This document shows, in pieces, positions 1 to 64,000 of a DNA stretch of 64,000 bases. Numbering within the stretch: position 1 is the stretch's first letter; every line of letters starts with the position of its first letter. The translations under genes and the position numbers were made by a program. Source of the stretch: Mesobacillus subterraneus (GTDB taxonomy: Bacteria > Bacillota > Bacilli > Bacillales > Cytobacillaceae); contig NZ_CP129019.1 in NCBI RefSeq assembly GCF_020524355.2, positions 3,906,001 through 3,970,000 of the forward strand, read 5' to 3'. The notes under the pieces are model-generated. The model saw only the letters and a program-made list of their open reading frames with translations. It searched no databases and was not told the DNA's origin.

Positions 1-850
1 AAGCACCGATAATCGAAACGATCATCCATGTCATCGCAATTCTGCGGGCAGGCTTAAGATCCTCCATCGATTTAATCGCCATAAAGCGAACGATGATATG
101 CGGCTGGCCGAAGTAACCAAGACCCCATGCCAATAGCGAAATAATTCCAAGGAATGTCGTACCTTTGAAAAGATCCATCAACGTAGGATCGATTTCACTG
201 ACAGTATCCATTACGTTTCCAGGTCCTCCAAGTTCCGTAAAGGCAACTACCGGCACCAAGACAAGTGCAAGGAACATAATGACCCCTTGAACAAAGTCAG
301 TCAAACTAACAGCAAGGAAACCGCCGAAAAGAGTATAAACAATAACGACACCAGCTGTCACAAACAAGCCCATACGATAATCGAGTCCAAATGCTGACTC
401 AAACAAAGTACCGCCTGAAACTAGACCCGCTGAAGTGTACAGAGTGAAGAAAATGATGATAACGACTGCAGATACAGACTTAAGGATTTTCGTCCCATCT
501 GAAAAGCGGTTTTCAAGGAAATCGGGGATTGTAATTGAATCATTTGCCAGCTCCGTATAGGTTCGAAGTCTTGGAGCTAAAATGAGGTAGTTCAAATAAG
601 CACCAATCGATAATCCAACTGCGATCCAGGCACTGGAAATACCTGAAGTGTACATTGCGCCAGGCAATCCCATCAGCATCCACCCACTCATGTCAGATGC
701 TCCAGCTGATAGAGCCGTTACCGACGGTCCAAGACCACGTCCGCCTAGCATATAATCTGATAGATCAGATGTTTTGCGGTATGCATACAATCCGATCAGG
801 ATCATTGCAATAAAATAAATTGCTAAAGAAATAAATACTTCAAAACTCAC
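1..850 (-). CDS. putP: Sodium/proline symporter (SSS family), 3' part cut by window
   Basis: Inner-membrane sodium:solute symporter that couples Na+ entry to uptake of proline. The first 283 residues are in the window and the gene runs off the left edge. The start is a GTG at 848-850, preceded by AAAGGAGAG at 7-nt spacing; the protein begins [13 protein letters not shown]. The segments [22 protein letters not shown] and later PDFLENRF are typical of PutP-type SSS proteins, and several hydrophobic helices follow. Substrate choice (proline versus another solute) rests on overall resemblance to PutP/OpuE, so the exact gene symbol is less sure than the family. Confidence 0.85.
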
Positions 851-896
851 CAAATCTCTCCTTTTCGTTTTCCCTAAACGAAATAATTAACATAGT

Positions 897-1150
897 GGTT
901 AGAAAAGCGCAAGCGCCTTGGTCAGCCCCGAAAAGCGCTGGAGGGCCTGACATTGAAGTCGGTCTTTGACTTCATTGGCAGGACCGAAATCGAAATGCGG
1001 AGGCGACTGCTCAACTCCGAAAAGCGCTGGAGGGCCTGACATTGAAGTCGGTCTTTGACTTCATTGGCAGGACCGAAGCGTCTCGAGGAGTTAGGAGCCG
1101 CAGCTAGACAAGCGTCTCGAGGGGCTAGGCGCTGAAGCTAGACAATTGAA
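897..1150. repeat. Dispersed intergenic repeat, copy A (with internal duplication)
   Basis: Begins GAAAAGCGCAAGCGCCTTGG and ends with GGCGCTGAAGCTAGACAA. It contains two copies of a hairpin module in which CCTGACATTGAAGTC pairs with GACTTCATTGGCAGG. Related copies lie near 9768, 14169, 26336 and 28134. It sits just upstream of the symporter gene. No open frame with a ribosome site is visible; the role is unknown. Confidence 0.85.
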
Positions 1151-1471
1151 AAGCGGCTAACATACAAGAATGAAAATGAATTCTTAATCATGAAAGTTAT
1201 TAAGAGATAACCAGCCGAACCACACAGAATAAGTTCTTATGTTAATTATGCCGTCCAAGTTTTTCCTGCCCTCATGGGGCTTACGGTTATCTAACCTAAC
1301 AAACATTCCGAATTGTTTCAAGGATGTTACAGGATATAGCGAAAAAGCAAAAATCGCGCCATTACTAGCCTGTTAGGAATGGTAACGCTTACAAAATTTA
1401 TCGAAGTAAATATATTGCGAAAATTCAGATCAACGTATTTAGCGACTAGACAAGGACTTTTTCGCAAAATA

Positions 1472-1497
1472 AAAACTCCCTTGGTACAGGGAGTTTT
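1472..1497 (-). terminator. Intrinsic terminator
   Basis: Inverted repeat AAAACTCCC / GGGAGTTTT with an 8-nt loop; read on the minus strand it is followed by a T-rich tract. It would end the transcript of the small membrane protein gene at 1659-1976. Confidence 0.7.
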
Positions 1498-1506
1498 GTG
1501 TTGAGA

Positions 1507-1612
1507 AAATCAATAATTGCACCGTAAAGCTGATTAATTGCACGGCCTCTTATTATAATTGCACGCTCCAAAATGGGAATTGCGCACCTAACTCTATTAA
1601 TTGCGCTTTCAT
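1507..1612. repeat. Five degenerate ~23-bp repeats with AATTGCRC core
   Basis: The motif AATTGCAC or AATTGCGC recurs five times at roughly 20-25 bp spacing between the terminator at 1472 and the gene at 1659. The minus frame through it stays open for 69 codons but has no ribosome site and only reflects the repeat. Confidence 0.55.
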
Positions 1613-1658
1613 CCATATTAAGGAAAATACCAAGCGGAATCTTAACTACACTCAAATT

Positions 1659-1976
1659 TTAATGCGATGAATTAATAAACAAGTACACCGCCATGAACAG
1701 GCTGCCAAGCCCTAGCAAGGCCAGACTAGCATAAAACACTTTTCTCCATGTGTCCCCAATGAAGTAGATGTTCAGCAAAAAGTAATAAGTCACGGCACTT
1801 CCTCCGATGAACAGCATATATTCCTTGAGATATTTTGCCGGCAACGGATTGGTGACTGTGGTCAGTGCCAATCCAGCAAAGATGAATACACCGATGATAT
1901 TCAATAGGTTTTTGATTTCCGCTTCCGGGGTCCTTTCTATTTCAACAGTTTGTGATGTCTGCATGTTCGTTTCCAT
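1659..1976 (-). CDS. Small three-helix membrane protein of unknown function
   Basis: A 105-residue protein with a polar, acidic N-terminus (about residues 1-22) followed by three likely membrane segments near residues 27-45, 52-70 and 80-102. The start ATG is preceded by GAGGTGG. No family could be assigned. It stands alone, divergent from cwlC, with its own terminator downstream. Confidence 0.65.
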   Translation of the reverse strand: METNMQTSQTVEIERTPEAEIKNLLNIIGVFIFAGLALTTVTNPLPAKYLKEYMLFIGGSAVTYYFLLNIYFIGDTWRKVFYASLALLGLGSLFMAVYLFINSSH

Positions 1977-2081
1977 CCTACCACCTCAGCTATTATTAAG
2001 TCTTCTTTGTTTTACGATTCAACTCTAAAAATGTTTCGTTAAAATACAAGGTATCTTTACCCAGCCGGGACATGTACCCTT

Positions 2082-2108
2082 ACCAATACTTTTCTCCTAC
2101 ATATTCTA
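2082..2108 (+). promoter_or_regulatory. Sigma-K-like promoter of cwlC
   Basis: The sequence CATATTCTA at 2100-2108 matches the sigma-K -10 consensus CATANNNTA exactly, with an AC -35 core at 2082-2083 (16 bp away). CwlC of B. subtilis is known to be made in the mother cell under sigma-K, so this match is meaningful. Start codon follows at 2137. Confidence 0.65.
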
Positions 2109-2136
2109 TAAAGACCAACTAAAAGGAGGAGGTTAT

Positions 2137-2934
2137 ATGAAACTTTATTTAGATCCAGGCCATGGCGGATCGGATCCTGGCGCGCAGGGAAATGGTCTTC
2201 AGGAAAAGAATCTGAACCTGGATATTGCGCTTAATATCCGTTCTATCCTGGAAAACAACTATGAAAATATCGATGTCAGAATGAGCAGGACAAGTGATGT
2301 AACAAAAAGTCTCGCCCAACGTACAGATGAAGCCAACGCGTGGGGAGCTGATTTTTATCTTTCGATACACACTAATTCCTTCAACGGCTCTGTCCGTGGA
2401 TACGAGGACTATATCTACAACGGTCTTTCGAACAGTTCAGCAACGGCGAGATACCGCGACATCATCCACACGGAAGTCATGAAGCTGAATCAGCTTAATA
2501 ACCGCGGCAAGAAGAAAGCAAATTTCCATGTACTTCGCGAATCAAGGATGGATGCGATGCTATCTGAGAACGGCTTTATCGACAATGCCCAGGACGCAGC
2601 CCTTATGAAGCAGGAATCCTGGCGTCGTGATGTTGCCCGGGGTCACGCAAACGGCATTGCTCAAGCATTCAATCTGACAGCTAAAGAAACAGCCAATCGC
2701 GGAGACGCTAACTATAAAATCATCGCCGGTTCTTTCAAACAAAGAGAGAATGCCGAGCAACGAGTGGCAGAGCTGACCGCTAAAGGGATTGAAAGCTTTA
2801 TCGCAAAAACCGATGTATCCGGCAAAATCTGGTATCGTGTACAGGCTGGTGCTTTTTCAAGCCGCGAAAATGCAGAAACTCGCATCCGGGAAATCGAGAG
2901 CAAGGGAATCGATGCCTTTATCACCACTGATTAA
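2137..2934 (+). CDS. cwlC: N-acetylmuramoyl-L-alanine amidase with SPOR repeats, CwlC-like
   Basis: Cleaves the amide bond between muramic acid and L-alanine in peptidoglycan; CwlC works late in sporulation to lyse the mother cell wall. The 265-residue protein has an Amidase_3 domain (about residues 1-180) with the zinc-site pattern DPGHGG near the N-terminus, SIHTNS and a glutamate in SENGFID. The C-terminal part (about 188-265) consists of two SPOR-like repeats (YKIIAGSFKQRENAE and WYRVQAGAFSSRENAE). There is no signal peptide, as in B. subtilis CwlC. The start follows AAGGAGGAGG. The sigma-K-like promoter supports sporulation control. Confidence 0.88.
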   Translation: MKLYLDPGHGGSDPGAQGNGLQEKNLNLDIALNIRSILENNYENIDVRMSRTSDVTKSLAQRTDEANAWGADFYLSIHTNSFNGSVRGYEDYIYNGLSNSSATARYRDIIHTEVMKLNQLNNRGKKKANFHVLRESRMDAMLSENGFIDNAQDAALMKQESWRRDVARGHANGIAQAFNLTAKETANRGDANYKIIAGSFKQRENAEQRVAELTAKGIESFIAKTDVSGKIWYRVQAGAFSSRENAETRIREIESKGIDAFITTD

Positions 2935-3081
2935 GAGGAATAGACCAGCCGAATCCTAAAAGAATCCAGCTTTTTTCATCCTCGAAGCTTTCTTCCATCC
3001 TAACGAACTTTCGCTCTATTAAAGCTATACCATCACAAAATAACCTCTACACGTTGTATCTGATGGAAGTCCGCACAGTAA

Positions 3082-3112
3082 GAAGCCTGGCACTCGACGA
3101 TTGCCTGGCTTC
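3082..3112. terminator. Hairpin between convergent cwlC and SDR genes
   Basis: Inverted repeat GAAGCCTGGCA / TGCCTGGCTTC with one central mismatch. T-tracts are weak on both sides, so this is only a probable bidirectional terminator. Confidence 0.5.
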
Positions 3113-3123
3113 CTATTACCATG

Positions 3124-3909
3124 TTAGATATCCATCGTCCATCTTTCTTCTTGCGTCTTTTTCAGCTGTTTTTCCGTCTCCTCAGGATAAACATTCCGGA
3201 ATTTATGGTGATCTGCAGGGATGATTTCTACCATTTTTGCAATCATATCCTCAGGATCGAATTGGTTCTTCAATCCCTCCTCCTGCTTTTCCATATCCTC
3301 TTTCCTGGTAAAATTCTTCTCCTCATCGTACCACTTCCACTTTTCCTCAGCTGCCCGCTTGTTGAAGCCCGTTTCAAAAGCTCCCGGGTTAATCGTCGCT
3401 ACTTTTACATTGTGCTTCTCCAACTCCGACTTCATGGTTTGGGCGATGCCCTCAATGGCATGCTTCGTTGCCGTATATGGACCGACATACGGCGTTGCTG
3501 AAATACCCGCCATTGAACTCATGAAGATGATTTTGCCGCTTCCTTCTTCTACTAGCTTCTTAGCTGCAATTTGTACAGTCTCCAACGTAGCGAAAACATT
3601 CACTTCAAAAAGCGCACGGATCCGGTCCATCGGCACCTCAGCCAGTGGTCCTCCTTCATTGATCGCCGCATTCGCGACAAACACATCAAAATCATACTGC
3701 CTGATCTGTTCACGATCCCGCTCATTCGTAATATCGAGCTTGAAAACTTCCATATCAAGACCCTGTTCCTCAGCCTCCCGCATCAGTTCTGTCTTTTGGG
3801 AAGTGAGTTCAGTCGTGGCAATCACCCGATGTCCTTTTTTCGCAAGCCCTAACGAAGCCCCGCGGCCAAGCCCGCTCCCAGCGCCTGTAATAAATATCGT
3901 TTTAGCCAT
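3124..3909 (-). CDS. Short-chain dehydrogenase/reductase (SDR)
   Basis: Cytosolic NAD(P)-dependent oxidoreductase of 261 residues. The nucleotide-binding motif TGAGSGLGRG lies at the N-terminus, NAA is present in VANAAINEGG (about residue 85), and the catalytic set is Ser in MSSMAGIS plus YTATK (about residues 140-160). The long charged C-terminal segment (KWKWYDEEKNFTRKEDMEKQ) is typical of bacilli SDR members of the DltE-like group. ATG start with GGAG upstream. Substrate cannot be read from the sequence. Confidence 0.85.
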   Translation of the reverse strand: MAKTIFITGAGSGLGRGASLGLAKKGHRVIATTELTSQKTELMREAEEQGLDMEVFKLDITNERDREQIRQYDFDVFVANAAINEGGPLAEVPMDRIRALFEVNVFATLETVQIAAKKLVEEGSGKIIFMSSMAGISATPYVGPYTATKHAIEGIAQTMKSELEKHNVKVATINPGAFETGFNKRAAEEKWKWYDEEKNFTRKEDMEKQEEGLKNQFDPEDMIAKMVEIIPADHHKFRNVYPEETEKQLKKTQEERWTMDI

Positions 3910-4164
3910 TTTTAACTCCTCCTATCTATATGAACCAATAGTGTCATCTTCCCAGGAGGAGGATATGTGAAACATAGAATGATTAGCAGGAAATCATAAA
4001 CAAAGAACCCAATATTCCATCTAAAATGAATTGCCTATCTGTTCCTATGTCATCTCTACTCCCAATAGTTACTGTAATTAAATTTAAAACCAACTTTTCA
4101 AATCAAATGAGTTTGAATCCCCCCTTCTCTCCTGTATATTAAGGCTAGAAAATATTTAGGAAGG

Positions 4165-5181
4165 GTGATTACTATTCAGAAGCAAATACAGCTAAAAAAG
4201 AGACCAAGCGGAGTCCCTACTTATGACCATTTTGAATTCGCAGAAGTACCTGTAGAAAAACCAGCCAAAGGAGAAATACTTTTACAGACTATCTATATTT
4301 CGGTCGATCCTTATTTACGCGGGCGCATGAATGACACCAAATCCTATATCCCGCCGTTCAAATTAAACGAGGCTATTTCAAGTGGCGTCATCGGAAAAGT
4401 CGTTGAGTCCCAGTCAGACCTTTTTGAAGTGGGCGATTTCGTCATAGGTTCATTAGGCTGGCAGGAATTCTCCGTCGCAAAAGATAACACTGTCCGCAAA
4501 ATCGACCCGAATTTGGCTCCAGTATCAGCATACTTAAGTGTACTAGGCATGACTGGTCTAACAGCATACTTCGGCTTATTGGATATCGGAAAACCGAAAG
4601 CTGGTGAAACTGTCGTTGTTTCCGGTGCTGCGGGAGCTGTCGGTTCGATTGTTGGACAAATTGCAAAAATCAAAGGGGCAAGGGTCGTTGGGATTGCTGG
4701 TTCCGATGAGAAGGTACGTTATCTACTCGATGACCTTGGATTTGATGCAGCTATAAATTACAATACACAGGATGTAAGCTCTTCTCTAAAAGAGGCTTGT
4801 CCGGATGGAATCGATGTCTATTTTGAGAACGTCGGCGGAGAGATTTCCGATGCGATTTTCCCTCTCTTGAACAACTTCGCAAGGATTCCTGTCTGCGGAG
4901 CGATCTCAGCGTATAACCAGTCAGAGCCAGATGTAGGACCTCGTGTTCAAGGTTACTTAATTAAGACCAGTTCTTTAATGCAAGGGTTCACAGTCGGAAA
5001 CTACTCGTCCCGTTTTGGGGAAGGTGCCAAAGAATTGGGGAGCTGGCTTTTGGAAGGTAAACTGAAGTACGAAGAAACGGTTACAGAAGGCTTTGAAAAT
5101 ACAATTGACGCATTTTTGGATTTGTTTAAAGGAGCAAATCTCGGAAAAGCGATCGTTAAAGTGGCAGATTCTGAAAAATAA
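4165..5181 (+). CDS. yfmJ: NADP-dependent oxidoreductase, zinc-free MDR family (YfmJ)
   Basis: Medium-chain reductase of the leukotriene B4 12-hydroxydehydrogenase/2-alkenal reductase type, which reduces alpha,beta-unsaturated carbonyls with NADPH. The 338-residue protein matches B. subtilis YfmJ along its length, with DPYLRGRM near residue 51, the Rossmann motif SGAAGAVGS (about 153-161) and FENVGG (about 220). Zinc-ligand cysteines are absent. The GTG start at 4165 has AGGAAG very close upstream; no better start is seen. Confidence 0.85.
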   Translation: MITIQKQIQLKKRPSGVPTYDHFEFAEVPVEKPAKGEILLQTIYISVDPYLRGRMNDTKSYIPPFKLNEAISSGVIGKVVESQSDLFEVGDFVIGSLGWQEFSVAKDNTVRKIDPNLAPVSAYLSVLGMTGLTAYFGLLDIGKPKAGETVVVSGAAGAVGSIVGQIAKIKGARVVGIAGSDEKVRYLLDDLGFDAAINYNTQDVSSSLKEACPDGIDVYFENVGGEISDAIFPLLNNFARIPVCGAISAYNQSEPDVGPRVQGYLIKTSSLMQGFTVGNYSSRFGEGAKELGSWLLEGKLKYEETVTEGFENTIDAFLDLFKGANLGKAIVKVADSEK

Positions 5182-5186
5182 CAGAC

Positions 5187-5226
5187 AAAGCCGTTCCGAA
5201 GATCTTTCCGTAACGGCTTTTCTTTT
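5187..5226 (+). terminator. Intrinsic terminator of yfmJ
   Basis: AAAGCCGTT / AACGGCTTT stem followed by TCTTTT, starting 5 nt after the yfmJ stop. Confidence 0.85.
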
Positions 5227-5306
5227 GCCAGCAAACTAGACTGGCTCGTCTTACATTGAAAGTGTCTTATACCAAGCTTTACAAAAAATCGCTTTCTGTA
5301 CAAAAA

Positions 5307-5873
5307 TCAGACCTTTAACGAGCCGCGGAAACCCCTGGCTCCATAGTAGGAATCGGCTCCATTGTGATACACAAAGACAGTATCATAGCGACGGTCACAA
5401 AAGAGGGCTCCGCCAAGTTTTCTAATATTGTCAGGCGTTTGCACCCAGCTCGACGTTTTCAGGTCGAAATTCCCAAGCTTCTGCAGCTCTTTGTATTGTT
5501 CCTCTGTTAAAAGCTCAATGCCCATCGCAGCTGCCCTATCCATGACGCTATTTTCCGGCTTGTGCTTCTTCCTTGACTCCAGCGCTTCTCTGTCGTAACA
5601 AACACTTCTGCGGCCTTTGGGACTTTCAGCAGCACAATCATAAAAGATGTATTCCCCCGTCACACCATCCATACCAACTACATCCGGCTCTCCGCCAGTT
5701 GCTTCCATTTCATTGAGCGACCATATTTTTTCAGGATTGTTTTCGAGCTTAGTCTGCACTTCCGCCCAATCAAGCCCCTCATGCCGACTCATATTTTTCT
5801 CAAAACGGGCTTTCAATCTTCCAAGCAGTTCTTCCTGCTGTTCCATTGACAGCTTTTTATTTTCCGTTGCCAT
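5307..5873 (-). CDS. DUF4256 family protein
   Basis: A 188-residue cytosolic protein of the DUF4256 family, whose function is not known. Typical features are the N-terminal helix QEELLGRLKARFEKNM, the central WSLNEMEATGGEPDVVG and the C-terminal RRYDTVFVYHNGADSYYGARG. I chose the ATG at 5873 because AAGGGGG lies 9 nt upstream; an in-frame ATG at 5912 has no ribosome site. It follows the nucleotidyltransferase gene on the same strand and may be co-transcribed. Confidence 0.8.
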   Translation of the reverse strand: MATENKKLSMEQQEELLGRLKARFEKNMSRHEGLDWAEVQTKLENNPEKIWSLNEMEATGGEPDVVGMDGVTGEYIFYDCAAESPKGRRSVCYDREALESRKKHKPENSVMDRAAAMGIELLTEEQYKELQKLGNFDLKTSSWVQTPDNIRKLGGALFCDRRYDTVFVYHNGADSYYGARGFRGSLKV

Positions 5874-5939
5874 ATCGATGATCCCCCTTGTCAAATTCTT
5901 TTCCCAGTCCATACTAATATCCAGCCATTCGCCAGAAAG

Positions 5940-6741
<802 letters not shown>

Positions 6742-7098
6742 TCACTTTGCTGATTTCACGGACCACCTGCCTGCCAAAAAAAGATATATTAATGCGGCAT
6801 ACAAGACCACACTGACCATATAAAAGACAGGGTTCCCCGACTCCCTGGTTATTGCGTGGAGCCGAGCATACTCTTCAGCCGATATAAAATATGATCTTAT
6901 ACTCATTAATGTAACCAATAACAATAGCAAGGCAAGAATGGCTTTTTTATGTAAAATAAGCCTGGTCAGGTTTACCTGCAATGCTTTGCTGAATGTATCA
7001 TTAGGGTTTCTTTCTATTTTACTGTGAAAAGGCGTAAGGAAATAGATCATCAAACCGCCCCAGACAATCGCAAACACTACTATTGCTGTGAACTGCAT
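6742..7098 (-). CDS. Membrane protein of unknown function
   Basis: A 118-residue protein with likely membrane helices near residues 3-21, 52-69 and 90-108. Its stop codon touches the start of the downstream nucleotidyltransferase gene (TGAATG), and its own start overlaps the stop of the gene before it (TAATG), so translational coupling in one operon is likely. Family not recognised. Confidence 0.7.
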   Translation of the reverse strand: MQFTAIVVFAIVWGGLMIYFLTPFHSKIERNPNDTFSKALQVNLTRLILHKKAILALLLLLVTLMSIRSYFISAEEYARLHAITRESGNPVFYMVSVVLYAALIYLFLAGRWSVKSAK

Positions 7099-7376
7099 TA
7101 AAATCCCCGATCTTCTTTTCCAACCAGATATTTTTTATAAGCACCCGGACTCTTCAAATGCTCGGGAACGACTTCTGTCACCTGCTGCTCTTGAACCTCT
7201 TTTTCAACAGGAGAATCGCACGCGAGCCTTTTGCGGATATCATTCAACAAGTAAATCCCTCTGAATAAACTGCCGGCAATGATTCCAAAGGCAGCAATTC
7301 CGCCAACAATCGGTCCCATGGCAAATAGAAGGTATCCTAGAATGACACTTAACAGAATCGATAAAAACAAATACAT
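7098..7376 (-). CDS. Small membrane protein of unknown function
   Basis: A 92-residue protein with two hydrophobic segments (about residues 1-18 and 20-42) and a charged C-terminal tail rich in Glu and Lys. Two in-frame ATGs exist; the second (7376) is preferred because GGGGGATGG lies at a proper distance, while the first (7385) is flush against the G run. First gene of the 7376-5940 row. Confidence 0.65.
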   Translation of the reverse strand: MYLFLSILLSVILGYLLFAMGPIVGGIAAFGIIAGSLFRGIYLLNDIRKRLACDSPVEKEVQEQQVTEVVPEHLKSPGAYKKYLVGKEDRGF

Positions 7377-7585
7377 GCCAACCATCCCCCCATTTTTAAC
7401 TTAGTAAAATAAAATTCTTCCGAAACTCACTATCATTAATCGATAACCTGATCTTTAAATCCCCGCTTCGCAGCACATACTCTTTGATTCCGATAAACTC
7501 CGATTCAGCAATCAAATAAAATTGAGCACCTTTTTTGAAATCTCTAAAATCGTTTTTCAACATATATTTTTTCATTATTATCCTT

Positions 7586-7641
7586 GTAACTCCTATAAGA
7601 TTTCATTAATTTCAACATTACCCTGTAACTCCTATAAGATT
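7586..7641. repeat. Two direct repeats TGTAACTCCTATAAGATT
   Basis: The 18-bp sequence occurs twice at 36-bp spacing, with a related third version (GAATCCTCTAAGATTTA) forming part of the hairpin at 7665. Intergenic; no function seen. Confidence 0.5.
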
Positions 7642-7664
7642 CTTTTCATTAAATTCAACAAAAA

Positions 7665-7694
7665 GAAGCGTGAATCCTCTAAGATTTACGCTTC
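7665..7694 (-). terminator. Intrinsic terminator
   Basis: Twelve-bp stem GAAGCGTGAATC / GATTTACGCTTC followed on the minus strand by TTTTTG. It ends the zinc-ribbon gene at 7782-7991. Confidence 0.75.
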
Positions 7695-7781
7695 CTTTGC
7701 TAGTATATTAAGCTTTTTACTAAAAAAGCCACCTTGTTAGACCTGAAGCTTAATGGCAGCATCTCGCTTTTATCTGTCCAA

Positions 7782-7991
7782 TTAGCGTGACGCTTTTGGC
7801 GGCTGGCACACATCACACTTGCGCTGGTGATTATCCTTGAACTTCTTGAAGGGTTTTTCAAAATTGTTGCCGCACGCGCATTTAAATAGTAATTTTTGCG
7901 AAAAACCATGATATTCTGTCGTCAGCAGCTTACTATCTGAGTTTTTCTCCACAAACTCTCTAATCTTATCAATCGTCCATCGTTTATTCAT
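7782..7991 (-). CDS. Small zinc-ribbon protein
   Basis: A 69-residue basic protein with CxC at the start of a knuckle (CACGNNF) and a second CDVC knuckle near the C-terminus, spaced as in zinc-ribbon modules found in front of phage and intron endonucleases. The first 30 residues (WTIDKIREFVEKNSDSKLL) look like the usual partner helix. The ATG at 7991 follows GGAGGT at 8 nt; the longer frame to 8063 has no ribosome site. Probably a nucleic-acid-binding protein, but the role is not known. Confidence 0.6.
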   Translation of the reverse strand: MNKRWTIDKIREFVEKNSDSKLLTTEYHGFSQKLLFKCACGNNFEKPFKKFKDNHQRKCDVCQPPKASR

Positions 7992-8111
7992 GTTCTTATA
8001 CCTCCATATATGATCGCTAAGCGGAGGCTTTTCAAGCATCCGTGCAATGATGTGCAAATTCATCTAAGTTTCTCATTATACCATGAGCAGACATACAATT
8101 ATATAAGCTGT

Positions 8112-8288
8112 TCAGTCTTTATTTTCCTTCTCAAGCAGCTCAATTATTCGATCGAGTTTTTGTTCTATACTCTTTTGATTATTTGGTTTCTTTATGACGA
8201 GTGTGCGTACAGCATAGAAAACAGCCGCCACAATACCTATCAGTAAAATGAAGAAAATCAGCTGAAATAATAGATCCCCTATGTTCAA
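8112..8288 (-). CDS. DUF4083-like small membrane protein
   Basis: A 58-residue protein too short for most callers. A TTG start at 8288 follows GAGGCGGG. One membrane helix (about residues 5-25) is followed by a basic stretch and an amphipathic C-terminal helix (SIEQKLDRIIELLEKENKD), the arrangement typical of DUF4083 proteins of bacilli. Function unknown; it stands alone, divergent from the Gfo/Idh gene. Confidence 0.7.
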   Translation of the reverse strand: MNIGDLLFQLIFFILLIGIVAAVFYAVRTLVIKKPNNQKSIEQKLDRIIELLEKENKD

Positions 8289-8394
8289 TATATTTCCCGC
8301 CTCACATTGTATTTTCCATTATTATACTATATTGATTTACATTCCTCTCTAACGGATTTACTATTAAACTAAATTCTGGACAGGAGTGGGATTG

Positions 8395-9473
8395 ATGGAA
8401 AAGTTTAGAGCAGGCGTAATCGGTACCGGTTTTGGCGCGAAGGTTCATGCACCGATGATGGATCATCATGAAGGATTTGATGTTGTCGCAATTTCGAGTG
8501 TATCACGGGGCAACTTTGAGGAAGCACGGAAAGCCAGCGGGATTGAAAATATCTATACCGATTGGCGTCAGATGATCGAGCAGGAGAAGCTCGATTTAGT
8601 TGTCGTCGCTTCTGCAGTCCATTTACATAAGGAAATGGTTGCTGCAGCTTTCGAAAAGGGTGTTCATGTAGTTTGTGAAAAACCAATGGCTTTGGATGTT
8701 GCCGAAACAGAAGAAATGATTACGGAAAGAGACAGTGCAGGTAAACTCGGCTTGATATCAACCATGAATTCCGCTTTCTTCCGGCTCGCACAAAGGTAAA
8801 AGAAATTATGGAAAGCGGAAAACTCGGAGAAATTTTACATGTCCGCTATGATTGCTCTTTTGCCAATTATACTGGCCTGGTTTCAAAACCTCGCGGCTGG
8901 CTTGGACAGGAAGAAAAGGGCGGCGGAATGCTTGGCGCAATCGGATCCCATATGACCGATGCCCTTCAATGGTGGATGGACAGCACCTTAAAAGAAGTAT
9001 TCGGCCAGCTCCCGATTCACGTTCCGACTCAGTCTGATGATAGCGGGACTACTGAACACCGGACAGCGGACGATGCTTTCCAAATTATTGGTTCTCTGGA
9101 AAACGGAGCGACTGTAACGCTTGAGCTTATCTCTGCGGCGAGACAAACTGAGCACACCTGGCGCCTTGAGGTTTACGGGACAGAAGGCACGCTGGTCATG
9201 CTGGATGACAACAAAGTCCTGCTTTCAGAGGGACATTCCGCACTTCAAGAAGTCGAGCTGGCAGCTGATCTCGAAGCACCTTCGACTATGCCGCAGATCG
9301 CAGCACGCTACTATAACAGCTTCCAAAGAGCCTTGGATGCGCTCCATGAAACGTTGGCTACCGGAACAAAGCATCCCTATCTCGCTGATTTCAATCATGG
9401 ACATTCAACTCAAAAAGTATTGGATGCAGTCAGGGTCTCTGCTCGCGAAGGTCGAAAAGTGGAAGTTAAGTAA
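8395..9473 (+). pseudogene. Gfo/Idh/MocA family oxidoreductase, frameshifted
   Basis: NAD(P)-dependent sugar or inositol dehydrogenase-type protein. The N-terminal Rossmann motif GVIGTGFGAKVH and the EKPMA signature (about residues 98-102) are intact. The frame is lost at about 8768-8775: the current frame gives NSAFFRLAQR and a stop at 8797, while the neighbouring frame reads FRFLPARTKVKEIMESG and continues to 9473, so one base is missing from what would be an AATTTCCGC. Restored length is about 359 residues, usual for the family. The ATG at 8395 follows AGGAGTGG. May be a sequencing error. Confidence 0.8.
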
Positions 9474-9710
9474 AAGGAAGTATCCGCTATCTCTTTACTA
9501 ATCAGCACAGAAAAAAGCGAACCAGGACCCTATCTTAAGACCTGCTGAACTAGGAATTGACGGAGCGGACATCTCCGAAGAAAAGATTCAAAAACCGTGA
9601 GATGGCTCCCTCGCATCCTAGCAGGATATTAATCAAACGTTTGATTAAATGTGCCTGAAGCTATGCTCCAAAAGGAAGTATGAGTTTAAACAGGTTGATA
9701 GTTTAGTGGA

Positions 9711-9755
9711 AAACAAGGCATGAGCTCGATTAATGATCAAGCTCACGCCTTGTTT
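9711..9755. terminator. Long hairpin, possible terminator
   Basis: AAACAAGGC-TGAGCT pairs with AGCTCA-GCCTTGTTT around a 13-nt loop, in the gap after the Gfo/Idh gene. It lies more than 200 bp beyond that stop codon, so its assignment is unsure. The stretch 9474-9710 holds nothing else recognisable. Confidence 0.5.
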
Positions 9756-9767
9756 ATATTCAGATAA

Positions 9768-9828
9768 GAAAAGCGCAAGCGCCTGGTCAGCCCCGACAAG
9801 CGCTGGAGGGCCTGGAGCTGGACATTCT
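9768..9828. repeat. Dispersed intergenic repeat, copy B (short form)
   Basis: AAAGCGCAAGCGCC, then TGGTCAGCCCCGACAAGCGC and a GGCCTGGAGCTGGACA end. It is the minimal form of the family, lacking the GAAGTC hairpin module. Confidence 0.8.
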
Positions 9829-9898
9829 CTAAGTGAAATTTTTATACTTATCCTACCAAATGACAAGTCTGATTCCTATTCAGAACAGGCTTGGATAA

Positions 9899-10075
9899 CT
9901 AAAGATCACGAAGCATTGTGTTCAAAGAGCCTAACTCCTCTTCAATCGCGGCAAGACGCTTCTCGAGCGGGTGCAGGTTGCCTTTTACAGATTCCAATTT
10001 TTCGAGATTGTGTTGAAGCTGCAAATACTCATCTTTCAATTCGACGATTTTATATTCAATTTCTTTTTTATCCAT
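9899..10075 (-). CDS. SE1832 family small coiled-coil protein
   Basis: A 58-residue charged, helical protein (MDKKEIEYKIVELKDEYLQL at the start, LEKRLAAIEEELGSLNTML at the end), resembling the SE1832 family of Firmicutes. The ATG at 10075 follows GGGGGAG at 6 nt. Likely a coiled coil over its length apart from a break near GNLHP. Function unknown. Confidence 0.75.
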   Translation of the reverse strand: MDKKEIEYKIVELKDEYLQLQHNLEKLESVKGNLHPLEKRLAAIEEELGSLNTMLRDL

Positions 10076-10150
10076 TGCTTACTCCCCCAGTTTCGACGAT
10101 TTCCTCTTATTAGAATATCGATATCAAGGTGTTAATTCAAGGTGCATGCA

Positions 10151-10184
10151 AAAGGCGTACAAATAAGTTTCTGTACGCCCTTTT
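10151..10184 (-). terminator. Terminator hairpin after DUF378 remnant
   Basis: GGCGTACA / TGTACGCC stem flanked by A and T tracts on both sides. Confidence 0.65.
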
Positions 10185-10186
10185 CT

Positions 10187-10384
10187 CTATTTATACACTT
10201 TAGGATAAATGCGTGATACTGTGAATTGCTGCGAGTCCTGCTAGAATGTACACCCTTTGGCAATCGGACTATCCAATCCTCAGAAGAGACCGCCAACCAA
10301 ATTCCATTCAAATAATATCACCAAAAGCCCATTTAATCCGCCGACAATAAGCAATACTAATGATACCATATTCAAAGTTTTCAT
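10187..10384 (-). pseudogene. DUF378 family membrane protein, decayed
   Basis: The first 35 codons from the ATG at 10384 encode MKTLNMVSLVLLIVGGLNG and WNLVGGLF, the usual DUF378 N-terminal helix. A TGA then interrupts where family members read GG, followed in frame by GLDSPIAK; the continuation VYILAGLAAIHSIT is in another frame, and the last piece IYPKVYK returns to the first frame before a stop. One nonsense change and two frame shifts point to true decay rather than a single read error. Intact members are about 65 residues with two helices. Confidence 0.7.
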
Positions 10385-10447
10385 TTGACACCACTCGTTG
10401 TATAATTTTTGTATAACTTCTCCATACCGAAGAATGAGGTGAAGAAT

Positions 10448-11323
10448 TTGTATAGCATCAAGCAAGTGTCAGAACTATTGGATATACCCGCAGTCACGAT
10501 CAGGGCATGGGAAAATCGCTATAATGTCGTAGCTCCCACCAGGACAGAGGGCGGTCATCGTTTATATAGCCAGAAAGATGTTGAAACACTTAAGTGGCTC
10601 AAGACTCAAGTTCATGAAAAAAATATAAAAATCAGTGACGCGGCCAGGCAGCTGCAGGGCTCCCCTACGGCTTCCTCCCCGGCTCCGTCTTCACAAATTG
10701 ACAAGTACGGCGAGTTAAAAGAAAAGCTTTACCAAGCCCTGATTAACCTTGACACCCAGGAGGCAAACCAGATTGCCGATCTTGCTTTTTCTTTGTATGA
10801 CTTTGAAGAGGTGTTCCATCACATATTAGTCCATGTTTTGTACAAGGTTGGGGACGAATGGGAGAATGGCTCCATTTCGGTTGCCCAGGAGCATTTCGCT
10901 ACGCAGTTCATCATCAACCGCTGCACCCAGTTCCTGAGGGTCCTGCCTGTCAATCCTTCCCTTCCGAAAGTGCTGGCGTTCTGCCCAGAAGGTGAGCAGC
11001 ATCAAATCGGTTTGATGGTTTTCAGTTTATTTTTAAAGAAGAAAGACCACGACGTCATCTATTTAGGTCCAAACACCCCACTTGAGGGATTAGCAGATTT
11101 GATAAAATTGAAAAACATCAAGGTTGTCTCGATTTCCATGACGAATCCGAATCCAATTAAAAAGGTGGAGGACTGGATTCAATCATGCCTCAAAATAGAT
11201 CCATCCCTGAAGTTCATTGTTGGGGGCAGCTGTGTAAAAGACTGTCCAAAGCTGGAGTCACAGTCTGTCAGTTACTCCCTCGGTTCGGATTGGGATAGAT
11301 GGTATAGCTCGTTTATGCGCTGA
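10448..11323 (+). CDS. MerR-type regulator with B12-binding domain, CarH/LitR-like
   Basis: A 291-residue transcription factor. Residues 1-70 form a MerR-type winged helix (SIKQVSELLDIPAVTIRAWE, then GGHRLYS). A Ser/Pro-rich linker follows, then a four-helix cap and a cobalamin-binding Rossmann domain. The cap carries W-x9-E-H (WENGSISVAQEH), the signature of light-sensing CarH proteins, and the B12 domain carries E-x-H-x-x-G (EQHQIG) with the lower-ligand histidine, as in Thermus CarH. Known CarH/LitR proteins bind adenosylcobalamin and repress in the dark, falling apart in light. The TTG start at 10448 follows GAGGTG at 6 nt. Target genes are not evident here. Confidence 0.85.
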   Translation: MYSIKQVSELLDIPAVTIRAWENRYNVVAPTRTEGGHRLYSQKDVETLKWLKTQVHEKNIKISDAARQLQGSPTASSPAPSSQIDKYGELKEKLYQALINLDTQEANQIADLAFSLYDFEEVFHHILVHVLYKVGDEWENGSISVAQEHFATQFIINRCTQFLRVLPVNPSLPKVLAFCPEGEQHQIGLMVFSLFLKKKDHDVIYLGPNTPLEGLADLIKLKNIKVVSISMTNPNPIKKVEDWIQSCLKIDPSLKFIVGGSCVKDCPKLESQSVSYSLGSDWDRWYSSFMR

Positions 11324-11384
11324 TTTTTAACAGTAACGAGATTATTAAATGAATTTTATATAAAGGCATGACGAACTTTTTTTG

Positions 11385-11592
11385 CGGATCTTCCCTCACG
11401 TTTGTCCGATAGAGCCTTTCTATCGGACTCTTTTGGCGGATCTTCCCTCACGTTTGTCCGATAGATCCTTTCTATCGGACTCTTTTTTTGGATTTTCCCT
11501 CGGGTTTTTGTCCGTCATAGCCCTGATGACGGACTCATTTCCACTTTCCCCTCTGGTTTTTGTCCGTCATAGCCCTGCTAGACGGACTCTTT
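11385..11592. repeat. Four tandem ~53-bp hairpin units
   Basis: Four units start their stems at 11404, 11457, 11510 and 11562. The first two stems are GTCCGATAGA / TCTATCGGAC, the last two GTCCGTCAT / ATGACGGAC or a shorter version, each followed by TCTTTT or a related tail. The stem sequence changes on both sides together, so pairing is kept. The array lies between the convergent carH-like and selO genes. Confidence 0.8.
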
Positions 11593-11614
11593 AACATAAT
11601 TTCACGCTAACAGC

Positions 11615-13075
11615 TCACGTCCCACAAAATGTCCGGTATGGCCGTGCTGATGGTGGAGCCGGATTGCAGAATTCTGCCTGTTCAGTTGAATGCTCGTACG
11701 GGTTGGCAAGGACTTCGAGCAATTTCACCATGACACTCAAGTCACCATTGACAGCAGCCTGCAGTGCTTCCTCCACCCTATGGTTGCGCGGAATCACAGC
11801 TGGGTTGTTGTCACGCATCAGCTCCAGTGAGTCTTCCTTCGATTGATCCTGGCGTCTCAGTCTTTTCTGCCACTTTCCATGCCACTCAGTGAACTCCTCA
11901 ACTTGGAACAACTCGTCCCCATCAGGCTGGTTAAAGGTCAGGGCTTTAAACGTATTCGTAAAGTCAGCCTTGTGTGTATGCATCAAGTTTAGCAGAACCG
12001 AAATAAGGCTCTTATCTTCTTTTTCCTCATTGAAAATCCCCAATTTCAGTCTCATTCCGGATATGAACTCCGCTTCAAATACTTCTGGGTATTCAGAGAG
12101 GGCTTCCTCCGCCAGCTTTACTGCCTCTTCTTCATCCTCAGCAAGCAAAGGCAATAAGGCTTCAGCAAACCTAGAGAGATTCCAGCCGCCGATATACGGC
12201 TGATTTCCGTAGGCGTAGCTGCCATCACGGTCGATGGAGCTGAAAACTGTCGCCGGGTCGTACGTGTCCATGAAAGCACAAGGCCCATAATCAATACTCT
12301 CGCCGCTGATTGCCATGTTGTCCGTATTCATGACACCATGGATAAAACCAACATGCTGCCATTTCGCAATCAATGCCGCCTGACGCTTGATCACTTTTTT
12401 CAAAAAAGAAAGATAGCGGTTTTCCTGGCCTTCAACTTCAGGGTAATGGCGCTCAATTGCGTAATCAGCCAGTGCCCGAAGATCCTCTGTCTTACCCCAG
12501 TTCGCGGCAAATTGGAATGTTCCAACCCTTAAATGGCTTGCTGCCACACGCGTCAGGATTGCTCCTGTCTGCATCGTTTCGCGAATGATTTGCTCCCCCG
12601 TCGTCGTCACTGCCAGGCTCCTGGTGGTCGGGATGCCCAATCCCACCATCGCTTCACTGATGATAAATTCCCTCAGCATCGGCCCTAGCCCTGCGCGCCC
12701 GTCTCCTCCACGAGAGTATGGCGTCCGGCCTGAACCCTTCAGCTGAATATCAAACCTCTTACCATCCGGAGTCACATGCTCGCCCAGCAGGACCGCCCTG
12801 CCGTCTCCAAGCATCGTAAAATGCCCGAATTGATGTCCGGCATAAGCTTGCGCAAGTGGAGTACCTCCATCGGGAACCTCATTGCCGCTAAAGATCTCAG
12901 CTCCTTCGCCACCTTGAAGGACTTCATGATTTAAACCAAGTTCCTCCGCCAGTGATTCATTGAAAATTACCACTTCCGGTGCTTCTACAGGAGTTGGCTT
13001 CTGCAATCTATAGAATATGTTAGGGAGCTGGGAATAGCTATTATCGATATTCCAGCCAGCATGGTTGGATGTCAT
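11615..13075 (-). CDS. selO: Protein adenylyltransferase SelO (YdiU/UPF0061)
   Basis: Pseudokinase-fold enzyme that transfers AMP from ATP to hydroxyl groups of target proteins; the family is linked to redox stress. The 486-residue length is normal for bacterial members. Diagnostic segments are YAGHQFGHF (about residue 79), [19 protein letters not shown] (about 110), the GVMNTDN motif of the active site (about 245) and the conserved C-terminal RPYRTFCGT. Bacterial members lack the selenocysteine of the animal protein. Start ATG follows GGAGG. Confidence 0.92.
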
Positions 13076-13266
13076 TGGATTGCCTCCTTACCTTCTCTTT
13101 TTCTTCAATTTCTAATCATATCCATTAATGTATTCTTCCTGTTACTTAATATACCCTTCCGAATGTTTGGTAAAGCTGCCATTTAGTTTGACATTAAGAT
13201 TTAAAAAATACTTTTTAAGAATATTAAATTCGGGTAAATATCATATATCCAGAAAGGAGAGTTACA

Positions 13267-14163
13267 ATGAATTATAAAAACATTACAGTCGCCGGAAGCG
13301 GCGTTTTAGGAAGCCAAATTGCTTTTCAAACGGCATACCACGGCTTCAACGTTTCTATTTATGATATCAATGATGAAGCAATTGAGGGAGCTAAAAATAG
13401 AATTATGCTCCTGAAGCCGCGATATCAACAGGATCTTGGTGCTGCTGAACACGATTTAGATGCAGCATACAATCGCATCACTTTTTACAGTGACCTTTCA
13501 GAGGCTGTAAAAGATGCCGATCTCGTGATCGAGGCTGTCCCTGAGGTCATCAATATCAAGAATGATTTTTACAAAAAACTAGGACAAGCTGCACCCGAGA
13601 AGACGGTGTTCGCGACAAACACTTCTACACTGCTGCCAAGCCAGTTTGCCGAGGCGACAGGCCGTCCGGAAAAATTCCTTGCTCTTCACTTTGCGAACGA
13701 AATTTGGAAAAATAACACCGCTGAAGTGATGATGCACCCTGGCACAGACAAGGAAGTGTTTGACGATCTGTTGAAATTCGCCAAAGCCATCGGCATGATC
13801 GCCCTGCCACTATACAAAGAGCAGCCTGGGTATATCCTGAATTCCCTACTGGTTCCGTTCCTCGAAGCTGGTCAAATGCTGTTAATGAAGGAAGTCGCTG
13901 ACCCTGAAACGATTGACAAAACATGGATGATTGCCACCGGTTCTCCCAAAGGCCCGTTCGCAATTTTAGATATCGTTGGAATCACCACGGCTTACAACAT
14001 CGCTAATGCCAAAGGCGAAGCAGGCGTTCCACAGTTCAAGGAATTGGCGAACCTGTTGAAAACAGAGTACATTGACAAAGGAAAACTAGGTGTCGCAACC
14101 GGCGAAGGATTCTATAAGTATCCGAATCCAGCCTATGAACAGCCTGATTTCTTAAAAGCCTAA
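13267..14163 (+). CDS. 3-hydroxyacyl-CoA (3-hydroxybutyryl-CoA) dehydrogenase
   Basis: Cytosolic NAD(H)-dependent oxidation of 3-hydroxyacyl-CoA. The 298-residue, single-domain form has the Rossmann motif GSGVLGSQIA, the EAVPE segment (about residue 96), and the catalytic histidine in ALHFANE, where the family usually reads HFFNP or similar. The variant after the histidine means the precise substrate is open. The ATG follows AAAGGAGAG. Stands alone, with a repeat block directly downstream. Confidence 0.82.
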   Translation: MNYKNITVAGSGVLGSQIAFQTAYHGFNVSIYDINDEAIEGAKNRIMLLKPRYQQDLGAAEHDLDAAYNRITFYSDLSEAVKDADLVIEAVPEVINIKNDFYKKLGQAAPEKTVFATNTSTLLPSQFAEATGRPEKFLALHFANEIWKNNTAEVMMHPGTDKEVFDDLLKFAKAIGMIALPLYKEQPGYILNSLLVPFLEAGQMLLMKEVADPETIDKTWMIATGSPKGPFAILDIVGITTAYNIANAKGEAGVPQFKELANLLKTEYIDKGKLGVATGEGFYKYPNPAYEQPDFLKA

Positions 14164-14168
14164 CAAGA

Positions 14169-14684
14169 ACAAAAAGCGCAAGCGCCTTGTTCAGCCCCGA
14201 CAAGCGCAGAAGGGCCTGACAGTGAAGTCGTTCTTTGACTTCATTGGCAGGACCGAAATCGAAATGTATAGCCGACTGCCCAGAAACGCAGAAACTGGAG
14301 ACTCCGACAAAGAAGCGCTTTTTGCTTCTGCCGGCGGAGTTGAAGTTTCGGAGTTTCTAGGAGGCGACACTAGACAATTCGAAAAGCGGAGCCGACTGCC
14401 CAGAAACGCAGAAACTGGAGATTCCGACAAAGAAGCGCTTTTTGCTTCTGCCGGCGGAGTTGAAGTTTCGGAGTTTATAGGAGGCGACACTAGACAATTC
14501 GAAAAGCGGAGCCGACTGCCCAGAAACGCAGAAACTGGAGACTCCGACAAAGAAGCGCTTTTTGCTTCTGCCGGCGGAGTTGAAGTTTCGGAGTTTATAG
14601 GAGGCGACACTAGACAAGCGACTCGAGGAGTTAGGAGCCGCAGCTAGACAAGCGTCTCGAGGGGCTAGGCGCTGGAGCTGGATT
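14169..14684. repeat. Dispersed intergenic repeat, copy C, with three 120-bp tandem units
   Basis: Family core at both ends (AAGCGCAAGCGCCTTG and GGCGCTGGAGCTGGAT). Inside, a 120-bp unit starting GCCGACTGCCCAGAAACGCA repeats at 14271, 14391 and 14511 with only a few base differences. Because 120 is divisible by three, long open frames run through on both strands; they lack ribosome sites and are judged not to be genes. Confidence 0.9.
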
Positions 14685-14743
14685 AAGAAAATTAAATGTA
14701 GTGATCCACACTTAAGCAATTTTGTAATTTTCATAACAACAAC

Positions 14744-14774
14744 AAAGCCTAATCCATCATTGGATTAGGCTTTT
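14744..14774. terminator. Bidirectional terminator
   Basis: AAAGCCTAATCCA / TGGATTAGGCTTT with a 4-nt loop, right after the stop of the MurE paralogue gene. Confidence 0.85.
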
Positions 14775-14780
14775 GTAATT

Positions 14781-16301
14781 CTATCCTTGTACATATTCCA
14801 CGCTCGGAGCCTCTTTGGTCGAGCTGAAGTAATTTGTGATGATGTCTTTATCAGAATGCGGAACCCGTTCCCCTTTTACCAGCTGTGCACCATTAATGCA
14901 TCCACTGGTAAAGATGATTAGATCTTTTTCCCTGCTTAGTTCAAGGGCGGTCAATACGCCTTTATGGCGAGTTGGTGCTGTATGGATATTGCCAGCACGA
15001 GGGTTTTTAAAACCGGTAAGAACTTTATTGATAATATCCTCAGGTTCATGAAAGCCTGGATGGTCAACCGAAACAACAATTTCATCCACTTCCCCTTCAA
15101 TCGCCTGAGCCATCTGCGGCATCTTCTCCCAATCCCTGATCCCAATTCCTGCGATCATGACAATCAGGCGGCGGTGCGGCATTTTTTTCACTTCACTAAT
15201 CAGGTTTTTCAAAGCAGGAGGTGTATGCGCATAATCAAGGATGATGTTGCGGTTCCCATACTCCTGCAATACTTCAAGCCGTCCCTCAGGGCTCTCAATC
15301 ATCGTAATAGCCGGGAGAATCTCCTGGACGGTGTAGCCGGAATGAAGCGCAGTGCATACTGCCGCCAGAAGGTTTGCAACATTATAATTACCGAAAATCG
15401 GAGCCCTGACGATATAGGACTCATCATCGACGACCATCTCAAAAACTGTCCCTGTTGCAGACATCTTTATATTGTTTGCTTTCACGTCCGCCTCCGTGTT
15501 TTTATCCAGGCTGTACGTCAGCACTGGTCCTTTGAAAATATCCAGGATTTCCGCTGACATTCCTTCATCATCGATATTTACTACAGCCTGTTTTGCCTGG
15601 TGAAATAGCTTCAGCTTTGCAGTGCGGTAATTTTCAAATGTTTGATGAAATTCAAGGTGTTCAGGTGTCAGGTTGGTATGTATGGCGATATCAAAGTTGA
15701 TTCCCTCAACCCGTTTCTGTTCGATGACCACGGAGGTCACTTCCATCGAAGCCAGCTGGTCACCCTCCAGGTACATTTCATTAAAAATAGAATGTAAATC
15801 AATTGATTCAGGTGTAGTCGGGGTCGTTTGGCTGAATTCAATTCGGCCCTTTGAAGTAAACATTCCAATCGTCCCGATATATCCGCTCAACATGCCTAAA
15901 TTTGTCATCAACGACTTCACATATGCGGCAACGGTCGTTTTCCCATTCGTACCGGTTACCCCTACCGTTTTGATTTTTTCATGTACCCGTTCATGAAAGA
16001 TGATTGAAATATGTGCCAGGAAGCTCCGGGCGTTTTCAGTTAAAATAAATGTTACTCCCGGGTACTGCTGACTCCCTTCCTTAAGTCGCTCAGCGTTGTC
16101 ACCAGCGATTACAGTGGCACCATTCTGAATCGCTTCTTTCATATACATATGACCATCATGATTCTCGCCGCTCATGCAGACAAAAACTGAACCGGGAGTC
16201 GACTTCCGTGAATCATAATAAATTCCGCTAATATTTTGTTCAGGCGCTCCCCATATCCTCTTAATCGAAAGCTGGTTGTTGTGATTGAAATGAATATACA
16301 T
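14781..16301 (-). CDS. Mur ligase, MurE paralogue with altered specificity motif
   Basis: ATP-dependent amide ligase of the MurE family, 506 residues in three domains: N-terminal UDP-binding-like domain (SGIYYDSRKSTPGSVFVCMS), central ATPase with VGVTGTNGKTT (about 115), TTPTTPES and NLTPEHLEFH, and C-terminal domain with ILDYAHTPPALKNL and GIGIRDWEK. True MurE reads DNPR at the site that holds the third amino acid; here the same place reads VSVDHPGFHEPE. The residue added is therefore probably not meso-diaminopimelate as in MurE. It is not in a division/cell-wall cluster, as housekeeping murE would be. ATG start with AAGGAGAG. Confidence 0.8.
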   Translation of the reverse strand: MYIHFNHNNQLSIKRIWGAPEQNISGIYYDSRKSTPGSVFVCMSGENHDGHMYMKEAIQNGATVIAGDNAERLKEGSQQYPGVTFILTENARSFLAHISIIFHERVHEKIKTVGVTGTNGKTTVAAYVKSLMTNLGMLSGYIGTIGMFTSKGRIEFSQTTPTTPESIDLHSIFNEMYLEGDQLASMEVTSVVIEQKRVEGINFDIAIHTNLTPEHLEFHQTFENYRTAKLKLFHQAKQAVVNIDDEGMSAEILDIFKGPVLTYSLDKNTEADVKANNIKMSATGTVFEMVVDDESYIVRAPIFGNYNVANLLAAVCTALHSGYTVQEILPAITMIESPEGRLEVLQEYGNRNIILDYAHTPPALKNLISEVKKMPHRRLIVMIAGIGIRDWEKMPQMAQAIEGEVDEIVVSVDHPGFHEPEDIINKVLTGFKNPRAGNIHTAPTRHKGVLTALELSREKDLIIFTSGCINGAQLVKGERVPHSDKDIITNYFSSTKEAPSVEYVQG

Positions 16302-16582
16302 ACTTTCTCTCCTTTTTTGTGGATATTGTTGAAAGGTTAGTGGTGGATAGTAATCGTGGAGCCAAAAAACGGAGATGACGGACTCTATTTCTTAGTCTGT
16401 GATTTCCATCCGAATTTATAACACTCAGACAGACTTTATTCTTTTACCCTAAAGAGATATGGGTACTCCCTTTATGGCACATTGAGAAACCCTTTTTCAT
16501 TCACAACGTTTTATTGCCCTAAACAGTTAGTAAAGATAGAATTCATAGTTGAGGTATTGCTGAAAAAACTTCTTTAAGAAAA

Positions 16583-16613
16583 ACAGCCTAACTCCATGAA
16601 GGAATTAGGCTGT
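16583..16613 (-). terminator. Terminator of wrbA-like gene
   Basis: ACAGCCTAACTCC / GGAATTAGGCTGT stem followed on the minus strand by TTTTTC. The 280 bp between here and 16301 hold no recognisable feature. Confidence 0.8.
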
Positions 16614-16623
16614 CTCTACATAA

Positions 16624-17229
16624 TTATTGATTTCCGTTCTGAACCCATCCAGCAACCGTCACAGTACGCTTAGCCTGGTATTTTACCGCAGCCTCGACGT
16701 CTTCAACCATGTTGCCGTCCTGGTCTACCGTTACACTTGTTCCGTATGGGTTCCCGCCGGAAGCAAATGTCACGGGATCACTGTAACCTGGCGCAGCGAC
16801 AATTGCACCCCAGTGGTACATCGTCGTGTATAGTGACAAAATAGTCGCTTCCTGCCCGCCATGCGAGTTTTGCGCGGAGGACATGGCGCTTACGACTTTG
16901 TTCACCAGCTTGCCCTCAGCCCAGAGGCCACCTGTCGTATCAAGGAATTGCTTCATCTGGGATGGCATGTTGCCAAATCGAGTAGGAACACTGAAGATGA
17001 TTGCGTCTGCCCATTCAAGATCGTCTGGAGTCACTTCAGGAATATCCTTTGTTTTTTCAACAGTCGCTTTCCATGCTTCGTTGCCTTCAATTGCTGATTG
17101 AGGCGCTAATTCCTTCACTTTAAAAACCTTCACTTCCGCTCCAGCTTCTTTTGCACCTTCTGCAGCCCACTTCGAAAGCTGCACATTCGTTCCGCCCATG
17201 CTGTAAAAAATCACTGCTAATTTGACCAA
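16624..17229 (-). CDS. NAD(P)H:quinone oxidoreductase, WrbA-type flavodoxin
   Basis: FMN enzyme that reduces quinones by two electrons. The 201-residue protein has the FMN phosphate loop SMGGTNVQLSKW, the PTRFGNMPSQMKQFLD segment and AGWVQNGN at the end, all typical of WrbA. I chose the TTG at 17229 because GGGAGG lies 7 nt upstream; a longer frame to 17259 has no ribosome site. It lies downstream of an MhqA-like dioxygenase on the same strand, which suggests a role in quinone stress. Confidence 0.85.
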   Translation of the reverse strand: MVKLAVIFYSMGGTNVQLSKWAAEGAKEAGAEVKVFKVKELAPQSAIEGNEAWKATVEKTKDIPEVTPDDLEWADAIIFSVPTRFGNMPSQMKQFLDTTGGLWAEGKLVNKVVSAMSSAQNSHGGQEATILSLYTTMYHWGAIVAAPGYSDPVTFASGGNPYGTSVTVDQDGNMVEDVEAAVKYQAKRTVTVAGWVQNGNQ

Positions 17230-17262
17230 ATTGATTGCCTCCCTTATTTGATAGTACATTAA

Positions 17263-17393
17263 GGTATTTCCACTAATCTCTTATGACAAACTTAATGGTA
17301 TTTCCACTAATTTCTTATGACAAACTTAATGGTATTTCCACTATTGTCTTATGACAAACTTAATGGCATTTCCAATCTCTTATGACAAACCCG
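17263..17393. repeat. Four tandem 34-bp repeats
   Basis: Units starting GGTATTTCCACTAATCTCTT at 17263, 17297, 17331 and 17365 (last one GGCATTTCC), each ending ATGACAAACTTAAT or close to it. They lie between mhqA-like and wrbA-like genes. Confidence 0.85.
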
Positions 17394-17394
17394 C

Positions 17395-18378
17395 TTACAG
17401 ATACTCTTTTTCAATATTACGCGTGCTCCGTACCGTCTCAATCGGACGTACAAATTCCTCGATCTGCTCCCGTTTTGATTCCAGGAACGGTGGCAGTGAC
17501 AATTTTTCACCAAGGGTTTCGTATGGTTCATCACCCATGAAGCCTGGCCCGTCTGTTGCCCACTCAAACAAGATTCCTGGTGCCACACGAGCATACAATG
17601 ATTCAAAGAAGAATCGGTCGACATAGCCGGATGTGCCGAATCCAGCAGTCTTCATATGCTCGATCCACTCATAAAGAACCGATGTGTCGGCAACACGGAA
17701 TGCCGTGTGATGCACAGTGCCGAATCCCTGACGTCCTGCCGGCAGTACTTTATTATCCTCAACAATGACCTGAGCGCCGTTTCCGCCTTCTCCCATCTCG
17801 AATAAGTGCAGCGTGCCTTCCTGCCCAATCTCTCTCATATGCATGACTTTTTCCAATACCTCTTTAAAATAATCGAAGCGTGAGATACGAATATGGATCG
17901 TCCCTAGACCTGTGATCGCGTACTCTAACGGTACCGGGCCATTTTGCCATGGAGTGCCTGACGCTACGCCCTCGTTAGACTCGTCTGATATCAGCATGTA
18001 TTGCTGATCATCAAAGTCGACGAATGAGATCGTCTTTTTGCCGAACAATCCCTGAATTCCTGAATGTTTGACGTCGTATTTATCGAAACGCTTTACCCAG
18101 TATTCCAACGCCTCATCGGTCGGCACGCGGAAACCCGTTTTATAAATCTCGTCCGTTCCATGAGCTCCCTTTGGAATTCCCGGAAAATCGAAGAAGGTCA
18201 TATCCGTGCCCGCTGACCCTTTATCATCCGCGAAAAATAAATGATACGTGCGGATATCATCCTGGTTGACTGTCTTTTTTACAAGACGCATCCCTAACAC
18301 ATTGGTGAAAAACTCATAGTTCTTTTCTGCGCTGCTTGTAATGGCCGTAACATGGTGAATTCCTTTTAATTCGTTCAA
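17395..18378 (-). CDS. mhqA: Ring-cleaving dioxygenase, VOC family, MhqA/MhqO-like
   Basis: Two-domain vicinal-oxygen-chelate protein of 327 residues, thought to open thiol-modified or free hydroquinone rings. Metal-ligand pattern: His in GIHHVTAI (about residue 8), a second domain with TVHHTAFRV (about 218) and Glu in ILFEWATDGPG (about 266). Start is a TTG at 18378 with AAGGGGGAG upstream. Two operator-like palindromes matching the MhqR site lie upstream, which supports membership of the quinone/aldehyde stress regulon. Could equally be called mhqO or mhqE. Confidence 0.85.
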   Translation of the reverse strand: MNELKGIHHVTAITSSAEKNYEFFTNVLGMRLVKKTVNQDDIRTYHLFFADDKGSAGTDMTFFDFPGIPKGAHGTDEIYKTGFRVPTDEALEYWVKRFDKYDVKHSGIQGLFGKKTISFVDFDDQQYMLISDESNEGVASGTPWQNGPVPLEYAITGLGTIHIRISRFDYFKEVLEKVMHMREIGQEGTLHLFEMGEGGNGAQVIVEDNKVLPAGRQGFGTVHHTAFRVADTSVLYEWIEHMKTAGFGTSGYVDRFFFESLYARVAPGILFEWATDGPGFMGDEPYETLGEKLSLPPFLESKREQIEEFVRPIETVRSTRNIEKEYL

Positions 18379-18392
18379 GTTATCTCCCCCTT

Positions 18393-18410
18393 TATCTCGA
18401 AACCGAGATA
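18393..18410. promoter_or_regulatory. MhqR-like operator 1
   Basis: TATCTCG-AAAC-CGAGATA, 15 bp upstream of the mhqA-like start codon. The B. subtilis MhqR site is TATCTCGAATTCGAGATA, so both 7-bp arms match. Confidence 0.75.
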
Positions 18411-18466
18411 TTAATCCAAATAATATCTATTTTTACTTTATCCTTAACGACTTTAAAAAAGCATAA

Positions 18467-18484
18467 TATCTTGAATTCGAGATA
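18467..18484. promoter_or_regulatory. MhqR-like operator 2
   Basis: TATCTTGAATTCGAGATA, one base off the B. subtilis MhqR consensus, 57 bp upstream of operator 1. Confidence 0.75.
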
Positions 18485-18522
18485 ATTTTATCATGAGGGG
18501 ATTTTCATGTCAACCTGGATAA

Positions 18523-18548
18523 AAGCCTTTGAGCTTACCCAAAGGCTT
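18523..18548 (-). terminator. Terminator of GNAT gene
   Basis: AAGCCTTTG / CAAAGGCTT stem, followed on the minus strand by TTTTA. Confidence 0.65.
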
Positions 18549-18553
18549 CCCCC

Positions 18554-18835
18554 CTATTGCTTTAAAACTTCTTTATATTCGGATTTCCTTTCAAATTCCT
18601 TTTGCGCGAAGGAACATACCGGCTCAACCTTCATGCCCTCATTTTTGACCTTCTCAACAACTTGGCGGATCAATTCCTCCGCAACACCCTGACCGCGATT
18701 CGCTGGGTCGACACCCGTATGATTAATGACAAGAAGCTCATCTCCATCACGAGTATAGGTAACTTCCCCTACCTCGAGTCCATCTGAGTCCTTCGCGACA
18801 AAACGTCCATCTTCTTCTGTATATTCAAATGACAT
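18554..18835 (-). CDS. Small GNAT-like N-acetyltransferase (COG2388 type)
   Basis: A 93-residue single-domain acetyltransferase of the short YjdJ/COG2388 group. The acetyl-CoA loop is seen in HTGVDPANRGQGVAEELIRQ (about residues 39-58) and the C-terminal VEPVCSFAQKEFER is characteristic of the group, with a cysteine proposed to take part in catalysis in relatives. Substrate unknown. The ATG follows GGGAGGTATC at the expected distance. Confidence 0.82.
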   Translation of the reverse strand: MSFEYTEEDGRFVAKDSDGLEVGEVTYTRDGDELLVINHTGVDPANRGQGVAEELIRQVVEKVKNEGMKVEPVCSFAQKEFERKSEYKEVLKQ

Positions 18836-19015
18836 ACCGATACCTCCCGATAGTGAAAAACCGATTATCTTCCTCTTTTTCCCGCATTATGACGAACTTA
18901 CTCATTTTTTAACAATTTATTTTCCAAAAATATTCAACATAGTGCATACGAGATTATAGAACAAGAGAATCTATAGATATGCAATCAAAGTCGGCTCTTA
19001 AAAGGACTGATCAAT

Positions 19016-19591
19016 TTGGAAAATGAGCGTATAGCGCGTTTTGATAAGATTGTCAAGAAGGGGAAGGAAGGTCAAGAAGCTCTAAATGAGTATTGGTGGG
19101 AGTATTCTCTATATACCTCATTTGAGTTTTGGTTGATGGTCTTATTCCTTGTGGCCCCGCTCATCTTGCTACTATTTAAAATTAATAAGAACAAATTATT
19201 CCAGATTCTCTTTTACGGCTACAGTGTTCATATTTCTTTTGCATATGAAGATTTGTATGGGAAAAACATGGGTTACTGGAATTATCCCTTTCCCGTCATT
19301 CCCGTTTTGCCAGGACTTACACTCGACTCAAGCCTGATTCCAATAATTTTTATTTTCGTTTATCAATTCACACTAAACAATAATAAAAAATATTATTTGT
19401 ATGCAACTCTTACTGCGGTAATCCTGTCCTTTGTTTTTAAACCTATGCTTGTAGGACTAGGGTTATTTAGAATGTACGGATCGATTAGCTACATTCACTT
19501 ATTTCTTAGTTACTTATCGATCATAATCTATGCAAAATTAATAACTGACTTTTTTGTCTGGTTTAAAATCAGGTATAGCAAAAATAAATAA
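19016..19591 (+). CDS. Multi-pass membrane protein, CBO0543-like
   Basis: A 191-residue protein with a charged N-terminus (about 30 residues) and five likely membrane segments. GYWNYPFPVIPVLPG between helices resembles the short conserved loop of CBO0543-type hypothetical membrane proteins of spore-formers. TTG start at 19016 with AAAGGAC upstream at a rather long distance. Function unknown. A second protein of this general kind is encoded convergently at 19738. Confidence 0.6.
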   Translation: MENERIARFDKIVKKGKEGQEALNEYWWEYSLYTSFEFWLMVLFLVAPLILLLFKINKNKLFQILFYGYSVHISFAYEDLYGKNMGYWNYPFPVIPVLPGLTLDSSLIPIIFIFVYQFTLNNNKKYYLYATLTAVILSFVFKPMLVGLGLFRMYGSISYIHLFLSYLSIIIYAKLITDFFVWFKIRYSKNK

Positions 19592-19694
19592 TTATCTTCC
19601 ATTGACCGATTTTCGTATGCTTCTTAAAAGTAGTCCTGCAATTTTGCTGCCTAAAAAGTTTCACCAGCAGTTTCTAAAAGGGAAGATAAATACG

Positions 19695-19720
19695 GCCTGA
19701 TTCCACACAGAGAATCAGGC
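19695..19720. terminator. Bidirectional terminator
   Basis: GCCTGATTC / GAATCAGGC stem between the two convergent membrane protein genes. Confidence 0.75.
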
Positions 19721-19737
19721 TTAATTTCGTTATGTAA

Positions 19738-20268
19738 TTAACGAAAGACTGTTGACGGCACATCGAACTGATTCCATAAAAACAAGACAAAAACCGCAGA
19801 GGCAATCCAGGCAAATAGCGGGTTATGAAAATGCAGTTTTAAGATGAGGAACATAGCCGAATTGAACAGCGCAGACCACCAAATATTCCAGTCATTGAAA
19901 TATCTGATCAGCTGAAAATGTAAATCCACGAGCTCATTTGCAAAATAGACAATCACCCACGCCAGATAATAAAGAGTTTTTTTCATAAAGCCATGTCTCG
20001 GGAAATGCGCTAAGTACGCCAGGCATGTCGCCGGATACTTTATCGCCATGATTGAAAAAGAAATATGGGTATTCTTAATCCCTGCTTCTTCGTCCCCGGG
20101 TGATGGAACATACCTCCACATTGGATAATGATCCGACAAAAGGTACATATAAAGAAAATCGCCGAGGATAAAAAAGAGAATGGTTGGATAATACTTTCTC
20201 CAGTTTTTCCAATCTCCCCATTTTATCAATATCCCTACCCAAATTAACCCGTATATTGTATTTACCAT
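19738..20268 (-). CDS. Multi-pass membrane protein, CBO0543-like
   Basis: A 176-residue protein with about five hydrophobic segments. The motifs MWRYVPSP, YPATCLAYL and HFPRHGFMKKTLYYLAW are typical of CBO0543-like membrane proteins. ATG start with GAGGCGG upstream. No function known. The 400 bp upstream (20269-20670) contain no convincing gene; a 36-codon open stretch around 20430-20545 (ERRGKQQLAELKLELLNAKT) has no start or ribosome site and could be the remnant of a lost gene. Confidence 0.65.
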   Translation of the reverse strand: MVNTIYGLIWVGILIKWGDWKNWRKYYPTILFFILGDFLYMYLLSDHYPMWRYVPSPGDEEAGIKNTHISFSIMAIKYPATCLAYLAHFPRHGFMKKTLYYLAWVIVYFANELVDLHFQLIRYFNDWNIWWSALFNSAMFLILKLHFHNPLFAWIASAVFVLFLWNQFDVPSTVFR

Positions 20269-20639
20269 AATTCCGCCTCTTCTTTTTACAAATAAAGGAA
20301 ATCAATTGTAGTATAACCAATATTTTAATTCTCTATTTCTCGATTAAGTATTCGAGAAATAATTAAGGTGGATGAAGGTAGAATAGCTCCCCCCTTAACA
20401 CTCTTCATTCAGGCATAAAACAGCTTTTTGCGGACAAAAGATGAGGCAGGGATTGAACGCAGAGGAAAACAACAACTCGCGGAACTTAAGCTTGAATTGC
20501 TGAACGCAAAAACAGATAGAAAGCGATTCCCTGTTGGAAGCCAATGAATAGCTTCTTACTAACTAACACCCAATATTCATGGCGGCTATAAATCGACAAT
20601 TACAACGGAAGTTGCAGTTATTTTTTTCAGACAAAAAAA

Positions 20640-20660
20640 GAATGGGGATTTCCCCCATCC
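20640..20660 (-). terminator. Terminator of pstS
   Basis: ATGGGG / CCCCAT stem followed on the minus strand by seven T. Confidence 0.75.
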
Positions 20661-20672
20661 TTTAAGTTTCCC

Positions 20673-21644
20673 TTATTTCAATTCTTGCAGTTCAGCCAAT
20701 GTTGACTGGATGTCTTGATCAGAAAGAGGAGCAAAGCCTGTTTCTGCTGCTACATCCTGTGCATTTTCCATAGTGAAGATTGCATAGTCAAGCACTTGTG
20801 GCTTTTCCTTAGCCATGTTCACGTTTAAGTATGTGAATACTGGGCGTGTGAATGGAGCATAATCTCCGTCTTCCTTGATTGTTTCAAGAGAAGGTTCAAC
20901 AGAACCGTTACCGAAATCAACGTTTACTGCAGACAATTTGTCTTTGTTGCTTGCATAATATCCATAGCCGAAGAAGCCGATTCCGTTCTTGTCTTTTGAT
21001 ACTAGGTCAACAAGTGTTGCATAGTCTTGCTGAAGGTTGATGCCTTCAACAAGGTCTTTTTCCTCAAGGATTTTTTCAAACATGAACTCATATGTTCCGT
21101 GGTTTTCGTTAGGGCCGTATGTCTTGATCTCTTCAGCCGGGAAGTCAGCGCGGACATCAGACCACATTTTCTTTCCGCCTTCAGCTAGGAAGATATCCAC
21201 GATTTCTTCTTTAGTCAGTTCCTTAGCCCAATCATTGTCTTTATTAATAACGATGGTAATTCCATCTAAAGCTACTTTCATTTCTTTCACATCGATGCCT
21301 AGCTCTTCAGCTTGTGCTTTTTCTTCATCTTTGATCTGGCGTGATGCATCATTGTAGTCTGTTCCATCTTCAACCAGGAATTTCTTGAAGCCAGCAGAAG
21401 TTCCTGAGCGGCTTACTTCAACAGATACATCTTCTTGTTTATCCATATAGTTCTCAGCCATTTTTGCCATGAACGGGTATACTGTACCTGAACCATCAAT
21501 CACGACACTGCCTTCAAGTTGAGTTTCAGTTTCATTAGAACCATTCGTCGCTTCTGCGTTGCTATCTCCATCTGAACAAGCTGTTCCGAAAGCCATAACA
21601 CCAGCAAGCATAGTAAACATCGCTAACTTTTTAAAACTCTTCAT
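20673..21644 (-). CDS. pstS: Phosphate-binding lipoprotein PstS
   Basis: Extracytoplasmic receptor of the high-affinity phosphate ABC transporter. The 323-residue protein has a lipoprotein signal peptide ending in the lipobox FGTAC (Cys about residue 23), an Asn/Glu/Ser-rich linker, then GSGTVYPFMAKMAENYM, SRSGTSAGFKKF and NENHGTYEFM, which form the phosphate site of PstS. No pstC, pstA or pstB is next to it, so it may act with transporter genes elsewhere. A clear Pho box lies upstream. Confidence 0.88.
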   Translation of the reverse strand: MKSFKKLAMFTMLAGVMAFGTACSDGDSNAEATNGSNETETQLEGSVVIDGSGTVYPFMAKMAENYMDKQEDVSVEVSRSGTSAGFKKFLVEDGTDYNDASRQIKDEEKAQAEELGIDVKEMKVALDGITIVINKDNDWAKELTKEEIVDIFLAEGGKKMWSDVRADFPAEEIKTYGPNENHGTYEFMFEKILEEKDLVEGINLQQDYATLVDLVSKDKNGIGFFGYGYYASNKDKLSAVNVDFGNGSVEPSLETIKEDGDYAPFTRPVFTYLNVNMAKEKPQVLDYAIFTMENAQDVAAETGFAPLSDQDIQSTLAELQELK

Positions 21645-21712
21645 TCCTTAATTCCCCCTAATATTATGTCCGTTGCTACAAGTACAAGATTACTAGACAG
21701 TTATTAATGTGG

Positions 21713-21760
21713 TTTTAAGGATTTGTAAATTCATTGAAAAGGATTGTTAAGGAATGTTAA
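21713..21760 (-). promoter_or_regulatory. Pho box (PhoP-binding repeats) upstream of pstS
   Basis: On the minus strand five TTAACA-like hexamers (TTAACA, TTAACA, TTTTCA, TTTACA, TTAAAA) occur at 10-11 bp intervals, about 70-115 bp upstream of the pstS start. This is the arrangement known for PhoP sites of B. subtilis. The divergent SelL gene shares the region. Confidence 0.8.
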
Positions 21761-21812
21761 TTCTTTCATGAAAGGGAGAAGTTATATATAGTGAGGAAAA
21801 GGAGGTTTTAAG

Positions 21813-22361
21813 ATGGACTATATTTTAGAAACAACCGATTCTGAAAAAACCATCAGTTTGGAAACAGCCATCCAGGGAAAGCCGACAATGGTCGTGTTTG
21901 TCCGCCACCTTGGCTGACCAGTGTGCCGAGCATACCTTGCGCAGTTGCGCGAGCGAATAACTGAGGTTGAAGCAACAGGCTACCAGGTCATTGCTGTCGC
22001 CCCGTCAAAAGGTTCTTTTATCAAGCAGTTTGTTGACCAGTTCGGACCTTTCCCCTTTCCTATACTCGGGGATCCTTCGAGAAAAGCATACCGCGGCATG
22101 GGTCATAAAACGATGCCAAAATGGAAGTTGCTCGCGATGGCCGGCCTCGGCTTCATTACCGGCAAAGTTAAAGACTTTATTCCGAAAAATGAAAAGCAGA
22201 AGGAATTCGTCTTGAAATCGATGAAGACACAGGATGTCTATATCCAGGGAGGAACATGGCTTTATTCAGCCCAAGGCAAACTGTTGTGGAAGCATATCGA
22301 TGAATCACCAGAGGACCACGCAAAAATCGATGACGTGTTGGAGCAAATGAAAAAACGCTGA
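21813..22361 (+). CDS. SelL-related redox protein, candidate selenoprotein with in-frame TGA
   Basis: Thioredoxin-fold, peroxiredoxin-like protein (AhpC/TSA-related, SelL-related). The ATG at 21813 follows AAAGGAGG at 7 nt. The frame runs to 22361 (182 codons) interrupted only by TGA at 21915-21917, codon 35, exactly at the first Cys of the redox motif: FVRHLG-(TGA)-PVC. Relatives read RHLGCPVC or carry selenocysteine. Both sides are undamaged coding sequence in the same frame. A 7-bp hairpin with an AGTT loop lies 25 nt after the TGA, within the range of bacterial SECIS elements. Insertion of selenocysteine would need selA/B/C/D elsewhere. The alternative is a single nonsense change or base error. 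A downstream start at Val37 would lose the motif. Confidence 0.8.
21936..21953 (+). promoter_or_regulatory. Candidate bacterial SECIS hairpin
   Basis: CTTGCGC-AGTT-GCGCGAG folds into a 7-bp stem (one G-T pair) with a 4-nt loop whose second base is G. The loop starts 25 nt after the TGA. Published bacterial SECIS models ask for 16-37 nt to the loop and a G in its first two bases, so it fits. Fold inferred by eye. Confidence 0.6.
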
Positions 22362-22390
22362 TCAGCTTTCCTACGATCAGCGTTTTTTCT
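22354..22390. terminator. Bidirectional terminator overlapping two stop codons
   Basis: AACGCTGATC / GATCAGCGTT stem with T tract. The left arm holds the SelL stop codon, the right arm the stop codon of the convergent 35-residue gene. Confidence 0.85.
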
Positions 22391-22484
22391 TATCATTTTT
22401 ATCGGAAGATTGTTCAAAAAGTTGTGATAGATACCCTTTCAGCTCAAAACCTTCTTCATTCATGAATTCCTTAATTTGTTTCAT
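22377..22484 (-). CDS. Small protein of 35 residues, unknown
   Basis: A short frame starting at ATG 22484 with GGAGGT 8 nt upstream; the product begins MKQIKEFMNEEGFELKGYL and ends in a basic tail. It is highly charged and probably helical. The strong ribosome site and the convergent shared terminator support a real gene. No family recognised. Confidence 0.5.
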   Translation of the reverse strand: MKQIKEFMNEEGFELKGYLSQLFEQSSDKNDKKKR

Positions 22485-22640
22485 CTTAATCTACCTCCAT
22501 TGTTATGTTGTTAGTTATAGTATTCCCAATCTAGCAAACTTTTATTCCACCAATTTTTAGAAGTTCGTTTAGACAAAGGAAAAATTGTAATAATCGCATA
22601 ATATAGTAAAGCCTTTACAATTACTCTTAGCCCTATGAAC

Positions 22641-23535
22641 TCAAACCTGTCATAATTCCTTCGGTTTCTTGACAGCTTTTCGCTTCAGCACCTTGAACCT
22701 GTCATAATTCCTTCGGTTTCTTGACAGCTTTTCGCCTTAAGACCTCAAACCTGTCACAATTCCTTTGTTTTCTTGACAGCTTTTCGCTTTAGGAAGTCAA
22801 ACCTGTCACAATTCCTTCGGTTTCTTGACAGCTTTTCGCTTCAGCACCTTGAACCTGTCATAATTCCTTCGGTTTCTTGACAGCTTTTCGCCTTAAGACC
22901 TCAAACCTGTCATAATTCCTTTGTTTTCTTGACAGCTTTTCGCTTTAGGAAGTCAAACCTGTCATAATTCCTTCGGTTTCTTGACAGCTTTTCGCCTTAA
23001 GACCTCAAACCTGTCACAATTCCTTCGGTTTCTTGACAGCTTTTGGCCTTAAGACCTCAAACCTGTCACAATTCCTTCGGTTTCTTGACAGCTTTTCGCT
23101 TCAGGACCTCGAACCTGTCACAATTCCTTCGGTTTCTTGACAGCTTTTGGCTTTAATACCTCAAACCTGTCACAATTCCTTTGTTTTCTTGACAGCTTTT
23201 CGCTTTAGGAAGTCAAACCTGTCATAATTCCTTTGTTTTCTTGACAGCTTTTCGCTTTAGGACCTCAAACCTGTCACAATTCCTTCGGTTTCTTGACAGC
23301 TTTTGGCCTTAAGACCTCAAACCTGTCACAATTCCTTTGTTTTCTTGACAGCTTTTCGCTTTAGGACCTCAAACCTGTCACAATTCCTTTGTTTTCTTGA
23401 CAGCTTTTCGCTTTAGGACCTCAAACCTGTCATAATTCCTTCGGTTTCTTGACAGCTTCCCCCCCACACACTACTAAACCTGTCCGAACTTACCCTTACT
23501 TCGGACAGCTTTTCTCCTCACACCACCAAACCTGT
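22641..23535. repeat. Sixteen tandem 52-bp hairpin units plus two variant units
   Basis: The core ACCTGTCAYAATTCCTT starts at 22646, 22697 and then every 52 bp to 23425. Each unit has an inverted repeat CTGTCA / TGACAG separated by 17 nt and ends in AGCTTTTCGC or AGCTTTTGGC. Two diverged units follow (from about 23487), one with a changed but still paired stem CTGTCCGAA / TTCGGACAG. No open frame with a ribosome site crosses it. It fills the gap between the small gene at 22377 and the one at 23590. Confidence 0.92.
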
Positions 23536-23551
23536 CTGAATAACAAAAAAA

Positions 23552-23574
23552 GTGCCAGCCCAAAAGGCTAGCAC
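23552..23574 (-). terminator. Terminator
   Basis: GTGCCAGCC / GGCTAGCAC with one mismatch, followed on the minus strand by seven T; it ends the 24204-23590 transcript. Confidence 0.8.
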
Positions 23575-23589
23575 ACTCTCTCTATCATC

Positions 23590-23736
23590 CTACTTCACAA
23601 ACACATAAGGATTTCCGCCGATGGACTTCCTCATTTCTTCAGTGATTACGATACTGGAGGCCTGTGTACCTTCAGCAGCACTTGTCGTCTGTTTCTTTTC
23701 TCCGCTTCCATCATAGAACATTGGCTTTGCTTGCAT
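23590..23736 (-). CDS. Small protein of 48 residues, unknown
   Basis: Starts at ATG 23736 with GGGGGA 7 nt upstream, 12 nt after the stop of the DUF2269-like gene, so the two probably form an operon. The product begins MQAKPMFYDGSGEKKQT and ends GGNPYVFVK; it is soluble, with a Thr/Ser/Ala-rich middle. No family recognised. Confidence 0.55.
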   Translation of the reverse strand: MQAKPMFYDGSGEKKQTTSAAEGTQASSIVITEEMRKSIGGNPYVFVK

Positions 23737-23748
23737 TTTCGTATCCCC

Positions 23749-24204
23749 CTAGAATGGTTTTGTTGACATGAGCACGATGAGCAATACTGCTGCGACATGT
23801 GCGATGCCGTTCAACTTGGCAGCTTTTTTATCCAATTGATGATACTCAGCTGGCAGTTCGCCATCATGACTGTTCATCACCATATCGACTTGCTTCTCGA
23901 TTGTTTTCGGTAACATTCCTGCGACGATTGGCTGAATCAGAACGTAAATGACCAAAGATCCGATATACCATCCCTCTGACCATAGCACGGGGTTGACGAT
24001 GGCCATTAAAATCCCGCTGGCTAACAAAGTCAACGACCCGACTTTGGCAAACATCTCTATTTTTTTATTAATCTCAAAACATACTTTTGCGTTCGTTACT
24101 GACTTAGCACCAAACTTGGCTACAATCGGCATACCAAAGCTCGCTCCTAAACCAACAACGGCGGCGATCACATGAACTAAAACCAATGATCCATATAAAG
24201 TCAC
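23749..24204 (-). CDS. DUF2269-like membrane protein
   Basis: A 151-residue protein with four likely membrane helices (about 3-25, 50-72, 78-97 and 130-148) and a conserved N-terminal LVLVHVIAAVVGLGASFG, where the histidine resembles that of DUF2269/CopD-like membrane proteins. GTG start at 24204 with AGGTGG upstream. Function unknown; some related proteins bind heme or copper, but nothing here proves it. Confidence 0.7.
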   Translation of the reverse strand: MTLYGSLVLVHVIAAVVGLGASFGMPIVAKFGAKSVTNAKVCFEINKKIEMFAKVGSLTLLASGILMAIVNPVLWSEGWYIGSLVIYVLIQPIVAGMLPKTIEKQVDMVMNSHDGELPAEYHQLDKKAAKLNGIAHVAAVLLIVLMSTKPF

Positions 24205-24322
24205 TCTTATTCCACCTAGAACTTTTTACCTATATATTTATAACATAAATATTCCCTTTCAAGGGATAAAATCCTTATATTACTAACTTATTTATAGTGT
24301 TTTTTTACTATAACAATAAAAA

Positions 24323-24348
24323 GGAAGCATGAACGAATCCATGCTTCC
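24323..24348 (-). terminator. Terminator of ABC-F gene
   Basis: GGAAGCATG / CATGCTTCC stem followed on the minus strand by TTTTTATTG. Confidence 0.8.
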
Positions 24349-24354
24349 AAACCC

Positions 24355-26254
24355 TTACTCACCGGCACTCAACCACATCTCCATTGCCAGCTCAAGCTCG
24401 TTATTTAATTGCTGCTTCCTGCTAAACAGCTGATCCAGTTCTTCATAAGATTTCCGGATTCCCATCACTAGATCAAGCTCGGTGATTTCTTTCTCCAGGC
24501 TTTCAATCTTTTTCAAAAGCTTTTCACCCGGGTCTGGTGAGGATAATCGCTGCACCTTTTCTGCCTTTTCCTTTAGAATCGGCATCGGCTCGACTGCTGC
24601 TCTCTCCCTTTTATAATCATCGTAATTCCCTTCATAGCTCTTCAGCCCACAATTCTCAACCGCAATCACGCGCTCCCCGATTTTATTGATAAAATAACGG
24701 TCATGAGAAATGAAGAAAATTGTGCCTTTAAAGTCGGCAAGCGCTGCCTCCAAGGTCTCAATGGATTCGATATCCAGATGATTTGTCGGCTCATCAAGGA
24801 TCAGCAAATTGATATCCTGGAACATCAGCATCGCCAGCTTGAGTCTGATCCGCTCCCCGCCTGACAGGAACTTCACCTTCTTAAAGACACTTTTTTTTGT
24901 AAAACATGAATTTCGCCAGGTACTCGCGCGCTTTCCCTTCCACAATTGAGATATCTTCACGGAAACACTCAAGCACCGTCAGCTCTTCATTATTAAATTC
25001 AATCTTCTGAGGCAAATAGGCGGCCATCACATTCGCACCCAACTCGACCACGCCTGAATCCGGCTGTTCTTCACCTAAAAGCATCTTCAGGAATGTCGTT
25101 TTGCCGCTGCCATTCGGACCAACAAGGCCGACGCGCTCACCGTAATGAACCATCAAATCAGCGCCATCAAAAATCAACTGGTCTTCATAACGCTTAGAAA
25201 CACCAACTGCCTTGATCGTTTCATTCCCTGATCTCATCGTATCGTTAAAATGAAGCCTCATATTCCGCCGCTCGAAAATCGGTTTATCAATACGGTCCAG
25301 CTTATCGAGCTTCTTCTGAATGCTCGCTGCACGCCTGAAAAATTTGTTATTATCCGCCCGCAACGCCCAGTCCCGCAGGCTCGTCACCTGCTTCTCCATA
25401 TTGTTGACCTTTTTCTGTTGCTCACGGAACTGCTCATATTGTACCCGCATATTCTCTTCCTTTTGACTGATAAAAGAAGAATAATTCCCCCTGTAGCTAA
25501 TCGTTTCCATATCCTCGATCTCGACGATTTTATTGACGACATTATCAAGGAAATAGCGGTCATGCGAGACAATCAGCACGATTCCTTTATAATTTTTCAA
25601 AAAGCCTTCCAGCCATTCAATCGACTCCATATCCAGGTGGTTCGTCGGCTCATCGAGCAGCAGGATATCCGGCTGGTGAATCAGAATCTTCCCCAATCCA
25701 ACCGTTGTTTTCTCCCCGCCGCTCAGCAAATCGAAATCCCTCTGTAAAAAGCTTTCGGTAAACTTAAGCCCGGTGCAAACCTTGCTTAGTTTCTCCTCCT
25801 GATCGTACCCGCCCTTTGCCTCGTAGAGATTTACCAGATCACTATATTTATTGAGCGCTTTTTCCAAAGCACCATCCTCTAAAACCTGCATCTGAGCCTC
25901 CATTTCACGCATCTGTTTTTCAACCTCATGAACCTCTTCAAATGCAAGATTCAGTACATCGATCACTTTCAGACCGCCCGGATAGGAAGGCATTTGTTCC
26001 AGATAGGCAAACGAAGCTCCCCGAGGACGATGGACAAGCCCTTCATCATATCCCGGACTCGAGGTTTGCGGATAGCCCGGATAATAATGCATTGGTTCGA
26101 TCCCGGCAATCACCTTGAGAACCGTGCTCTTACCACTGCCGTTCGCACCGACAATCCCCACTTTATCCCCTTCAAATGCCTCCAATGTAAAACTGTTCAC
26201 GACCAGCGTCGCTTCCATATATTTTTTGATTCCATGCACTTTCAGTTCTAACAT
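24355..26254 (-). pseudogene. ABC-F ATPase (possible ribosome-protection factor), frameshifted
   Basis: Soluble tandem-ATPase protein of the ABC-F family, about 632 residues if repaired; members act on the ribosomal E site and some give antibiotic resistance. Walker A motifs GANGSGKST and GPNGSGKTT, signature LLSGGEKTT and FLSGGERIR, and two LLLDEPTNHLD/LILDEPTNHLD Walker B boxes are present, with a charged inter-domain linker around residues 270-330. The frame breaks at a run of eight A (T run 24891-24898); seven A would join FYKKSVFKKV and restore it. ATG at 26254 preceded by AAGGA. Whether it is a resistance-type factor cannot be told from sequence alone. Confidence 0.8.
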
Positions 26255-26335
26255 ATCCATTCCTTCTTTCATCCATAATGAAGCTACGCTTTTTATGGAC
26301 AGCACAAAGAAGAACTTATTTACTATTCAATTGTA

Positions 26336-26392
26336 TAAGAAAAGCGGAAGCGCCTTGGTCAGGCCCGACAAGCGCTGGAGCTGGACAATTCC
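26336..26392. repeat. Dispersed intergenic repeat, copy D (short form)
   Basis: AAGAAAAGCGGAAGCGCCTT, then GGTCAGGCCCGACAAGCGC and a GGAGCTGGACAATT end. It lies in the leader region of the ABC-F gene. Confidence 0.8.
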
Positions 26393-26428
26393 CGAAGAAA
26401 AAATTACTTTTCTTATATATAAACAAAA

Positions 26429-26454
26429 AAGACCGTAGAAATCCCTACAGTCTT
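26429..26454 (-). terminator. Terminator hairpin upstream of ABC-F gene, possible attenuator
   Basis: AAGACCGTAG / CTACAGTCTT stem with one mismatch, followed on the minus strand by TTTTTTG. No minus-strand gene lies upstream within the 350 bp to 26801, so it may sit in the ABC-F leader. The rest of 26460-26800 holds no gene. Confidence 0.5.
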
Positions 26455-26801
26455 GAATCAACAATTCCAGCAAGCACAAATAAGCACATGCCAAAAATCT
26501 CTATCACGATTCAGTAAAGTAAGTTATCTTCTAATTGCCGACATTCCATAAAGAGCATAACGAAATAAACCTATGCAATATAGGTACTTTTACACTCAAT
26601 ACAAAATCCTTATTAATAAAATTAATAATTAGCAATTAGTTGTTGGTTCCATAAACTTACTTTCCCTCCTCAGTCATTTGCTTCATTATCTCAGTTTTAC
26701 ATTATTTTGTAAATATTACTGGATAATCTTTCATGATTCTTCTTCCGCCAGGACAAGCATAAATTAGTAGAAAACTTGTCCGCCAGAAAGGATTCCATTC
26801 C

Positions 26802-27563
26802 ATGATTCCGTTACGCGCTAAGCTTACCGCTTCTTTTTATGCCCTATTATCGATCAGTTTTTGGGGAGTTTCCTTCGTTTCTGCAAAAGCTGTACTCGCA
26901 AAGCTCGATCCTTACTCCTTATTGGTGCTCCGCTTTGGCCTAGGAGCTTTATTTTTATTGGTAATTTTACTGCTCAACCGTTCTCGTCTGCGGATTTCGA
27001 TCGGATACATCCCACATTTGGTGGTCCTCGGAATGCTGGTCGCCATAGCAGGCGTCTTTCTTGTCACAACGACCCGGAGCGGCCATTCCTTCGAGTTCGC
27101 GATGAACTTCGGCTTCATCCTGATGATTCTCAGCACATTGAACTGGGCGATCTATTCCATCCTGCTAAAAAAGCTCCACATCCCGTATCCTGCACTCTTG
27201 GTGACTTTTTACATGAGCCTGATCGGCTTTATGCTCACCCTCCCTTTTATCATCCGCAACAAAGGCTGGGAATCTCTGCCCATGCTGACCGAGACAGAGT
27301 GGGCACATCTTTTATTCCTTGCGATATTTGTATCTGGAATTGGCTATTGGTATTGGGGAAAGGCACTGGAAGTTTTGGATGCCTCGAAAGTGTCAATGTT
27401 CTTATACCTTGAGCCGCTGGCTACGCTAATTGCCGCCATCTTTCTTTTACATGAAAAATTTATCCTCATAAGTGCGATTGGCGGAATCATAATTATTATT
27501 GGAGTGGTTATTGTCAATGGTGGTCTTGCACGTTTAGTGGCGAGTACGATTTTTAAAAAATGA
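26802..27563 (+). CDS. EamA/DMT family transporter with internal deletion
   Basis: Drug/metabolite transporter-type membrane protein. Residues 1-75 hold two helices including SFWGVSFVSAKAVL, then the sequence jumps from HLVVLG to MLVAIAGVFLVTT. In full-length relatives (about 300 residues, ten helices) roughly 45-50 residues covering helices 3 and 4 lie between these points. Here the protein is 253 residues and in frame throughout, so an in-frame deletion is inferred. The second EamA half (about 100-245) is complete. ATG start at 26802; no strong ribosome site besides AAAGGA. Function is probably impaired. Confidence 0.75.
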   Translation: MIPLRAKLTASFYALLSISFWGVSFVSAKAVLAKLDPYSLLVLRFGLGALFLLVILLLNRSRLRISIGYIPHLVVLGMLVAIAGVFLVTTTRSGHSFEFAMNFGFILMILSTLNWAIYSILLKKLHIPYPALLVTFYMSLIGFMLTLPFIIRNKGWESLPMLTETEWAHLLFLAIFVSGIGYWYWGKALEVLDASKVSMFLYLEPLATLIAAIFLLHEKFILISAIGGIIIIIGVVIVNGGLARLVASTIFKK

Positions 27564-27580
27564 AGAAGGTGGGAGTGCCC

Positions 27581-28087
27581 ATGACTTTGAATTCTCAGGC
27601 AAAAAAACTGTTAGATTTACTAAAAAACCCTTCCAAACAAGAGATGAAGAAAGCCCTGGCGAATATCAATATGTCTGAAGAAGAGTTGAAGCCCTTTCTT
27701 CAATCGTCTTCCGGCAAGCCTTATTACCGGAAACTTCTGTACAAAACCGAGGATGTCGAGCTCCTTGTGATGAACTGGTCAGATTTAGAGTGCGCTCCGC
27801 ACGACCACGGCGATTCCCATGGGTGGATCCAGGTTCTTAACGGCACTTCCATTAATTCAGTTTACGAAGTCATCGACAACAGCCTGCCAAAAGAACTGTT
27901 CAAGGAGTATCATCATCAAGGGAAATTCTTCTATGCTCCGCAAAAAGGAGTGCATAAAATGCAGGCAGACGCAGCAAAAGGGCTCGTCACTCTCCACCTC
28001 TATTCCCCTCCCATCAGCGGGATGAAAGTCTACGACCTTGAAAAATGTGCCGTCTGTGTCGTCTCCGATGACTGCGGGGCATGGTGA
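27581..28087 (+). CDS. Cysteine dioxygenase family protein (cupin)
   Basis: Non-heme iron thiol dioxygenase, expected to oxidise cysteine to its sulfinic acid. The 168-residue cupin has the iron ligands in PHDHGDSHGW (H-x-H) and the third His in KGVHKMQ, plus the family segment VTLHLYSPP. The ATG at 27581 follows GGTGGGAG; an upstream in-frame ATG overlaps the EamA stop. The stop TGA at 28085 follows GAW; the same frame then reads PEEQRQKIKEIQLTK before a TAA at 28133, so the natural C-terminus may have been lost by a TGG-to-TGA change. Confidence 0.8.
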   Translation: MTLNSQAKKLLDLLKNPSKQEMKKALANINMSEEELKPFLQSSSGKPYYRKLLYKTEDVELLVMNWSDLECAPHDHGDSHGWIQVLNGTSINSVYEVIDNSLPKELFKEYHHQGKFFYAPQKGVHKMQADAAKGLVTLHLYSPPISGMKVYDLEKCAVCVVSDDCGAW

Positions 28088-28133
28088 CCAGAGGAACAGC
28101 GCCAGAAAATCAAAGAAATCCAGCTTACAAAAT

Positions 28134-28325
28134 AAGAAAAGCACAAGCGCCTTGGTCAGCCCCGACAAGCGCTGGAGGGCCTGACAGTGAAGTCGGTCTT
28201 TGACTTCATTGGCAGGACCGAAGCGTCTCGAGGAGTTAGGAGCCGCAGCTAGACAAGCGTCTCAAGGAGTTAGGAGCCGCAGCTGGACAAGCGACTCGAG
28301 GGGCTAGGCGCTGGAGCTGGATTAA
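28134..28325. repeat. Dispersed intergenic repeat, copy E
   Basis: Core AAAGCACAAGCGCCTTGG, the GAAGTC...GACTTC hairpin module, several CGAGGAGTTAGGAGCCGCAG segments and a GGCGCTGGAGCTGGAT end. It starts at the distal in-frame TAA after the cysteine dioxygenase gene. Confidence 0.9.
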
Positions 28326-28383
28326 GAAAACTACATGTAGTCATCCACACTTAAATATTTTTATAATTTCCTAAGCAACAAGA

Positions 28384-28414
28384 AGACGGTACTCATGCTT
28401 CATGAGTACCGTCT
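28384..28414 (-). terminator. Terminator of DUF1456 gene
   Basis: Perfect AGACGGTACTCATG / CATGAGTACCGTCT stem with a 3-nt loop, just after the stop. Confidence 0.8.
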
Positions 28415-28424
28415 CTTCAGATTT

Positions 28425-28916
28425 CTATCCGCGGAATTTCAAAGCCAGGCCCTTCAGGAAATTCCGAGCAAATTTATCGCCGCATTCCCGGTAGTTCTTG
28501 TGCCCTTCTTTTCGTAAAATCGCCCCTAATTCACCTTTGCTGACGCGGACTCCCGCAAGGTCAAAAATCTCAAGCATATCCTCGCTCGTGAGCGACAGGG
28601 CGATCTTCATTTTTTTCAAAAGCTGGTTATTCACAGTCTCTCCGGTCAGTGGCGGGGCACCAGTCTCCCCTGGACGCTTGCCTCTTTTAAAAGTAACCAT
28701 CCCATTCAAGAACTGCTCCATCATTGCATTGTTGATCCTTATGTAGCCCTCTGGGACAATCTCCTCACCAAATTCATCTTCATCTACCCTCTGCAGCATC
28801 ATGCGGACATCGTCCTTCGTCACGTTCACCCCGCCTAGATTGAAGATCTCTACCATATCGGTATCCTTTATATCCAAGGCGTAGCGCAAACGGATTGTTA
28901 TATCATTGTTAAGCAT
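28425..28916 (-). CDS. DUF1456 family protein (YehS-like)
   Basis: A 163-residue cytosolic protein made of two homologous repeats: NNDITIRLRYALDIKDTDMV at the N-terminus and NNQLLKKMKIALSLTSEDML at about residue 95, each followed by a V-x-V-(T/S)-K motif. This duplicated arrangement is the hallmark of DUF1456. Function unknown. ATG start with AGGAGG-type site (TAGGAGGC). Confidence 0.88.
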   Translation of the reverse strand: MLNNDITIRLRYALDIKDTDMVEIFNLGGVNVTKDDVRMMLQRVDEDEFGEEIVPEGYIRINNAMMEQFLNGMVTFKRGKRPGETGAPPLTGETVNNQLLKKMKIALSLTSEDMLEIFDLAGVRVSKGELGAILRKEGHKNYRECGDKFARNFLKGLALKFRG

Positions 28917-29084
28917 GAAAGAGCCTCCTATAGCCGAAACAATTTTAAGCAGACTCTATTGTAGCATATGCGAAGCCAGCATTAAAATAAGGGTGAGAGC
29001 ATTAAGCTTCTCCCCCTTACCAAGCCATTTTCCGGCCACTGAAAATCAGAGCGCAAAAATCAATTTAAAGACTTGCAATTCTCC

Positions 29085-29234
29085 TTATTTCGTCTCTCTA
29101 TGCAGCGTGTATCTCTTTAAGCGCGGGCAATACTTTTTTAATTCGATCCGATCAGGATTATTCCTTTTATTTTTGGTTGTAATGTAATTTCTGTCTCCTG
29201 TTTCCGTGCATGCAAGGGTAATTTTGACTCTCAT
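29085..29234 (-). CDS. rpmG: 50S ribosomal protein L33, zinc-free (C-minus) form
   Basis: A 49-residue L33. The zinc form has two CxxC pairs; here the first is reduced to a single Cys ([11 protein letters not shown]) and the second reads [10 protein letters not shown], so zinc cannot be bound as usual. Such C-minus copies replace the zinc form when zinc is scarce. In minus orientation it lies 24 nt downstream of the Zur-boxed FAD protein gene and is likely co-transcribed with it. ATG with AGGAGG-type site. Confidence 0.9.
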
Positions 29235-29257
29235 TTTTTCTTTCCTCCTAATTTCTT

Positions 29258-30421
29258 TTATCTATTGTGAAGTATTCTTTCGGCTGCCTGACGTGCACCA
29301 GAGATATTTCGGGCAATAGGACCAATCTCCAGTTCGGCAAGAGCTCCCATCACGTAAAGGTGAGGGCACCATTCGAGCTTTGGACTGACAATTGGATAAC
29401 CACATCGGGCACATGGGAGATCAAATTTTTCTATCGCCTTGTCCAGCCATCCGCCGCCAGGGCGACCGGGCTTAAATCCTGTGGCGAAAACGATCGATTT
29501 TACGCTGACCTCTTGTTGTTCAAGTATAAGGTTAATCTCTTTCCTGTCCCCTTTACTTGCTGATTTTACCTCATCATCCACTACCTTGATCTTTTGTTCA
29601 TTTTCTAGTTTCTTTAGCTTCTGGAATAGTTCCGTAGTCAGCGACCCTCTGTTCCTCGCACCGATAATGACATCCCTGCGTTTTTCATAATCGCTGATTT
29701 GACGATAGGCAGTTTGTTTCTTTGGTCCCAGCCATCCCGGATCGCTATCAAAATCGAAAACTCTGAAGGGATGCCTTTTGATTAAGGTGACACCTCCCGG
29801 ATACATCGCAGCTAGCTTGATCACAAGATGCGCAGAAGTGATTCCTCCTCCTACTACGGCAATGGGAGGCTTCAGCTCCTGGATAGAGGCAGTTTTATCG
29901 AAGACATGAAAGACCTGGTTGGATTCTTCATAAAGTGCGTCTGCCCATTTAGGAATATGTAACTGGTCATTTACACTTAGTGCCAATACGATATTCCTGC
30001 CAACCAAGCTTTTACCGTCTAATGTATGAACCCTCCAGTGGTCCTTAACCTTCTCGATGTCATTGACATAACCCTGCTGCCAGGATTGTTCCAAAGCTGT
30101 CTCTTGAAAAAGATGCTGATTATGTTCATTAAAAATCTTCAGCGATGGACGCTTGTATTGACCGTAAAATTCGTTATCCTTGAGGTTCTTTTTTTTTGTA
30201 AAACTGATGAGGCTGAATGGATCGGCATCAAGGTGATGCACGAATGGAGAACGAAGAAACTTCATACCAATTAACCCAGTATTTCTTGTCCAATTAGATA
30301 AAGGTTTTTCATGCGGATCAATAATACAGAGATTACCTGGTAAAACCTTTTTGTTTTTTAACAAAAAGGTGGCGACCGTACATCCTTGTATGCCTCCACC
30401 TATTACAATCCATTCGTACAC
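29258..30421 (-). CDS. FAD/NAD(P)-binding oxidoreductase in Zur-type operon
   Basis: A 387-residue flavoprotein with two dinucleotide motifs: [15 protein letters not shown] at the N-terminus and [15 protein letters not shown] at about residue 190, plus the [11 protein letters not shown] segment near 325. The layout resembles lysine/ornithine N-monooxygenase-like and thioredoxin-reductase-like enzymes. CARCGY (about residue 345) is a possible metal or redox site. A GTG start follows AGGAGGG at 8 nt, and a Zur box lies 25 bp upstream, so it is probably made under zinc starvation. Substrate unknown. Confidence 0.78.
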
Positions 30422-30445
30422 ATTTATACCCTCCTGCTAAATAAA

Positions 30446-30460
30446 ACGTAATCATTACGA
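30446..30460. promoter_or_regulatory. Zur box
   Basis: ACGTAATCATTACGA, one base from the B. subtilis Zur consensus TCGTAATNATTACGA; upstream of the FAD protein-rpmG pair. Confidence 0.85.
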
Positions 30461-30478
30461 TTTGTAAAATAAAAAAAA

Positions 30479-30850
30479 TCACGAATGAACTTCATTAACT
30501 GAGAAATAAAAATATTTTATTTTGTCATTAACGATCCTTCTTCTTGAAAGAACTTGTTCCGTGAGATCAACCCAAGTCATATTCTCCGATTTTTTCTCTA
30601 GCTGCTGATTGATATAATTTTCCGCTTCTCTCATTAGCGCCATCAGCTGCCCGAATGTTAAATTGAAATGCCTTGCTGCCTGTCTGTGAGGTGCATGCTT
30701 AACAAGGAGTGACATAAATTCATCAGATGTCTCAGCTTGTTGAGCCAAATCGTCTTCCAGCCGAACAACATACTCATAGACCTCTCTTTGTTCAATTGGA
30801 AGTGATTTTATTATATCTCTCGAGAGAATCTCCATTAAATGTGAATTCAT
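30479..30850 (-). CDS. Unknown protein with HTH-like segment, in Zur-type operon
   Basis: A 123-residue, largely helical protein. RQAARHFNLTFGQLMALMRE (about residues 57-76) looks like a helix-turn-helix of the sigma-factor region-4 kind. It begins 25 nt after the rpmE2 stop with GAGGTGG upstream, so it is probably the third gene of the rpsN2-rpmE2 transcript. I do not recognise a named family. Its position suggests a regulatory role during zinc limitation, but this is inference only. Confidence 0.6.
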   Translation of the reverse strand: MNSHLMEILSRDIIKSLPIEQREVYEYVVRLEDDLAQQAETSDEFMSLLVKHAPHRQAARHFNLTFGQLMALMREAENYINQQLEKKSENMTWVDLTEQVLSRRRIVNDKIKYFYFSVNEVHS

Positions 30851-30875
30851 ATGTCCACCTCAGCTGACTTACATT

Positions 30876-31126
30876 TTATTTATCCTTTAAATTATACCTC
30901 TTCATAAATCTTTCAGTCCGGCCTCCGCGGTCAGAAAACTTTTGGACGCCCGTATAAAACGGATGAGTATCAGAGCTTACCTCTACTTTAATAAGCGGAT
31001 AAGTGTTGCCATCTTCCCACTCGGTTGTTTGGGTCGAATTCTTTGTCGATCCTGTTAAAACTTAAAGCAGTTGTTTGTATCCATGAATACTACTTTATGA
31101 TAATTAGGATGAATGTTTTCCTTCAT
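30876..31126 (-). pseudogene. rpmE2: 50S ribosomal protein L31 type B, frameshifted
   Basis: Zinc-independent L31 paralogue (about 83 residues when intact). The gene starts MKENIHPNYHKVVFMDTN and after a frame shift reads [18 protein letters not shown] to [20 protein letters not shown]. The break is at AAGTTTTAACAGG, where five T instead of four would keep the frame. Cys ligands of the zinc form are absent. Short and in a homopolymer, so a read error is plausible. ATG follows GGAGG. Confidence 0.8.
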
Positions 31127-31146
31127 CGTAAATTCCTCCAATCTTT

Positions 31147-31416
31147 CTACCAGCTGGATTTTTTCACGCCCGGAATCTGGCCTTTATGGGCGTATTCACG
31201 GAAAGCAATACGCGACATTTTGAATTTACGGAGATATCCACGCGGTCTTCCGGTCACTTCACAACGATTTTTCAAGCGAGTCGGTGCAGAATCACGCGGT
31301 AGCTTCCTCAGCGCTTCGTAATCGCCCTTTTCTTTCAGTTCCCTGCGCAGGTCTGCATATTTCAACACCAGCTCCTGGCGTTTTTTTTCTTTTACAACCT
31401 TTGATTTTTTAGCCAA
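31147..31416 (-). CDS. rpsN2: 30S ribosomal protein S14, zinc-free paralogue
   Basis: An 89-residue S14 of the C-minus type; the housekeeping zinc S14 is about 61 residues with two CxxC motifs, which are lacking here. Conserved C-terminal [19 protein letters not shown] and [18 protein letters not shown] confirm the identity. The TTG start at 31416 follows GAGGAG. A perfect Zur box lies 27 bp upstream. First gene of the rpsN2-rpmE2-30850 group. Confidence 0.92.
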
Positions 31417-31442
31417 TAGACTCACTCCTCTCTTAAAGATAA

Positions 31443-31457
31443 TCGTAATCATTACGA
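31443..31457. promoter_or_regulatory. Zur box
   Basis: TCGTAATCATTACGA, full match to the Zur consensus, upstream of rpsN2. Confidence 0.9.
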
Positions 31458-31597
31458 TTTATAAAATAACATAAAGATATTTAATCACATATATTCAGTA
31501 AGCGCAACTCCAATAATCGCTTTGTTTTTAATTAGCCTTTAAATCCCTTTTATGAAACTTACGTCCTGCTATCACCTGTACACTGCCGAATACCATC

Positions 31598-32797
31598 TTA
31601 GCTGCCACTCTCCACCGGTACGGTGAAAGGCGGAAGATGATCAGGGAATTGACGCCAATCCATCAGCATTTCTTCATCTGTCACCAGACATTGATCAAGT
31701 TTACCAATAATCTCATGCACATCCATCTTCACGCCAATAAAAACCAACTCCGTCATTCGATCCCCAAATTCAATATCCCATTTTGCCAATAATTCAGGCT
31801 CTTCTTTTAAAATTTGATTTTTCTCATCCTCCGGGTAGGCGTCAATCCACTCTCCGGCAGCCTCCAGCATGATGGAAGGTCCGGCCTGGGATATTAATCC
31901 TGCTACATCATTACGGGTTGCCAGCCAGAAAAAGCCTTTTGCCCTAACAATATCCTCAGGCCATTCCTCAAGCCACCTCATCCATCTCGCAGGGTGGAAT
32001 GGACGCTTCCTCCTGTAAACAAATGCAGATATACCGAATTCCTCTGTTTCGGGGACATGTTCTTCATTTAGTTCCTTTATCCAACCTGCTCCCTGGCTGG
32101 CCTCTTCAAAATTGAACAATCCCGTATCGAGAACTTCCTCCATCCTTACCCTTGAATGACTGGATTCAATGATTCTTGCACCCGGATTCAGCTTTTGCAG
32201 TACTGCCTTCAACTCAAGGTAGACATCGGCATCGACCAGATCCTTTTTGTTTAAAAGGATGACATTAGCAAACTCGATCTGATCAATCAATAAGTCGACG
32301 ACCTCTCGTGTATCATTCTCATCTGTACCTTCCTTTCTGTCCAAAAGGCTTTCCCCTGAAGAGAAATCATGCCAAAACCTGTTTGCATCAACCACCGTTA
32401 CCATAGTGTCGAGATTACACCACTCCGATAAATTAATCCCCAGTTCCTCATCCACATAAGTAAATGTCTGGGCAACCGGAATCGGTTCTGAAATCCCGGA
32501 CGATTCAATAACGATATAGTCAACGTCCCCAGCCTTCGCCAGACGCTCCACTTCAATTATTAAATCCTCTCTTAATGTACAGCATATACAGCCGTTTTGA
32601 AGCTCGACCAGCTTCTCCTCCGTTTTTGAAAAGCCTCCATTTTTAATCAGAGCGGCGTCGATATTCACTTCACTCATATCATTTACAATCACTGCAATTT
32701 TTTTATTCTCCCGATTGTTCAATATATGATTCAGTAACGTGGTCTTTCCTGAACCAAGGTAGCCGCTCAATACAGTTACAGGGATTTTCCTGTTCAT
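31598..32797 (-). CDS. zagA: COG0523 GTPase, zinc metallochaperone ZagA/YciC
   Basis: G3E-family GTPase that delivers zinc to target enzymes under zinc starvation. The 399-residue protein has Walker [12 protein letters not shown] near the N-terminus, the metal-binding CxCC motif ([11 protein letters not shown], about residue 72), the NKKDL guanine motif (about 184) and a C-terminal CobW domain ([14 protein letters not shown]). Start ATG with GAGGTG. A perfect Zur box at 32877 precedes it. It is divergent from znuA. Confidence 0.92.
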
Positions 32798-32876
32798 TTC
32801 TACACCTCTTTATTTATTTTGATTTTTTCACATACATGCCTTCCGCTTAGCATACTATTCAATTAGACCTCACTAA

Positions 32877-32891
32877 TCGTAATCATTACGA
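32877..32891. promoter_or_regulatory. Zur box
   Basis: TCGTAATCATTACGA, full consensus match, 80 bp upstream of zagA. Confidence 0.9.
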
Positions 32892-33005
32892 TTTGAGATT
32901 GATAATAATCGCTTCCTTCCTGCTTGTCAATTATTTATAAATGAAAATACTTCACTGCCCTTCTCTCTTTAAGGGCATAGTCGATTCTGTCCAAAAGGAA
33001 TTAAA

Positions 33006-33020
33006 TCGTAATGATTCCTA
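33006..33020. promoter_or_regulatory. Degenerate Zur box
   Basis: TCGTAATGATTCCTA: left half matches, right half is degraded. It lies between the zagA and znuA boxes and could help control either. Confidence 0.45.
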
Positions 33021-33060
33021 AAATAATTTACAAATTTGAATTTCTGTTTTAAACTTTAAA

Positions 33061-33075
33061 TCGTAATCATTTCGA
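33061..33075. promoter_or_regulatory. Zur box
   Basis: TCGTAATCATTTCGA, one mismatch to consensus, 31 bp upstream of the znuA start codon. Confidence 0.85.
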
Positions 33076-33105
33076 TTAATGAAAATATCGTTTAAGGAGA
33101 TCACT

Positions 33106-34176
33106 ATGAGAATTACTAAACTATCGCTTGGATTACTGCTATTAGTGGGTCTGACACTGGCCGGCTGTTCTTCCAGCGAGAAATCAGCCAAAAAAGATGA
33201 ATCTGAGGCTAATAAACTGACTGTCTATACAACCATCTACCCTCTTCAGGATTTTGCGAAGAAAATTGGCGGGGAATTTGTTGAAGTGGAAAGCATCTAT
33301 CCACCGAATGTAGACGCTCACAGCTTCGAACCAAGCACGAAGGATATGATGAATTTGGCAGAAGCTGATTTGTTCATCTATTCCGGAGCTGGAATCGAGG
33401 GGTTCACCGAAAAAGCGGAGAAAGCCTTGAGAAATGAAAAGGTCATGATGGTAAAGGCAGCAGAGAATGTGGACATGATTGAGTCTGGCCATACGCATTC
33501 TCATGATGAAGAGGAGTCTCATTCCGATGAACAGCACCAGGAAGGAGATGCCTCTCACTCTGATGAAGAACACAAGGACGACGCTGCCTCTCACTCTGAT
33601 GAAGAGCACCAGGACGAAGATGCCTCTCACTCGGACGAGGAGCAGCATGACCAAAACTTGGATCCCCATGTTTGGCTTGATCCTATTCTGTCTATCAAAC
33701 TGGCAGCAAATATCAAAGATTCCTTGATCGAGCTCATGCCTGATCGTGAACAGGAATTTGAACAGAATTTTGCGCTACTTGAGAAAGACCTAAAGGAATT
33801 GGACAATGAATTCAAGAATGTGATTGAACAGGCTGAAAATAAACATCTTTTAGTTGCCCATGAAGCTTATGGATACTGGTCCAATAGATATGGAATCATC
33901 CAGATCGCTGTCAATGGGCTTTCTCCTACCCAGGAGCCTTCACAACGTGAATTGACAAATTTGATTGAAGAAGCAAAAGAACATGATTTGAAATACATTG
34001 CGTTTGAACAGAATGTTTCGTCACGCGTGGCAGAAATGATTCAACGGGAAATTGGTGCTGAGACAGTTACCCTGTATAACCTTGAGTCCATCTCGGCTGA
34101 AGATATGAAGAATCAAGAGGACTATTTCAGCCTGATGCGGAAAAATCTTCAGACACTGGAAAAAGTGTTAAATTGA
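33106..34176 (+). CDS. znuA: Zinc-binding lipoprotein ZnuA/AdcA-like with His-rich loop
   Basis: Extracytoplasmic zinc receptor of a metal uptake system. The 356-residue protein has a lipoprotein signal with LAGC (Cys about residue 20). Metal ligands are His in VDAHSFEPS, HVWLDP, the AHEAYGYW segment, and an acidic residue in AFEQNVSS. Between the first two lies a long His/Asp/Glu/Ser loop (about residues 130-185) built from imperfect ASHSDEEH repeats, which gathers zinc in ZnuA relatives. The ATG at 33106 follows AAGGAG; an in-frame ATG at 33079 has no site. No znuB or znuC follows. Confidence 0.88.
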   Translation: MRITKLSLGLLLLVGLTLAGCSSSEKSAKKDESEANKLTVYTTIYPLQDFAKKIGGEFVEVESIYPPNVDAHSFEPSTKDMMNLAEADLFIYSGAGIEGFTEKAEKALRNEKVMMVKAAENVDMIESGHTHSHDEEESHSDEQHQEGDASHSDEEHKDDAASHSDEEHQDEDASHSDEEQHDQNLDPHVWLDPILSIKLAANIKDSLIELMPDREQEFEQNFALLEKDLKELDNEFKNVIEQAENKHLLVAHEAYGYWSNRYGIIQIAVNGLSPTQEPSQRELTNLIEEAKEHDLKYIAFEQNVSSRVAEMIQREIGAETVTLYNLESISAEDMKNQEDYFSLMRKNLQTLEKVLN

Positions 34177-34251
34177 TAGTCTTTTTACTAGATTGTACAT
34201 ATTTTCTTAAATTAAATAGTACAATCTAGTAAAACTAACTAGGAGGATAAA

Positions 34252-35248
34252 ATGATTCGATTAATCCGCTCCAATTTATTGGACATTACAGGTTTTGCTG
34301 TCATTCTGGCGTTTCTTTTGCTGCTAAGCCTGGGGATGGGTTTTCAGAGTAAGTTGGAGATTCCTTCTTCCATTTTAAATCTGAATACGATCTTTCTCAG
34401 TATTTTAATAGAAGCCTTCCCTTTCGTCCTGATCGGGGTGCTGATTGCGGGAATGATCCAGATTTTTGTCACTGAGGAGCATATAAGCAGATGGATTCCT
34501 AAGAACAAATATTTGGCGATTATTATGAGCTGCAGTGTTGGCGCTCTTTTTCCAGCGTGCGAATGCGGAATCGTGCCTATCATCCGCAGGCTAGTCGGCA
34601 AAGGAGTCCCGATAGCCGCTGCCATTGGTTTCATGCTGACAGGGCCCCTCATCAATCCGATTGTCATTGCGTCTACCTATATGGCTTTTGGCAATGATTT
34701 TAAAATCGCTGCGCTTCGGATGGGATTGGGATTTGCCATCGCGATTCTTGTCGCCCTCATGGTTGGAATGATTTTCAAAGGAACACAGTTCAAAAAAAAG
34801 CACTTCAATGCATGTGCTTAGCCATTCCGGAAAACAGTCCTTCCTCGAAAAGTTCTGGGCCATGCTCCAGCATTCGATTGATGAGTTTTTCGACATGGCC
34901 AAGTATCTGATCATCGGTGCATTTCTGGCCGCTATGGTCCAGACCTATATGCCGGCGAAAACCTTATTGGAAATCGGCAGTGGTGCGGCTTCCTCGCTGG
35001 CTGTCATGATGGGACTAGCGTTCTTCCTGTCGCTTTGCTCTGAGGCGGATGCCTTCATTGGGGCTTCCTTCAGCAGCATCTTTCCTTCAACCTCGATCCT
35101 TGGCTTCCTGATTTTTGGACCGATGATTGACTTGAAAAACACGCTGATCATGATGAGCGTATTCCGGTTTAAATTTGTCATGACCGTTCTTGCACTCGTC
35201 GCTGGCACTGTATTCACTATTCTCATGCTGTTTGGCGGCATGCTATAG
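34252..35248 (+). pseudogene. ycgR: Permease, YcgR/DUF318 family, frameshifted
   Basis: Multi-pass membrane permease of about 331 residues when repaired, in the family with the motif CECGIVPIIRRLVGKGVPIAAA and a second ALFPACE-type loop. The C-terminal half repeats the pattern with LSLCSEADAFIGASF. The frame breaks at a run of eight A (34792-34799); seven A would join QFKKSTSMHVLSHSGKQ. It follows znuA by 75 bp with AGGAGG at its ATG and is followed closely by the YcgQ-like gene. Possibly a read error. Confidence 0.8.
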
Positions 35249-35260
35249 GAGGTCTTGTCC

Positions 35261-36256
35261 ATGCAATTCCATGCACAGCAGGCGGCAAGGTCCCTGATCC
35301 TGCTCGGATTTTCCGTCTTGATTTATATGCTGCATTTTACAGGAAAGATTTATTTATTCATCAATCCAAAGTATTTGCTTTTAAGTCAGGCAGCCGCGTT
35401 CCTATTTTTGCTCCTGTTTTTTATCCAACTTACTCGAGTCTGGACAATAAAGGGGGAACATGACCACGACTCCTGCAGTCATATGGGAGAATGCTGCTCT
35501 CATGATGATCACCATGACCATTTTCATGATCATGGGACAACACCTTTTTCGGTAAAAAAACTGCTATCCTACTCAATCATTGTCCTGCCATTACTATCAG
35601 GCTTTTTCCTGCCTGCAAAGGTTCTCGACTCCGCGATCGCCGATAAAAAGGGCGCGATGCTGTCCATTGCCGGCTCAAGCAAAAGCGGACAGGGAAATCA
35701 GACAACGAGTGAAACGACAGAACAGGCAGATAGCCAGGAAACCAACGAAGCCGGCCTGCCAGCAGAAGAAAGCGATGATTCGGCTGGACAAGTACCAGAA
35801 GGGACCGAGACTGCCACAGGTTATGAAAATCAAATGACAGATGAAGAGTACAATAAAAAGATAAAAGAGCTGGAGACAGGGTCAACCATCATCTTTAATG
35901 ACAGTATCTATTCTTCTTACTATGAGAAAATCAGCTCTGACATCAATAAGTTCCAGGGCAGGAAGGTAAGTCTCTATGGATTCGTGTATAAAGAGGAAGG
36001 CTTTACAGAAAATCAGCTGGTCGTCTCACGATTCCTAGTCACCCACTGTGTCGCAGATGCCAGCATCATCGGATTTTTATCTGAGTTCCCAGACGCAGCG
36101 AAGATCGAAAAAGACACGTGGATCAAAATAGAAGGTGTCATTGAGGCCGGTTCCTACATGGACACCGCTATCCCGCTTGTCAAAGTCTCCAAATGGGAGA
36201 TCACCGAAGAACCAGCAGTTCCTTATTTATACCCGGTCACCATTAAAAGAGAGTAA
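35261..36256 (+). CDS. ycgQ: TIGR03943/YcgQ-like permease partner
   Basis: A 331-residue partner of the YcgR-type permease. The N-terminal part has two hydrophobic segments, then a His/Cys-rich loop (EHDHDSCSHMGECCSHDDHHDHFHDHG split over about residues 67-93), a third helix, a long Ser/Glu/Thr-rich linker and a C-terminal soluble domain ending in VKVSKWEITEEPAVPYLYP, typical of TIGR03943. The His cluster suggests divalent metal binding. The ATG at 35261 follows AGGAGG at 8 nt and lies 12 bp after ycgR. Confidence 0.82.
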   Translation: MQFHAQQAARSLILLGFSVLIYMLHFTGKIYLFINPKYLLLSQAAAFLFLLLFFIQLTRVWTIKGEHDHDSCSHMGECCSHDDHHDHFHDHGTTPFSVKKLLSYSIIVLPLLSGFFLPAKVLDSAIADKKGAMLSIAGSSKSGQGNQTTSETTEQADSQETNEAGLPAEESDDSAGQVPEGTETATGYENQMTDEEYNKKIKELETGSTIIFNDSIYSSYYEKISSDINKFQGRKVSLYGFVYKEEGFTENQLVVSRFLVTHCVADASIIGFLSEFPDAAKIEKDTWIKIEGVIEAGSYMDTAIPLVKVSKWEITEEPAVPYLYPVTIKRE

Positions 36257-36276
36257 AGGTTACTAACCGAGTTTAC

Positions 36277-36313
36277 AAAGAAGCCTAGACCGCGAGTGAA
36301 TCTAGGCTTCTTT
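36277..36313. terminator. Terminator after the znuA-ycgR-ycgQ group
   Basis: AAAGAAGCCTAGA / TCTAGGCTTCTTT perfect stem with an 11-nt loop. Confidence 0.85.
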
Positions 36314-36352
36314 GATGTGTAAAAAGTCTGCAAATTAGCAGTCTCGATGGGA

Positions 36353-36450
36353 TGTGGTCGATATATCCTAAAATGTGGTCGATAAAATCAAAAATCCGCT
36401 GAAATATCTTGAAATGTGGTCGATATAGTTTCATTTTCGCCAATAAAGTA
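36353..36450. repeat. Intergenic repeat with three GTGGTCGATA motifs, copy 1
   Basis: GTGGTCGATA occurs at about 36354, 36374 and 36416, with CGATAAAATCAAAAATCCGC in the middle and TTTCGCCAATAAAGT at the end. A second copy of the same layout lies at 50251-50353. Confidence 0.8.
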
Positions 36451-36457
36451 TGTCCTT

Positions 36458-38416
36458 CTATTTCAAAGCCGGCTGCTTAACTAATGTTTCAAGTGAATAG
36501 GCTGTTTCAAACCCCTCTCTTGTTGCATCAGCCAGCGATGTATTGCCTGCTGCATCACCAATCACAAAGACATTCTCCATTTCCATTCTCAATGGGTGTT
36601 CCAATGGATTATAAGCCTGGACTCCCATAGCTATGACAACCTGATCCGCATCGATTTCCACCCTCGTGCCCGTTTCTTTCTCTTGTAAGATAAGTCCCTG
36701 AGGAGCTACCTTGACTACATCGTGACCGGTAACGACCTGAATCCCTTCATTCTGCAGCTTTCCCTGCAGTTTCTTTCTTGTCACAGGACTAATTTTCCTG
36801 GCGGATTCAGTCAGTACCTCAATGAGAACCACTTCATTTCCTTGCTCCAAAAGTCTGCGGGATGTGCTATGGCAAACCATTCCGCTTCCTACAACCGCAA
36901 CCTTTTTGCCTTGGAGGACACTGTCTTCAACTTTTATCGCTCTATAATTACATACATGTGGCAGGTCATACCCTTCCATATCCGGCGTATAAGGGATTCC
37001 TCCCGTTGCCAGAAGAACAGCGTAAGGGTCCAGCATTTTGATCAACTCGACAGTCGCCTCTGTATTCCGTCTGATATGAATATTCAGCCTCGCCATTTCA
37101 TTATTTAAGTACTTTACATATTTTTTCATTTTCTTTTTATAGACGGGGTCAGTTACTAGGTTGAGCTGTCCGCCTAGCTTGCTGTTTTTTTCAAAAAGAG
37201 TTACCTTGTACCCTTTGAGTGCTAAAACCCTTGCCGCTTCCATCCCGCCCGGACCTCCTCCGACAATCACCACATGGCGCTTCTCATGGATCTTTTCCAT
37301 TTCCAAGTATTCGAGCTCACGACCTGCTCTGACATTGACGGAACACTCGACAGAGCCTTGTGTGTAAATGCAATGAAGACAGGAAATGCACATTCTGATT
37401 TCCTGCTCACGTCCCTCTGCCACTTTTCGCACCCAATCTGGATCCGCGATATGTCCACGGCCAATCGCGACGAAATCTGCCCTGCCTTCTGCTAAAATTG
37501 ATTCCACGAATTGCGGGTCACGGATATTGCCTACGGCAAAGATTGGGATGTTGACTTCCTTCTTGATTTCTTCAGCCAAGTAGACTCTCCAGCCTTCTTC
37601 ATAAAGTGGTGATTCAATGACCGTTTCCATCGTATTATAGTTCCCCGAGCTCGCATGTAGTCCATCAGCGCCTGCCTTTTCTAGATGTCTGGCTATTTCC
37701 CTGCTCAACGGCAGATCCAGACCGCCTTCTTCAAACTCACTGACGCTAAGCCGAACAGTGACAGGAAAATCTGCTCCGCATCTCTCTTTAATCCCGGTGA
37801 TGATTTCCTCTATAAATCTCATTCTTTTTTCAACATTTCCTCCGTACTCATCTGTACGGATATTCGTATTCGGACTGAGGAATTGATTGATCAAGTAACC
37901 ATGCGCTCCGTGCAATTCCACTCCATCAATGCCAGCAGCCTGACAGCGGGCTGCCCCGTCCACGAATTGCTGGATGATTTCCTTTACCTCTACGGTGGTC
38001 AACTCCCTGGGTTCTTCACCTATTGCTTCACATATAACCGGACTTGGAGCAACAATTTGTTTCCCATTTGTCAAATAGGAGGCTGATTCTCTTCCAGCAT
38101 GGTGCAGCTGGATAAACACCCTTGCTCCATAAATATGAATTGCGTCTGCTAGCCTGCGGAACCCTGGTATAAAACGGTCATCATCGATCCTGAGCTGGTT
38201 GACTACCGCTCTTCCCATTTCAAAATCCACTGTCGTAAACTCAGTAATGATTAAGCCCGCTCCTCCCTTAGCTCTTTCCTCATAATAACGGACTTGCTGA
38301 TCGGTCATTTCTCCATGGGCAGTGGCCAGCCGTGTTCCCATCGCTGGCATCACGACTCTGTTCTTGAGCATTAAGCTTCCTATCTTTCCAACGGTAAATA
38401 AATTCGGATACTTCAA
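36458..38416 (-). CDS. FMN/FAD/4Fe-4S oxidoreductase, 2,4-dienoyl-CoA reductase-like
   Basis: A 652-residue enzyme with an old-yellow-enzyme TIM barrel (residues 1-340; FIQLHHAGRES, ELHGAHGYLINQFLSPNTN), a 4Fe-4S cluster loop (MCISCLHCIYTQGSVECSVN split region, about 343-362) and a C-terminal FAD/NAD(P) module (VIVGGGPGGMEAARVLALKG and VVGSGMVCHSTSRRL). This is the layout of FadH and related enoate or enone reductases. TTG start at 38416, 8 nt after GGAGGT; an ATG just upstream is out of frame. A large inverted repeat lies upstream. Confidence 0.85.
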   Translation of the reverse strand: MKYPNLFTVGKIGSLMLKNRVVMPAMGTRLATAHGEMTDQQVRYYEERAKGGAGLIITEFTTVDFEMGRAVVNQLRIDDDRFIPGFRRLADAIHIYGARVFIQLHHAGRESASYLTNGKQIVAPSPVICEAIGEEPRELTTVEVKEIIQQFVDGAARCQAAGIDGVELHGAHGYLINQFLSPNTNIRTDEYGGNVEKRMRFIEEIITGIKERCGADFPVTVRLSVSEFEEGGLDLPLSREIARHLEKAGADGLHASSGNYNTMETVIESPLYEEGWRVYLAEEIKKEVNIPIFAVGNIRDPQFVESILAEGRADFVAIGRGHIADPDWVRKVAEGREQEIRMCISCLHCIYTQGSVECSVNVRAGRELEYLEMEKIHEKRHVVIVGGGPGGMEAARVLALKGYKVTLFEKNSKLGGQLNLVTDPVYKKKMKKYVKYLNNEMARLNIHIRRNTEATVELIKMLDPYAVLLATGGIPYTPDMEGYDLPHVCNYRAIKVEDSVLQGKKVAVVGSGMVCHSTSRRLLEQGNEVVLIEVLTESARKISPVTRKKLQGKLQNEGIQVVTGHDVVKVAPQGLILQEKETGTRVEIDADQVVIAMGVQAYNPLEHPLRMEMENVFVIGDAAGNTSLADATREGFETAYSLETLVKQPALK

Positions 38417-38472
38417 TCATTTTACCTCCGTTCTTTTTTTGCTCATAATTTCACAATCTATATACTATTAAA

Positions 38473-38508
38473 TCACAAAATTGAAGCGAGATCGTTTCAA
38501 CTTTGTGA
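38473..38508. promoter_or_regulatory. Inverted repeat between flavoenzyme and narK genes
   Basis: TCACAAAATTGAA and TTCAACTTTGTGA form 13-bp arms with one mismatch around a 10-nt spacer, 57 bp upstream of the flavoenzyme start. It could be an operator for that gene. Confidence 0.6.
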
Positions 38509-38686
38509 GGTGTATTTGACAATATTCCGAAGCACCTCGCAGACTAATCCCTTCCCTTTTTCCTGGTTTTTTTGCTGCGGAAAGACCCTTTACCATCCGG
38601 TAAAACCCCTATGGGTACTACTTTTATCACACTCTGTCATAAATTGTTCAAGACTTTTTGACAGAATTGTGTGCACTAAAATATTT

Positions 38687-38702
38687 GTGAGGTACGTCAC
38701 AC
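38687..38702 (+). promoter_or_regulatory. Fnr-like box upstream of narK
   Basis: TGTGAGGTACGTCACA is a perfect TGTGA-N6-TCACA, the Fnr site of bacilli, 68 bp upstream of the narK start codon, with TATAAA/TATTAAT candidate -10 sequences downstream. Confidence 0.75.
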
Positions 38703-38769
38703 CTTGGCTGTGATATAAATGGTTTATTAATCTTGTAAACACCTAATCAAAATATATGGAGGAATTAAA

Positions 38770-40083
38770 ATGGCTCGTATAAATACATGGAATCCTGAAG
38801 ACGAACGTTTTTGGAAATCTGAAGGAAAAAAACATGCCCAACGTAACTTGTGGATTTCGGTACCTTCTTTAATGCTCGCTTTCATTGTCTGGCAAATCTG
38901 GTCTGTAGTGGCAATTCGATTGAATGATATTGGTTTTAGTTTTACCCAACAGCAGCTTTTCACTTTGGCAGCAATGCCAGGTCTTGTCGGGGCAACTTTA
39001 CGGTTTGTATATACTTTCGGCGTAGGTATGATGGGCGGACGTTATTGGACAGTCCTGACAACTGCAGTTCTTGCCATTCCGGCTGTTGGTATCGGCTTTG
39101 CAGTTCAGAATCCTGAAACACCATATTCAGTCATGCTTTTACTAGCAGCACTTTGCGGCCTGGGTGGCGGTAACTTTTCAAGTTCTTCATCCAACATCAG
39201 TTTCTTCTTTCCGAAAAAAGCACGCGGTACAGCACTTGGAATTAATGGCGGTTTAGGTAACATGGGTGTTTCAGTCGTTCAATTCGTTACACCTTTAATC
39301 ATTACAACTGGAACCTTTGCATTTATTTCTGGCGATGGACAAAAATTATCAAATGACCAGGAAGTTTTTCTTCAAAACGCAGCATTCATCTGGCTGATCC
39401 CGATTGCGATCGTAACGATCGCTGCATGGTTTGGCATGGATAACCTGCCTGGAACAAAGCAATCATTCTCAGATCAATTCGTCATTGTAAAAAGAAAGCA
39501 CACTTGGATCATGACATGGCTTTACGTAGCAACATTCGGATCTTTCATTGGATACTCAGCGGCATTCCCGCTTTTATTGAAATCACAATTCCCTGAACAT
39601 ATTTCATTGGCATTCCTTGGCGCATTCCTTGCTGCAGCATCTCGCCCTGTAGGCGGATGGCTTGCTGATAAGATGGGTGGAGCCAAGCTGACAGCGATTG
39701 TCTTGTTCGTGATGATGATCGGAGCAGGAAGCGTCATCTTTTTCCTTGGCAACAAACAATTCAGCGGCTTCCTTATTTCATTCCTGATCCTGTTCATTGC
39801 TTCAGGAATCGGTTCTGGTTCAACATTCCAAATGATCCCTGGAATTTTCGTTCCGAAAGAAGCAGCACCAGTGCTCGGTTTTACAGCAGCCTTCGCAGCA
39901 TATGGATCCTTCGTCATTCCTAAGCTGTTCGGCTGGTCCATCAATATTTCCGGTGGCTATGCTCCTGCACTCTTTATCTTCATTGGATTCTATGTACTGT
40001 CAATTATCCTAAACTGGTACTACTACCTGAGAAAGACTTCAGAAGCAGCCAGTGCACAAAAAAAGGCGGCAGCCACTGCCTAG
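38770..40083 (+). CDS. narK: Nitrate/nitrite transporter, NarK family
   Basis: Twelve-helix major facilitator protein of 437 residues that moves nitrate in and/or nitrite out. Typical elements are the N-terminal arginine helix FTLAAMPGLVGATLRFVYTF, the nitrate signature GLGGGNFSSSSSNISFFFP and the second one GINGGLGNMGVS. ATG follows GGAGG. The Fnr-like box suggests induction at low oxygen. No nar reductase genes are in the window. Confidence 0.9.
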   Translation: MARINTWNPEDERFWKSEGKKHAQRNLWISVPSLMLAFIVWQIWSVVAIRLNDIGFSFTQQQLFTLAAMPGLVGATLRFVYTFGVGMMGGRYWTVLTTAVLAIPAVGIGFAVQNPETPYSVMLLLAALCGLGGGNFSSSSSNISFFFPKKARGTALGINGGLGNMGVSVVQFVTPLIITTGTFAFISGDGQKLSNDQEVFLQNAAFIWLIPIAIVTIAAWFGMDNLPGTKQSFSDQFVIVKRKHTWIMTWLYVATFGSFIGYSAAFPLLLKSQFPEHISLAFLGAFLAAASRPVGGWLADKMGGAKLTAIVLFVMMIGAGSVIFFLGNKQFSGFLISFLILFIASGIGSGSTFQMIPGIFVPKEAAPVLGFTAAFAAYGSFVIPKLFGWSINISGGYAPALFIFIGFYVLSIILNWYYYLRKTSEAASAQKKAAATA

Positions 40084-40095
40084 CATTTCAAACAA

Positions 40096-40134
40096 AAAGC
40101 CTTATCTGCAAATGCGGATGAGGCTTTATTTTTG
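40096..40134 (+). terminator. Terminator of narK
   Basis: AAAGCCTTATCTGC pairs with GCGGATGAGGCTTT through two G-T pairs, followed by ATTTTTG. Confidence 0.85.
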
Positions 40135-40265
40135 ATTACGACTACTAGCCTCCGAGTTTGTTTTTTTTGAAAATATATCCAATTTCCAGTTTAACAGAAT
40201 GACTATTTGGGTATTTAGGACTATATATAGAGAGAGAGAACGTTTCACCAAAAGGGGAGATAAAG

Positions 40266-40448
40266 ATGCTTACACTTTTTCTGTTCCAGAGGGAATTATT
40301 ACAATTAAAAAACGACTATCTATCAAGTGCTGACAACGCCATTAAAGCTCAAATCCAGAAGGATATTGCTCTGCTTTCTGCCGCCATAAAAGAAATAAAG
40401 GAGACTTGGGAAGCAAGAAATTCCCTGGACCCTACTATGAATGAGTAA
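40266..40448 (+). CDS. Small helical protein of 60 residues, unknown
   Basis: Starts at ATG 40266 after AAAAGGGGAGATAAAG. The product is amphipathic, with a leucine-rich beginning (MLTLFLFQRELLQLKNDY) and a Lys/Glu/Ala-rich second half, likely a coiled coil. No family recognised. Free-standing between narK and the GGDEF gene. Confidence 0.55.
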   Translation: MLTLFLFQRELLQLKNDYLSSADNAIKAQIQKDIALLSAAIKEIKETWEARNSLDPTMNE

Positions 40449-40664
40449 ACGATCGTCTTAGCTTTTGAGTAAAACTTTTGCCACCAGAGGAAACCGGATT
40501 ATTCTGCGGTTTCTTTTTTGCCCTAAGCACTTACGAATGAATTTCAGACCTTTTTCATGGTTTATTCGCTCAACTTATATAAAAAACTGAGTTTATAGAC
40601 CTAAACAAAGGGTATTGATAGGTATTTGAAACCAAATTATGCAAACACAGCAGGAGGGATTACT

Positions 40665-41642
40665 TTGGCTGCAAGGTTATTGTTGAAGTCCCGCTGGAAG
40701 TCATTCCTTCAAAAAAAAGCTCTGCCAATCGTCACTACGTCTCTTGGGCTGCTTTGGTACCTAAGCAAGTTAAAGGATTCACTTTCAACGTATCAACATC
40801 TTTATGAGCAATATCCTGATGCCATGATTTCCATAGACGGCAAGGGACGAATCGTAGCAGTAAATCAACATGCCCTTCATACGACGCAGTACACAAAGGA
40901 AGATTTACAGGGGAAGTCTATCTACACACTCTTTCCATTTAAAAAGGTTAGCTCAATGGAGGAGTGTCTGTTAAATCCAAAAACAGACTGCATACGGAAA
41001 ATAGAAGCACGGATGCTCACCAAACAGGCAAATTATAAGGATGTACATCTATCCATTGTCAAATTACATAACCAAAGGGATATTTCCTTTCACCTGATCA
41101 TCGAAGATATCACAGACAAAAAACGCCAAGAAGAACACATTAAATTTCTAGCTTACCATGATGAACTGACAAGCCTGCCCAATAGAAGAATTTTAACGAT
41201 GCTAGTTGAATATATGATAAAAAAAGAAAAGAGTTTCAGCGTGATGCTTATTGATTTTGATGGGTTCAAACAAATTAATGACCGGTTCGGTGGCCATTTT
41301 GTTGGCGACCAGTTTTTGATGGCAATTGGAAATAGGCTCATTGAAATAACTGAAGGAAGGGCAGTAGTCGGCAGACTTGGCGGGGATGAATTCCTGGTTG
41401 TTTTTCATGAAAGTGAATGTAATGAGCTAGCGAAAAGAATAATGGAAGGCTTCCATGAACCTTTGACAGTAGATAAAACCAGCGCTGTGCTGACAGCCAG
41501 CGGAGGAATTGCCTCTTATCCGAACAAGGCTAGGAACAGCAAGGAACTGCTTGAACATGCCGACACAGCAATGTACCAAATGAAACGCAATGGCGGCAAT
41601 GGTTACCGTCACTATTCTAATAAACCCCAAAAGAAAAACTAG
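40665..41642 (+). CDS. PAS-GGDEF diguanylate cyclase
   Basis: Makes cyclic di-GMP from two GTP. The 325-residue protein has a short N-terminal hydrophobic segment (about residues 15-32), a PAS domain (about 45-160; YPDAMISIDGKGRIVAVN) and a GGDEF domain (about 165-315) with LTSLPNRR, DFDGFKQIND and an intact GGDEF. The usual inhibitory-site RxxD five residues before the active motif is not present (RAVVGRLGGDEF). TTG start at 40665 chosen because CAGGAGGG lies upstream; the frame also extends to a TTG at 40626 without a site. Convergent with an EAL gene. Confidence 0.88.
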   Translation: MAARLLLKSRWKSFLQKKALPIVTTSLGLLWYLSKLKDSLSTYQHLYEQYPDAMISIDGKGRIVAVNQHALHTTQYTKEDLQGKSIYTLFPFKKVSSMEECLLNPKTDCIRKIEARMLTKQANYKDVHLSIVKLHNQRDISFHLIIEDITDKKRQEEHIKFLAYHDELTSLPNRRILTMLVEYMIKKEKSFSVMLIDFDGFKQINDRFGGHFVGDQFLMAIGNRLIEITEGRAVVGRLGGDEFLVVFHESECNELAKRIMEGFHEPLTVDKTSAVLTASGGIASYPNKARNSKELLEHADTAMYQMKRNGGNGYRHYSNKPQKKN

Positions 41643-41664
41643 TGGTTGCGAGATCACTAGTTTT
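41635..41664. terminator. Bidirectional terminator between GGDEF and EAL genes
   Basis: AAAACTAGTG / CACTAGTTTT stem that contains the stop codons of both convergent genes. Confidence 0.8.
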
Positions 41665-42655
41665 GTCTTTCTAGGGTTCCAATTGGAGCGGGCCTTCCAA
41701 ACAAATACCCCTGGAATAACATATAACCTTTTTCCTTAAGCCACTCAAAATCTTCTTCCACTTCAATTCCCTCTGCGAGCGGAACAGAACCCAGCTTAAT
41801 CGCCTCATCAAGGAATGCAAGCGCCGTTTGCTGCTTCTTTTCACTTTGAGCTACTCCCTGGACATATTGCATATCCAGTTTCATGTAATGCGGCTGCAAC
41901 TCTGAAAGCAAATCCAATGTACTGTACCCTTCACCCACATCATCAAGCGCATAGCGGAAACCCTTTTCTTTATAAAATGCGAGTATTCTTTTCAAATGGT
42001 CTGTGTCCTCGACTTTTTCTGTCTCCACCACTTCAAACACAAGCCTGTCTGGATGAACTCCTAACCGGTCAGCCAGCATAGTCGTGGACCTCAGGCAGAA
42101 TTCTGGAGAATAGATAGAGGTTGGTATGAAGTTGATGAATACCTTCTTGTCCGTAAATGAAGCTGCCCTGACTGCAGCCATTCGGCAAATCCGGTCGAGA
42201 GCATATAACCGGTCACGCTTTTTGGCAGCACCAAAGATTTCACCAGGATATATCATCGTACCATCCTCGCGGTAAAATCTGGCCAGCATCTCATGGGCGT
42301 ATGTATCCCCTTCAGCATCAAGAATCGGCTGAGCATGGCAAGTCACCTGCTCTTTGCGGATGACTTCGTCAATCCACTGGCTTTCAAGAACTTCTTCCGA
42401 TTCTGAAAGCAGCCGCCATTTCCCTTCATCCAGACGAAATAAGACCTTATCCGAGTCCATATGATCATAGCAAAAATCAAGGAAATCCCTCATTCCCGTT
42501 TCACTTACAACTAAAGCATTCCCTTCAGCACGGACCAATTCACCGTTGCGTTCCATATGCTGAACCACTTCAGGATAAATGGACAAATTCGGCTCCCCTT
42601 CTACCATTATCTCAAACTGCAGATTACTGACCACGCATGCATGACAACTCATCGA
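41657..42655 (-). CDS. EAL-domain cyclic di-GMP phosphodiesterase
   Basis: Hydrolyses cyclic di-GMP. The 332-residue protein has a small N-terminal region with SCHACVV and a helical domain (to about 105), then an EAL domain with the expected catalytic residues: E in HEML, N in INFIP, E in FEVVETE, DD in ALDDVG, K in MKLD, E in AEGIE and Q in LFQGYLFGRP, so it looks active. I chose ATG 42655, preceded by GAGAGGAAG and a promoter-like element; the open frame to 42946 would start upstream of that promoter. Confidence 0.85.
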   Translation of the reverse strand, partial: SMSCHACVVSNLQFEIMVEGEPNLSIYPEVVQHMERNGELVRAEGNALVVSETGMRDFLDFCYDHMDSDKVLFRLDEGKWRLLSESEEVLESQWIDEVIRKEQVTCHAQPILDAEGDTYAHEMLARFYREDGTMIYPGEIFGAAKKRDRLYALDRICRMAAVRAASFTDKKVFINFIPTSIYSPEFCLRSTTMLADRLGVHPDRLVFEVVETEKVEDTDHLKRILAFYKEKGFRYALDDVGEGYSTLDLLSELQPHYMKLDMQYVQGVAQSEKKQQTALAFLDEAIKLGSVPLAEGIEVEEDFEWLKEKGYMLFQGYLFGRPAPIGTLERQN

Positions 42656-42686
42656 TGACAACTTCCTCTCAAGTTCGTTAGTTAAT

Positions 42687-42715
42687 ACTATATCACGGCA
42701 AGAAAAATAGGTAAA
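42687..42715 (-). promoter_or_regulatory. Sigma-A-like promoter of EAL gene
   Basis: On the minus strand TTTACC, 17 bp, TATAGT, ending about 32 bp before ATG 42655. It supports the shorter start. Confidence 0.5.
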
Positions 42716-43004
42716 ACGAACCACTCGCAGGAAATCATGGGCATTAAGGAGTATTCTTGAAAAAGAGATTCCCCTAAAATCCGAGCAGCCTGCGAATAGG
42801 CCCCCATTCTCCCGGTCAAAAAGACGCCCTCCTTTTTTCAGCACTCTAATCCGAAGGCAAACCGGGCAAAAATCACTGGCAGCAGCAAAGCTTCCGGCTT
42901 TATGCTCCCTTTTTAAAAAATAGGGGTGAAGGAATAGTCTAAGCATGGCAACTCAGTTATAATGAAGTGGTTTTCTTAATTCAATTTATTATAAGGAGCC
43001 TACT

Positions 43005-44123
43005 ATGACAGACATAAAACCAATTACCCCTCAACACGACCCCTGGGAAGCTTATCTTGATGTCGAACAATATGGCAGCCCTCAACTCACCAATATCGAA
43101 TTCACGACTACTACCCTTTGCAATATGCGTTGCGAGCATTGCGCTGTCGGCTATACATTGCAGACCAAGGACCCTGCTGCACTTCCAATGGAGCTGCTAT
43201 TGCACCGGTTGGACGAAATCCCGAAACTACGCTCTTTGAGCATAACCGGCGGGGAGCCGATGCTGTCCCTTTCTTCTGTAAAAAATTACGTTGTGCCGAT
43301 TTTGAAATATGCTTCTGACCGTGGTGTCCGGACGCAAATCAATTCGAATTTGACAATGGATTTGTCGCGCTATGAGATGATCATTCCCTATTTGGATGTT
43401 CTTCATATCTCCCACAACTGGGGTACTGTCGATGACTTCGTTCAAGGCGGATTTGCGATGATGGAAAAGAAACCTGACTACCACCAGCGCGAAAAATATT
43501 TTACAAGAATGATAGAAAACAGCAGAGAGCTCGTCAAAGCCGGTGTCATGGTTTCGGCAGAAACGATGCTGAACAAGCGCACTTTACCGTATCTTGAAAA
43601 AATCCACAGGCAAATCGTCGAGGAAATGAACTGCCAGAGGCATGAGGTGCACCCTATGTACCCTAGCGATTTCGCCAGCAGCCTGGAATCACTGACACTT
43701 GAGGAAATCCGCGCGGCCATTCATCAACTGCTTGATGTCCGTGATGAGAACGTATGGATGTTGTTCGGGACGCTGCCTTTTTATGCATGCAGCGATAAAC
43801 AGGAAGATCTCGAACTGTTAAGACGCCTTTATACCAGCAAGAATGTTACCGTACGGAATGACCCAGACGGACGCTCACGTCTCAATGTGAATATTTTCAA
43901 CGGTGATATCATCGTCACCGATTTCGGTGACACCCCGCCGCTTGGGAATATCAAGGACACGAGGCTTGAAGACGCTTTTCAAAAATGGCAGGAATCAGGG
44001 ACTGCACGTGAACTAAGCTGCCACTGCCCAGCTGTCTCTTGCCTGGGACCGAATATACTGGTAAAAAACAGTTACTACCAGGAAGATGACTTCACCAAGA
44101 TGCAGCAAAATATTTTTAAATAA
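43005..44123 (+). CDS. yfkAB: Radical SAM protein YfkAB (CxCxxxxC type)
   Basis: A 372-residue radical SAM enzyme. The N-terminal cluster motif reads CNMRCEHC (Cx3Cx2C) and the SAM-binding GGE motif is in SITGGEPMLS. The C-terminal CHCPAVSC is the CxCxxxxC motif naming the family. B. subtilis shows the two halves as yfkA and yfkB; here they are one frame. Reaction unknown. ATG follows AAGGAG. Confidence 0.9.
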   Translation: MTDIKPITPQHDPWEAYLDVEQYGSPQLTNIEFTTTTLCNMRCEHCAVGYTLQTKDPAALPMELLLHRLDEIPKLRSLSITGGEPMLSLSSVKNYVVPILKYASDRGVRTQINSNLTMDLSRYEMIIPYLDVLHISHNWGTVDDFVQGGFAMMEKKPDYHQREKYFTRMIENSRELVKAGVMVSAETMLNKRTLPYLEKIHRQIVEEMNCQRHEVHPMYPSDFASSLESLTLEEIRAAIHQLLDVRDENVWMLFGTLPFYACSDKQEDLELLRRLYTSKNVTVRNDPDGRSRLNVNIFNGDIIVTDFGDTPPLGNIKDTRLEDAFQKWQESGTARELSCHCPAVSCLGPNILVKNSYYQEDDFTKMQQNIFK

Positions 44124-44137
44124 CAATGACGAATATG

Positions 44138-44169
44138 ATAAGGCCCGACCCCATTGGATCAGGCCTTAT
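44138..44169. terminator. Bidirectional terminator
   Basis: ATAAGGCC / GGCCTTAT stem between convergent yfkAB and amine oxidase genes. Confidence 0.75.
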
Positions 44170-44172
44170 TCC

Positions 44173-45273
44173 TTATCTTAAAACCTTCAATACTTCAGAT
44201 GCCGCTCGCTCAGCTGCCTGAAGTGCACCTTCCAGATGTCCGCCATGTCCAGGCGCTGTTTCTGTACCAGCAAAAATAACCCTCTTTTCCCACGAACTCT
44301 TTCCAGCTGGCAGGCCATACTCTGGAAAGCTGGTCAACGGTTGGGCATCTTCCTCCACTGCTGTTTCTGGATCGCTCGCCCAATCTTTGTAAAGGAGAGC
44401 AATAGGTTCTCCGGCTTGTAGACCAAACAGCCTTGTCAATTGGTCAGTGACCAGTCTCAGAGTAGGTTCCTCACCAAGTTCTTGACGCATTTTTGCCGGG
44501 ATCCCGAAAAAACCAAAAAGTGCGCCATATCCTGTTTCAGGTGAAGCATCATGAATTTCCTGCAAGAGGCCGGCCCAGCTGGTGACCTGACCGGAGAGAC
44601 CAGCCTCCTTCCAGAATGGCCGATCGTAAATCGCTACTACTTTGGCCTGGCCCGCCATCCACGTCGGTTTTTCTTTCAGGCTGGCTATCATTCCATCGGG
44701 GAGTGCCGGTGAAAAGGTGATCCTTTTTGCCAGTATCCGTGGCGGCAATGCCAGGATTACAGCTGCTCCCTGGATGCTTGTCATTTTTCTATCAGCCTGT
44801 TCTGCTTCTATTTTAACTCCGCCTGACTGATCCAGTTGGATTGCATTAACCCGGGTATTCAGTTCAACGGTCCCAGGTGGAAGCGAGGATGCAAGAGCAT
44901 CAATAAGGGCCTGGATGCCGCCTTCCAGCCGCATCGACCTCTCAACTGCGCCTTCTGGGAGAACATGCCGCTGTACTTGCCCAGTTTGCGATTGTTCAAA
45001 AAGCATTGCTCCAGCGGTATGCTGTTCAATGGTGGACAATCCAAGCTCTTTCACCAATTTGGTTATGGCAGGCTCGTGATTCGGCCAGAACCAGGTTGGA
45101 CCCATATCAAACCTGCCAATCTCCGGACTGTCTTTGACCTCCAAGCTCAAAACCCTGCCCCCAATCCGGCTGCGCGCCTCCAGCACTCTGCAGGTTATTC
45201 CTTTTGCTTGCAGTAAAGCGGCCGCATGAAGCCCAGATAAGCCAGCTCCGACAATAATAACCGGTTCCTTCAT
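44173..45273 (-). CDS. FAD-dependent amine oxidase (flavin monoamine oxidase family)
   Basis: A 366-residue flavoprotein. The ADP-binding motif VGAGLSGLHAAALLQAKG starts at residue 8, followed by EARSRIGGRVLS, and the C-terminal FAD motif is FAGTETAPGHGGHLEGALQA. This is the layout of monoamine oxidase and phytoene-desaturase-like proteins; no signal peptide. Substrate unknown. ATG follows AAAGGAGGAA. Confidence 0.85.
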   Translation of the reverse strand: MKEPVIIVGAGLSGLHAAALLQAKGITCRVLEARSRIGGRVLSLEVKDSPEIGRFDMGPTWFWPNHEPAITKLVKELGLSTIEQHTAGAMLFEQSQTGQVQRHVLPEGAVERSMRLEGGIQALIDALASSLPPGTVELNTRVNAIQLDQSGGVKIEAEQADRKMTSIQGAAVILALPPRILAKRITFSPALPDGMIASLKEKPTWMAGQAKVVAIYDRPFWKEAGLSGQVTSWAGLLQEIHDASPETGYGALFGFFGIPAKMRQELGEEPTLRLVTDQLTRLFGLQAGEPIALLYKDWASDPETAVEEDAQPLTSFPEYGLPAGKSSWEKRVIFAGTETAPGHGGHLEGALQAAERAASEVLKVLR

Positions 45274-45356
45274 TCTTGTTTCCTCCTTTCATTCACACTT
45301 CATTCCCAGGGTCAGACCTGATCTAGACATTTCTTCCTGTCCAAAAACAAGCTAGC

Positions 45357-45917
45357 TTAAAGTTCAATCTGTTTAATAACTCTCGCTGGATTGCCGCCAA
45401 CGACAACGTTATCTGGCACATCCTTCGTAACAACTGCTCCTGATGCAATTACGACATTGTCGCCCACCGTTACCCCCGGGTTTATGATGGCACTTCCTCC
45501 AATCCAGACATTATTTCCAAACGTAATCGGCTTGGCATATTCCCGCCCTGAATTCCGTTCAGTTGGATGAAGTGGATGTGTTGCTGTATAGATCTGGACG
45601 CCAGGTGCCAGCATGCAATTGTCGCCAAAGCGAACTTCACAAACATCCAATATGGTACAATCGAAATTCGCAAAAAAGTTCTCTCCCACATGGGTGTTAT
45701 AGCCATAATCAAAGCGGATATTCGGCTCCATAACGACGATTTCCCCGGTTGAACCGAGTAATTTCTTTAATAACTGTGTGCGTTTTTCCCCTTCGGTTTC
45801 CGATGTTTGATTATATATTCTAACTTTTCGTCTAGCTTCCTCACGTTCCTTAACTAATAATGGGTCAGCAGGATTGTACATTTCCCCAGCCAACATCTTC
45901 TCTTTTTCCGATTTCAT
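45357..45917 (-). CDS. maa: Sugar O-acetyltransferase (Maa/LacA/NodL family)
   Basis: A 186-residue left-handed beta-helix acetyltransferase using acetyl-CoA. N-terminal maltose-transacetylase domain ([20 protein letters not shown]), hexapeptide repeats from about residue 70, catalytic His in TATHPLHP, and C-terminal [18 protein letters not shown] with VVGGNPARV. Likely acetylates free sugars. It lies downstream of nrdB but behind a strong terminator, so is separately transcribed. Confidence 0.9.
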
Positions 45918-45959
45918 TCTGTTTACCTACTTTCAAATGAGTGTATGGGACGTCGAAAA

Positions 45960-45992
45960 AATGGAAGCAAAGGGGCGTCCCTTTGCTTCCAT
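45960..45992 (-). terminator. Terminator of nrd operon
   Basis: ATGGAAGCAAAGGG / CCCTTTGCTTCCAT perfect stem, followed on the minus strand by TTTTTTC. Confidence 0.9.
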
Positions 45993-46020
45993 ATTATCAA
46001 TAGTAATGGAACTTATAAAA

Positions 46021-47058
46021 TTATAGTTCATCAAACCCATTATCAGCGGATGTTTTCGTGTACTGTCTTGATTTTTGCTCAAAGAAGTCGGTCTTGCCAA
46101 GGTCTACTTCTTGATAGGCGATAATCCACCTTAACGGATTGGTTCGATGTCCTTCGAAGGGGGCAGGAAAGCCTAGTTGTTCTGCTCGTTTGTTTGCCAT
46201 GAACTTGATATAGGCTTCTACGTCTGACATGAGCAGTCCATTGATCTCGTTGCCGATTATATAATCTGCCCACTCAATCTCCAGACGTGCCGCTTCCCGG
46301 AAGGCTGCGGTACCAAATTCCCTCAATGATTTTGTGTTGTATTCGGGATTTTCATGCAGAATCTCTTTGAAAATCTTTTCGAATAACCCCACATGCAGCT
46401 GTTCGTCACGGTTGATGTAGTTAATCATCGTGCTGGTGCCGACCATTTTCTGATTTCGGGCCAGATTATAAAAGAAGGCAAAGCCCGAGTAGAAAAACAG
46501 GCTTTCAAGAATGACATCATAGACAATCGAATGCAATAGATTTTCAATGCTTGGATTTTCCGCGAAACCTTTATAACCGTCTGTTATAAATTCATTCCGC
46601 TTGCGCAGGATTGGTTCTGTCCTCCAATAGTCGAACACTTCCTGCTGCTTTGATTTGGTTACGATGCTTGACAGCACATAGCTGTAGGAATGATTATGGA
46701 TTACTTCCTGCTGAGCCAAAATGATCATCAGTGCATTTAAGCTGGAGTCGGTGAGATAATCGGCAACTTTACCTGCATAGTCAGTTTGAATGCTGTCAAG
46801 GAGTGCCAGCAGCCCGATGATTTTTAAAAAGGCATCCTGTTCCTTTTCGGAAAGCATGGGGAATTGCTTAATGTCCTTTGACATATTGATCTCAAAAGGA
46901 GTCCAGAAATTCCCCAGCATTCTCTTATATTTTGGATAAGCCCAGGGGAAACGCACATCATCCCAATTCAATATATTGGAACTCTGACCATTTAAAATGC
47001 CTGTCGAAGCATTGGGAGCTTCAACGTCTACAAGAGTTCTTTTCTTCAATTGTGTCAT
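46021..47058 (-). CDS. nrdB: Class I ribonucleotide reductase small subunit
   Basis: Holds the dimetal site and tyrosyl radical for deoxyribonucleotide synthesis. The 345-residue protein has the first ligand Asp in LLDSIQ, the helix QQEVIHNHSYSYVL with E, H (+3) and the radical Tyr (+7), and later ESLFFYSGF and DEQLHVGLF ligands. The ATG at 47058 follows GAAAGGACGG and lies 19 bp after nrdA; a longer frame would run back into nrdA. Third gene behind the cobalamin riboswitch. Confidence 0.92.
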   Translation of the reverse strand: MTQLKKRTLVDVEAPNASTGILNGQSSNILNWDDVRFPWAYPKYKRMLGNFWTPFEINMSKDIKQFPMLSEKEQDAFLKIIGLLALLDSIQTDYAGKVADYLTDSSLNALMIILAQQEVIHNHSYSYVLSSIVTKSKQQEVFDYWRTEPILRKRNEFITDGYKGFAENPSIENLLHSIVYDVILESLFFYSGFAFFYNLARNQKMVGTSTMINYINRDEQLHVGLFEKIFKEILHENPEYNTKSLREFGTAAFREAARLEIEWADYIIGNEINGLLMSDVEAYIKFMANKRAEQLGFPAPFEGHRTNPLRWIIAYQEVDLGKTDFFEQKSRQYTKTSADNGFDEL

Positions 47059-47077
47059 TGTTATCCGTCCTTTCCTC

Positions 47078-49309
47078 TTAACTATGGCAGCTCTCACATT
47101 CATCAAACTCACTGCTTGAGGTGGAGCGGACATAATACGTCGTTTTCAATCCGGACTTCCAGGCAGCCATATGCAGATCCAGCAGCGCTTTTGCCTTAAT
47201 ATTGTTTGTCACATAAAAATTAAACGAAATGGCTTGGTCGATATGTCGCTGGCGACGGGCATTCTGCCTGATGCTCCAGTGCTGGTCAATATTGTAGGCT
47301 GTCTTGTAAAACCACATGGTTTCGGCTGATAGATCCGGTGCGGTGACCGGAATCTTGTAATCCTTCTTCTCCTCGGAGTACTCAAGCCTGAAAATCGGGT
47401 CAATGCTAGCTGATGATCCTGCTAGAATTGAGGTTGAAGAGTTTGGTGCTACAGCCATCAGGTACCCGTTCCTGATCCCATGCTGCTTCACTTCCACAGC
47501 AAGGTCCTCCCAGCTTCCACCTGTGTATTGTCTCTTTTCGATAAACTGTCCTGTCGACCAGTCCGAACCTTCGAAATAAGGATACGCCCCTTTTTCTTTT
47601 GCCAGCTCGAGGCTTGCATTGATGGTTAAAAAGGCGATATTTTCATAGAGACTATCACAATACTCAATCGCTTCTTCGCTCTCCCATTTGATTCCTTTAA
47701 GAGCGAGCAGGTGGTGCCAGCCGAAAGTTCCCAGCCCGATCCCCCTGTAGTTCTTGTTAGTAATCTGGGCCTGGAGAACGGGAATGTCATTGATATCAAT
47801 GACATTATCCAGCATCCTGACCTGGATATTAATCACTCTCTCAAGGACATCATCCATCACACTTTTTGCTAAAGAAATGGAGGACAAGTTGCAGACAATA
47901 AAGTCACCCGGTTTTTTATAGATTAAAATTTTTCCGTCCTGCACTGTTTCTTCTTCAAGGAGGGTAGGGCTCATATTCTGTGTGATTTCCGTGCAAAGAT
48001 TGCTGCAGTAAATCATCCCTTTATGGTGGTTGGCATTGAGCCTGTTGACCTGATCCCTGTAAAACATGTAAGGTGTTCCGGTTTCAAGCTGAGAGATCAT
48101 GATCGATTTAAAGATTTCAATAGCAGGGACGACTTCGTGTGACAAACCGGGATGGTAGACGCAGTCCCAATATTTTTCACGGAAAGAGCCAGCCCCCTTC
48201 TCCTCATCGAAATAATCTTCAAGCGAAAATCCCATGATCCTCTTTACTTCGTGTGGGTCGAACAGATACCAATCGCCTCGTTTTTCAACTTGTTCCATAA
48301 ATATATCGGGGATGCATATGCCAGTGAATAAATCATGCGTCCGCTGTCGCTCGTCACCATTGTTCAGTTTTGCATCAAGGAACGGGAAGATATCTTTATG
48401 CCACACATCGAGGTACACGGCAATCGCGCCCTGGCGCTGCCCTAATTGATCAACAGAAACAGCGGTGTTATTCAGCTGCTTCATCCAGGGAATAACTCCG
48501 GAACTGACCCCTTTAAAACCTTTGATATCACTGCCGCGGCTTCTGATTTTCCCAAGATAGACGCCAATACCGCCGCCATTTTTGCTCAAGGTGGAGATAT
48601 CTGTATTACAGTCGTAGATGCTCCTTAAATCATCAGCAACAGTATCAATAAAGCAGCTCGATAATTGACCATAGCTTTTGCCAGCATTCGATAATGTCGG
48701 TGTGGCGACCGTCATATATAGATTGGAAAGCGCCCAATATGCCTCTTCCACTAACTGAAGCCGTATTTCCTTTGGTTCTTCAGCCAGCAACGTCATGGCA
48801 ATCATCATGAACCGCTCCTGTGGCAATTCGGCAAAATCGCCATTTTGTGTGCGTGCCAGATATCTTTCCGCCATGGTCACAAGGCCTATGTAAGTAAACA
48901 GCTTGTCTCTTTCGGGATCAATGACTTTCTCCAAATGATCTATTTCTTCTCGGGAGTAGGATGTTAAAACTCGACTGTCATAAATCCCAATCTCTATTAA
49001 ACTATTGATCAATTCGTAGAAAGAACCGTAACCAGATTCTATTTTTGTATTACGAAAGTTTGCGCTTAGCTTGTATAATTTTTTCAGATAAAAACCCGCT
49101 GCCACATATGTCCATTCAGGTTCGTTTCGGCCGATTCGTTCAACTGCGGTCAGAATCAGCATATTTTCAACCTGATTCACTGTCATATCCTTCACTTCAA
49201 GTGCTTGGTCCACCTTCTCTTTGAACGATTGAAAGTCCAATTCAGGGAACGAAGACTCTATTTCTGCAATCAGTTTGGCTACAATTTCATCCTTTACTTG
49301 GATATTCAT
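47078..49309 (-). CDS. nrdA: Class I ribonucleotide reductase large subunit
   Basis: Catalytic subunit reducing ribonucleoside diphosphates, 743 residues. Active-site Cys in QLSSCFID, the radical-site SNLCTEI (N, C, E) and the partner Cys in VCNLSSISLA are present; the tail ECESCHS has the Cys pair that relays electrons. The N-terminus (MNIQVKDEIVAKLIAEI) is too short for a full ATP-cone, so overall activity control by dATP may be absent. ATG at 49309 with GGAGGG; its first 23 bases overlap the thioesterase gene. Confidence 0.92.
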   Translation of the reverse strand: MNIQVKDEIVAKLIAEIESSFPELDFQSFKEKVDQALEVKDMTVNQVENMLILTAVERIGRNEPEWTYVAAGFYLKKLYKLSANFRNTKIESGYGSFYELINSLIEIGIYDSRVLTSYSREEIDHLEKVIDPERDKLFTYIGLVTMAERYLARTQNGDFAELPQERFMMIAMTLLAEEPKEIRLQLVEEAYWALSNLYMTVATPTLSNAGKSYGQLSSCFIDTVADDLRSIYDCNTDISTLSKNGGGIGVYLGKIRSRGSDIKGFKGVSSGVIPWMKQLNNTAVSVDQLGQRQGAIAVYLDVWHKDIFPFLDAKLNNGDERQRTHDLFTGICIPDIFMEQVEKRGDWYLFDPHEVKRIMGFSLEDYFDEEKGAGSFREKYWDCVYHPGLSHEVVPAIEIFKSIMISQLETGTPYMFYRDQVNRLNANHHKGMIYCSNLCTEITQNMSPTLLEEETVQDGKILIYKKPGDFIVCNLSSISLAKSVMDDVLERVINIQVRMLDNVIDINDIPVLQAQITNKNYRGIGLGTFGWHHLLALKGIKWESEEAIEYCDSLYENIAFLTINASLELAKEKGAYPYFEGSDWSTGQFIEKRQYTGGSWEDLAVEVKQHGIRNGYLMAVAPNSSTSILAGSSASIDPIFRLEYSEEKKDYKIPVTAPDLSAETMWFYKTAYNIDQHWSIRQNARRQRHIDQAISFNFYVTNNIKAKALLDLHMAAWKSGLKTTYYVRSTSSSEFDECESCHS

Positions 49310-49796
49310 CAATTATCCCTCCAACTTGATTACTTTTTCTCATTTCCAGCCTGCGCTGCCTCCTCATATCGGCAGTTTTGAACATTTGCCTTTCTTCATC
49401 ATTTTCGGGAATGACCTTCGCAACCGGTACAGGTGCACCGTTGTCATCCTTCGCGACCATGGTAAGAATCGAAGTGGTCGTCAGCGTTTTTCTGCTAGTT
49501 TTCAAGTTTTCACTTTCCACTTTCACAAACACTTCCATCGACGTCCTGCCAGTTGAAATGACGACCGCTTCGAGTGTTAAAATATCGCCCACTACAGCGG
49601 AAGACAAAAAGTTAACCGAGTCAATCGATGCGGTGACAACAGCCCTTCTGCTGTGTTTCATTGCTGCTATTGCGGCAATTTCATCAATATAAGACAGCAC
49701 GGTTCCGCCAAAAATCGTGCCAAGATGGTTTGTATCCGGCGGCAAAACGAGCCTGTTCTGAAAAGTCCTTGACACATTTGCTGATAATCCTTCCAT
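49287..49796 (-). CDS. ykhA: Acyl-CoA thioesterase, YkhA-like hotdog protein
   Basis: A 169-residue hotdog-fold thioesterase that hydrolyses acyl-CoA. The N-terminal LVLPPDTNHLGTIFGGTVLSYIDE carries the catalytic Asp/Asn region, followed by VTASIDSVNFLSS and a mixed charged tail. ATG follows AGGAGGTCAGAA. It is the first gene after the cobalamin riboswitch and terminator and overlaps nrdA by 23 bp, so it appears to be co-transcribed with nrdAB, which is unexpected for its function. Confidence 0.88.
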   Translation of the reverse strand: MEGLSANVSRTFQNRLVLPPDTNHLGTIFGGTVLSYIDEIAAIAAMKHSRRAVVTASIDSVNFLSSAVVGDILTLEAVVISTGRTSMEVFVKVESENLKTSRKTLTTTSILTMVAKDDNGAPVPVAKVIPENDEERQMFKTADMRRQRRLEMRKSNQVGGIIDEYPSKG

Positions 49797-49837
49797 TTCT
49801 GACCTCCTGTGTGTAAAAAATGTTCCCTGAAAAATAA

Positions 49838-49863
49838 GAAAAACCCATCTCGAAAGATGGGCT
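49838..49863 (-). terminator. Riboswitch-linked terminator
   Basis: On the minus strand CCCATCT-TTCG-AGATGGG followed by TTTTTCTT. It stands 115 bp downstream of the B12 box and 40 bp before the thioesterase start, so it is the likely expression platform. Confidence 0.85.
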
Positions 49864-49974
49864 TAAGTAACGTTGATCTATTAACAGCTCATATGAAGCA
49901 GCAAAAAAACAGCATGAGTCTATCAATTTATCCGTATACCTTCCCTATTCCCGAAGAAGATAACACGAATAAAT

Positions 49975-50150
49975 ATGGCAGGTCTCCTGACTTGTGCTTC
50001 ACCCTACTTTAAGGCCTTCCCATCTATTTTTTAGACAGTGGTTCATCCTTATTTCGTCAGCACTTACAGTTGCGGGAACAGTTCTGGATTCACACCAGAT
50101 TCCCTATTAAGTCTTGTTCAGACACCATACTTACCGGTAATTTCAATATT
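49975..50150 (-). ncRNA. Cobalamin (B12) riboswitch
   Basis: On the minus strand the conserved core GGGAATCTGGTGTGAATCC, the following GGAACTGTTCCCGCAACTGT-type segment, GAAGCACAAG and the B12 box AGTCAGGAGACCTGCC (49977-49992) are all present in order. Together with the downstream terminator it should shut off ykhA-nrdA-nrdB when adenosylcobalamin is plentiful. Confidence 0.95.
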
Positions 50151-50250
50151 TAGTTATAAAAGTCACTTACCAACACAATATATCGTGTTATGAATTGATA
50201 GTAAATCATCTTGACAGCTTTTTCAACTATTTTTCATTTTCCTCCTTCCA

Positions 50251-50353
50251 GTGGTTCTGGTCGATATATTTCGGAAAGTGGTCGATAAAATCAAAAATCC
50301 GCTGATCTATTTAAAAATGTGGTCGATCTATTTTATTTTTCGCCAATAAAGTG
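50251..50353. repeat. Intergenic repeat with GGTCGATA motifs, copy 2
   Basis: Same layout as the copy at 36353: CTGGTCGATATATTTC, GTGGTCGATAAAATCAAAAA, GTGGTCGATCTATT and TTTCGCCAATAAAGT. The remaining part of the 50151-50420 gap shows nothing else apart from a TTGACAGCTTTTT tract at 50212. Confidence 0.8.
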
Positions 50354-50420
50354 GAAGGAGCATCAATCGAACCTCGTTAAAGGCACTATTTCCTGTTTTA
50401 AAATGATTAACGTTCTTCTC

Positions 50421-50903
50421 TTAAACCGGAAAATACTCCCCAGTCTCTGGATTGGCAATGTAAGCATGGACAGGTATTGATTTTGGAATTAATGGATGAC
50501 CTTTTATTAAGTCTTTATTCTTCTTAATGACATCTTCAATATTTTGTGGTCCTGTTAACCAGTTGATTACATCATGCTCCACTACATCAATGTAGTTAAT
50601 TGTCTTGAGTATTTCTTCTGAAACTCCATGTTCTTTTATTTTATCTGACATATTTAGTTTGACTTCTTTACTTTCCATTTCACCGATTATAAAGATTTCA
50701 TCCACCAGTTCATTATAGATCGCTAGAATGATATTTCGAATCAAGCACCCATAAGGCTGGGTAATAACTGCCCCAAAACTGTTAAGAATCATCATATCTT
50801 TATTCTTTTTATATGTTATCTCTGGAAATAAAGGATAAATCGCCTCATTAACACCTGTTATGATCATTGTTTTTTTCGTTGCTGAACTAATTAATGTTGA
50901 CAT
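50421..50903 (-). CDS. Carbonic-anhydrase-like protein next to SbtA, zinc ligands missing
   Basis: A 160-residue protein with the outline of a beta-carbonic anhydrase: ILNSFGAVITQP followed by a helix and VDEIFIIGEMES. In active enzymes the first zinc ligands sit in a C-x-D-x-R motif and the next in H-x-x-C; these positions read TYKKNKD and GEMES here, so catalysis is unlikely. It follows the SbtA gene by 14 bp with AAAGGAGAG at ATG 50903, so it may regulate or accompany the transporter. Family assignment is by pattern only. Confidence 0.6.
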   Translation of the reverse strand: MSTLISSATKKTMIITGVNEAIYPLFPEITYKKNKDMMILNSFGAVITQPYGCLIRNIILAIYNELVDEIFIIGEMESKEVKLNMSDKIKEHGVSEEILKTINYIDVVEHDVINWLTGPQNIEDVIKKNKDLIKGHPLIPKSIPVHAYIANPETGEYFPV

Positions 50904-50916
50904 GAAAATCTCTCCT

Positions 50917-51923
50917 TTACTGTATCCATTTTGCGATTTCATAATAGGCGGGTATTCCAATTATTAAGTTAAATGGAAAAGTGACTCCTAAAGATAAACC
51001 CAGGTATATGGATGGGTTTGCATCTGGGACTGAAGTTTTAAGGGCTGCGGGTGCAGCAATGTATGAAGCACTTCCAGCCAATACTCCCATTAATGTAACT
51101 CCCCCTAAAGATAAGCCAACAAAATCCCCTACGAGAACGCCTAAACTGCCAAACAAAAGGGGAGTAAACAAACCAAATGCCAGCAATTTCACCCCGTGTT
51201 TTTTTACCTCTGGCAGGCGTTTTCCTGCAATCAATCCCATATTTAAAAGGAAAAGAATTAATACACTGCTGTATAAGTCTATAATAGAGGCTTTACCATT
51301 GGAACTGCATTTTCACCAAGAACCCAGCCTATTAACAGGCTGCCAACAAGGAGCAAAATACTTTTACCAAAAATGCTTTCCCTTAGCACTTCCTTATCTA
51401 TTAAATTTGAGGATGCAGGGATAAAGCCCAAATTCCGGGTGGGATAAACCGGAAGATCTTTTTTGCTCTCTGCTATTTTTAATAACAGTAAAGATACTAA
51501 AATTGCCGGACTCTCCATTAAAACAACCAAAGCATTCATGAACCCTTCATAAGATGTACCGCTCTCATCAAGAAATGTAATAGCAGCTCCATAGGTAACT
51601 ATACTGATGGACCCATAAGTGGCTGCTAATCCTATAGAGTTTTTAAGATCCAATTTTATTACTCTCATGAGAGCCAGCGTAATAACGGGAATGATTATCC
51701 CTAAAAACAAGGCTCCCAGGATTGGTGCGAGTACAGACTCAATTGAGTAATGCGAAAGTTCAATGCCTCCTTTTATTCCAATGGCAATTAATAAGTAAAT
51801 GCTTAGGCCTTCACTTAAACCATTGGGAAACTTCAAATCTGATTTAACGATTGCCGCTATAATACCCAACACAAAAAACAACACAACGGGTGATAATAAA
51901 TTTTGAAGTATTATTTCGTTCAT
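50917..51923 (-). pseudogene. Sodium-dependent bicarbonate permease SbtA (DUF897), frameshifted
   Basis: Ten-helix membrane transporter of the SbtA family, about 335 residues if repaired. The first part has GIKGGIELSHYS and AATYGSISIVTYGAA; the second part has LLNMGLIAGKRLPEVKKHG and AGSASYIAAPAALKTSVPDA, both typical. The frame ends at a TAG after NAVPMVKPLL (51279) while the neighbouring frame continues SIIDLYSSVLILFLL, so one base is missing near 51285-51295. Start ATG 51923 with AAGGAG. Could be a read error. Confidence 0.78.
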
Positions 51924-51956
51924 TCAGCTGTCTCCTTTTTGTTTTTTTCAATAAAA

Positions 51957-52010
51957 AAACCGACAATTCCAGAGTCCAAGCGGTTAGCCACTGAACGGAA
52001 TTGTCGGTTT
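51957..52010 (-). terminator. Terminator between mpsC-like gene and sbtA
   Basis: AAACCGACAATTCC / GGAATTGTCGGTTT perfect 14-bp stem with a 26-nt loop, followed on the minus strand by TTTTTTT. It either ends the mpsC-like transcript or acts as an attenuator before sbtA. Confidence 0.85.
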
Positions 52011-52052
52011 ATCTTCAACTGGCAACATGCTATTAAAGATCTCCCTCTATTA

Positions 52053-52418
52053 TCATAAAAATTTTTTCTCAAGGTCGTTATCTAATTTAAATACCATTAC
52101 TCGTTCCCCTGTTCGAGAACTTATATCAGTATGAAAACTTTTCACTTGTTCCCCACTGTTCGTAAATATGATTTCTTTCAAAGTTCCCAAACCTGATTCC
52201 ACTAGTTCCGAACGGGTTTTCTTTACTGTTAACATTCCCTCTTTAGTTTCACAAACGGAATATTCTGCTGGTGTCAGGACCCCTTGCAAACTTACGATGA
52301 CCAGATCTCGCAATATATCTGTCTTAACGGAAACAGAGCCACGTCCAAGATAGTCCTTTTCCCATTGAGTTATCGCCTTGCTAATATCAGACTCCACAGA
52401 ACCTTTCGACTTGTTCAT
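52053..52418 (-). CDS. DUF2294/MpsC-like protein
   Basis: A 121-residue cytosolic protein of the DUF2294 family, named MpsC in staphylococci where it accompanies the MpsAB inorganic-carbon/Na+ system. The typical segments AITQWEKDYLGRGSVSVKTDI and GVLTPAEYSVCETKEG are visible. ATG 52418 chosen because AGGGGGG lies 8 nt upstream; a start at 52439 has no site. Its place ahead of sbtA fits a role in bicarbonate supply. Confidence 0.8.
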   Translation of the reverse strand: MNKSKGSVESDISKAITQWEKDYLGRGSVSVKTDILRDLVIVSLQGVLTPAEYSVCETKEGMLTVKKTRSELVESGLGTLKEIIFTNSGEQVKSFHTDISSRTGERVMVFKLDNDLEKKFL

Positions 52419-52440
52419 ATAATAATCCCCCCTAAACAAA

Positions 52441-52492
52441 AAATCGATCTATTCCTCAAGCTAAAATTCTAGTTTAAGGAATACATCGATTT
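52441..52492. promoter_or_regulatory. Long inverted repeat upstream of mpsC-like gene
   Basis: AAATCGAT-C-TATTCCT and AGGAATA-C-ATCGATTT, with further pairing GCTA / TAGT inside, around an 8-nt centre. It begins 23 bp upstream of the start codon and could be an operator or leader hairpin. The remaining 250 bp to 52747 show nothing. Confidence 0.55.
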
Positions 52493-52746
52493 ACTTATTA
52501 TCAACTTTATTATTTTTAATAAAATGCTTTTTCATCCGGCCAAATAAAAATTTAACTGGCATGCTCAAGCTTATTAGTATAAATAAGTTAATGAAAATCT
52601 CTCGATTGATTTATTAAATTAACGAAATGTTACCATATAACCTGCAAAATATCAATACTAGATCAATTGAAAAGTGAAGACAAAAGGCACGTCCTCTAAA
52701 AAGACTGCAAAAATTATTACAGACGGGATATTCTTTATAAGCAGAA

Positions 52747-52773
52747 AAGCAGGAACCTGTTGGACCCCTGCTT
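52747..52773 (-). terminator. Terminator of sstT
   Basis: AAGCAGG / CCTGCTT stem followed on the minus strand by TTCTGCTT. Confidence 0.6.
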
Positions 52774-52826
52774 CCTTATGCAGATGAATACTGAACAGAT
52801 GAGCGATCAACTTTATTCTGACAAGC

Positions 52827-54065
52827 TTATGATGCCTTTTTGATTTCGATAACTTTTCCTTCATTCCGCCATTTCTTAAATTCTACTGCAGCCGTAAATA
52901 ATACGTCAGTCGATGAATTAAGGGCTGTCTCAAAAGAATCCTGTAAAACACCGATGATAAAGCCAACTGCAACTACCTGCATGGCGACATCATTCGGGAT
53001 GCCGAACAAGCTTGCAGCGAGAGGGATCAGCAAAAGAGATCCGCCGGCAACACCAGATGCACCCGCAGCACTGATCGCAGCCATAAAACTTAGAAGAATG
53101 GCAGTAGGAATGTCAACCTGGATACCTAGTGTATGAACAGCAGCCATTGTCATGACAGTAATCGTCACGGCGGCTCCAGCCATATTGATGGTTGCGCCTA
53201 ATGGAATGGAAACAGAATATGAATCCTTGTCCAAGCCTAATTCTTCACAGATTTTAATATTAACAGGAATGTTTGAAGCTGAACTGCGTGTAAAGAATGC
53301 TGTAATCCCACTTTCCTTCAAGCATTTGAAGACAAGCGGATATGGATTTTGCCTTATTTGAGTGTATACAATGAGTGGATTGACTACAAGAGCCACAACA
53401 AGCATGACGCCAATCAGAACGGCAAGTAACTTTCCATAGCCAAGCAAAGAGCTAAGTCCGTTTGCTGTAATCGAATCAAATACAAGGCCCATGATGCCAA
53501 GTGGAGCGAATTTTATCACCCAAGTGACGATTTTGGACATCGCATCGGATAAGTTCCCAATGACTGTTTTTGTTGAATCAGACGCATTCTTCAGAGCAAG
53601 CCCGACTAAGACCGCCCAGGTTAAAATACCGATATAATTAGCATTCATAATAGCATTAACAGGATTATCAACAATATTGAGCAATACGGTTTTAAGAACC
53701 TCAACTACACTCCCAGGAGGCGTCATGCCCTCAGCGCCAGCTGTAAGCTTCAAGCTTATCGGGAACATAAAACTAGCAATAACCGCAATAAGCCCGGCAG
53801 CAAATGTTCCTAGAAGATATAAAGATATAATCGTTTTCATATTTGTTTTCTGCCCGCGTTTATGCTGCGCAATCGCTGACATAACCAGGAATAATACCAA
53901 TACAGGGGCAACCGCCTTCAAGGCACTTACAAATAAGGATCCTAAAATAGCAACTGGCTTTGCTAGTTCCGGAATGGATAGAGCAAGGATAATACCAACT
54001 ATCAAACCCGCTATGATCTGTTTCACCAGGCTTACTTGGTTCCACTTCCTCAGTAAATCTTTCAT
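52827..54065 (-). CDS. sstT: Serine/threonine:Na+ symporter SstT
   Basis: Inner-membrane Na+-coupled uptake of serine and threonine, DAACS family, 412 residues. Diagnostic parts are [19 protein letters not shown] (hairpin 1), [20 protein letters not shown] (Na+ site) and the Gly/Ala-rich [20 protein letters not shown] (hairpin 2). The ATG at 54065 follows GGGGGAG; an in-frame ATG at 54080 has no site. Its terminator and long upstream gap (54066-54369, no feature seen apart from AT-rich sequence) indicate a single gene. Confidence 0.92.
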
Positions 54066-54369
54066 TGTCTTCTCCCCCATAAGTAAGTTCTGTTGATTGT
54101 AATTTTACAAGAGGACAATAACCACCAATGTCCTCCTTAAAAACACAACTGTTCGTGTACTGAGTATTATAGAGGCTGAAACATTATATTACAATATAAA
54201 TATTATAATTAACATAAAATTTAAACTTTCTAAATACTCAATCATCATACCTTGAATTGCTTCCAATTGTTAATAGATAATTCTTCCCAAGAATGGTCAC
54301 TTTTAAAGAATAGATTCTATTTATTGAGAGAAGAGACATTCTAATTCGGAAAGTCCCAGGCCAGAAAAA

Positions 54370-54399
54370 ATAGCAGACCAAATTTTCTCGGTCTGCTAT
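54370..54399 (-). terminator. Terminator of katG
   Basis: ATAGCAGACC / GGTCTGCTAT stem followed on the minus strand by TTTTTTC. Confidence 0.88.
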
Positions 54400-54423
54400 C
54401 CGTTAAACTTTTATCCAATTTTT

Positions 54424-56683
<2,260 letters not shown>

Positions 56684-56802
56684 TCAACATTAATAACTAT
56701 GAAAGAGACAAGGAATTTAGTATCTATAATTGGAATCTTTTATGATGGAAGGCGACTGAGGGTTGAATTGGGGCATAGGAGGTTGTATAAGCTGGTCAAC
56801 TA

Positions 56803-57129
56803 TTAGCCAAAATAAACTTCTACACTTTTTTCTTTCTGTGCCGTTTCCAAACAGCTTTGGATAAAGAGGAAGATTTGTTTTTGATCCCAGGAGATACAAT
56901 CACTTTCCGACGGTGCAGCAGTTTTAAAGAATTTTTTATAGCCCTTCATAGCCTTTTCAACTTGTTGCAGCGAAAAGACCGAACTCCTGCCAGAACCGCT
57001 GACTCCAGCATAGAACTGGTAGGCATCGAGAAAACGATACAGCAGGAGGGCATTATGATTCCCCATGCTAAAGCGCGCATAAGCGATTTCTTCCCTTGCT
57101 TTATTCAATCCGTAAATATCATGACCCAC
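56803..57129 (-). CDS. Conserved protein of 108 residues, unknown
   Basis: GTG start at 57129 with AGGAGG 8 nt upstream; begins MGHDIYGLNKAREEIAYARF. It is soluble, with a Gly/Ser turn (GVSGSGRSS) followed by a helical, Cys-containing C-terminal part. It looks like short uncharacterised proteins found in bacilli and their phages. Function unknown. The gap 57130-57560 upstream contains no gene or repeat I can support. Confidence 0.6.
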   Translation of the reverse strand: MGHDIYGLNKAREEIAYARFSMGNHNALLLYRFLDAYQFYAGVSGSGRSSVFSLQQVEKAMKGYKKFFKTAAPSESDCISWDQKQIFLFIQSCLETAQKEKSVEVYFG

Positions 57130-57560
57130 TTAATATTCCTCCTTCAAATTTAAAGTTATTTTAGAAATGACGTCGAGTAGTCTACATGGCTAATCACTCC
57201 TTTCACGTTTGTATAAATATAGGAACTTACAATTAAAATAGTATGAGAGAGTAAGAGATGGTTCGAAAGATAATCCGAGGTTCCGAGGTATTCAGAAAGG
57301 TTTGCATCAATTATTATGCACTTTTAGAATCACTTTTTTAATCGAAGAAATTGTGAGAGATAGTTTGTTCATTTTTGTCCACCTGATGAAAAAATAATAC
57401 CATATTGCGTATCTGGTTGAATTTCGCTTTTTTAAAACTTATCAACAATTATGTGAACACTTACTTTAGTTGCCTCCCTATAATATAAGTTGCGCTATCC
57501 TCTTTACATGTTGATTGTATTAACATTCAAGGGGTATTGTTGATGATTTTACAAATAAAT

Positions 57561-57588
57561 AACGGAACCAGTATCACCTGATTCCGTT
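57561..57588 (-). terminator. Terminator of dus
   Basis: AACGGAACCAG / CTGATTCCGTT stem with one mismatch, then TTATTTATTTG on the minus strand. Confidence 0.6.
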
Positions 57589-57595
57589 CGCTATC

Positions 57596-58579
57596 TTACT
57601 GCTTCATTTGTTCATCAAGATTCTGTGACGCAAAATTATCAAGCAATTCACGCACTTCATCTGTTGTCTTCGTGTTCATTAACTGATTTCTTAATGCACT
57701 CGCCCCGGGGAATCCTTTGACATAGATTTTGAAAAAGCGATGAAGCGCCGTGAAAGGCCGCAGCTCCAGATGTGAATATTTATCATGGAGCTCCATATGC
57801 AAGCTTAAGAGGTCAAGCAATTCCTCACTGCCATGCTCTTTCTTCTCCAGTTCAAAGGCAAATGGATTATGGAAAATGCCTCGTCCAATCATCACCCCAT
57901 CAACACCATACTGCTCAACTAGCTTCAAGCCGGTTTGTCGGTCAGGGATATCTCCATTGATTGTCAAAAGAGTATCTGGTGCCACCTCGTCACGAAGCTT
58001 CTTAATCTCCGGGATTAGCTCCCAATGTGCATCCACCTTGCTCATTTCATCCCTTGTACGCAGATGGATGGAAAGGTTGGCAATGTCTTGTTCCAAAATG
58101 TGTTTCAGCCAGCTCTGCCATTCGTCTACTTCCGTAAGACCAAGCCTTGTCTTGACACTTACCGGCAATCCTCCTGCTTTGGCAGCCTGAATTAATTCAG
58201 CTGCAACCTCAGGACGACGGATTAGGCCGCTTCCCTTCCCGTTCTGTACCACATTGGGAACCGGACAGCCCATATTGATATCCAGACCCTTAAAACCCAT
58301 TTCTGCCATACCAATGCTCATTTGCTTAAAGTTTTCAGGCTTGTCCCCCCATATATGAGCTACCATCGGCTGTTCATCCTCTGTAAAAGTCAAGCGTCCG
58401 CGCACACTCTTGATTCCATCTGGGTGACAATAGCTTTCCGAGTTCGTAAACTCTGTAAAGAACACATCCGGTCTTGCCGCTTCACTCACTACATGGCGGA
58501 AAACAACATCCGTCACTTCTTCCATTGGTGCCAATATAAAAAATGGCCGTGGTAAATCACGCCAAAAATTCTCTTTCAT
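57596..58579 (-). CDS. dus: tRNA dihydrouridine synthase (Dus family, YfjN-like)
   Basis: FMN enzyme that reduces uridine to dihydrouridine in tRNA. The 327-residue protein has the N-terminal [15 protein letters not shown], the catalytic Cys in [20 protein letters not shown] and the FMN site [13 protein letters not shown]. The C-terminal helical domain (about 240-320) binds tRNA. Which uridine is modified cannot be read from sequence. ATG start. Confidence 0.88.
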
Positions 58580-58861
58580 CTTAGTTCAATTCCTCTCATC
58601 ATGGGATAAACGACCTTCCCCTTATCCCAAAATTAAAAAGCAGAATGTCCCTGCTCCTTTTACACTTATACCATGCTTGGGCACTTTTTATCAAACTGAT
58701 TGAAATGGTAATTTCAACTTTCCACCACTTAGCATTCCACTGGGCTGGTTAAAATAAAGTGTTACCTTGAGATCTATATTCCACAACCGGATACGAACGG
58801 GTTTCACATTTTTATCTCTTTACATAAAATGAGAAGAAAATCTTTTACAGGAGGGGTAACA

Positions 58862-59956
58862 ATGACCACCATCAGTCTCTGCATGATTGTTAAAAACGAA
58901 GAAGAAGTGTTGGAGAACTGTCTCAGGAGTGTACAGGATATCTGTGATGAGATCGTCATTGTGGATACCGGATCGACTGATAGGACGAAGGAAATAGCCC
59001 TGCAGTTCACTGATAAAGTACTTGATTTCGAATGGATTGAAGACTTTTCCGCAGCCCGGAATTTTGCCTTCAGCAACGCCACGATGGAGTATATCCTTTG
59101 GCTCGATGCTGATGATATTTTGCTGCCGGCCGACCAGCAAAAGTTCAAAAAGCTGAAAACCTCTCTGAATTCGAATGTTGATGCTGTCTCCATGATCTAT
59201 GTCATCCTTAGGGATGAATATGGGAACCCGACTTTCCACTACAGAAGGAACCGCCTGGTGAAGAGAATCAAGAACTTCAAATGGAACGGACCCGTCCATG
59301 AATATCTTGATGTGAGCGGCAATATTTTATCCTCTGATATATCAGTAGAGCATAAAAAAGATGAAAAACAATCGATCGGCCATTCAGACAGGAATTTAAG
59401 AATATATGAAAATCGGATTAAAAGAGGAGAAGACTTTTCGCCAAGAGATCTTTACTATTATGCCAATGAGCTTCGTGACCATAGGCAATTTGAAAAAGCA
59501 ATCATTTATTATAATGAGTTCCTGGGTGGCAAAAAAGGCTGGGTGGAGGACAACATATGTGCATGTTTGAATCTGGCTGATTGCCATGCCAATAGAGGAG
59601 AAAAAGATGAAGAAATGGATGCCCTGCTGAAGTCGCTGTCTTTCGATGTACCACGGCCTGAACCGTGTTGCCGGATTGGCGATCGTTTCAAGACCAATAA
59701 GGATTATCATACAGCAATTTTTTGGTATACTACCGCCACACAGAAAAATAAGGACACAGCCGGCTTCCAGAACCAGGCTTATTCCACATGGTACCCGCAG
59801 CTTCAGCTATGCGTATGCTATTGGGAATTAGGTAATGTAGAAAAATCGATTGAACATAATCAGAATGCTAAAAAATACCGCCCGGATGACAAGCAGGTTT
59901 TGTTCAATGAGAAGTTCTTCGGCGATTTTTTGAAGAGTAAAAAAGAAAAGAAGTAA
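58862..59956 (+). CDS. Family 2 glycosyltransferase with TPR-like C-terminus
   Basis: A 364-residue GT-A enzyme. SLCMIVKNEEEVLENCLRS and VIVDTGSTDRT form the nucleotide-sugar site, LDADD is the metal-binding D-x-D (about residue 82), and the C-terminal half has repeated helical pairs (YYYANELRDHRQFEKAIIYY, NLADCHANRGEKDE) like TPRs. This resembles SunS-like peptide/protein glycosyltransferases. The ATG at 58862 follows AGGAGGGG. First gene of the glycan locus that fills the right end. Confidence 0.85.
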   Translation: MTTISLCMIVKNEEEVLENCLRSVQDICDEIVIVDTGSTDRTKEIALQFTDKVLDFEWIEDFSAARNFAFSNATMEYILWLDADDILLPADQQKFKKLKTSLNSNVDAVSMIYVILRDEYGNPTFHYRRNRLVKRIKNFKWNGPVHEYLDVSGNILSSDISVEHKKDEKQSIGHSDRNLRIYENRIKRGEDFSPRDLYYYANELRDHRQFEKAIIYYNEFLGGKKGWVEDNICACLNLADCHANRGEKDEEMDALLKSLSFDVPRPEPCCRIGDRFKTNKDYHTAIFWYTTATQKNKDTAGFQNQAYSTWYPQLQLCVCYWELGNVEKSIEHNQNAKKYRPDDKQVLFNEKFFGDFLKSKKEKK

Positions 59957-59976
59957 GGGGTGCCCTTACTTCTTTT
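59951..59976 (+). terminator. Terminator
   Basis: AAGTAAGGG / CCCTTACTT stem with a 3-nt loop, then CTTTTT; it contains the stop codon of the glycosyltransferase. Confidence 0.8.
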
Positions 59977-60920
59977 TACATTTCGAACAAAAACTGATTC
60001 CATTCAGGCACCGTTTTTTCAATCGAATAATTATTTAGGACAGATTGACTACCTTCTTTTCCATACTTGAGCAACTCGTCTCTTTGATCCAGTAAATGAG
60101 TAATCACTTTAATATATTCAGCTGGATCAGTACTGTCCAGAACCAGATGCTTGGCTGATGACGGTGCCACTTCCTTCACATACCCAACATTGGTGGAAAT
60201 AACAGGTACTCCACAACCATAAGCTTCTAGTGCAGGAGCAGGACCCCCTTCGTTGTTACCAGTGATTAGTAGCAAATCAATCGAATGATAATAATTTGGC
60301 ATCTTTTCAACGGGGACGTAGGAGTCCATAGTTGCTTCTTTAAACTCAACTTTTGAGTTGTCTGCAAAAGAATCCTTGATTGGCTTGTAAAGAGTTTCAT
60401 AGTTTTTACTTTTCTTTTTCACATCACCAACCCAGCCAATTACAAGTTTTCCACAGTCTTTTTTCTCTTTAGGTTTAAAGAGTTCTGTATCGACAAACTG
60501 CTTTAAATATTTCACATTACAATTAGGTACAATGTCTCCCAAAAAGGAAGCAAGCTTTGGATTTATGCACCCGATTTTATTGATTCTTGTTAGGTATTTA
60601 TTGATAAATGGCGGATTTAACTCGAAGTCACCCAGCCACTCCTTAAATTCGGGCTGGTTTTTAGTAAAATAAAAGTAAGATACCGCTAATGAACTGTCTA
60701 CTCTTACCCCTGCCTTCAGCAAGTATTCTGCCAGACCTAAACACATGGCAGAAATAACTTCATATTGGTCATTAATCTTTTTCGCGCCATGTGCTGCAAC
60801 CCGGTTATACACTGATTGAATCGATGCTATTTCTAGATTTGGATTATGAGATTGAACGACCATGGCATGCTTGCCAAGAACCCACCAATCTACGTCATAG
60901 ACAAGTAAAAATTTTTTCAT
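59976..60920 (-). CDS. Family 4-type glycosyltransferase
   Basis: A 314-residue GT-B protein. The C-terminal donor domain has GWVGDVKKKSKNYETL (about residue 168) and LLITGNNEGGPAPALEAYGCGVPVISTNVG (in two parts, about 225-255), with the E-x7-E type motif of GT4. The N-terminal domain is short and begins KKFLLVYDVDWWVLG. ATG at 60920 preferred, GGGAG upstream; a TTG lies two codons before. Probably acts on a surface glycan or glycoprotein. Confidence 0.82.
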   Translation of the reverse strand: MKKFLLVYDVDWWVLGKHAMVVQSHNPNLEIASIQSVYNRVAAHGAKKINDQYEVISAMCLGLAEYLLKAGVRVDSSLAVSYFYFTKNQPEFKEWLGDFELNPPFINKYLTRINKIGCINPKLASFLGDIVPNCNVKYLKQFVDTELFKPKEKKDCGKLVIGWVGDVKKKSKNYETLYKPIKDSFADNSKVEFKEATMDSYVPVEKMPNYYHSIDLLLITGNNEGGPAPALEAYGCGVPVISTNVGYVKEVAPSSAKHLVLDSTDPAEYIKVITHLLDQRDELLKYGKEGSQSVLNNYSIEKTVPEWNQFLFEM

Positions 60921-60960
60921 AACCAAAACTCCCTTTCAAGCTCTTCTATACCGTAACGAT

Positions 60961-61869
60961 TCACTGCCTGTAGCTGTCAACCGTCTTCTTCAATCCCTCT
61001 TTGAAAGAAAATCTAGGCTCCCAACCTAGTTTATTTTGTGCCAATAGGTTATTAAGGCAGCTATGGAGGATATCGCCGGCCCTGAATTTTTTATGAATGG
61101 GTGCCAGCTTGGTTTTCAATGAAGAATTAATTTCGTCGACGAGCGAGTTAATGGTCATTTCTTGATTACTGCTTATATTGAAAACGCCGCGGCAATCCTT
61201 TTCCATAGCAGCGATATTAGCTGCAGCAACGTCTTCTACATAAATAAAGTCCCTGGTTTGTTCTCCATTCCCAAAGATTATCGGCGGTTCATTATTGATC
61301 ATTTTTTTCATGAAAATCGAAACGACACCTCCTTCTCCCTCTGCATCCTGCCTTGGTCCATAAACATTCGCATAGCGCAGAATCGTATAATCAACATCAT
61401 ATTGCTGGGAATAAAGGGAGATATACATTTCTGGAGTGTATTTCGAAATACCATAGTTTGATAGAGGTTTAACAGGGTGGCGTTCGTCCACAGGCAAATA
61501 GACGGGGTTCCCATAGACTGCGGCTGAGGAGGAGTAAATCAATTTACAATCATGTTTTTTACATAGTTCTAAAATTTTCAACGTACCCAATATATTGACC
61601 TCAGCGTCTAGTCTTGAGTTTTCGATTGATTTCTGGACATTGATCTGTGCTGCAAGATGGAAGACTGCATCTGGCCTTTCCTTTTCAAAAATAGTCACAA
61701 AACCTTCATCTAGTATATTCAAAGAATAAAACGCGGCCCCTGGATGCAGGAAATCCTTCTTTCCTGAAGAAAGATTATCCACTACTACTATTTCATAGCC
61801 CTTCTTAACCAGTGCATCTACAACATGTGAGCCGATAAAACCTGCACCTCCTACAACCAATACCTTCAT
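60961..61869 (-). CDS. NAD-dependent epimerase/dehydratase (UDP-sugar 4-epimerase-like)
   Basis: Extended SDR enzyme of 302 residues. GGAGFIGSHVVDALVKKG binds NAD, VDNLSSG follows, catalysis uses Ser/Ser/Ala in YSSSAAVYG and Y-x3-K in NYGISKYTPE. The product most resembles UDP-glucose 4-epimerase-type enzymes that feed UDP-galactose or GalNAc into glycan synthesis. Upstream of the GT4 gene on the same strand with about 40 bp between them. Confidence 0.87.
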   Translation of the reverse strand: MKVLVVGGAGFIGSHVVDALVKKGYEIVVVDNLSSGKKDFLHPGAAFYSLNILDEGFVTIFEKERPDAVFHLAAQINVQKSIENSRLDAEVNILGTLKILELCKKHDCKLIYSSSAAVYGNPVYLPVDERHPVKPLSNYGISKYTPEMYISLYSQQYDVDYTILRYANVYGPRQDAEGEGGVVSIFMKKMINNEPPIIFGNGEQTRDFIYVEDVAAANIAAMEKDCRGVFNISSNQEMTINSLVDEINSSLKTKLAPIHKKFRAGDILHSCLNNLLAQNKLGWEPRFSFKEGLKKTVDSYRQ

Positions 61870-62017
61870 TGTCTTCTCCCTTCACAGCTTAGTTTATTGT
61901 TTTCTTTATACCTTATGTTCTTTTTCAACCCGTTGTTCGGGCTTCATTTATGAACCATTCATTTGCTTGAAAATATAATATTAAGACTGCAAAAATCACA
62001 TGGAGAGGAGACATTTC

Positions 62018-62908
62018 TTGAGTTACTCAATCTCTAGAGAACAATGGGAAACGATCTATAATCTTGGGTATCCTGGCCAATGGGATAAAGCCTCATTAGC
62101 TTCAGAAGCTATCTATAAAGGCGGGGAGGATCTCATACAAAGAAAATTAAAGGATAATCAATATCTCCCTTATAATATTGAAGACATTATCGAGGAGGGC
62201 TTGAAGAGTTTCTCAAAGGACATTATTCAACTTAAAACTCCACATGAAGTAAAGAAGCAAATTTGGCAAGCTACGAGTGAAAAAAAGGGCCTAAGTGTCA
62301 TTCGCTTAGGTGATGGGGAACTTTTGGCGCTAGCACATGATATTTTGGTTCCTTCTGAAGTAATCAACAAAAGTGGAAAGTTGAAATATGCCTTAGGGGG
62401 CTTTAAAGTACCTGACATTGATAAAAGAAAGGAACTTACCAGAAATTTATCTGAAGCTGATATCATTGGTATTCCTGCTGCCAGATATCCAACTTATCAG
62501 CGATTATTCAACAAGCTTGCCAAATCACTGAAGCTGCCTTTGAATGAAATGAATATTACCGATTCCCGCATAAATTATTTGATGAATGACGGATTCACCA
62601 TCTATCATGACCTGCTATCAAAATATCGTATTTTACTTATCGGAAACCGGGCAAAGGACGGCTCGAAATATTTTAAGAATTTGGGGTATAAGTCGATTGT
62701 AGGCACGATATCAGTCCCTAATATTTATGAAGTGCCAAAAGTACTTGAAGAAGTAAATCAATATGAATTTGATGTTGCCTTTGTATCCGCTGGAATACCA
62801 GCAAACCTAATATGCGTAGACATAGCCAAAAAGGGTAAAGTGGCTATAGATTTTGGTCATCTATTAGATTGGTATATAGAAGGAAGGAAAATGATCAAAC
62901 AAAATTAA
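62018..62908 (+). CDS. GT-D fold glycosyltransferase-like protein
   Basis: A 296-residue protein. The central VIRLGDGELLALAHDILVPS carries the RxGDGE motif of the GT-D (DUF1792) glycosyltransferase fold, and the C-terminal LIGNRAKDGSKYFKNLG and FVSAGIPANLICVDIAKKG with AIDFGHLLD match the rest of this domain. TTG at 62018 chosen because GAGGAG lies 7 nt upstream; an ATG at 62000 overlaps that site and has none of its own. Followed after 16 bp by another glycosyltransferase gene. Confidence 0.8.
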   Translation: MSYSISREQWETIYNLGYPGQWDKASLASEAIYKGGEDLIQRKLKDNQYLPYNIEDIIEEGLKSFSKDIIQLKTPHEVKKQIWQATSEKKGLSVIRLGDGELLALAHDILVPSEVINKSGKLKYALGGFKVPDIDKRKELTRNLSEADIIGIPAARYPTYQRLFNKLAKSLKLPLNEMNITDSRINYLMNDGFTIYHDLLSKYRILLIGNRAKDGSKYFKNLGYKSIVGTISVPNIYEVPKVLEEVNQYEFDVAFVSAGIPANLICVDIAKKGKVAIDFGHLLDWYIEGRKMIKQN

Positions 62909-62924
62909 AAAGTAGGGAATTAAA

Positions 62925-64000
62925 ATGATAAGTGTAGTTCTAGCCGTTTATAACAGCGAACATTTTATTGGCGAAGCAATCCAGAGTATTTTAAACCAGA
63001 CGTTAGCCGACTTTGAATTAATCATTATAAACGATGGGTCAACAGACGGAAGTGAGGAGGTCATCCTATCTTTTCATGATCCGCGCATTCGGTACTATAA
63101 GCAAGAAAACAAAGGAGTAGCAGGAGCCAAAAATGCAGGGCTAAAGCAGGCAAAAGGAGAATATATCACGATCCATGACTCTGATGACATCTCCCTTCCC
63201 AATAGATTTGAAAGGATGCTAAAGGGTTTGGAATCAAGTGACATTGGATTTGTCCATAGTGACATGCTGTTAATGACTGAGAAGGGCAAACCCTTTGGCT
63301 ACTGGCAATCCAACAATATTTTCCCCGAAGCCATGTACCCTTTCTTGCTGAATACAGGTACACCTTTTAATAATCCAACTATCATTTTTAAAAGAGAAGC
63401 GATTAATGGCATTTTGCATGATGAACAAGTAAAGGTCGGTTCCGATACAGATCTAGTCCTGCAAATCGCTAGAGAGTGGAAATCCTATCATATTCCAGAA
63501 CCCTTATATCTATACAGAAGACATCAAACAAATGTGACGAACAACAAAGATCTAGAAGTATTGACCAGGCATGTAAGGAAGAATTTAAGAGATGAGGACT
63601 TGAAATGGATTCCGGAAGTGGATTGGAATTCAGGTGCTGGGAACTCGCTATTTACCGCAAAACTGATAGCAGGTGTAGCTCTTTCAAGACGAGGAATGCT
63701 GGATGAGGCAATCTATATGTTCAGGGATGCCATCCCTCTGATCAAAACCCAATCTGACAGGGATTTTTTTGAAGGAATGAAAGCTCTTGTAGAAAAGGAT
63801 TATCACCGTGCCGTAAATATGTTTCGTAAAGCAGATGAGAAAAATCATATTCTCGAAAATTACCTCGGAGAAGCCTACCTTTATTTAAAAAAGTATGACG
63901 AAGCCTTTTCACATTTTATCAAAGCGCTAACCATTCAACCGAATTATAACGAACCTATACAAAACATAAGAGCAATCGGTTTGATAAAAGGTCAAAATAC
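62925..64000 (+). CDS. Family 2 glycosyltransferase with TPR-like tail, cut by window end
   Basis: Starts at ATG 62925, 16 bp after the GT-D gene, with AGTAGGGA upstream. The N-terminal GT-A domain reads ISVVLAVYNSEHFIGEAIQS, IIINDGSTDGSEE and HDSDDIS (D-x-D-like). From about residue 240 helical repeats of TPR type follow (LSRRGMLDEAIYMFRDAI, YHRAVNMFRKADEK, KKYDEAFSHFIKAL). The frame is open to the edge (358 codons). Likely co-transcribed with the GT-D gene. Confidence 0.85.
   Translation, partial: MISVVLAVYNSEHFIGEAIQSILNQTLADFELIIINDGSTDGSEEVILSFHDPRIRYYKQENKGVAGAKNAGLKQAKGEYITIHDSDDISLPNRFERMLKGLESSDIGFVHSDMLLMTEKGKPFGYWQSNNIFPEAMYPFLLNTGTPFNNPTIIFKREAINGILHDEQVKVGSDTDLVLQIAREWKSYHIPEPLYLYRRHQTNVTNNKDLEVLTRHVRKNLRDEDLKWIPEVDWNSGAGNSLFTAKLIAGVALSRRGMLDEAIYMFRDAIPLIKTQSDRDFFEGMKALVEKDYHRAVNMFRKADEKNHILENYLGEAYLYLKKYDEAFSHFIKALTIQPNYNEPIQNIRAIGLIKGQN

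Follow-up and report, generated by a model that had tools for sequence, protein, structure and literature searches.

A TGA-interrupted gene in the window

The window, by which we mean the whole 64,000-nucleotide stretch of DNA analysed, lies in a genome assembled as a single contig of 4,786,507 bases and harbors a frame of 182 codons that reads M...FVRHLG-TGA-PVCR...KKR-TGA (Table 1). Its sole inner stop is the TGA at codon 35, and a ribosome site, AAAGGAGG, is located directly 5' of its ATG. Direct reading thus confirmed the earlier note on this DNA, which had described a frame broken only by this TGA and served by a strong ribosome site. An AGGAGG or AAGGNGG-like stretch 5' of the ATG was also observed in many of the 22 full-length copies of the gene described below. 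The probable terminator at the end of the gene is missing from the output of a pattern scan for promoters and terminators, which allows loops of 3-8 only and returned nothing useful.

Table 1 Features of the TGA-interrupted locus (window positions) and further genes discussed in the text (G000:C1, contig of the same genome).
Feature	Position	Strand	Remark
Probable selenoprotein gene, predicted AhpC/TSA_2 (PRXL2-like) thioredoxin-fold oxidoreductase	21813-22361	+	182 codons and stop
TGA, codon 35, probably read as selenocysteine (U of RHLG-U-PVC)	21915-21917	+	TGA in 64/64 distinct relatives
Cys38, second residue of the U-x-x-C pair	21924-21926	+	Cys in 64/64
Shine-Dalgarno-like site AGGAGG (part of AAAAGGAGG), 5' of ATG	21801-21808	+	direct reading
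SECIS-like hairpin CTTGCGC-AGTT-GCGCGAG, 7 bp, loop AGTT at 21943-21946	21936-21953	+	conserved in relatives
Probable terminator, perfect 14-bp inverted repeat AAAAAACGCTGATC / GATCAGCGTTTTTT, 11-nt loop	22350-22388	+	direct reading; overlaps the stop codon, then T's
ABC-ATPase-like gene	24358-26341	-	split over two frames
selA (L082)	G000:C1:1845480-1846866	+	two overlapping frames, 1-293 and 289-454
selD (L078/L082)	G000:C1:1843978-1844904	-	in-frame TGA in KAG-U-GCK
Frame of 459 residues (L084:8586-9962, -)	G000:C1:2329585-2330961	-	one TGA

Coding quality had been judged intact on both sides of the TGA, and this was borne out: comparison with 14 genus relatives (14+1 sequences, against 64 for the trees) gave a dN/dS of 0.154 for codons 4-34, upstream of the TGA, and of 0.047 for codons 53-180, downstream of it. 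No neighbour family occurs in more than 13 of 55 loci taken with 3 kb flanks, antisense frames of the gene itself being set aside, and gene context therefore gives no function.

The TGA is conserved at codon 35

Some match to the gene was found in 33 of 61 related genomes and a full-length copy in 22, own genome included, with the TGA at the same place in all 22. Fifteen of the 20 other members of the genus hold the TGA-bearing gene; the remaining five, in which selA is nevertheless present, have either a remnant only (G011 and G020) or no copy (G003, G008 and G012). A second collection, of named genomes, provided 61 loci, consisting of 55 that reach the active site, all with TGA, three remnants and three distant genes with TGC or TGT. 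Carriers include Mesobacillus, Cytobacillus, Pseudalkalibacillus, Salipaludibacillus, Alkalicoccus and Salisediminibacterium. Order-wide, the gene is present in 52 of 299 genomes: 51 have one inner TGA, whereas the G208 copy is partial, broken and contains both TGA and TAG, and the 30 copies fetched out of the 52 all show TGA at the motif. In a phylum-wide search of 299 genomes, five genomes, this one among them, had a match at E <= 1e-12; two of the other four hold a gene of a different type (L192 and L193, described below), and one match (L191) contains no motif.

Codons and hairpin pairs were counted in a set of 64 distinct sequences, comprised of the 55 TGA loci (L098-L152) and nine of the 22 full-length loci, the other 13 of which were taken as duplicates, since their contigs equal in length those of loci already included; the remnants (L153-L155) and the distant Cys genes (L156-L158) were left out. 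Codon 35 is TGA in all 64 and never TAA or TAG, and R31, G34, P36, C38 and the Sec/Cys column are invariant. The proposal of a Sec at codon 35 within a U-x-x-C pair therefore stands, and alignment of homologues showed this stop recurring at codon 35, not random other stops. The earlier note had, however, taken relatives to carry Cys in RHLGCPVC, and this proved wrong for close relatives, which have TGA. Cys homologues at the codon-35 column are few and mostly distant (P0013, 54% identical, and L156, L157 and L158), P0013 being the only close one. Within the order no Cys form was met in the searches made.

A SECIS-like hairpin follows the TGA

The stem of the hairpin starts 18 nt, and its loop 25 nt, downstream of the TGA. 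All seven pairs form in 59 of the 64 sequences and at least six in every one, as against 36 fully paired among 22,144 control positions taken from more distal parts of these genes, and the loop, with its G early, is AGTT throughout. Stem cells are paired in 98.9% of cases over the 64 sequences, while slid controls reach at most 65.4%. Two of the seven stem pairs have changed on both sides, with 24 such compensatory cells in total. None of 500 shuffles reached the observed number of cells paired, of cells changed or the covariation score, and two of the 500 reached the number of pairs changed on both sides; the count of further pair types in the stem was the same as in the shuffles (500/500). 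RNAalifold independently finds the same stem, and in L149 a pair that is constant elsewhere has changed in both of its bases together, along with two amino acids. A kinship-corrected test of G-C/A-U exchange found three independent pairs on supported branches, which are too few for power, with 1.6 going together and 0 against.

Gln44 and Leu45, the codons of which form the loop and the stem base, are encoded by CAG TTG in 64/64, although among the Gln and Leu codons of more distal parts of these genes CAG accounts for 49% and TTG for 15%, respectively. No more than 1-2 of the 7 pairs form at this place in the three distant Cys genes, which hence have no hairpin. Folded as a single sequence, the window hairpin is unremarkable (z -1.34; 22 of 200 shuffles as good), and Rfam gave no SECIS match, only three sub-threshold matches unrelated to SECIS; the evidence for the hairpin is thus comparative. 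The SECIS-like element that had been pointed out after the TGA is accordingly upheld as a conserved stem with compensatory changes and a fixed loop, but not by the folding of one sequence.

Sec machinery of the genome and its co-occurrence with the gene

The genome contains selB (364 bits, in an open frame), selD (392 bits) and a tRNA-Sec (56 bits; anticodon TCA according to ARAGORN). A search for these genes had been named as a check on the selenoprotein reading and its outcome is divided, as the three are intact and selA is present, but split by one base. The split corresponds to a one-base difference from the relative L066, near SGDKLLGG, and Sec synthesis in the strain itself is therefore not certain. 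In 18 of the 20 other genus members selA has no inner stop, and the other two are 87%- and 66%-complete drafts. We consider a sequencing or assembly error the likely, albeit unproven, origin of the selA split. Small assembly errors are likely because the ABC-ATPase-like gene of the window is split in the same manner.

That ABC-ATPase-like gene is whole in all three relatives compared, and its split is either an assembly indel or a pseudogene.

With selA in two frames, the gene could be a once-working selenoprotein that is now decaying in this strain, and remnants of it in other genomes (L040, L041 and L153-L155) would fit such a course. We consider this improbable: the gene itself, selB, selD and the tRNA-Sec are intact, selA is free of inner stops nearly throughout the genus, and the second split gene is what assembly errors would produce.

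The remnants are found in genomes that still have selA (L040 and L041, in G011 and G020) or tRNA-Sec (L153-L155), and the gene has been lost there without loss of the Sec machinery.

Across the order selA occurs in 139 of 299 genomes, and the 52 gene carriers are all among these 139 (hypergeometric 9e-21, kinship ignored). Sec use is thus not rare in the order, contrary to the earlier remark that selenoproteins are uncommon in Bacillaceae. tRNA-Sec was above the cut-off in each of the 23 carrier genomes searched from among the 55 of the second collection. Only matches above the cut-off were counted, because the selB, selD and tRNA-Sec models gave below-cut-off matches in all 14 control genomes; above it, the controls showed selB in 2/14, selD in 2/14, tRNA-Sec in 5/14 and selA in 1/14.

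Protein family, fold and database copies

The window protein passes the cut-off of Pfam AhpC-TSA_2 PF13911 (56.3 bits, cut-off 27) and scores 55.2 bits with PF00578, but with NCBIfam NF040769 (SelL_rel_redox), whose cut-off is 120, it reaches 95.3 bits. With the same model the four other U-forms scored obtained 76-99 bits, all below 120, and the close Cys form P0013 obtained 108, whereas the two distant Cys forms scored exceeded the cut-off at 129-130. The label SelL-related hence holds insofar as SelL_rel_redox is the best named model and fails at its cut-off, and the protein is better placed in AhpC-TSA_2. In the AlphaFold2 model (pLDDT 90.7) the closest solved relative by fold is human PRXL2B (prostamide/PGF synthase), whose C44/C47 align with U35/C38, and the alignment displays the PRXL2-type R-x-x-G-C-x-x-C-R redox pair with U for the first Cys. 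The protein is thus predicted to be a PRXL2-like AhpC/TSA_2 U-x-x-C oxidoreductase. PRXL2 (prostamide/PGF synthase-like) activity consists in the reduction of prostaglandin H2 or prostamide, which are unlikely to be the substrates in bacteria.

Among 5.8 billion proteins we found 91 database relatives, 87 of which start after the TGA and have no active site, as had been foreseen for standard gene finders; the subfamily is therefore nearly invisible as a selenoprotein. The other four are P0013, with Cys, and the metagenome entries P0007, P0008 and P0014, with Trp that probably arose from translation of TGA by table 4 on short contigs. Cys forms of the subfamily are thus rare in databases. The annotation of the 87, and the TTG at codon 45 in 64/64, would agree with a TGA that is a true stop and a working protein that is a short form begun at GTG codon 37 or TTG codon 45. 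Such a protein, however, would be missing one strand from the core of the fold (E25-29 of the AlphaFold2 model) and one of the two redox residues, GTG stands at codon 37 in no more than 4/64, and codon 45 has no ribosome site in the window. Moreover, codons 4-34 are constrained and hold the invariant R31 and G34, and TAA and TAG never stand at codon 35, making a short form very improbable. Decoding of the TGA as an ordinary amino acid, be it tryptophan, as in the three Trp entries, or some other, is scarcely credible, given that this gene and selD both terminate at TGA or other stops in the ordinary way, that TGA also ends other genes (table 11) and that the Cys relatives have Cys at the codon-35 column.

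Other TGA-bearing genes

After its TGA, selD has GACGCAAGTTTTGCGTC, a hairpin whose loop, GTT, is similar. The 459-residue frame of the same genome encodes an N-terminal AhpC/TSA domain (RGTW-U-PNC), to which an MCP signalling domain is fused (PF00015, 89 bits), and is by sequence a candidate Sec peroxiredoxin-chemoreceptor, a putative redox sensor. It has matches in 8 of the 299 order genomes at E <= 1e-40, the G138 copy being broken, and the TGA is located at RGTW-U-PNC in all nine stretches fetched, most of which then have CAGCTGGTCCAGCTG. Another TGA-bearing family is represented by stand-alone short Prx-like frames, RGTW-TGA-PNC, in L042 and L043 (about 175 and 160 residues). Elsewhere in the phylum, two genomes hold a different type, a Prx-like gene with RGF(I/M)-TGA-PFC (L192 and L193); here ATGCAGTTGCAT follows the TGA, with the loop AGTT as in the window hairpin.

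Discussion

Comparison between genomes demonstrates the conservation of the TGA and the hairpin, compensatory changes in the stem, coding constraint on both sides of the TGA and co-occurrence with the Sec machinery, and is joined by the predicted fold. On these grounds we consider it very probable that the locus is a selenoprotein gene, in which the hairpin directs Sec insertion at codon 35 and the product is an AhpC/TSA_2 (PRXL2) redox protein with a U35-x-x-C38 site. For Sec insertion itself, and for the chemistry with its substrate and reductant, we infer the following course. SelB carrying Sec-tRNA would bind the hairpin that closely follows the UGA of codon 35, and selenocysteine would be inserted, yielding a 182-residue cytoplasmic thioredoxin-fold protein. 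Sec35 would most likely attack peroxide or another oxidised substrate and then form a selenenylsulfide with Cys38, which thioredoxin or a like reductant may reset.

The gene represents a well-supported, largely overlooked selenoprotein subfamily inside a known kind. It adds a widespread subfamily, public entries of which are mostly cut before the active site, to the Bacillaceae, for which few are listed; passages of a 2006 paper give three selenoprotein families for them (PMC1794560). Our literature search, which covered the main text of open papers, found no paper on the subfamily, and we do not claim its absence from print. More tentatively, and with somewhat less than even confidence, we suggest that in the largely aerobic Bacillaceae this PRXL2-type enzyme exists almost exclusively in its Sec form, that Cys seems unable to take the place of Sec within the order, and that the enzyme may help explain why these bacteria keep Sec machinery, with codons frozen around a SECIS of unchanging loop and nearly all database copies deprived of the active site.

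Among known systems, no named model fits the window protein better than NF040769, which also ranks first for each of the 30 members of an alignment, and the R-x-x-G-C/U-P-x-C site is shared. Unlike PF13911 proteins and human PRXL2B, to which identity is low (17-20%), the window protein has Sec in place of the first Cys, and its fold scores with PRXL2B and with ordinary peroxiredoxins tie within 1 Z unit. The active site of typical peroxiredoxins is Thr/Ser-x-x-Cys, whereas U35 of the window protein aligns with the Ser, and C38 with the Cys, of the thiol peroxidase 2cx3. The active site of SelL is U-x-x-U, in contrast to U-x-x-C in the window family. Eukaryotic selenoprotein L (SelL) is described in passages of an ocean-data paper as a Prx-like selenoprotein (PMC2398784). 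The Prx-like thiol:disulfide oxidoreductase selenoproteins (pfam00578, UxxC) resemble the window family in having U-x-x-C in an AhpC/TSA fold, a likeness that does not establish the same subfamily status; in a 2022 table of prokaryotic selenoprotein families, UxxC Prx-like proteins stand under pfam00578, and pfam13911 appears once, with UxxS (PMC9312934). Finally, Prx-like 1 has 225 Sec to 2,740 Cys forms in the ocean data, as passages of that paper report (PMC2398784), whereas Cys forms of the window subfamily are unusually scarce, and this scarcity opens the question of what Sec achieves and Cys does not to tests in aerobic bacilli that can be cultured.
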